NCBI RefSeq assembly: GCF_036320965.1
Contig: NC_092243.1
Location: 492,501-556,500 of the forward strand
Source of the DNA: Panulirus ornatus
Taxonomy: Eukaryota > Arthropoda > Malacostraca > Decapoda > Palinuridae
Direction of reading: 5' to 3'
Length of the DNA stretch: 64,000 nucleotides
Positions 1 through 64,000 of this stretch are shown here, one piece after another. A model generated the notes under the pieces. The model was not told the origin of the DNA. It saw only the letters and a program-made list of their open reading frames with translations, and did not search any database. Made by a program: the position numbers and the translations under genes. Each line of letters opens with the position of its first letter. Within the stretch, counting starts at the first letter, position 1.

Positions 1-91
1 CTTTTAAAGGATTCCATGTTCATTACATATGTTCTGCTCGGTATTTCTCTGCGCGTGAAAACTTCTCACTTTCACGCAGGACGAAGTACCG

Positions 92-93
<2 letters not shown>

Positions 94-177
<84 letters not shown>
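94..177. repeat. (CA)n microsatellite
   Basis: An uninterrupted CA run of about 84 bp. Apparent open frames across it (His-Thr one way, Val-Cys the other) are translations of the repeat and not genes. Confidence 0.97.
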
Positions 178-179
<2 letters not shown>

Positions 180-3050
180 TCGGCTTACTTTTTCTGAACA
201 TAGTACTCAGTGTTGTAGCAACCTGTCTTCTACTCCTGGTATTCACACTGATGCCGTAACATTTGATCTGCTGCACTTTCTCTGCTTTTCCTATTTCGTT
301 TTCTGCTTTCTAGCACATTTCACCACCCAACCCCTCCCTTCACCCATAGCTGCTGCATGACTCTTTTACCTCTATTCATTCATAGATTTCTTCCCATTCA
401 TCGAACCTTACCCGAACAACCAACACCTAATGATGTCCTCCTTCTTCCGCACCAGAAATGTAAACATGGGAGAGCATTGATAGCACAAGACACTCCTGAC
501 TGACTCCTGCTTAACTGATGAACCACCACTCACTCAGTTCTGCAATTGCTCTGGCAGACGCTCTACTATATCAATAAAATCCTTTCAGTCCCTCCCAGAA
601 TCTTTCTCCACGGTCATGTATGCAGAAGCCAGCCGGCACTCCTACCCTATTCACTTGCCTGCAAGCTTTTTAAAACCCACAAGAGTTGCTTCATCATTCT
701 TACCTGTTTCTACCACATTCTTAATAAACTTCTTTCATACAAATATCTAACACTCGTAACCACGTATGACACATTACTGTTTCACATATACCGTGGATGT
801 TAACATCTGGCACTCTGTTCCATGTGTCATCCTAATGCTATACACTTTGTTTCTTGCTTTTTAGGTGTTCATATTCCTCTTCTCACATTGTTGAAGTACT
901 GCTACGACATTTGGGTCTATACTAATTCCTTTTCTATGCACACGATCTCTTCTCTTTTGTTAGGAACTTATCATATGTAGAATTTAAACACTGTATCTTC
1001 ACGCCACTTCTAAAGCCTCATGCTACTTAACCTTTATCAATATAAGGATAGCTCAGGAAAAGGATAACATTTCATCTCCTCCTTTTGACACCACAGATAT
1101 GTTACCACTTCTCTGAGACAATGTTAATTATGCCTTCATTTCGTAAACACAAAGTTAACAATTACTATAACACAATCCTGTCACCGCATCCTCAAAGCAA
1201 GACTAATATGGATCACTTCCTTATAAAAAGGCTGATATATCGTCATATTACTATGAGAAAGACAGTAACGTGACATGACTAACGTGTTTTTACATATCTT
1301 AAGGCAAATTCAGCAGGTTGATAACTTATTCAAAAATAGGCTAAACTTTTTGCGTCCCCTTGAGGAAAAGTTACCATATCAAGAAAAAAAGGTTTTAAGT
1401 ATTGAAACTTCATAAAGACAAAATTGATCTAAGGTTAGATTATCTACAACTGGCTTACATAGGTTAGATATATCAACGTGAGAAGAAATGAATTACCTGA
1501 GGTAAGTCAAGGCTAACATTTTATCCACTTCAGATGGACAATTTCAACATTAAAACTTTCTCATCCTCCAATGAATATTCAAAGCTCCACACAAAAGTCA
1601 GAGCGAAGCCCCAAACGACATTACTTTGTCCCTCTCTTCGAGTTCTTTCCAGGAGTTGTGTGGTAATTTCCCAACACTTCTAGGTCTATTTTGGCGCTTT
1701 TTCACGTCCTAAGACTGTGCTTCCTTGGAGTAATTCGTCAAGACTACATTACCTCCAAGAGTTGGGCTTGGGCTCGCCAACGCCTTTTGTGCTGTTATTC
1801 AGAAAAGGTGTACTTAAAATCCTCTAATCCATTAATGAACTTGTCCCTCCTCACTCTCCCTGCCAGAGAAGAAAGAGGAAAAAAAAAGGACTACAAAAGT
1901 AGTTTCTTATTCAGATTTTTCTTAGCACTTTCTTAGTGATTTAGTGAAGGCATGACCTCAAAATAGGCAAAATATTTTGTTTCATGTTCCATTATGCAAT
2001 GTACCTATACCTCAAACATTATATCATCTGGTCCACATCATCCGGTATGTAATGATGTTTGTCTTTGCTCGTCTATCTTGAACTTCAAACTCCCAGCATT
2101 CTTCGTTTCAAGATGGAGCTCTATTTTGTTTTCCATAATTGTTGATTTCCGCACATAGATGGCTCCCGTCTCCTCTAGTAGGGAAAATAGACAATGGTCC
2201 CTCAGATCCTACATACTTCCGGGAAGCTTTCTATGTTGCTACGTGGACGACACATTTCCAGTGAATGAATTCAAGGACCATCCGAATCGACTTGAGGGGA
2301 ATCATGAATGTTAAATCCTTTATAATATACATGGCACAGTGTTTGGAAGAGCATATACAATAGTCAAATGTATTAGTCATTTGTACTTCAGTGTAGCGAT
2401 TCACAGGTCGTTAATTTTGTTTAAAGGAATCCAGTCGTCAGTGGTGACATGGTGAATGATTACTTGTTATACAGCAGAACTTTTATCTTAACTTCACTTG
2501 CCTTAATGCTCCACCTAAATCTATACCTCAGCGTTTTGACAGAAAACTTTTCATATTTAACACTCAACTTTCCTGTGTAACAAGAGTAAATTTAAGATGA
2601 CCAGCTTGCACAAGATCCGTATTCTATCAGCTAGATAGTAAACACAACTCGCCTCACTAAGCAATACCTGGCTGGGAAGACAGCTGGAGAAAATACAGAC
2701 TTCCAAGCTGTAGCCTGAGGACGGGAGTGAAGGAAAAAGAAGGAAGTGATCAGTCTTCGTCTTTGCTCAGCTTTAACAAAATGTCGACTCTTTTTTTACC
2801 CCATTTGGAGGATTCTATTACCGTTCAGTTACAAATGGTTTCAGAATTTCCACCAACCTATCTGGTCATCTAAAGTCGAATGAAACCTTAAGTTTCAGGA
2901 ACTCTTAGGTTGACTGACATTATTTTGAGTTTCTCGCGTTACATCTATTATAGTAAGACTACATTGAGCCTAGGAATTACTGCTAGCAACCTTTAACATC
3001 TCACCGATATCCTTCACTACCTCCACCAGCAACTCTCAACATCACCACCA
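178..3050. other. No recognisable gene or repeat
   Basis: This AT-rich stretch is stop-rich in all frames. The longest open frames are about 60-85 codons and show no motif. I see no RNA gene, tandem array or copy of the window's repeat families. Confidence 0.6.
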
Positions 3051-3061
3051 ATATATATTTA

Positions 3062-4232
3062 TTTATCACTATACTTTGTCGCTGCCTCCCGCTTTAGCGA
3101 GGTAGCGCAAGGAAACAGACGAAAGAATGGCCCAACACCACCCACATACACATGCATACACATACACGTCCACACACGCACATATACATACCTATACATT
3201 TCAACGTATGCATATGTATACATACTCAATGTATACATATATATATACATACACTGACGTATACATATACATACATACACAGACATATACATATATACAC
3301 ATGTACATAATTCATACTTGCTGCCTTTATTCATTCCCGTCGCCACCCCGCCACACATGAAATGACAACCCCCTCCCCCCGCATGCGCGTGAGGTAGCGC
3401 TAGGAAGAGAAACAAAGGCCACATTCGTTCACACTCAGTCTCTAGCTGTCATGTATAATGCACCGAAACCACAGTTCCCTTTCCACATCCAAGCCCCACA
3501 AAACTTTCCATGGTTTACCCCAGACGCTTCACATGCCCTGGTTCAATCCATTGACAGCACATCGACCTCGGTATACCACATCGTTCCAATTCACTCTATT
3601 CCTTGCACGACTTTCACCCTCCTCTGTGTTCAGGCCCCGATCGCTCAAAATCTTTTCACTCCATCTTTCCACCTCCAATTTGGTCTCCCACTTCTCCTCG
3701 TTCCCTCCACCTCTAACACATATATCCTCTTGGTCAATCTTTCCTCACTCATACTCTCCATGTGACCAAACCATTTCAAAATACCCTCTTCTGCTCTCTC
3801 AACCACACTCTTTTTATTAACACACACCTCTCTTACCCTTTCATTACTTACTCGATCAAACAACCTCACACCACATATTGCCCTCAAACATCTCATTTCC
3901 AACACATCCATCCTCCTCCGCACAACCCTATCTATAGCCCTGGCCGTGTAACCATATAACATTGTTGGCACCACTATTCCTTCAAACATACCCATTTTTG
4001 CTTTCTGAGATAATTTTCTCGCCTTCCACGCATTCTTCAACGCTCCTAGAACTTTCGCCCCCTACCCCGCCCTATGATTCACTTCCGCTTCCATGGTTCC
4101 ATCCGCTGCCAAATCCACTCCCAGATATCTAAAACACTTCACTTCCTCCAGTTTTTCTCCATACAAACATACCTCCCACTTGACTTGTTCTTCAACCCTA
4201 CTGTACCTAATAACCTGTCAGCCACCAGCAAC
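3062..4232 (-). mobile_element. LINE copy, subfamily A, 5'-truncated, internally deleted
   Basis: This minus-strand copy carries the C-terminal part of the LINE ORF and the long 3'UTR. The 3' end lies near 3065-3120, where the GCGCTACCTCGC-type tail motif reads on the minus strand. The 3'UTR includes the segment at about 3190-3480 that subfamily B lacks. The frame 4040-3645 contains recognisable YG...DRVVRRRMDVLEMRCLR and WFGHMESMSEERLTKR motifs, then shifts frame before the usual stop. Near 4216 about 100 bp present in intact copies is missing: sequence around the RT motif D/E region jumps directly to sequence next to the FADD box. Inactive. Confidence 0.9.
3645..4040 (-). pseudogene. LINE RT C-terminal fragment (subfamily A)
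   Basis: A 131-codon open remnant of the LINE polyprotein, downstream of the reverse-transcriptase core. It matches the 59326-62082 copy from the KAKMGMFEGIVVPTMLYG segment to RPNWRWKDGVK. It lacks RT catalytic residues. YGCEAWA has become YGYTARA, and the frame is lost after WKDGVK. A dead retrotransposon fragment with no host function suggested. Confidence 0.85.
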
Positions 4233-4873
4233 AGGTCGATATGTGGATGGCTCGTATTAACAATATTACGACAGGGAATCGAGCATAATCATCACCTGTG
4301 ATGTTTTCTTGTTATTTGTCATTATGTATGAAAGAATATGTAATGTATGCGTTCCCTATTTCTCTCTGGAAAACATGAAATTCATATCGTCAGCTGAAGG
4401 TGTAAGTTTCTAGAGATGAAAAATTTGACTGAGGCGAGGTGTCTCAACGGTGACTGTTACTGATGACTCTGTTAACTGCTCTAACTTACGATTTACCATA
4501 ATGGACCCTTGTTACACTATGTGGACATTAATGGCACTTGTGACCATCACACTAATGAATTGTTGATATTATGGCAATCATTATTGCATTTCAAACACTA
4601 ATGGTGAAATGTGGAATCCCACAGCATAATATTGTGAGACCCTTTCTGGGAAAGCCTCCGAGAGATAATAGGATGAGATTGCACTGCTAAGCCTGAGTCG
4701 TGGCGAGATGCGGCTATAGTCACGCCTTGGGGGCAAAACAGCCGGAGTCATACTGGACGTGCTCAGCTGCGGGGCCGTACAACTGCTGCTCATGTTTTGT
4801 TCCATTGTGTTACCATAGCACTTAGTAGTCATGATAGTTCTCACAGAAACACAGTAATTCTTTAAAGAACAAC
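4233..4873. other. No recognisable gene
   Basis: Unique-looking sequence between the LINE copy and the next microsatellite. A minus-strand open frame (4928-4581) runs out of the CA tract and has no recognisable motif. Confidence 0.5.
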
Positions 4874-4887
4874 CTGATACACACACA

Positions 4888-4934
<47 letters not shown>

Positions 4935-4954
4935 ACGCACTCACACACATACAT

Positions 4955-5032
<78 letters not shown>
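4874..5032. repeat. Compound (CA)n-(TA)n microsatellite
   Basis: Interrupted CA repeats (about 4874-4948) lead into about 74 bp of pure TA (4959-5032). The TA tract runs directly into internal LINE sequence at 5033. Confidence 0.95.
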
Positions 5033-6600
<1,568 letters not shown>

Positions 6601-6610
6601 GGTAGCAGGC

Positions 6611-6647
6611 CAGCGGTGGTCGGGCGCAGGGAACCCGACCACCGCTG
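6611..6647. repeat. Perfect 14-bp inverted repeat (hairpin)
   Basis: CAGCGGTGGTCGGG at 6611-6624 is exactly reverse-complementary to 6634-6647, with a 9-nt loop. The stem is GC-rich within AT-rich surroundings. I assign no function. Confidence 0.9.
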
Positions 6648-6751
6648 CTCACCGACAACACCACAGTTCTCGCTCTAATTAATTTTCACAGCAGATTTAT
6701 TGAAGCTCGACTTCCTCTCTCCCTTCGTTCCATCCTCCCTCCAGCTCCTCT

Positions 6752-6807
6752 TCTCTCTCTCTCTCTCTCTCTGGAACTACAAAATGAGAAAGTGTCAAAT
6801 GACTGGA

Positions 6808-6870
<63 letters not shown>

Positions 6871-6885
6871 GGGGGAGAGAGAGAT
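6752..6885. repeat. (CT)n and (GA)n microsatellite pair
   Basis: A short CT run (6752-6772) and a longer GA run (about 6811-6885) lie about 40 bp apart. They are mutually complementary and could pair in single strand. Confidence 0.92.
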
Positions 6886-8204
6886 CGTCTCCTCCTAATA
6901 TGAAAGAACTGCTTCCTGAAGAAGACAGATTATAGAAGGCAAAGGAAAAATAGAAGGAGGTCAAGAGCTCTACCGTGTACGGATACAAGGGAAGAAGCAG
7001 ACGACGTATCGCTGAATCATATACTTGCCAAAGGTCACACAATCTGTGAGAGACAGTGTCCTGTCAGAGAAGATTCACATATGAAGTGAGAAAATTTATG
7101 TTCTAAGATTTACCCAGCTTGCCTGAAGAAGGCGTTCATTATTTTTGTCAACTGGTAATTGTGACTAAATGTTGACGGCCTTAATGATCTGTGCAGTCGA
7201 TAGGCCTAAAGGCCAAACAACCACCAATTTGTTGAATGCTGTCTGATCTTGCCAAGATGGCGAGCATTTGTTTCAGGATATGAAAAACGCCTCACTCGCC
7301 TTAAGCAGAAGAGCATTTCTCTAGAGTTATCATTGTCATCATTATTTGTATTTAAGCAAGAGTCTATTTCCTCTCTACATGGTACGGTTCAAGAATCATA
7401 GAAGGCTTCCTTTGGTCATAAAAGTGTACGAACATCGACCCAAAATTCTGAGCTAAGATGAAATATGTTAAAAGATATCTTATAATCCTTTTGTTGTGAC
7501 CAGTATTATCCTCTGGGCGATGCTGCTGTTGTTATGGCTCCTAGCCATACTCTTTGCGTGTTTTGTTCACATAAGGATGATTGGGTTCTGTTTCATAAGA
7601 CTTGAATTTCTTTGCGTTTCGTAGCGTAGAAGAATAGTTTTCAAAAACTTTGAACACAAGATTTCCGTAAATCTTTTCTCAACCTGATACAGATTGAAGG
7701 AATTCTTTTTATTTTTGTTTACTCGTGGGTGGAAGTATTCTCGTAAGAAATCTTGTGATGTGACACAATGAATAGATCTGAGTGTTGGCCTTTGTCAAAA
7801 ATTTTTACCAGCGACAGATCTGTTGTTAGGTTTTGTGAAAATGAATTCTTGTATGGCTTTTGTTAGCCCATTTCCCACGAAGGAATTATGATTATTCTTA
7901 GAAGGAATATCTTATAAGCATGTACTGTGAACTTAATCTTCATTGCTAGATGTTCTTATACCACTATTTCATACGATAACATAATAGAAAAGTCCTGAGA
8001 GATCACAAGATGTTATCTTATGAACAGAACTTAGACGACCATCTTTTTCTGATTCCAAAGAGAGAGGTCAAAGTAAACTGCAGTCTTAGACTTATCCTAT
8101 GGGTATTGAGGCAACGCTCCGCATGGAAGCAAGGTTAGGTGGGCACTTTTGGGACAGAAACAGCAACAGACCATTTGGTCATTCGAAGCTGTTAGTGATT
8201 GTGG
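6886..8204. other. No recognisable gene
   Basis: No open frame of note, tandem repeat or known element seen. Base composition is like the rest of the intergenic DNA. Confidence 0.5.
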
Positions 8205-8880
8205 AAGACATCAGAAACTCACAGAAAAGTGTGGTAAAAGTTGGAAGGCATACAGATGATTTATAGAGAATAACCTGCATATATCATTTTGACTATGTAG
8301 GCTCAAATAATGTAAATCGTGGGCTTGAAGCAAAGTTTTATCAAGTCTATTCTTGAACATATCTATAGTACTGCTTTCAACCACTCTGCTTGACAAATCG
8401 TTCCATACGTTAACAATCCTGTTGCAGAGAAAATACTTTGTTTCATTTGACGTAAAACGTTTGCCTGAGAGTGTGTATCCTTGACTACGAGTAAAATCAG
8501 ACGAATCAAGTCTTAGGTAACCTGATAGATCAAGATTATCAAAGCTTTTGATCACCTCTTAACCTCTTTTCTAAACTAAAAATATCTAAGTTGTTTAATC
8601 TCATCTCGTAGGATTTGTTTCTCAGGCCGGGAATCATCTCGGGATGTCAATGCTGTACTCTCTCCATTCTGTTTATGTCATTTTCAGGTAGGGTGACAAA
8701 AACTGAACACAATATTTAAAGTGTGGACAAACCAATGAATTGTGAAGAGTAAGGATGATTTCCCTGGACTTGAATTCGAAGGCCTTACTTGTGAAGCTAA
8801 GAATTTTGTTTGATCTTTTCACTGCTTCTGTGCACTGCTTACTTGATTTTAGGCAAGTAGAGATTATTAAACCAAAGTAT
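8205..8880 (-). mobile_element. Degenerate CR1/L2-like LINE, RT C-terminal region
   Basis: Read on the minus strand, 8880-8560 gives broken translations with the pattern QCTEAVKRSNKILSF, then SREIILTLHNSLV, HFKYCVQF, IPGLRNKSYE and IFSLEKR. The open frame 8555-8211 (114 codons) follows, with FDNLDLSGYLRLD and CNRIVNVWNDL plus a final FKNRLDK. This order (EAVKKANKIL, RPHLEYCVQ, IPGLRNKSYEERL, FSLEKRRLRGD, NRVVNxWNxLP, FKNRLD) is the familiar tail of CR1/L2/jockey-type reverse transcriptases. The catalytic RT core is not present. It is a different LINE lineage from the main one and clearly old, with stops and frameshifts. Confidence 0.8.
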
Positions 8881-8991
8881 TGTGTAGAGGAGTGTTACAT
8901 CAGAAGACATCAGCATCACGAAGTTACATACGCGGTCAGTGCTACGTGCTAACCCTGCCTAAGGAAAAATCTCGCGTAAGATAAGTCGTCA

Positions 8992-9021
8992 GTCTGTCTG
9001 TCTGTCTGTCTGTCTGTCTGT
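8992..9021. repeat. (TCTG)n microsatellite
   Basis: About 7.5 tetranucleotide units followed by a T7 run. Confidence 0.95.
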
Positions 9022-10547
<1,526 letters not shown>

Positions 10548-12164
10548 AATACTCTTATTTGATAGACGATCTCCAACGCTGGCGATGGATTGAGAATGTT
10601 TTATCTCGAGTACTAGTAACAATTTAAGACAGGCAAGCGTCAGCAGAAGTCAGTCCAACCAGACAACCAGATGTAAAAAGTCGGCGTTGTCTTCTGTTTA
10701 CTGAACAGCAATGTTCGATGTTAGGTCATGAGGTTCCCTTGATACTTTTGATAAGCCTTAGGTTTTCTGTTTTCTGAGAACTGCTTGTCATCGTTAGAAT
10801 GAATAAATAGCCGAACATGAAATCATTTGAAAAGATTCTGTTGTTTGTAGACTTTCTTTTGGTTGAGGGTAGATCATTTCATGTAGTGAATAATGTCCAA
10901 AGAAGTCCACTTCACTACATCATCGAAGCAATAAAGTCTTTAACTGACGTCAAAGGAAAATTCAAAATCGAGGAAACCTTGTGTCCATTTGTGATAAAAT
11001 GAAAGTGGGTTCCAGTGAAAGGGAGAAAACACAAGGCCATCCGTTTGTTGGGCAAAGACGAAGAATAATCACCTTGTTGCTTTTTCCTTCAATTTCTCTC
11101 TCTGTCTACAGCCTGCGAGTCTCGTATTTTCTGCGGCTGTCTTCCCACCCCGGTATTGCACAGTGAAGTGTGTTGCACTCCCTGCTCTGCTTGATATAAT
11201 GTCACTGAACTACTCGCGTTTATAAACACTAGCGCGAGATATCCAGGGATAAACATAGAACAATAACTGTCAAGAAGTGTAAGATAGAGTGGCAGGTGAA
11301 GCATGAGGACCTAGGTCATAGGATAGGGTGCAGAAGGTCAAGGTTCAGGACATGAACGAAAGAATCGGGACATGGGTCGTCCAAGACCGTGGCTTGAGGT
11401 GAAAAGAGGACAGAAGTTATGGCTTTGGGCATCGAGTTCATTGTCACTGCGTGAGAGAAAAAGGTCAGATTTGAGCTATTGTTCTAGCTTTGGTCCGGAT
11501 GATTACTATAATTGTAATTCACAGTGCTAACTTATTCTATCCAGTTATCATTATCATTCATGAACTCTAGCATCTCATGCATTGTCAATAGTCTACCCAC
11601 TCCTCCTCATGAAATGATCATACAGTATTGGTATCCTGTCAGTTCATTATTCATTTCGAATTTCATTATCTCAAAAACGTTCATCATTAGCCTCTAGATA
11701 CAGTATCTAATAAAAGACACAATTGTTGCTATTGAAAACGATTATGGCTTCTTGTTAGATTCACCCTTTAAACTTTGAAGTACCCCTACATTCCCACTCC
11801 CATACAATCTTACCCTTTCATTTACCAATAAGCAACATTCACCTGAACTCACATTTAGTATTCATACCTCCACATAGGATATTGCTGGATATGAAAAATC
11901 ATTCAAATGGTTAACTCTCTCTCCTATATATATACATGCATTCTCTTAGACAAAAGTCACTTTTACGAACAGTACTAAATGTATACAATACTCATTACTA
12001 CACGCGAACACTATCTCGTCCAATTAAACACTACACAATACTCACTAGTAAACAAAATACTTATAAAAAGACAAAATGCACCTTGTCACATTAAATACCC
12101 ACTTCAAAAGAAAGTACTCGCTCATACGTTGCTGCACACTGCAATCACAACTAATCCATACATC
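10548..12164. other. No recognisable gene
   Basis: Only short frames (60-70 codons) without motifs. From about 11985 the sequence contains scattered ACAATACTCA-like words that may be decayed outliers of the minisatellite further on. Confidence 0.45.
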
Positions 12165-12202
12165 GCTCACTCCTGCACACAATACATTCCTCACATCTTC
12201 AC

Positions 12203-12506
12203 AAAATACACGCCTGCACACGATACTCACCTCCACACACGATACTCAACCCGGCACACGATACACACCCCCACACATGAGACTCACTCCCACGCACGAT
12301 ACTTACCCCGACACACGATACTTACCCTCACACACGATACTCACCCCCACACATGACACTCACTCCCACGCACGATACTTACCTCGACACACGATACTTA
12401 CCCTCACACACGATACTCACCCGCACACACGATACTCATACCCACACACGATACTCAGTCCTACATACAATACTCACCCCCATACACAGTCCTCAGGCCT
12501 ACACGT
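12203..12506. repeat. 19-bp minisatellite with four-unit higher-order repeat
   Basis: Sixteen consecutive units of exactly 19 bp (consensus near GATACTCACCCCCACACAC), phased from 12222 with one degenerate leading unit. Units 4-7 (12279-12354) recur almost exactly as units 8-11 (12355-12430), giving a 76-bp higher-order period. Because 19 is not a multiple of 3, the open frames (12076-12612 and others) cycle through all three phases. The long frame reflects a stop-free repeat and not a gene. Confidence 0.93.
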
Positions 12507-13553
12507 TGCACCCACCACTACATGCTATTCTCTCCGTTCTACACTCTCTTCAATTCACACTTTGCTCCTTTCCTACACACATCTCTATTTCGTCAGGGTC
12601 AGCCCTGACTAGGTTCTCCGAAACAGCCTGAAAAATGTGTCCAAAATATTTGACTCACACAGCAAATTCTCGATAGAGCTACGAGAGAGAGAACTACGTG
12701 AGGCGTAAACTGATCTACAATTCCTCTTTCCAGTTTGCAAAATTTCATTTCCTTGATTTTTCGTTTCTCTTCTTGTCTTTTCCTCTCCTGGTTTACACCT
12801 TGTTCTAAGCAGGAAAGGAAGCGTAAGAATCACAGAAAATTACCGACGATGAGGCGCGGTGCCACAATAGAGAAAAACATGGAGGTGGAATTAGGTTGTA
12901 TAGAAGAAACATGAAGGAATAGTCTGCGTAGCACAAGAAGAGGCAGCAGATGGAGGCTGACAAGTTATGAAGATTGCATAGTGAATTATGAGGTAGTTAT
13001 AAGAACTCTATTGATACTGATAAGCTTATGTTTAAATCACAACAAAGAAAGTTTTGACTTAACGAATTTAGGCGTTTTTTTGTTATACTTCATAAACATT
13101 ATGAGAAAATATGACTGAGTCTTCTGTAAATGGGAGAAAGGAGCTTAAATATCTAAGATTTGCTGAACTCATTCAGTCCTGTGGTTAAAGAAGCAATTTT
13201 GTGTCCTCTTTCTTTACTGCTACTCTAATTCATTCATCAAATATTTTCGCGCTGTTCAGATTTGGATCAACTTAATATACTTATCTTTTGAGCTTTTTCT
13301 TTCTTGTCTTTAAGAACGATTTTTTTTATTTTTTCTAACTGCAGTACAAGTTTTACTTACATGAGATAGCACTTTATATCCGAGAGGCACTGAAAGAGGC
13401 AGAGGTGGGAGTTAGTGCTGTAAAACCGGCACCAAGTTCCACAGAAACTAAAGTATAAGTTTATGGCTAACTCTGAACACAATTCTCTTTTACGTGTTTT
13501 AGACACCATGGTAACATCAACTGCCATCTCGGTACATTATGCAAAATTATCTG
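12507..13553. other. No recognisable gene
   Basis: Stop-rich DNA with no repeat-family matches. It ends where LINE homology begins. Confidence 0.5.
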
Positions 13554-14174
13554 AGGTTATTAGGTACAGTAGGGTTGAGGGACAAGTCAACTGGGAGGTA
13601 AGTTTGAATGGAGAAAAACTGGAGGAAGTGAAGAGTTTTAGATATCTGGGAGTGGATTTCGCAGCGGATGGATCCATGGAAGCTGAAGTGAGTCATAGGG
13701 TGGAGAAGGAGGCGATAGTTCTGGGAGCGTTGAAAAATGTGTCGAAGGCGAGAACATTATCTCGGAAAGCTAAAAATGGGTATGTTTGAAGGAATAGTGG
13801 TTCCGACAATGTTATATGGTTGCGAGGCATGGGCTATAGATAGAGTTGTGCAGAGGAGGGTGGATGTACTGGAAATGAGATGCTTGAGGACAATATGTGG
13901 TGTTAGGTGGTTTGACCGAGTAAATAATGAAAGGGTAAGAGAGATATATGGTAATAAAAAGAGTGTGGTTGAGAGGGCAGAGGAGGGTGTTTTGAAATGG
14001 TTTGGTCCCATGGAGAGAATGAGTGAGGAAAGATTGACGAAGAGGATATATGTGTCAGAGGTGGAGGGAACGAGAAGTGGGAGATCAAATTGGAGGTGGA
14101 AAGGTGGAGTGAAAAAGATTTTGAGTGATCGGGGCCTGAACATGCAGGAGGGTGAAAGGCGTGCAAGGAATTGA
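13554..14174 (+). pseudogene. LINE RT C-terminal pseudogene
   Basis: Two overlapping frames (to 13789 and 13737-14174) together cover the post-catalytic part of the LINE ORF. A single extra A near 13773 breaks the frame in the AKxKMGMFEG segment. One codon is missing in the GTRRRGR segment (here GTRSGR). A TGA at 14172 truncates the protein at ERRARN, some ten codons before the family stop. Subfamily A markers are ILSDRGLNM and a DRVNNERV variant of DRVSNVRV. Confidence 0.88.
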
Positions 14175-14645
14175 TTGATCTGGAACGATGTGGTATACCG
14201 GGGTTGACGTGCTGTCAATGGATTGAACCAGAAAATGTGAAGCGTTTGGGGTAAACCATGGAAAGTTTTGTGGGGCGTGGATGTGGAAAGGGAGCTGTGG
14301 TTTCGGTGCATTATACATGACAGCTAGAGCCTAAGTGTGAACGAATGTGGCCTTTGTTGTCTTTTCGTAGTGCTACCTCGCGCACATGCGGGAGGAGGGG
14401 GTTGTCATTTCATGTGTGGCGGGGTGGCGACGAGAATGAATAAGGGCCGACAGTATGAATTATGTACATGTATGTATATGTATGTGTCTGTGTGTGTATA
14501 TATAGGTATACGTTGAGATGTATAGGTATGTATATGTGCGCGTGTGGGCGTGTATGTAAATACAGTGTTGTGGCTAGGTTGGGCCATTTTTTCGTCTGTT
14601 TTCTTGCGCTACCTCGCTAACGCGGAAGACAGCGACACAGTATGA
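13554..14645 (+). mobile_element. LINE copy, subfamily A, 5'-truncated, frameshifted
   Basis: Homology starts just downstream of the RT catalytic FADD box, at the VIRYSRVEGQV segment. It continues through the C-terminal domain and the long subfamily-A 3'UTR (with the internal tail-motif copy near 14370). It finishes at the terminal tail motif GCGCTACCTCGCTAACGC near 14606. An AT-rich tail then passes into (TA)n. The upstream flank is not TA, unlike most copies here. Confidence 0.92.
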
Positions 14646-14669
14646 TAAAATGAATATGTATATATGTAA

Positions 14670-14760
<91 letters not shown>
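14646..14760. repeat. (TA)n microsatellite between two LINE ends
   Basis: The tail of the plus-strand LINE on the left passes through interrupted TAAATA into pure TA. It runs directly into an internal breakpoint of a minus-strand LINE on the right. Confidence 0.93.

Positions 14761-16797
<2,037 letters not shown>

Positions 16798-16860
<63 letters not shown>
16798..16860. repeat. (TA)n between two LINE breakpoints
   Basis: About 63 bp of TA with a truncated LINE breakpoint on each side. On the left is the 5' end of a minus-strand copy, and on the right the 5' end of a plus-strand copy. Confidence 0.95.
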
Positions 16861-16862
<2 letters not shown>

Positions 16863-19297
16863 ACTGGAGGGATGTCTGATCATTATCTTGTGGAGGCTAA
16901 GGTGAAGATTTGTATGGGTTTTCAGAAAAAAAGAGTGAATGTTGGGGTGAAGAGGGTGGTGAGAGTAAGTGAGCTTGGGAAGGAGACTTGTGTGAGGAAG
17001 TACCAGGAGAGACTGAATACAGAATGGAAAAAGGTGAGAACAATGGAAGTAAGGGGAGTGGGGGAGGAATGGGATGTATTTAGGGAATCAGTGATGGATT
17101 GCGCAAAAGATGCTTGTGGCATGAGAAGAGTGGGAGGTGGGTTGATTAGAAAGGGTAGTGAGTGGTGGGATGAAGAAGTAAGAGTGTTAGTGAAAGAGAA
17201 GAGAGAGGCATTTGGACGATTTTTGCAGGGAAAAAATGCAGTTGAGTGGGAGACGTATAAAAGAAAGAGACAGGAGGTCAAGAGAAAGGTGCAAGAGGTG
17301 AAAAAGAGGGCAAATGAGAGTTGGGGTGAGAGAGTATCATTAAATTTTAGGGAGAATAAAAAGATGTTCTGGAAGGAGGTAAATAAAGTGCGTAAGACAA
17401 GGGAGCAAATGGGAACTTCAGTGAAGGGCGCAAATGGGGAGGTGATAACAAGTAGTGGTGATGTGAGAAGGAGATGGAGTGAGTATTTTGAAGGTTTGTT
17501 GAATGTGTTTGATGATAGAGTGGCAGATATAGGGTGTTTTGGTCGAGGTGGTGTGCAGGGTGAGAGGGTTAGGGAAAATGATTTGGTAAACAGAGAAGAG
17601 GTAGTAAAAGCTTTGCGGAAGATGAAAGCCGGCAAGGCAGCAGGTTTGGATGGTATTGCAGTGGAATTTATTAAAAAAGGGGGTGACTGTATTGTTGACT
17701 GGTTGGTAAGGTTATTTAATGTATGTATGACTCACGGTGAGGTGCCTGAGGATTGGCGGAATGCGTGCATAGTGCCATTGTACAAAGGCAAAGGGGATAA
17801 GAGTGAGTGCTCAAATTACAGAGGTATAAGTTTGATGAGTATTCCTGGTAAATTATATGGGAGGGTATTGATTGAGAAGGTGAAGGCATGTACAGAGCAT
17901 CAGATTGGGGAAGAGCAGTGTGGTTTCAGAAGTGGTAGAGGATGTGTGGATCAGGTGTTTGCTTTGAAGAATGTATGTGAGAAATACTTAGAAAAGCAAA
18001 TGGATTTGTATGTAGCATTTATGGATCTGGAGAAGGCATATGATAGAGTTGATAGAGATGCTCTGTGGAAGGTATTAAGAATATATGGTATGGGTGGCAA
18101 GTTGTTAGAAGCAGTGAAAAGTTTTTATCGAGGATGTAAGGCATGTGTACATGTAGGAAGAGAGGAAAGTGATTGGTTCTCAGTGAATGTAGGTTTGCGG
18201 CAGGGGTGTGTGATGTCTCCATGGTTGTTTAATTTGTTTATGGATGGGGTTGTTAGGGAGATGAATGCAAGAGTTTTGGAAAGAGGGGCAAGTATGAAGT
18301 CTGTTGGGGATGAGAGAGCTTGGGAAGTGAGTCAGTTGTTGTTCGCTGATGATACAGCGCTGGTGGCTGATTCATGTGAGAAACTGCAGAAGCTGGTGAC
18401 TGAGTTTGGTAAAGTGTGTGAAAGAAGAAAGTTAAGAGTAAATGTGAATAAGAGCAAGGTTATTAGGTACAGTAGGGTTGAGGGTCAAGTCAGTTGTGAG
18501 GTGAGTTTGAATGGAGAAAAACTGGAGGAAGTGAAGTGTTTTAGATATCTGGGAGTGGATCTGGCAGCGGATGGAACCATGGAAGCGGAAGTGGATCATA
18601 GGGTGGGGGAGGGGGCGAAAATTCTGGGAGCCTTGAAGAATGTGTGGAAGTCGAGAACATTATCTCGGAAAGCAAAAATGGGTATGTTTGAAGGAATAGT
18701 GGTTCCAACCATGTTGTATGGTTGCGAGGCGTGGGCTATGGATAGAGTTGTGCGCAGGAGGATGGATGTGCTGGAAATGAGATGTTTGAGGACAATGTGT
18801 GGTGTGATGTTGTTTGATCGAGTAAGTAATGTAAGGGTAAGAGAGATGTGTGGAAATAAAAAGAGCGTGGTTGAGAGAGCAGAAGAGGGTGTTTTGAAAT
18901 GGTTTGGGCACATGGAGAGAATGAGTGAGGAAAGATTGACCAAGAGGATATATGTGTCGGAGGTGGAGGGAACGAGGAGAAGAGGGAGACCAAATTGGAG
19001 GTGGAAAGATGGAGTGAAAAAGATTTTGTGTGATCGGGGCCTGAACATGCAGGAGGGTGAAAGGAGGGCAAGGAATAGAGTGAATTGGAGCGATGTGGTA
19101 TACCGGGGTTGACGTGCTGTCAGTGGATTGAATCGGGGCATGTGAAGCGTCTGGGGTAAACCATGGAAAGCTGTGTAGGTATGTATATTTGAGTGTGTGG
19201 ACGTATGTTTATACATGTGTATGGGGGTGGGTTGGGCCATTTCTTTCGTCTGTTTCCTTGCGCTACCTCGCAAACGCGGGAGACAGCGACAAAGCAA

Positions 19298-19315
<18 letters not shown>
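16861..19315 (+). mobile_element. LINE copy, subfamily B, 5'-truncated, intact RT
   Basis: Starts abruptly after (TA)n inside the endonuclease, a few codons before its SDH box. It continues through the complete RT, C-terminal domain, short 3'UTR (19113-19294), tail motif GCGCTACCTCGCAAACGC and an A20 tail, then (TA)n. The truncated 5' end and A-tail fit target-primed reverse transcription. No target-site duplication can be defined because both flanks are TA. Confidence 0.95.
16863..19112 (+). CDS. LINE reverse transcriptase ORF (endonuclease-truncated)
   Basis: About 749 uninterrupted LINE codons. A start codon further upstream (16431) lies in an antisense LINE fragment plus TA repeat, so the 893-residue open frame is a chimera. 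Order: end of the APE endonuclease (GGMSDHY, with catalytic His), an Arg/Lys-rich linker, then the RT with KAAGLDGIAVEFIKKG, NYRGISLMSIPGKLYG and QCGFRSGRG. Next come MDLEKAYDRVD (first catalytic Asp), GLRQGCVMSPWLFNLFMDG, FADD at 18342-18353 (catalytic Asp pair) and FRYLGVDL. The C-terminal WFGHM and GRPNWRWKDG blocks follow. Such proteins copy LINE RNA at nicked DNA. With most of the endonuclease missing, this copy is unlikely to transpose alone, though RT could be active. One visible change is CGVMLFD for CGVRWFD. RTE-like assignment is from the C-terminal pattern. Confidence 0.9.
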   Translation, partial: TGGMSDHYLVEAKVKICMGFQKKRVNVGVKRVVRVSELGKETCVRKYQERLNTEWKKVRTMEVRGVGEEWDVFRESVMDCAKDACGMRRVGGGLIRKGSEWWDEEVRVLVKEKREAFGRFLQGKNAVEWETYKRKRQEVKRKVQEVKKRANESWGERVSLNFRENKKMFWKEVNKVRKTREQMGTSVKGANGEVITSSGDVRRRWSEYFEGLLNVFDDRVADIGCFGRGGVQGERVRENDLVNREEVVKALRKMKAGKAAGLDGIAVEFIKKGGDCIVDWLVRLFNVCMTHGEVPEDWRNACIVPLYKGKGDKSECSNYRGISLMSIPGKLYGRVLIEKVKACTEHQIGEEQCGFRSGRGCVDQVFALKNVCEKYLEKQMDLYVAFMDLEKAYDRVDRDALWKVLRIYGMGGKLLEAVKSFYRGCKACVHVGREESDWFSVNVGLRQGCVMSPWLFNLFMDGVVREMNARVLERGASMKSVGDERAWEVSQLLFADDTALVADSCEKLQKLVTEFGKVCERRKLRVNVNKSKVIRYSRVEGQVSCEVSLNGEKLEEVKCFRYLGVDLAADGTMEAEVDHRVGEGAKILGALKNVWKSRTLSRKAKMGMFEGIVVPTMLYGCEAWAMDRVVRRRMDVLEMRCLRTMCGVMLFDRVSNVRVREMCGNKKSVVERAEEGVLKWFGHMERMSEERLTKRIYVSEVEGTRRRGRPNWRWKDGVKKILCDRGLNMQEGERRARNRVNWSDVVYRG

Positions 19316-19369
<54 letters not shown>
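19316..19369. repeat. (TA)n microsatellite
   Basis: About 54 bp of TA linking the LINE A-tail to the head of the next short element. Confidence 0.95.
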
Positions 19370-19372
<3 letters not shown>

Positions 19373-19590
19373 TCCGTGGGGATAGGGGAGAAAGAATACT
19401 TCCCACGTATTCCTTGCGTGTCGTAGAAGGCGACTAAAAGGGGTGGGAGCGGCTGGCTGGAAATTTTCCCCTCTTGTTATACTTTTCCAAAATATGGAAC
19501 AGCGAAGAGGGCCAAGTGAGAAATTTTTCCTCAAGCCTCAGTCATCTGTTCTTAACGCTACCTCGCTAACGTGGGAAATGGCGAATGTAT
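19370..19590 (+). mobile_element. Short non-autonomous element, copy 3 (diverged)
   Basis: Carries the head (GGGGATAGGGGAGAAAGAAT) and the GTGTCGTAGAAGGCGACTA block. The middle is diverged and the CTACCTCGCTAACG tail lacks a poly-A/TA tract, passing into unique sequence after GGCGAATG. It is an older copy than 1 and 2. Confidence 0.88.
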
Positions 19591-20587
19591 ATGTTTGTAA
19601 CCAAAGACAAGTCTCCAGCTTACTGAGCAACTCCTTGGGGAAGATAAAGAGCTGGGTTGACTGCTACAGCCTCTCCGGGCTCGACCTCGGACGGCCCATG
19701 AATGCTTCACAGCCAGCAAGGCTATTCACTACATCACACAGGCCCACAAATACTTTTGCCTTGATTAGACTTTATAAAAACATCTGAACTTCATTACTAA
19801 GTTTCGTCCAAATCGTCTACTGTATAACCGCAGCTAAATCCCAAGCCTCTTTTACCTGCAAGAACCAGTAAACGCATCATTAATATTGATATGTTCATTA
19901 GCTTCCAAGAGGTGCTTAAGTCTCAAAGCTTAGTAAACAAGGCCAGTCTAGGTACTTCAGATATCTCATCAAGTAATTATGGGATGGCTGGAGAGGAAGG
20001 TGGCGCTGCAAGGTGAGGAGTACAGGATGTCCACACTCACCGTGTGAGGCAGGCAGTCTTCTTGACCCTTGTTCTGTAAGATGACGTAAACAATCATAGA
20101 TCGCAGATTTTCTCTGTGAATTTCATTTTAATTTTTTTTCTAGGAAGTAATAAAATGCGTTAGAGACTATTAGAATGGAAGAACAGAATAATTGTATATG
20201 TAAAGATATTGTGAAAATACATAAATGAATAAATGAGCCACACAAAATTCATTTTCAACAAGAAATATGTAAAACAAGTAATTAGGTTAACGGGTATCAT
20301 ACCATCATAGTTTAAGAACTCTATGCTATTTCAGCAGTAGAGCTCCTCCCTCTGACCGTAACTTCCATTATGACATTAGCTTTAGCACATCTTCCACACT
20401 CCCACCTCCCGAATGCTTTTATATTTCTCATTGTTGACCGGGAGAACTGACTCTGACACCCACGAAATGGAACAAGCAAATTTACTTATCGTCAACTACG
20501 GTGGCAGCTTAACAATTCCCTTATGTTCACACATCGGAAGTGACTTTATATGATAAAAATAATGTTTTTCAACGGAATGATAAATAT
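19591..20587. other. No recognisable gene
   Basis: Unique-looking sequence. The patch at 19600-19760 is GC-richer but shows no open frame or family match I can name. Confidence 0.5.
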
Positions 20588-20821
20588 ATATAGGGGAGAA
20601 AGAATACTTCCCACGTATTCCCTGCATGTCGTAGAAGGCGACTAAAAGGGAAGGGAGCGGGGGGCTGGAAATCCTCCCCTCTCATTTTTTTTTTAAATTT
20701 TCCAAAAGAAGGAACAGAGAAGGGGGCCATATGAGGATATTCCCTCAAAGGCCCAGTCCTCTGTTCTTAACGCTACCTCGCTAATGCGGGAAATGGCGAA
20801 TAGTATGAAAAAAAAAAAAAA

Positions 20822-20824
<3 letters not shown>
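20588..20824 (+). mobile_element. Short non-autonomous element, copy 4
   Basis: A well-preserved copy beginning at the ATAGGGGAGAAAGAATAC part of the head (first few bases missing). It runs to the CTACCTCGCTAATGC tail plus an A14 run, then (TA)n. Confidence 0.9.

Positions 20825-20895
<71 letters not shown>
20825..20895. repeat. (TA)n microsatellite
   Basis: About 70 bp of TA after the A-tail of short element copy 4. Confidence 0.95.
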
Positions 20896-20897
<2 letters not shown>

Positions 20898-21533
20898 TAC
20901 AAAACACCAATACAAGACAACGTACACAAAGACACACACATTGCATATATTGTCATGCAAGAATTAAGGCAGAACCCAAAGGTAAGATAACTCTCTCGGC
21001 TGATTACACCTCTTCAGACAGTCATGCAAATAAATCTTGTTGTTGAAAAAAATAGATAGAAATTGAAACATAATACAACAAAAGCCTGGATGATTGTGTG
21101 GTAAATAATTTATCTTTGACTTTCACTTAGTAAACATCTTGCTATATTTACATGAAAAAAGTCTGTATATTCACCATTTTTGTTCGCTTTTCCATGTGTG
21201 TGTAGGATCGTTATTTATGTGAGCGTCAGGATTTTTGACGCATAAGAGCTTGAAGGTGAGCGGATCCGCATAGTAATTATGAGTTGAAGTCGCTCCCTCC
21301 TGCCCGGGCCACTCCTCGAGCGCTTCATGCAGGCGTCTCGTGCCATTGACAGGCGTCATAAGGAGGAGCACCTCTTGGGCTAATGATTGCCTAAAGAGAA
21401 TATTCTCACCGTTATCTGTGCTTGAGCACGACAACGAGTCCTTCGTCCTCGCTAATCCTGCAGCCAGTATGCTTTCTTCTCATCATGAGCCCTCTCAGCC
21501 TTGTCTGTCTGTCAGCCCAAGTACTATCTTTGA
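20896..21533. other. No recognisable gene
   Basis: The minus-strand frame 21434-21171 (87 codons) has no recognisable motif. Nothing else seen. Confidence 0.45.
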
Positions 21534-21661
21534 CGTGTGTGCTTCTGTGTGCGAGTGTGTGTGTGTTGTGTGTGTGTGAGTGTGTGTGTGTGTGTATGAG
21601 TGTGTATGTGTGTGTGTGTGTGTGTGTGTGGGTGTGTGTGAGTGTGTGTGTGTGTATGTGT

Positions 21662-21697
<36 letters not shown>

Positions 21698-21758
21698 CTG
21701 TGTCTGTGTGTGTGTATGTGTGTGTGTGTGTTGTGTGTGTGTGTGTGTGTGTGTGTGC
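21534..21758. repeat. Interrupted (TG)n microsatellite
   Basis: About 225 bp of TG with recurring GTGAGTG, GTATG and TTGTG interruptions. The Cys-Val and His-Thr frames across it are repeat translations. Confidence 0.95.
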
Positions 21759-22739
21759 ATAGATCAATTCTCTTGAATCTTCCTCTCTTGCATCTCGTGC
21801 ATCAGGAAGGTGATCACACAAGGCTATGATATGAGTGAAGAACTTTGCTACTGCAGGAAGCACTACCTGGAAAGACAAGGTTATAATGATTCTTGCTCGT
21901 GACGTTTGGTGGACCGAGGTTGGTGAAGACCTCAGGGACGTGGTGCTGGTAGTAGAAGTTCTGGTTGAGTTTGGCTTTTGGTTGTCATTAGCTTTTTCTC
22001 GCTCTCATACTCGATTATTTTTCAGGATGTATTTTCTCAGTAAAGTCTATCAAGCGCTTTTCTCCGTATGTGAGATATTACCCTACATTTTGCCAATATG
22101 ATCTTAATGACTGGTAAGAAATATTCTGACATGCACAGTATTTAGATTTCTTTTTGTCTGGCTCGAATATAATTCCGGGTTTTATCATTTTATGTGTAAT
22201 CATGATTCAGCTCCTTTTACTTACGGTGACTACGTTGAGACTCTTGATGCCTTTCAAGTTTCTTGTTTCTCTGGTGATCTTTTGTTGACTATTGATACCA
22301 TTAAATACGTTATTATACATTCATGACTGCGGATTACCTTAAGCACTTTTGGACATTTTGTAAAGTACAACAAAGAAATGCAGTTATATTTTTTAGATAA
22401 ACTGACACAAATAGCGTTAGTCTGCGGTACATACAGTTTTTCCAGGAAAAATATTGTTTTGAGGTTTTGTTTCAAACAATTGAAATTGAGTTTCTTTTGT
22501 TTGTCAGTGACCCGTTGAAAAAGTGCATTGGATAGGGGGCTCCCAGTTAAGCCAACGCAAGCCCAAAACCAGCAGAAGAACGCGTCATACGACTCTCATT
22601 CTGTTACCGAAACAAAGTACCATTGATAAAAAGATCATGTGATGCTTTGCCAGTTGAACGGCAGTGGATCTCCAGACGGTTTATTTTAGATGACAAGTTC
22701 CTCAGAGAAAACAGAGTAGCAGATGGGAAAAGGTAACAG
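21759..22739. other. No recognisable gene
   Basis: Short frames only, and no repeat homology detected. Confidence 0.45.
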
Positions 22740-23667
22740 GTAAAGAAAATGTGAAGAGATGGAGTAAACTTTCTGAAGCACTGTTGAAGTGTTGAATGAA
22801 ACGGTGACGGATGATGTGTGACGAGATGGCACACGGAACGAGAGAGATCTGGTGAATCCAATGGAGAAGAGGGAGGAGGGAGTGAAAATCTTGCATCAGA
22901 ATAAATGCGGCAGAACAGCAGGAGTAGATAACGAGAAGTGTGTTGTGTGACAAGTGCAGTTCACTGCTTAGTCAGACTGGTCAGTGTTTATAGCCCAAGG
23001 TGAGGTGTCTAAGGATCGGCAGATTGCTTGTATAGGGCCGTTCTGTGGAGGTAATAGGAAAAAAGATTACTTGAATTACAGAGGTATAGGTTAGTTTAGT
23101 ATACCAGGTAATGTGTGTGTGCGAGTGATGATGAAGGGGTTGGTGGCATTCACTGAACATCTGGCTATGAGGTGTGAGGTGGTTTGATAAAGTAAGTAAT
23201 GAATAGGTAAGAGAAAGGTTTGGTAGTAAAGGTGTGGTTGAGAGGTGAAGAAGGTGTGCTGAAATGCTTTGAATATATAGAGAGAATGAGTGAGGAAAGG
23301 TTACTAAAGAGAGTTTATATGTCAGTAGTGGAGGGAACAAGGAGAACGGGGAGAATGCACTGGAGATGGATGGATGAAGTGAAAAATATTTTGAGCGGTC
23401 GGGTCTTGAACATGCAGGAGGGTAAATAGCATGTACGGGGTAGAGTGAATTGGAACGACGTTGTTATAAGTGGACTGAACCAGGGCATGTGAAATGTCCG
23501 GGGTAAATCATGGAAAGGTGTGTGGGGCCTGGTTGTGGATAAGGAGCTTTGGTTTACGTGCGTTATACATGACAGCTAAAGGCTGGATGTTATCGCATGC
23601 GACGCTTCTTCGTTTGTTCCTGGAGCTACCTTGCTAACGCGGAAAACGGCGATCAAGGTTCAAAAAA

Positions 23668-23670
<3 letters not shown>
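22740..23670 (+). mobile_element. Old, degenerate LINE copy (subfamily A-like)
   Basis: Heavily decayed. Successive blocks match the LINE ORF linker (GATGTGAGAAGGAGATGG-like at about 22750), the KAAGLDG region (about 22910), the MTHGEVPEDWRN and NYRGI segments (22985-23105), then the C-terminal CGVRWFDRVSN to GRPxWRW region (23165-23430). About 800 bp, including the RT catalytic boxes, is missing between about 23165 and that point. The 3'UTR and a tail motif (CTACCTTGCTAACGCGGAAA near 23623) precede (TA)n. An open piece (23220-23429) keeps the MSEERLLKRVYM block. Confidence 0.82.

Positions 23671-23760
<90 letters not shown>
23671..23760. repeat. (TA)n microsatellite
   Basis: 90 bp of TA at the 3' end of the degenerate LINE. 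Confidence 0.95.
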
Positions 23761-23763
<3 letters not shown>

Positions 23764-25399
23764 ATGATAAACGGTGGACCTATGTAATCCTGAGTATAAT
23801 GACGAGGGAAGGAGCCTGTGTTCAAGGACTAAAATCATGGACGACATGTTTTCATGAGATGACAGATGAAACATTTCCCTCGATGGTTGCAGTGAGGCAG
23901 GAACGTCGATATTTATGTGTTTAGACAGGTAAAATGGAGGGGTTAACCAGAGAAGTAAGGTGGGGAAAAGTGTGGTAGAATGTAAAGATATATGACACAA
24001 TTGTCTGTGTGAGTTATTTCCTGGATACCGTGTTTTTGGTTTCTCGTTTATGCGTCACCGATAGACTTTTACATGGGTGAAGTAGGGATGATATAGTGGT
24101 GATGTTTGTTGTTTCATAGAGGAAATAAGTTAAGCTAAACTGAATATGATCAACAATATGTGATCCATATCAATATTACTGTTTAGGTCTGCAATATGTC
24201 TGTTGTTTTTCTTTATTCTTCAACTTTCTCCATATTTTCTGAGCCAGTTATCTCCAGCCTGTGTCGGAGTGTGTTACTTTCAGTCGTCGACGTTAGTCAT
24301 CATTGTTTTCAATATACAGGTGTTATCATTTCATGATTAATCGTAGATCCTTATTACGCACCCTAAGCAGCTTCATCCTGCTTAAGTTTGGGAAGTTTGA
24401 GGCTAGTAAGTTAGTACTGGAAAGTGGATTGATATACGAAGGATCATAGCGCTTATCAGATATAAGTTTTGCCTCTCCTGTAGATGCTGGAACTCACTCA
24501 AGATGAGGGCCGCTCTTTTGTTTACATGGTGCACAGTTCAGCTCCGTAATTTTAGTTTCTGGCCGAATATTTTGCAGCTCTACCTACTAAAACTACCTGA
24601 TGAGGAAAGAAGTGCGTCGGTTAGCACTGTTAGGACGATGGAATGCTTGAGTACAGTTGTATTGGATGGGGATTGTACGTGGGTCACCGTGATGATGATG
24701 GTACAGGCTGGAGGTACGTCCTTCACCACGTACCATTACGTTAAGACCGACTTTAAAAGAAGATGACCACAAATTATGTGTTTGTTTTGTTTTCCGGCTG
24801 GCATTTGCATAAAGAGGAGGCTAAAGGTTAGAATTTTTACTGGGCGTAAAAACTACATTTTCCTCCTGTGTGCCCGGAATATATTTTCTCAATCCGGAGC
24901 TGAGATTCATACATTTAAATTACCACCGGCTGTCGACGCTGGCAGATATGGAGGTGATTTATAATTCTTTATGTTTTAGTTGTGTACATAAGATGATATT
25001 GCTCGTCATGTTTTTGTCGGCTTTGCTAAGATGTTGTGCAAATGTAATCCCTTCACAATGATAAAGTTGTTATGGTTGTTATCTGTGATGTTGCTAATGT
25101 TATTTGGAATAATGAATGTCATGAATACTGAAACAGTTTGATCATTGGTACTGTTGTTATTGTATTTGAGGATTGTAGTGATGATTATTGTTGTTTGTGT
25201 TTGTGTCGTTTCCAGAGCTATTGCTCCAGTGCTTATGTTGGTTTTTCTTTTGTTATTTCCTTTGAGTGTCTGCGAGAATATTCTCCACTGCTTCTCTAAC
25301 AGTCCTCTGAAGCTCACTCCATGACTGCTTTTTTCACATATCTGCTTATGAGAGTGTAACTCACATCTGAGTTCTTTCTCATATAAATATTTTTTTTTC
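23761..25399. other. No recognisable gene
   Basis: Unique-looking DNA. The frames at 24503-24766 and 24776-25061 are short and lack motifs or convincing splice context. Confidence 0.45.
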
Positions 25400-25800
25400 T
25401 ACATTGGAGGCTCCAGTCACGGACAAAAGTCCACATCAAGGCCGGAACTTAGTTAAGATATAGAGAGGATTGTGAAAGTGAGAAAGAAAAGACAACGGAA
25501 AGTATTTACGAATTTTAGAGGACGTAGAAAAACTTGTTTTTTAAAATGTGTGAGGTCATAGTTATTGGAAAAGACATGAGGCGGTAGAGAGTTCCAAAGC
25601 TTCTAGGTGTAGGGAAAGAAAAAGATTTCAAAACGCCTCATTCTTGAGTTGCCTGCAGTCACAGAGCAATCCTGTGACGCAACAGCTCGCAGAATATTGC
25701 ATGGTCTTGCTAGTGGTGGGGGAACGTAAGCAGCCCGCCCTAGGGAGCAAAATCCAAAGTATTACCTGCAGAAGAGGGAAAGTGAATTAACAGAGATGGT
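25400..25800 (-). mobile_element. Degenerate LINE of another lineage, C-terminal end
   Basis: On the minus strand the conceptual translation, with stops, reads in order: a YFGFCSLGRAAYVPPPLARP-like segment, then NSRMRRFEIFFFPYT, LWNSLPPHVF and YDLTHFKKQVF. This succession (SSELxxCIPPPLxRPR, N-A-R-x-x-R-F-x-x-S-F-x-P, LWNSLPPxVFPxxYDLxxFKxxVxRHL) is the familiar C-terminus of an arthropod/crustacean LINE RT polyprotein. The RT core is absent. It differs from both other LINE lineages seen nearby. Confidence 0.68.
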
Positions 25801-26386
25801 TATACAGCTAAAATTCCTTTGCTTTATGAATCAACATTGGTTATCTGAAATGTTCAAAGTTTCTGATAGCTTTAATGTGAGGCTCTGCCTCTCTGTTACC
25901 GTTATCACTTTAAGATAGATCAGTTAGACTAGGTTTATTTTATAACCATTCTGATAACTTTTTAAAACGTTATGAAAGGAAGCAGTAGATAATATTCTGT
26001 GGGTTATACAAGGGACGAGCCGCCGAAAAGGATAAATAGGGCTATCTGGATAATCTTCCTTACACTAAAAGCCCTAAACTAACTTCAGCTAGAAAATCTC
26101 GATATCGCATTCAGGAACAATGACCACTTCTCATGAAATATAATGGTTTTACTACGTCACTACGGAAATCGTTGTGCAGTGACGCTTCATACTGTTGTGA
26201 TTATCTCATATCTAATATATGTAGTAAATGGCCAGTGCCAGGACATTTCCTTGAGGCTACATATTCTACAACCATCCGGATATTTCACAAGATCAAAGCC
26301 CAGGTAAGAGTGATAAATACATCCTCTCATTCCCTCCTTGCTCTTCTTCCTCTTTCAGCTTTAGCTAACTTTTTCCACCAATACTC
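25801..26386. other. No recognisable gene
   Basis: Nothing identified. Sequence leads into the compound CT microsatellite. Confidence 0.45.
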
Positions 26387-27273
<887 letters not shown>

Positions 27274-27775
27274 ACCACAGGAAAATGAAACGCGATAAGT
27301 TGCCACGTACACTTCCGTGTAATGATCACATCGTCAGGGGAGATACAAAAATGAGATAGAAGACGTAGAACAGTCAGTTGATATATAAGTAAGAGACATA
27401 GCTAAAATACCATTAGTAAACAAGCGTTACCGGATGGTGATGTTCGGGTCTTGCATCATGCTTGTCATAAAATTTTTATTATATGGACCGGGAAAGGAGC
27501 TGTTTACAAATTTTTGCCTACGACAAAGCCATCAAATTTGTACAGACCTTCACTAACATTAATGTTATCATTCTTTCTGTATTTGATAACAGAAGATTCA
27601 GTGATATTTCTCGTGATAAAGGAATTTCAGTTAATAATTGAATTAGCTTTACTCCAGTCAATACAATGGTCAAAATTTTTAACATGATTAAACAAAGCAT
27701 TAGAATCTTGTCCTGTTCTTATATTATATCTATGTTGCTCAAGATCCTTATCAGTCTACCCAACATAAATCATAT
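27274..27775 (-). mobile_element. Penelope-like element, 3' fragment (GIY-YIG domain and 3'UTR)
   Basis: Minus strand. 27775-27481 translates, with two in-frame stops, to a GIY-YIG endonuclease-like C-terminus. Blocks: DMIYVG near 27770, H-R-Y-N-I-R-T-G-Q, NALFNHVKNFDHCIDW, RNITESSVIKY and NVSEGLYKFDGF, ending at a stop near 27481. The pattern YVGxT, RxxxHxxxIRxG, ALFxHxxxxxHxIxW, R.IxES.xIK, xNxSxG is characteristic of Penelope-like retroelements. The 3'UTR (27480-27274) is the sequence repeated in inverted orientation at 58935-59240. The RT domain is missing. Confidence 0.78.
27481..27775 (-). pseudogene. GIY-YIG endonuclease remnant of a Penelope-like element
   Basis: About 98 codons of the endonuclease domain that Penelope-like elements carry after their RT. 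The YVG of the second signature motif is kept, but the following residue is a stop (the TAG at about 27757). A segment between D-K-D-L and H-R-Y is shortened, and a TGA interrupts near 27628. The first GIY part is not recognisable upstream. Clearly inactive. Confidence 0.72.
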
Positions 27776-28292
27776 CATATATTACTATAATGTTAAGGAG
27801 TGATTAGTGTATAAAAATGTTATGAATATTTTTGTAGATTTTGAAACAATAAGTGGAACGATATCTGTAAAAACTAATGAAGAGGCACAACCACGGTGGA
27901 CCAGTGACGTCAGAATGTGATCCTCCACCACCTGGTGCATAACAAACTATATCTGACCAATATACAGCCAGATATCAGATGACGAAAAAAGAAATGAAAA
28001 AGGAAAAGGAATAAAAATGGGTCATGGTGACTGGATTCAACAGGCTGAAACATAAATTTTCAAGATAAACCAAGTCAAATACGGCATATTTACCATGAGG
28101 GAAAAATGTGAACCCAGAGCAGAACTAACATTTATTCATCGTCCTTGTAAAAACACAACATATGTTATCCTTATGTAAACCAAGACTGGGGAAGGGGTAC
28201 TGGGTGGCTGAACTGACTCTCGTTGTTGTGTTCAGTGATAGTTAGGTGGGGGTGGAGTTCCCTGGCGTTACCACCAATACTAAATACTAGCA
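27776..28292. other. No recognisable gene
   Basis: No motif or repeat identified. Confidence 0.45.
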
Positions 28293-28464
<172 letters not shown>

Positions 28465-28625
28465 GCACATACCACGATATGTATGCACCACCAGTTCTTA
28501 TAAGACCACATGCTCAGCTACTCACACAAATAAAGCTATTATAAGCCTCACTCACGCAGCTTCCCCGCCTCCTCTCCTGTCATCATTCCAAAATGGCAAC
28601 CCCTACCCGCCAGGCAGCACAGCTC
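28465..28625. other. Unique spacer
   Basis: Short stop-free segment read through by long repeat frames on both sides. No motif. Confidence 0.4.
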
Positions 28626-28642
28626 TCTCTCTCTCTCAAGAC

Positions 28643-28764
28643 ACATCTACTACTGCTACTACTACTGCTACTACTACTGCTACTACTACTACTGCTACTA
28701 CTACTGCTACTACTACTACTGCTACTACTACTGCTACTACTACTGCTTCTACTACTACTACTAT

Positions 28765-28852
<88 letters not shown>

Positions 28853-28890
28853 GCTGCTACTACTACTACTATTACTACTACTGCTACTAT

Positions 28891-28930
<40 letters not shown>

Positions 28931-29016
28931 GCTACTACTACTATTACTGCTACTACTATTACTACTACTACTACTACTGCTACTACTATTACTGCCGCTA
29001 CTACTACTACTACTAC
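28643..29016. repeat. (CTA/CTG)n trinucleotide array
   Basis: About 370 bp of CTA triplets with regularly spaced CTG variants, often every 9-15 bp, plus rarer ATT and CCG variants. In other frames it reads poly-Leu, poly-Thr or poly-Ser, which accounts for the 146-278-codon open frames here. Confidence 0.96.
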
Positions 29017-30494
29017 GTGTTTCCACTACGTGATATCTATTTGTGTAAGCTTTGTCTGATGGAGACTCAATTAAGCCTTGACCAAACTTTATCCATAAAC
29101 ACTCGACACTTAAAGTTTGGCTCAAGAATCTTCCTAGATCTGTTTGTTAACGTGGATGTTGTAGAATGACTGGCAGTGAGAGGTGAGTCTTGTAGTGTGA
29201 CTGATGAACGTTGTGGCGAGTATAGTGATGTTGATGTGTGGGTGATAATATCACAGCCTGGGTGTTGTAACGTGGGTGATGATTTTATCGTAAACAGCAA
29301 TCGTTATGGAATCATTTCTTCCTACCATAAGGTTACATGTAGCATTATGATGGTATTAGGACATCATGTGGAGTACATGCATCATCACAAAGCTCTTGTC
29401 AAGTAAGTCTTTGTCATGAGGCCAAGGACGCAGCCGGCCACCAGCAGCAACGATGGTGGTTCAAACAACGTTAGTCAGGTGGAGAGAACGTCATTATCAG
29501 TAAAGCGTCGTGGTAATATTGTTTGCCTGAGTCTGTGTCTCAGGCTGCAAGATGTATGTGAGCTGTGCGGAAGGAATATGCCCATTATGTGAGCAATGTG
29601 AATACATATTACTAGTATATGTACGTACCCGCCGCGATGGACTAAAGTAGAGAGCCATTCATGAGATCATTACTATGGTTAATGACAAATTCGACGATAT
29701 CTAGGATAAAGAGGGAAGCACTGGTCGAAGAGAAGATAGGTAATGAGTATATGTACTACGAGGGTTAAGACATGCAAAAATGATCGCGCACTCTGGTACT
29801 GGGTGTTAAATGCTTGTTTCAAAATGTTAAGCGGAAAAAATTAAAAGGACTCGACTCACCCGGGATCATGCCAGATAGATTCAACTTAACCTCAGTAGAA
29901 TATTGGAGCTTGGATGTGAAAAAAGGCCTTAGAACAGGTCGGACAAACGCACAGTTCTACAAAACTGGAGCATCAAAATGGATGTTTATGATGAAATGAA
30001 GCAAAACTTCTGAGAGTAAGGAATAAGGAAACTTTGAGCCAAACGTCATTTAAGTTAGGAGATTCAAGATTACAGAAGCACAAACACTGCCACTGGAGCG
30101 GAATCAATGATAGAGATTATGTTTAGATATTTGGTAGTGAAGTGAGTATCTGGGTCAACGAAAATTAGGTAAGGTGACGATATAGACGTATAATTTTCAG
30201 CAGGTGAGAAGGTTGAAACTGAGGCCGCCAGTTCTGCAAAAATGAGGAGATAAAAGTTGGTTTTGGGACCAGTGAAGGTATAGGTGAAGCGGTCCTAGTC
30301 AAGTGATGTCGGTCAAGGGGGCCACAAAAACCTTTCAGTGTTCCTGATTATGACAACTGGTCATGGCAGTGGTGATTACGGTCATCATGGATGGTCGACG
30401 ACGTCGTGGGGAAACCAGCGCCTAAAATGGACTAACAAAACTGTAAATGTGCCACCACTGGTTAAAAGAGACCAGTATTGTCAAGGACAGATCT

Positions 30495-30496
<2 letters not shown>
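29017..30496. other. No recognisable gene
   Basis: Short frames only. Nothing identified. Confidence 0.45.

Positions 30497-30571
<75 letters not shown>
30497..30571. repeat. (CT)n microsatellite
   Basis: 75 bp of CT. Confidence 0.96.

Positions 30572-35782
<5,211 letters not shown>

Positions 35783-35860
<78 letters not shown>
35783..35860. repeat. (CT)n microsatellite
   Basis: 78 bp of CT. Confidence 0.96.
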
Positions 35861-42367
<6,507 letters not shown>

Positions 42368-42535
42368 AGCTGCATCCCTACGACGCATACACACTGTTTC
42401 ACCAGTGGTCGCACCTCAACGACGCACCACACACTGTGCATCACCTCCAGCCGCATTCCGACAATGTTCCACACACCATGTGGCTTCACTAGCTGCATCC
42501 CGATAATGCTCCAAACACCATGCACCTCCACCACC
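42368..42535 (+). repeat. 42-bp minisatellite, four units, open in one frame
   Basis: Four degenerate 42-bp units. In the plus frame 42287-42712 each encodes 14 residues of the pattern (S/R/C)-I-P-T-x-x-H-T-x-C-x-T-S-x. The unit length is a multiple of three, so the frame is preserved. The first upstream codon of that frame is GTG, with ATG at 42299. I cannot tell whether it is translated. Confidence 0.75.
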
Positions 42536-43184
42536 GCCACTACCACATATCAACGCCAGAAATCTCGCCAAAGAGCACAGCATCGTGCGGCAACCGCAGC
42601 ACAACACATAGCCCAGGTTACCTCTGGTTGGCTGCGGCACACGCTCCCTGGACCATCTAACGTTTCCTCTGAAGTTAAGATTACACGAACTGACATCTCA
42701 ATCGCTCCGTAACCCTTGTATTCCTTTAATGATATATTCCAACGGCTGATGATCACCTGTTACACTAGCTGCTCAGTTATGTTTTAAATCCTCTCTTATC
42801 CATGTTGTGTTCCCACCCTTCCACGTTATCTTTATTCGTCCCTGTCTTTATTCACTTATTTATACTATGCTCCTGCTAGTCCAAGCTGCATTTGTGCTCA
42901 GTCATATCGCCTCTCTTTCATGCCGTTTGTTGCGTCCGTTGACATTTTCTTTGTTCTGTTAACCATTCAACCCAACTCTCCGTGTACTTTCAATTGTCTC
43001 CATAACATTTCCGATCGTGACCGCTAGCTGTATGATCTTCCATATACGGTATTCCACTAACAACATTCATCTTGATTGTAAACATCTGTTAAACAATAGA
43101 TACAAAAATCTGAGGAAGAATTATAACAGATACATGTGTCACTGTCCTCGCACTCATGAATCCCGTCTTTGTCACACCAATGGT
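42536..43184. other. No recognisable gene
   Basis: Nothing identified. Confidence 0.45.
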
Positions 43185-43590
43185 GACTCACGAGACTTTC
43201 TTCCCACTCATTCATTCTATTTCCTTCCCACTAACTCTCTCCTCCTAATATTCCCTTCACTGACTCACTACTTATTTCTCCTCCCAATTCTGATTCATTA
43301 CCTCTATCCCCTCCCTACACTGACTTAACATTTTTATTACTTCCCTCCACTAACTCGGTAGCCCTACCTTCTCCGTAAACTGACCCCACATCATTATCTC
43401 TTCCTACCGACGGTGAACCATTATCGTTCCATCCATCCTACACTGACTCATAAATCCTTCATCATCCCTACACTGACTCATCAATCGTACATCCTCCCTA
43501 AACTGACTGATAAAGCCTACATCCTCCCTACACTGACTCACTAACTCTGTCACCTTCCCACACTAACTCAACAAAGCTGCCTTTCCATAT
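43185..43590. repeat. 30-bp minisatellite, degenerate at its left end
   Basis: Five units in exact 30-bp phase at 43441-43590, each starting (C/A)ACTGACTCA or a close variant and ending in CATCCTCCCTA-like sequence. Looser copies with the same CACTGACTCA...CTCCC words extend left to about 43185. Confidence 0.85.
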
Positions 43591-44060
43591 ACTGCCCTAC
43601 TCTCCTTGTTTCCCTTATCTCTAGAATCTTTACCTTATCTCACTCAACGTGCTACCTCCACTCTACATGCTACCTCCACTTTAAGCTATTCCTTCCCTCC
43701 CCCATCCCTGCTAAATTCCCAACAGACCTTTCTTTACCCACCATCTTGACACTCCCTCCCATCCTTCCCTCCCCTCCGTCTACATACTCCCTCCAGAACC
43801 CCCCCTCCCCCCGCTTTCCCCCATCCGTACACTATCATCCCTTCCCTTTCCGACCTACCGACCCGCTTGCCCAAACTAACTCCTCTACCTCACCCCGAAC
43901 TTTCTCCCTACCCCTCTCCCTCGCCTCCAAGCTCCCTTACATAAATCCCTCCCGATCCTTCCTTCCAGCTCCCTCTCACCGCAGTCCTTGGCCCGACACA
44001 CCGTCACATGTAAATTCTCCGTCATCTGTGCCAGCAAACTTCCGTTTTCTCGTTTGTTGA
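43591..44060. other. G-poor pyrimidine-rich tract
   Basis: The plus strand is strongly C/T-rich and G-poor (for example TCCCTCC, CCCCCCTCCCCCC). A 104-codon plus frame (43746-44060) is Pro/Ser-rich and looks compositional. Confidence 0.6.
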
Positions 44061-46645
<2,585 letters not shown>

Positions 46646-46799
46646 TCATCACTCAGTGAGACATTCTCACACTGTGAAGCTTGCTTCCTCATTCACAGAC
46701 ACATATTCCTCTCACTCGCTGAAACGTGTTTTCATGAGCGCTGAGAAACAATTCCTCACTCACTGAGACATGTTCCCTCATTCACTGAAACGTATTTCC
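46646..46799. repeat. 22-bp degenerate minisatellite
   Basis: About seven units of 22 bp with consensus near TCACTCACTGAGACATGTTCC. The last two (46753-46799) are the best preserved. Confidence 0.75.
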
Positions 46800-49149
<2,350 letters not shown>

Positions 49150-49354
49150 GTGTGAATGAACGTGGTCTATTGTTTTTTTGTCCTTTTCTGGCTCTACCTC
49201 GCTGAAGGGGGGAGGGGGATGCTATTTCCTGTGTGGTGGGATAGCAACAGGAAAGGATGAAAGTGAGCATGTATGAATATGTACATGTGTATATAGGTAT
49301 ATGTCTGTTTATGTACATACATGAATATGCTGATATGTATCTGTATGTATATCT
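49150..49354 (+). mobile_element. LINE 3'UTR relic, subfamily A
   Basis: Matches the middle of the long subfamily-A 3'UTR. It runs from TGTGAATGAACGTGG through a CTACCTCGCTGAAGGGGG-like internal tail motif, the ATTTCCTGTGTGGTGGGATAGC segment and the ATGTACATGTGTATATAGG segment. Neither ORF nor terminal tail is present. An old fragment, consistent with TPRT of a truncated copy and later loss of its 3' end. Confidence 0.8.
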
Positions 49355-51184
49355 GCCAGACGCTGACAATCCCTAAAGTCTGGATCATTATACCTGTAAA
49401 AGTTGATCTCTGTAACATCATGCCTGTATAAGTACATCCTGTATCATCATGCCTGTCCAATATGATATCACAGTATCAGTGACTCACAGTGACACAGTAC
49501 GTCAGGTGGGAGTACTAGTGGTGTGACCTCATACAGGATGTGGGTCACTGAAAATTACTGTTCGTTAAGCAGGGGAATTTCTCCTTTCCTCTCCTCGTAG
49601 ATCTGCTCCCAGCACAGCATGATAGGATGTTGTCAGATCTACTGATGAGAAACGGGAAGGTACGAGGTCAACATATTTTGGTGATAGCATATTTCGATGT
49701 AATGTTGATTTTATACTGACTGATGACATGTTATACCATATTTCATTGATCTGTATGAATCTGTAAATCTTTAGCAAACATGAGCTTCGTGATACAACAA
49801 GGGAGCACGGTAGTAATGGTAACACAGGTAGGAGCTACGAATTCAAATATTTTTGACGCGTTTCATTTGGTATCGTACCTTCATTAATTGAATGAATCAT
49901 ATTCGTAATGCAGTTAAATTAGTGTAGCAAACACTGACGAACTTAGGAAAATTTACCAGATTTTTATTTACACAACACTTTTACTTTTCGTCCAAAAAGT
50001 CTAATTTCCGGTGTTACAAAGAAAAGTTATTCACATAAGTGTTTGACGTAATTTTAAATGTGATTTCTCAGTGATTATAACAACTAGCCTCCCACGTGTA
50101 TGCAGACGGGACATGTTTCATTAGTGAAAATAACTGTCACATTATCTAAAGACGCACCGGTAGGTTTGCTCCCGTGCTCGTAGGTTTGAAAATGATTAGA
50201 ATTGTGCAAGAGTATGCGAGAGTGCATTTTAATTGTAGCTTATTTACTGTCAAGGCATCACGTTTATTATAGGAGTATCAAGTTCCATGTAGGTACGTAG
50301 TGCTCAATATAGAGGTTTTACGGGAATATCAGATTCATATCTGGAAAACTTGCAACATATTCTCTATAGCCCATATCGTCCTAGCAATGAAGGTACCATC
50401 GTCACTGTAAAAGCACTGAGTTACCTGTAACTATGCTTTGTTTTCTAGGTTCACATACAGTGGCCTAAGTTTGCTGCGACTGTATTATCGTCAAAATCTG
50501 TGATAAAAGACAAGGATCGTTAAGCACAAGCGAAATGTTAATGTCAAAAGCAGTTTAACCTCTCGAACACGTCAGTACGATCCTTGAACTCAACATTAAG
50601 GTCCTTCGGTTTGATGACCTAGCCTTTGGCTTGATGTATAAGTGTCAAGTCAACAGTTAGGCCATCATAACCCAGAATCATATTGAAGTGGTCAAGGGAT
50701 ATACCTTTGTGCTTAAGGATCGTAACGTCGTGATCAAGGGGAACATTAACCGAGAGAACAGAATACATATACTCTAGTCTTCGGTGCTGCCAGGTTTTCG
50801 AACATACGTCCATGTTAGTACCTCGTAAGAAGACCAATATCCTTTCATAGAGTGAGCCTGGCATACCCTTAATGATACCTGTCTGGTGCAACTTGGGCCA
50901 TCTGTTTACATTGAAATGTACTTCCAACACAAGAAAAGTTATGAATATTACATATTTGCAGTTCACATGATCTGTAGTTTTTGTGAGAGCCAGAGAAGAC
51001 CTGGTGAGAAGTGAATTACATTAAGATGACTTCGTGACAATGCGATGTAAAAGTTAAACAGATTCATGAAGCTTTCCTTAAACGTTATGAAATATGCATA
51101 GATATATGTAGATATACAAACATGAAATGTAGATGCACAAACGCATATATACGCACACATAAACAAACATAAACACAAACATCT
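49355..51184. other. No recognisable gene
   Basis: A loose repeat of about 31 bp (ATCATGCCTGTA words) at 49380-49460. A 115-codon minus frame (50966-50619) has no motif and is not claimed as a gene. Confidence 0.4.
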
Positions 51185-51194
51185 ATACCGGCCT

Positions 51195-51329
51195 CACGCA
51201 ACGCCGATACACCCACTTCCGGCTTCACGCACGCCCACACATATACACCCGGCCTCACCCACGCCCATACATTACACCTGTCCTCACCCACGCCCACACA
51301 GCTACACCCAGCCTCACCACGCTCACAAA
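51195..51329. repeat. 30-bp minisatellite, left part
   Basis: Units near CACGCCCACACATATACACC-CGGCCTCACC (30 bp). The array is interrupted at 51330 by the composite transposon and resumes in phase at 54647. Confidence 0.85.
51322..51329. other. Target-site duplication, left copy (CTCACAAA)
   Basis: The 8 bp immediately before the 5' terminal inverted repeat at 51330 are identical to 54639-54646. An 8-bp duplication is the hAT hallmark, and T at position 2 and A at position 7 fit the usual hAT target preference. Confidence 0.88.
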
Positions 51330-51664
51330 CAGTGGCGTATCTAGGGTATGGCAGGTAGGGCAGGTGCCCTGGGCGCCACTTGAAGAGGTTTAGTTATGTG
51401 AGATAAAAAAGAAACTCGCCTACTTTTCAACTATAGTAATATTGTGCTACTATCAGTTGCATTACCGCTTCTACGGCACAATTTTGATGAAATAAGTCCT
51501 TAACTCTGTCTTTAAGATTTCATATAAATTCAAGTTTGGCCTAACTCTTCAACAGCTTATAATTACACTGGATATATTTTTATATACATCCACTGTATAT
51601 ACATTTTTAATCAAGCTTTAATCAGTGCTTGCCATAGGCGCTATTTACCCTAGATACGCCCCTG
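51330..51664. mobile_element. hAT-type MITE, left copy
   Basis: 335 bp. Termini CAGTGGCGTATCTAGGGTA and, reversed, CAGGGGCGTATCTAGGGTA (18 of 19 matching). Subterminal CCCTGGGCGCC follows the 5' end. Shares with the right copy both termini and a core of about 110 bp (ACTCGCCTACTTTTCAACTA...). The two copies carry different internal deletions. Confidence 0.88.
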
Positions 51665-52845
51665 AATAGTTAGGGGCATTTTTTTTTAGCTCAAAATACT
51701 TTTTGTTTCAAAACTGAAAGATAAGATATTCAACCACTTCTATTCTTGAAATGCTAATGGAAAATATATCATAATGCTCGCAATTACCGATACATACTCA
51801 ATGAATACGATGCAATGGAGCAGAAACATTTTAGGATTGACTTCATTTAACAGCTTAATTAGTGTCATTAAGAGGACTAAACGTTATTCTAAGACCAAAT
51901 TTGTGTTCAGCATGAAAAATACTTCTTACAATGAGTTTTTAAAGGAAACATATTTTCTAAGAAAAATACCAAAAATTGAAGGTAATAGTTCAGGGTATTT
52001 TTTTTACTCCAAAAACTTTTTGTTGCAAAATTGAAAGATATGTCTTTCAAACACTTCTATACTTGAAATAATCATGGAAAATATGTCATAATGCTCTCAG
52101 TTACTGATACATATCTGGTAAATAAGATGCAAAGAATAACGAGATATTTTAAAAATAGTTTTATTTAACACCTTGATTGAGTGTAATTAAGACGACTAAA
52201 CGATATTCTAACACCGTATTTGTTTTCAACATGAAAAATACTTCTTATGAAAAGTTTTTAAAGGAAATCTATTTTTCTGAAAAAAATAAAAAGAATTAAA
52301 GGTAATAGTTCAAGGTATTTTTTAGCCCAAAAAGCATGTTGTTTCAGAATCAAAACAAGATATTCAGACTCTTCTACACTTAAAATAATCATGGAAAATA
52401 TATCACAATGCTCTCATTTACTGATACATACTCAGTAAATACGATGCAAGGGAACAAAAAATATCTTTAGATTGACTTCATTTAACAGCTTAGTTAAATA
52501 TGGAAACACCTAACCATCATTCTAACACACGATTTGTATTCAGCATGAAAAATACTTCTTATAGTTAGTTGTTAAAGGAAATCTATTTTTCTGAGAAAGA
52601 TACCAAAAATTGCAGGTAATAGTTCAGGCTATTTTTTAGCTCAAAAAACTTTGCTTCAAAATTGAAAGATAAGGTATTCAAACACTTCTTACTTGAAATA
52701 ATCATGGGAAATGGTTCAGGGTATTTTTCAGCCCAACAACCTTTTTGATTCAAAATTGAAATGTGAGATATCCAAACACTTCTATACTTGAAATAATCAT
52801 GGAAAATATATCATAATGCTCTTATTTACCAATAACTGATTGATT
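51665..52845. repeat. ~316-bp satellite monomers, left block
   Basis: The landmark CACTTCTATACTTGAAATAA (or variants) recurs at about 51734, 52050, 52366, 52680 and 52772. The first four are spaced about 316 bp apart. Each monomer also has a GATGCAA-GGAACA segment, a GACTTCATTTAACAGCTTAA segment and an AAATACTTCTTA segment. The last unit is truncated to about 91 bp. Copies differ by point changes and small indels. Confidence 0.87.
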
Positions 52846-52849
52846 GGTT

Positions 52850-53690
52850 AGTTATTGACCACAGAATCATATAAGTCACAACTTTCTAAAAAATACCGAA
52901 ACCAAAAGTAAACCATCATCACCATAACATAAAACGTTAATTATGGTCCAAATGAAAAATACTTATCATATAATGACTTAAACATAAGACACCCAATACA
53001 ATACATAAGAGAAACATAGTAATTGGCATATTCTAACACAATTAGGCATATAGGTTCAAAATTTCATGAATAGCATGACATACAATTTTATGATCCATCC
53101 TATTTACAAAGAAGCCTTGCATGGTAGTAATACCGAACTGCTGTCTTAGCTGGGTAGACGTTGCTCACTGTTTTATAACATGTTTCTCGGTTTGAATATT
53201 TCCACACATACAAAGCCGCTCCTCCAATGGTAACCTGCCCCTCCCTCGCCTGTTCCAACGCCCTTCCTCCACAGCGCGGGAGTGAGCGCTTAAACGCAGC
53301 CTAGACCATGACATTCGCTCTGTCTCTCTTCCATCTGTCTTCAATTTATATATGTCAAGTGTTACAAGACTTGGATTTAGGGAACAATAAAGTTGAGTTC
53401 TGTTTGATGATGAGTTTAACGATTTTTGCTTCAAATCCGTCAGAGCAATGTGTACATCATCTACCTCGTTTTCCAGTAAGTCATGGATATAGCGAGACGT
53501 ATTGTGATTATAAGTAAGTATTGTACTGATCGAATGAGCTAAAGGGTCATCTTCCATTGAGCGTCTCTCCCTCCACTTGATCGAGAAAAATTTACGTTGT
53601 CTGCTTAAAATAAGTGCACGTAGAGTAGGGTATCCTAACTCCAATAAACTCAGATCATTACATGTTGTCCTTCTCACCCCAACAACTGCT
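52850..53690 (-). mobile_element. Degenerate LINE, C-terminal zinc-knuckle-like region, inside the satellite
   Basis: On the minus strand an open frame of 170 codons (53677-53165) ends in a pattern R-M-S-W-S-R-L-R-L-S-A-H-S, EEGRWNRRGRGRLPLEERLC, then C-G-N-I-Q-T-E-K-H-V-I. The motif RLRLSxH...GRWxR...RxCxCGxxQTExHVI is typical of the C-terminal tail of jockey/CR1-type LINE polyproteins and their zinc-knuckle-like end. Further 3', stop-broken sequence to about 52850 continues as its 3' region. No RT core. It splits the satellite block, so it was probably in the array before the composite moved. Confidence 0.65.
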
Positions 53691-54356
53691 TAATGCAGTA
53701 CACAGTAAATACGATGCAAAGGAACAGAAATATCTAAAAATTGACTTCATTTAACAGCTTAATTAATTGTCATTAAGCGGACTAAACGTTATTTTAACAT
53801 CAGATTTATATTCAGCAAGAAAAAGATACTGCATAATCGAAGGTTATGATAATTCAAAAGATCAGAAAATATTTAAAATTGAATTCATGAACAGCTTAAT
53901 TGAATGTCATAAAGACGACTAAATGATATTTTAACACCAGATTTGTATTCAGCATAAAGAATACTTCTTATATTTAGTTATTAAAGGAAACCTATTTTCC
54001 TGAGAAAAATGCCAAAGATTGCAGGTAATGAATACTTCAGGGCACCTTTTGGCTACAGAAACTTTTTGTTTCAAAATTGAAAGATAAGATACTCAAAGAC
54101 TTCTATACTTGAAATAGTCATGGAAGATATATGATAATGCTCTCAGTCACCGATGCATACACAGTAAATGCGATGCAAAGGAACAGGTATATTTTAAAAC
54201 TGACTTCATTTAACAGCTTAATTGAATGTCATGAAGACGACTGAACGATATTTTAACAGCATACTTGTATTCAGTATGAGAAATACTTCTTATATTGAGT
54301 TTTTAAAGGAAATCTTATTTTCTGAAGAAAATACCAAAAATTGAAGGTAACAGTTA
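53691..54356. repeat. ~316-bp satellite monomers, right block
   Basis: Resumes after the LINE relic with the same landmarks (ACAGTAAATACGATGCAAAG at about 53701 and about 54170; CTTCTATACTTGAAATAG at about 54100). Internal deletions shorten some units. It ends in GGTAACAGTTA, the exact monomer position that also starts the left block. Confidence 0.83.
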
Positions 54357-54638
54357 CAGCGGCGTATCTAGGGTATGGTAGGTTAGACAGGTGCTCTGGG
54401 CGCCACTTGAAGAGGAGCGCTGCTCAACAGGTTTGTTTTTTGACATATGCTACCCGATTGACATTCTTAACGGTTTGATTTTGTAAGATAAAAAAGAAAC
54501 TCGCCTACTTTTCAACTACAGGAATATTTTGCTACCATCAGTTGCATTACCGCCTCTACATTACAATTTTGATGAAATAAGTCAGGGGCGAAATTTCAAT
54601 GCTTGCCATAGGCACTATTTCCCCTAGATACGCCTCTG
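54357..54638. mobile_element. hAT-type MITE, right copy
   Basis: 282 bp, same orientation as the left copy. Termini CAGCGGCGTATCTAGGGTA and, reversed, CAGAGGCGTATCTAGGGG. It retains a segment of about 70 bp (GAGCGCTGCTCAACAGG...) deleted from the left copy, and lacks about 100 bp present there. Both are therefore independent internal-deletion derivatives of a longer element. Confidence 0.87.
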
Positions 54639-54712
54639 CTCACAAAGCTTCACCCGGCCTCACCTACGCCCTCACATCTACACCCGAGCTTACCCACGCC
54701 CACATGGTCTCC
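54639..54712. repeat. Target-site duplication, right copy, and 30-bp minisatellite, right part
   Basis: CTCACAAA at 54639-54646, then GCTTCACCCGGCCTCACC and two further minisatellite units. Joining 51329 to 54647 gives one uninterrupted 30-bp unit. Confidence 0.87.
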
Positions 54713-55080
54713 TTTGATTAGTCTAAACTTTCCGAATTTTGATGCAATTAAAAACTTACAGCCTTTTGGTGCATAGCTCTCACAATATTACGCTCCAAAA
54801 CTCATCACAGAGTCGTCTGGTTTTCTCTATTAATATTGCACAACTCTCATAAATCTTGCTTCATGAACTTTGATCTAATTTCAATTTAATTCATTACTTT
54901 TCAACAAAGATATTTTGAATCTATGAACCGCAAGGATTAATAATGTTTCCCCTTCTCCTGATTTGAATGTATATGATAATTTGCTGTGAATTAACAATGT
55001 GAGTATGTATGAGCAACAAGAATGATCAAATTGTTACTATGCTTGGGTCACTTTGTCTATGAAAAGTGAAGATTTTTATA
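54713..55080. other. No recognisable gene
   Basis: Nothing identified. Confidence 0.45.
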
Positions 55081-55082
55081 AG

Positions 55083-55086
55083 GTGT

Positions 55087-55146
<60 letters not shown>
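55083..55146. repeat. (GT)n microsatellite
   Basis: About 64 bp of GT with one early GTATG interruption. Confidence 0.96.
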
Positions 55147-55147
<1 letters not shown>

Positions 55148-55844
55148 CCTGGTAGGCAAACTACAGAAAAATTTAGATACTTTCCGTTACACTTGTTTTC
55201 TTCTACAGTGTTACAGATTTTGTCGTGTAAAGCAATGTAAACATTAAGTTAAAGAGGTGTTGTCCTCGACTATTATCAAACCTTCATCATGAACTGACGT
55301 GATTCCTCAAGTTTTTGAAAATCTGATAAGCTGCTAAGTATTCTTGTTTATAGCACACAGTTCATAGTTTATATGTTATAGAAATATGGTCATGAGCTAT
55401 CTCACGCGCAGCTGACCAGATAGATCCTTTATGATAGCTTTACTGGTATCAGTAATGACCTTTTTATTGTAGAAGAAAAGGCTAAACATATCAACAGTAT
55501 AATTTGGAAATATAATGTGTATCTAAAGGTATACAGACAGGTGATATACCACAATGATGCTCCTTACAACAGTACATATACAAACACTTGATACATAATT
55601 GAGCTTATATGGGTAACTATAAAACAACCGATTGCCACTTACTGCATACCGTCAAGAATAGATTAAAAACAGTTTTGTAACAGAAACAGACGACCAGTCA
55701 TAGTGGTTAGAGTGTGGAGAAATGCTTATGTTGTTTTGGTAACTATGAAGAATTTTGTTCGTCTATCAAACATCTCAGGTGGAGACTAGAACACAATCCA
55801 CAACTGGTAATTTGCAACTCCTACATCAACGGCAGTGTTAACCT
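55147..55844. other. No recognisable gene
   Basis: Nothing identified. Confidence 0.45.
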
Positions 55845-56178
55845 TTCCTTAGCTCTCGCCCTCCCGCTTACCCCTGACTTTACCACTGAAACATTCTCGA
55901 ACAAATTTTCCCCTTCCTTCTGGTATGCTGAAAAGAAAAAACCGGATATTCTAGTTCTGAGCTTGATGCAGACAGGGCTAGAACATTCAGGTTCCTCCCC
56001 TAAAAATTACCACTTATCTCTCCCTTCTTCTCATCTTGCTTACATCCTCATACAATTAATAAAGCAATCCTACTCTTCACGGACGATAAGTACTCCTTGC
56101 CTGACTCCAGCTTCTGTTCCAACTTTTAGAAACTGGATTACAAGGATAAGAAGGCTTCCAACGCCTTTTAGGCCACAT
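55845..56178 (-). mobile_element. Old LINE 5' fragment (5'UTR and endonuclease start)
   Basis: Read on the minus strand from 56178: a 5'UTR-like CTAAAAGGCG...CCTTGTAATCCAGTTTCTAAAAG, then decayed endonuclease sequence matching 15210-14960, including the GGAACCTGAATGTTCTAGCC block (equivalent to the RNLDVLALSE codons). It stops near 55845 without RT or 3'UTR. This is the second 3'-truncated copy in the window, and it independently supports the 5'UTR head sequence. Confidence 0.75.
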
Positions 56179-56194
56179 TTGCTAACATCCGTTC

Positions 56195-56552
56195 TCTACA
56201 TGTCATATGCAATGCCACCTATCCATGACCACGCCCCACGGACCTTTCTATGGTTTCCCACGGCCGCTTCACAGGCCTTGGTTTAGTCCAATGACAGCAC
56301 GTCGACCCTTGTATACTACATAGTTCCAATTCGATCTTTTGTGTTCACACCTCTCACCATTCTGCATGTTCAGGCCGTTATCGCTCAAAATCTTTTTCAC
56401 TCAACCCATTTTTCCCAATTCGATGCTCATCTTCTTGTCCCCTCTACTCCTGGCACATAAATCTCTTCCTCAACCTTTCCTCACACATTCTCTTTATATG
56501 TCCAAACCATGTAACCACGTCCTCTTTAGCCCTCTCAACCACACTCTTTGAT
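56195..56552 (-). mobile_element. Old LINE C-terminal fragment (subfamily A/B ancestor)
   Basis: Minus strand. From 56552 the decayed C-terminal ORF (KSVVERA..., WFGH-like, SEERL, then SDRGLNMQN) leads to the post-stop segment matching TGACGTGCTGTCATTGGA and CCATGGAAAG-like sequence near 56250. It lies immediately 5' (minus-strand sense) of the 55845-56178 fragment, so the end of one copy is followed by the start of another. Confidence 0.78.
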
Positions 56553-57864
56553 ACATACAAATAAAAGAAATATGAAAATGACACATTTCTACTAGGAATA
56601 CATACTTTTCCCTGCCATAATTTTCTTTAAAACTGGAATACACACAGCGTCGATTTTCTCTGCCAGGAAAATACTGCTACCCAGGGAACGAGTATTTTGC
56701 TTATTTCAGATCTTATCTCTACATTAAGGTTATAGAATAGTATCCTCCTTAGTGCTTAGGCAAGGTCTTAACCCTTTACAACGTAATGCACATGGATTAG
56801 GTATTCGGGAAAGCATAATCAGATTGGTTCTCCTTACAATTCTCTGCTGGGTTATACTATAACAGCTAATGTACCTTTTCTATGCTATCAATTTTTTTCT
56901 TCTTGACATTTTCGCTCATTTTCTTAGCAGCCAATATATAGCTTTTAGCAGTCTCTGACGTTCCCTGTAATGTGGGTATCACCATCTGGGATTTTTCGTC
57001 TTCACTGGGAATATCTAGTGTTTTCCTAAGGTGTTGCTGACCGTATAGTATCTTGGGATGTTACTATAATCATGAATATTTATGTCTATTATCAATGTTA
57101 TTATCTTAGTTCCAATTCATGCATCTTTACGTGAGATACATGTTACTGCAACCATGATGCTTACGTTGTTCATTCTATCGTTTGGAATATTAATTGCTTC
57201 ATATGGGATGTCTACTTTCTCACATGGAATGTAGATTTTTATGTTTTCCCTCAAAACATCTATATCCTCAATTGCTATGCCTAACTCTTAACCTGAAATA
57301 CATGTCAGCCTAAGCAGTTCACATCCTAACCTAGGATTCCTACTTGACCATCTGGAATGACTACGCGTCTACTAGTTTAATCAGTACTAACGCACAGCCA
57401 GCCAGTCCCAAATCTGCAAACGCAAACATACAATGGCGGTGGGGATCTCTGCCACGCTGTGGCCTCGTCCACATCTCAGCTTTGCGGTCACATCTGGATA
57501 CACTCCTGCTGGAATTAACATAGAAATAGGAAACTTTTGAGTCCTGGCGTATTTGGTTATGGAAATCAGCTAAAAGTATAAAGTTAGACACACGCCTCAA
57601 GAAGCAAAGGTCCCCAGCCCGTGTGTTCAGCAGCTTCTTAACTGTTAAATCATTAATATTGTGAAGAATCCGACGCCTCGGTAGGGTCGTTTAGGTAAGG
57701 TAGGGTCCTCTCCAGGCTGCGACCTGCGGCTCAGACATTTCCCTTTACTCTCGAAGTTTCATTCTTTTTCTACACCGTTTGTCTCACATCTCCTTTTCTA
57801 TTCAAATGTCCGCTCAACTTTATGCATATCTCCTCCTTCCCATCTCCAAAAGAATCGCTAACAC

Positions 57865-57865
<1 letters not shown>
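56553..57865. other. No recognisable gene
   Basis: Nothing identified. A 79-codon minus frame at 57600-57361 has no motif. Confidence 0.45.

Positions 57866-57911
<46 letters not shown>
57866..57911. repeat. (CA)n microsatellite
   Basis: 46 bp of CA directly abutting a LINE 3'UTR relic. Confidence 0.95.
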
Positions 57912-57915
<4 letters not shown>

Positions 57916-58140
57916 TTGGGGGGAGGGAATGCTATTTCCTGTACGGTGGGGTAGCGACAGAAATGGATGAAGGCAAGCAAGTTATATGTAAATGTCTGAG
58001 TATGTATATATTGATATGTATATGTATGTATATGTGCATGTATGGGCGTTTATGTACATAGATGTGTATATGAGTGGATAGGCCATTCTTCGTCTGTTTC
58101 CTGGCGCTACCTTGCTGACGTGGGAAACAGCGATTAAGTA
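57912..58140 (+). mobile_element. LINE 3'UTR relic, subfamily A, with terminal tail motif
   Basis: Matches the distal part of the long 3'UTR (GGGGGGAGGGAATGCTATTTCCTG... and the ATGTATATG-rich segment). It then shows the terminal TTCTTCGTCTGTTTCCTGGCGCTACC tail near 58087-58112, with GCTGACGTGGGAAACAGCGA. The ORF is absent. The 5' breakpoint is at a CA microsatellite instead of TA. Confidence 0.85.
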
Positions 58141-58158
58141 TGATATATATATCATACT
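58137..58158. repeat. 22-bp perfect palindrome
   Basis: AGTATGATATA joined to its own reverse complement, at the LINE tail. It is possibly just a remodelled TA tract. Confidence 0.85.
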
Positions 58159-58170
58159 GTATGATATACA

Positions 58171-58232
58171 GTCCCATAGCCTAGCGGTTAGCATGCCTGC
58201 CTCTTGCACAGGGGTCCCAGGTTCGATCCTGG

Positions 58233-58235
<3 letters not shown>
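58171..58235 (+). repeat. tRNA-derived sequence (tRNA-Glu-like), probable SINE head or tRNA pseudogene
   Basis: Contains a tRNA A-box-like CATAGCCTAGCGGTTAGC and a B box GGTTCGATCC at normal spacing, with overall resemblance to a glutamate tRNA (CTAGCGGTTAG, CACAGG, CCCAGGTTCGA). A base is missing between the B box and the T-arm 3' strand, which leaves a 6-nt T loop. The anticodon-stem pairing is imperfect, and there is no full acceptor stem. Followed directly by (TA)n. Not a functional tRNA. Internal Pol III promoter elements may persist. Confidence 0.72.

Positions 58236-58269
<34 letters not shown>
58236..58269. repeat. (TA)n microsatellite
   Basis: About 33 bp of TA between the tRNA-like sequence and short element copy 5. 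Confidence 0.95.
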
Positions 58270-58490
58270 TCTTTTTTTCATATTATTCGCCATTTCCCAC
58301 GTCAGTGAGATAGCGTTAAGAACAAAGGACTGAGCCTTTGAGGGAAAACCTCCCTTGGCCCCTTTTGTGTTCCTTCGTTTGGAGAATTCAAAACGAGAGG
58401 GGAGGATTTCCAGCCCCCCGCTCCCTCTCCTTTTAGTCGCCTTCTACGACACGCAGGGAATGCGTGGGAAGTATTTTTTCTCCTCTATCC

Positions 58491-58492
<2 letters not shown>
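58270..58492 (-). mobile_element. Short non-autonomous LINE-related element, copy 5
   Basis: Minus-strand copy with a short T7 tail complement. It has a diverged CCCACGTCAGTGAGATAGCG tail motif, an intact CTTTTAGTCGCCTTCTACGA block, and a head ending CTATCCCC directly against (TA)n. Confidence 0.88.

Positions 58493-58542
<50 letters not shown>
58493..58542. repeat. (TA)n microsatellite
   Basis: 50 bp of TA between two tandem short elements. Confidence 0.95.
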
Positions 58543-58544
<2 letters not shown>

Positions 58545-58769
58545 TAAACTATTCGCCATTTTCCGCGTTAGCGAGGTAGCGTTAAGAACAGAGGACTGGG
58601 CCTTTGTGGAATATCCTCACCTGGCCCCCCTCTGTTCCTCCTTTTGGAAAATTAAAAAAAAAAACGAGAGGAGAGGATTTCCAGCCCCCCGCTCCCTCCC
58701 TTTTAGTCGCCTTGTACGACACGCAGGGAATACGTGGGAAGTATTCTTAATCCCCTATCCCCAGGGATA
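58543..58769 (-). mobile_element. Short non-autonomous LINE-related element, copy 6
   Basis: Minus-strand copy in the same orientation as copy 5. The tail is CTTAAACTATTCGCC with no T-run. The middle and head are well conserved, ending CCCCTATCCCCAGGGATA. Confidence 0.9.
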
Positions 58770-58846
58770 CTCATGCTATGCCACTATATTTCACTGAACC
58801 TCTCACACACAGGCCTAGTTCCTGGTTCATGAACTTCAATTCCCAA

Positions 58847-58848
<2 letters not shown>

Positions 58849-58934
<86 letters not shown>
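58849..58934. repeat. (TA)n microsatellite at a Penelope-like 3' end
   Basis: About 86 bp of TA ending at the TTGGAAAGGATCACAA terminus of the inverted Penelope-like repeat. Confidence 0.95.
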
Positions 58935-58939
<5 letters not shown>

Positions 58940-59236
58940 AAGGATCACAATTTTGCGCGTGATCAAGATATTCCTATGAGTCCACGGGTAAAATGAAACA
59001 CGAAAAGTTCCCAAGTGCACTTTCGTGTAATAATCACATCATCAGGGGAGACACAAGAGAGGAATATAATAGTCAGTTGATATACATCGAAGAGACGAAG
59101 CTAGGACGCCATTTGGTAAACATGTGATTGTCCAAAACATATATATTCCTCTCTTGTGTCTCCCCTGATGATGTGATTATTACACGAAAGTGCACTTGGG
59201 AACTTTTCGTGTTTCATTTTCCCCGTGGACTCATAG

Positions 59237-59240
<4 letters not shown>
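58935..59240. repeat. Inverted repeat of Penelope-like 3'UTR, ~95-bp arms
   Basis: Arms 58970-59065 and 59146-59240 are reverse complements with only a few mismatches, separated by 80 bp. The left half (58935-59138, minus sense) continues to match the Penelope-like 3'UTR at 27274-27428 through the loop (CAGTCAGTTGATATA, AAGAGAC, GTAAACA words). Each outer end meets (TA)n. The pair is two 3' ends arranged tail-outwards. Confidence 0.88.

Positions 59241-59325
<85 letters not shown>
59241..59325. repeat. (TA)n between Penelope-like end and LINE
   Basis: About 85 bp of TA. Left neighbour is the Penelope-like arm, and right neighbour is the truncated LINE 5' end. Confidence 0.95.

Positions 59326-64000
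<4,675 letters not shown>

Follow-up and report, generated by a model that had tools for sequence, protein, structure and literature searches.

Anatomy of the block

The window (the whole 64,000-nucleotide stretch of Panulirus ornatus DNA that was analysed) contains a 30-bp minisatellite split by a 3309-bp block at 51330-54638, which lies between two copies of CTCACAAA that agree at 8/8 positions and form an outer target-site duplication (Table 1). The ends of the block read CAGTGGCGTATCTAGGG and, reverse-complemented, CAGAGGCGTATCTAGGG, with 16/17 positions in agreement, and these short inverted ends starting with CAG are what we take to be hAT-like termini. A complete MITE occupies each end in the same orientation, and the two MITEs show 22 differences (16 transitions and 6 transversions) over 214 ungapped positions, besides large internal length differences. 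The sequence CTCACAAA alone is not rare, occurring 6 times in the window compared with 3.67 expected; its weight comes from exact placement at both inverted ends, not from rarity. The two minisatellite flanks together with one CTCACAAA aligned to the 30-bp unit with an unbroken joint, the joined flanks giving a local score of 268 compared with 188 and 84 when each was aligned separately, and the empty site predicted in this way is read from the flanks of a single assembly. The first-pass annotation had described the identical 8-bp repeats around a 3309-bp block, the hAT-like termini, the two complete MITEs and the minisatellite register restored on deletion of the block with one repeat, all of which were borne out; the element ends, however, at 54638 and not at 54646, where the right duplication ends.

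Table 1. Features of the block and of the minisatellite that it splits (window coordinates).
Feature	Position	Strand	Basis
30-bp minisatellite (split target), left portion	51170-51329	+	TRF row 51219-51327, period 29; register alignment
Left outer target-site duplication CTCACAAA	51322-51329	+	
Left hAT-type MITE, 335 bp, inverted ends CAGTGGCGTATCTAGGG / CCCTAGATACGCCCCTG	51330-51664	+	similar copies across the genome
Inner copy of the putative ancestral target site of the MITE: AATAGTTA, at satellite positions 1-8	51665-51672	+	
Satellite: three complete monomers, one partial monomer (positions 1-99) and another broken off at position 126	51665-52834	+	
864-bp insert in the satellite	52835-53698	-	174-aa open stretch, 53165-53689, minus strand
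Satellite monomers, some partial and some complete, reaching to position 8	53699-54356	+	
Inner copy of the putative ancestral MITE target site, AACAGTTA, satellite phase as in the left copy	54349-54356	+	
Right hAT-type MITE, 282 bp, orientation as left MITE	54357-54638	+	
Right outer target-site duplication CTCACAAA	54639-54646	+	
30-bp minisatellite (split target), right portion	54647-54704	+	

Satellite DNA had also been placed between the MITEs, and this holds for monomers of ~319 bp (TRF period 317; individual lengths 314-320 bp) but not for 864 bp of the interior, a non-satellite insert that interrupts the satellite between positions 126 and 129. The insert matched unrelated coding DNA (148 proteins at E<=0.001, the best 95% identical, mostly unnamed), and is probably a non-LTR retrotransposon tail, although it matched no family. 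Pfam gave no match for the middle ORF or for four other open stretches, and the window contained no tRNA and no Rfam match at gathering scores. A self-comparison found no similarity between MITE and satellite, which ruled out one long hAT element growing the satellite from its own interior. In the host genome (2.65 Gb), the monomers stand head to tail in many arrays including long ones; candidate places for the satellite numbered 2919 and 2798, scoring covered 40 and 37 of these, and satellite matches are scattered across about 15 kb at C58:7189595-7204801. Long arrays were seen at C58:7.19 Mb and at C8:3.58 and 5.12 Mb.

Inner target site and fixed junctions

The inner flanks of both window MITEs are one 8-bp site (AATAGTTA/AACAGTTA) in equal satellite phase, an observation that goes beyond those of the first-pass annotation. 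Both junctions have an A at the eighth base of this site, where ordinary monomers of the window have a C. The earlier picture of two MITEs in a satellite array is therefore modified, since the common A suggests that both trace to a single insertion into one satellite monomer, which would have been duplicated later.

The MITE-satellite junctions of the window recur at many loci. As read by eye and with the window included, the 21 left-position MITE rows had the exact AATAGTTA within two bases in 13 cases and a variant in 7, the remaining row being an inverted MITE (locus L029) followed by other satellite, while the 11 right-position rows had the exact AATAGTTA before the MITE in 5 cases, a variant in 4 and an unreadable site in 2. 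Satellite monomers of the junction type carry AGTTAGGGG. None of the 42 MITE rows examined had satellite on both sides, so a donor array of continuous satellite with MITEs inside it, for which the first-pass annotation had proposed a search, did not appear among these rows; on the outer side, the MITEs abut single-locus DNA of unrelated sequence, with duplications.

Composites at other loci

The proposed search for further insertions of this type succeeded, yielding ten more two-ended composites with a MITE at each end, or 11 including the window, with lengths of 1.3 to 6.0 kb. The outer duplication was 8/8 in five of them (the window, L029/L056, L040+L044, L063 and L065), 7/8 in two (L052 and L070+L073) and 6/8 in L049+L074, and L042+L079 had no matching outer duplication; the other two of the 11 could not be scored, L045 being flanked by (CT)n and L035+L077 having a shortened right MITE. 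In a control of 72 mismatched flank pairings, the best reached 5/8. The 6018-bp composite L070+L073 splits a LINE relative, and on the LINE its two flanks fall almost side by side. Solo MITEs are also flanked by 8-bp duplications, for example at L062 and L071 (8/8). Duplications of the length expected of hAT elements were thus found in the window, in 7/11 two-ended composites at a level of at least 7/8, and around solo MITEs; Helentrons and Helitrons leave no target-site duplication and do not fit. The window has the macrotransposon pattern of a complete element at each end, duplicated outer flanks and differing inner flanks, and this pattern of outer versus inner flanks was repeated at other loci.

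The best 20 non-window MITE loci comprised 7 one-ended, 4 two-ended and 9 without satellite. In 11 arrays first classed as one-ended, of which L035 later proved two-ended, no 8-mer near the far edge had fewer than two mismatches from the MITE-side flank; the best had 2-3, and no duplication was seen. The arrays L046 and L050 break off at the inner site, with no MITE attached. At the edge of L038, the right MITE had at first been considered precisely lost; this reading was dropped because the adjoining DNA is a LINE, 97-98% identical to window copies, and the LINE junction accounts for the edge. In viral contigs, the 22-base end pattern gave 0 stretches, and the 24 stretches found with a 17-base pattern, none of which was paired with a second end in the piece examined, were attributed to chance.

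Relatedness of MITEs and monomers between loci

The MITE tree, for which 33/42 rows were used after shorter or interrupted rows had been dropped, was star-like, with left, right and solo MITEs intermixed; separate left and right MITE lineages were not seen in these rows, as the state 'left' needs 12 changes compared with 11.2 in shuffles. The two MITEs within one composite were 83.4-88.0% alike (seven composites), and the mean between loci was 87.0%. The first monomers, beside the left MITE, were 85.7% alike across 15 arrays compared with 82.0% for a random monomer per array, and none of 2000 random draws was as high. The signal was weaker for right-junction monomers (84/2000 draws as high), and the last monomer of the window had no clear match to the usual last monomer. 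The internal monomer order of 14 arrays scored 401.0 compared with a permuted mean of 365.5 (SD 8.3; 0/1000 as high); tests of single pairs were weak (p<=0.05 in 13/78 pairs and p<=0.01 in 2/78), and among the 15 window pairs of the full order set only that with L040+L044 stood out (p 0.044). The left-adjacent monomers and the monomer order common to loci indicate that a pre-formed unit was copied.

Monomers were 97.1% alike within the array at C20:8.98 Mb and 92.7% alike within the 6.0-kb composite at C17:6.70 Mb, compared with 82.2% between arrays, a pattern that indicates later re-amplification of some arrays in place. This local homogenisation lends indirect support to the earlier suggestion that such insertions seed satellite arrays, but the six readable edges of long arrays all lacked a MITE. 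It is possible, at somewhat less than an even chance in our judgement, that a hAT composite captured diverged monomers once, became a family and founded arrays that re-amplified in place, the long MITE-free arrays being descendants that shed the transposon ends.

Origin of the composite family

Overall, the block is very probably one copy of a dispersed non-autonomous composite hAT family that moved by transposition as a MITE-satellite-MITE unit, and since such copies occur at many places, a cut-and-paste transposon seems to spread satellite DNA. Homologous recombination, in which a satellite circle or array unit with one MITE crossed into a resident solo MITE inside an old duplication, would predict the outer and inner duplications that were observed, and both the frequency of MITE loci without satellite (9/20 of the best non-window loci) and the mixing of left, right and solo MITEs in the tree agree with it; we nevertheless consider it unlikely, because it requires ectopic exchange at every locus and the MITEs within a composite are no closer than those between loci, although a star-like burst would give the latter pattern as well. 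The composites are, in addition, far below the up to 100 kb described as movable by hAT ends in the Ac/Ds macrotransposon (PMC3260210).

The first-pass annotation had a macrotransposon carry the satellite to a new locus; the composite with its outermost MITE ends stood, but an established family replaces the single event. A single joint move by two MITEs that chanced to lie in a local satellite array, giving the window insertion only, would explain the window anatomy taken alone, and is very improbable given the recurring fixed junctions, the ten further composites, most with their own duplications, and the monomer order common to loci. Even less credible is a series of independent MITE insertions into one preferred site of the satellite, in arrays that never moved: hAT elements can show target preferences, but satellite lay on both sides in 0/42 MITE rows, the MITEs border unrelated single-locus DNA with duplications on the outer side, and the common A at the eighth base suggests one insertion. 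An assembly artefact or chimera is about as improbable; a repeat-rich long-read assembly could contain errors, but no sign of one was seen, the block is internal to its contig, the window is without N, and equivalent units with different duplications lie on other contigs.

Under transposition of the composite, the history would have begun with a single insertion of a MITE of about 400 bp at AATAGTTA, within one monomer of a 319-bp satellite that was old and had already diverged; a segment of several (perhaps nine) monomers would then have been duplicated together with this MITE, leaving a segment bounded by two direct MITE copies. A hAT transposase acting in trans may have treated the whole as one transposon, using the 5' end of the left MITE and the 3' end of the right one; ends matching such a putative transposase would read CAGNGGCGTATCTAGGG. 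The unit would have moved to many loci, with an 8-bp duplication at each landing, and we infer transposition rather than recombination for each copy. Its spread may have been part of the burst that also dispersed solo MITEs, and individual copies would afterwards have changed in different ways, through loss or rearrangement of monomers, through loss of a MITE or through local re-amplification of monomers. The window copy would have landed in the 30-bp minisatellite.

Comparison with known systems

How satellites disperse is an old question, and the usual answers are circles, Helitrons and retrotransposons. Here the vehicle is readable as a cut-and-paste hAT composite with recognisable ends and 8-bp duplications, whose monomer order can be traced between loci, and the proposition that a transposon seeds a satellite array becomes testable locus by locus in a published genome, through empty sites and local amplification. 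Titles and abstract openings, mostly from outside subscription journals, mentioned no satellite block between two hAT MITEs.

The Cg_HINE non-autonomous Helentrons of Crassostrea gigas are described as similar in having genome-wide satellite-like arrays at the element centre and element-specific flanks, and as different in lacking target-site duplications (PMC7492417), whereas 8-bp duplications flank the lobster composite, which has hAT-like inverted ends and is bounded by a whole MITE at either side. In Xenopus, reviews describe the Xstir and miDNA4 MITEs as mobile together with a tandem array, with the repeats inside one MITE or derived from it (PMC12628747, PMC9659126); the lobster satellite, in contrast, shows no similarity to the MITE in the self-comparison and is enclosed by a pair of complete MITEs. 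The gadMor-hAT-1784/8043 elements of Atlantic cod are likewise reported as hAT-derived MITEs with tandem arrays, but their tandem units come from the MITE's own inverted repeats and are found at inversion breakpoints (PMC12368964). The maize Ac/Ds macrotransposons and composite insertions, as described, share two linked elements, use of the outer ends, carriage of the intervening DNA and an 8-bp duplication or footprint, and differ in being recent events that carry enhancers or nested retrotransposons (PMC9910405, PMC3260210). The lobster composite differs from these as a multicopy animal family with a fixed satellite block and, if our reading is true, would be a natural animal hAT macrotransposon turned multicopy family.

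Structure of the window composite

The identical 8-bp repeats that the first-pass annotation had placed around a 3309-bp block with hAT-like ends were confirmed as two copies of CTCACAAA. When the flanks were joined with one CTCACAAA, the 30-bp minisatellite was uninterrupted at the joint of the empty-site alignment, bearing out the claim of a clean insertion with a readable empty site; the element itself ends at 54638, and the end claimed for it, 54646, closes the right CTCACAAA copy. Over 214 ungapped positions MITE1 and MITE2 show 22 differences, and internally they also differ greatly in length. Satellite monomers of 314-320 bp do lie between them, as annotated, but part of this interval is a non-satellite insert. 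For a minus-strand open stretch of 174 aa in the insert, which lacks a Pfam match, the protein search gave 148 relatives at E<=0.001. Most are unnamed, and the two with crustacean names are from Meganyctiphanes norvegica (50% identical) and Portunus trituberculatus (47%); the insert is probably the tail of a non-LTR retrotransposon.

Features of the window and outer duplications of two-ended composites (L numbers, loci elsewhere in the genome)
Feature	Position	Outer duplication	Match	Remark
Window composite, outer duplication	51322-51329 and 54639-54646	CTCACAAA	8/8	directly outside two hAT-like inverted ends
MITE1	51330-51664
MITE2	54357-54638			orientation as MITE1
Non-satellite insert	52835-53698			864 bp; between satellite positions 126 and 129
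Non-LTR retrotransposon, three long copies	16794-19370, 32084-35187, 59239-62389
19-bp minisatellite and long CTA-type trinucleotide array	12217-12487 and 28647-29016
L029/L056	C21:2.81 Mb	GTGTCAGG	8/8	second MITE inverted
L040+L044		ACCTCATA	8/8
L063		AGGGTAAT	8/8	left MITE cut down to 38 bp
L065		TTAACAAG	8/8
L052			7/8	left MITE cut down to 36 bp
L070+L073			7/8
L049+L074			6/8

The three long non-LTR copies are 95-98% alike over 2.5-3.1 kb, and a 984-aa open stretch in one of them carries a reverse-transcriptase domain. Each copy is flanked on both sides by long runs of AT repeats, which would fit an element that inserts into AT microsatellites. A reverse-transcriptase ORF in the window matches a P. 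ornatus protein at 95% identity, with 53% of the query covered. Simple repeats are abundant in the window.

A family of composites

A search of the genome (2,650,149,939 bases, 1348 contigs) gave 935 candidate places for the MITE (40 scored), 2919 for a satellite monomer (40 scored) and 2798 for an internal monomer (37 scored). Stretches of 8-9 kb were fetched for the best 20 MITE loci outside the window: four (L056, L063, L065 and, after extension, L070) carried a MITE or remnant at both ends of the satellite block, seven were one-ended and nine were without satellite. Two-ended composites were seen eleven times, window included. L045 lies in (CT)n, and L035+L077 has a truncated right MITE; the outer duplications of the other nine were compared. 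The duplication was absent from L042+L079, and a match of at least 6/8 occurred in none of the 72 swapped pairings of the left flank of one of these nine with the right flank of another. The L070+L073 unit (6018 bp) splits a LINE relative: the left flank of the unit stops at position 17605 of one LINE copy in the window and its right flank resumes at ~17616 (69-72% identity), the latter extrapolated from a match starting 78 bases in. In L029/L056 the inverted second MITE makes both outer ends 5' ends, yet the duplication is perfect.

The inner flanks of MITE1 and MITE2, AATAGTTA and AACAGTTA, both correspond to positions 1-8 of the satellite, which begins at position 1 beside MITE1 and finishes at position 8 beside MITE2. 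A single MITE insertion that duplicated its 8-bp target would show just this pattern from its two sides. The eighth base of the motif is A at both junctions, versus C in other window monomers (51984, 52304, 52618, 52710). As read by eye, exactly AATAGTTA followed the MITE within two bases in 13 of 21 left-position rows, with a variant in 7 and other satellite after the inverted MITE of L029; it preceded the MITE exactly in 5 of 11 right-position rows, with a variant in 4 and 2 unreadable (window included in both sets). Borders between MITE and satellite are thus almost all of this one type. The earlier single-event reading gives way to these recurring fixed junctions and to the number of composites: the window composite is a member of a family. 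Further insertions of its type were found with 8-bp duplications of their own (such as L065), while a donor array with MITEs inside satellite was not, 0 of 42 MITE rows (L045's two MITEs merged in one) having satellite on both sides.

Probable copying as a unit and the origin of the composites

Mean likeness between arrays was 82.2% (138 monomers, 27 arrays); since likeness within most arrays was about equal, the blocks had already diverged on arrival. When one monomer per array was drawn at random from 15 arrays, likeness was 82.0%; the monomers adjacent to the left MITE reached 85.7%, a value equalled in 0 of 2000 draws. For the right MITE (13 arrays) the adjacent monomers were 83.9% alike and the random ones 82.5%, with 84 of 2000 draws as high. 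The best matches in L049+L074 were its monomers 1, 2, 3, 8 and 9 for monomers 1-5 of L040+L044, and 5-9 for monomers 1-5 of L041. Omitting first and last monomers and three locally homogenised arrays left 14 arrays with a summed order score of 401.0, versus a permuted mean of 365.5 (SD 8.3; 0/1000 as high); with the three retained it was 548.6 versus 514.1 (1/1000). Single array pairs are weak on order (p<=0.05 in 13/78), and the window array, rearranged and interrupted, clearly matches the shared order in its first two monomers only. Monomer order is common to loci, and the composite has probably been copied as a unit.

In the tree built from 33 of the 42 MITE rows, which is star-shaped with no starred branch, left, right and solo MITEs are intermixed; the median end branch is 0.058. 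Paired MITEs of one composite, 83.4-88.0% alike (seven composites), are no closer to each other than MITEs of different loci (87.0% on average); the exception is the inverted pair of L029/L056, 90.4% alike and paired in the tree. Tree and likeness fit one burst that would have spread solo and composite elements together. That solo MITEs instead recombined with a satellite circle to give the composites seems improbable to us, and is kept in view because it would yield identical duplications.

Satellite arrays and their edges

A 12-monomer array adjoining a right-hand MITE (L059+L075, C20:8.98 Mb; ~305-bp steps) is 97.1% alike, and the 12 monomers of two-ended L070+L073 are 92.7% alike; this homogenisation in place fits amplification after landing. 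L037+L078 is partly homogenised (mean 86.7%, best pair 98.1%). Of the ten edge stretches fetched from five long arrays, six reached the array end; none of these six carries a MITE, which counts against the composites having seeded arrays, and the long arrays may be the older source and not offspring.

The right edge of L046 lies at the MITE site with AATAGTTA, and the left edge of L050 has junction-type sequence there, both without a MITE; loss of one MITE by excision is possible, and no excision footprint was recognised at either edge. The long-array edges L082 and L084, also MITE-free, lie at satellite positions 319 and 1. All four arrays end at, or no more than about two bases from, the usual MITE-joining phase. 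A similar edge, in L038, is explained by a LINE junction (97-98% identity to window copies of the LINE). A palindromic stretch (CCATTTGGTAAACA...TGTTTACCAAATGG), perhaps another small transposon, directly abuts the satellite array of L034 where it ends, just right of 2984.

Comparison with known systems

The lobster composite shares its proposed outer-end mechanism with the Ac/Ds macrotransposons (PMC9910405, PMC3260210). Satellite blocks borne by transposons are described for oyster Helentrons (PMC7492417), and reviews (PMC12628747, PMC9659126) name Xenopus MITEs as a further case. The literature surveyed yielded no multicopy animal family in which a complete hAT MITE stands on either side of a fixed satellite block. 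Overall, the outer-end mechanism and transposon-borne satellite are already known, and what appears new is a fixed satellite block held between two complete hAT MITEs and present in many copies in an animal.
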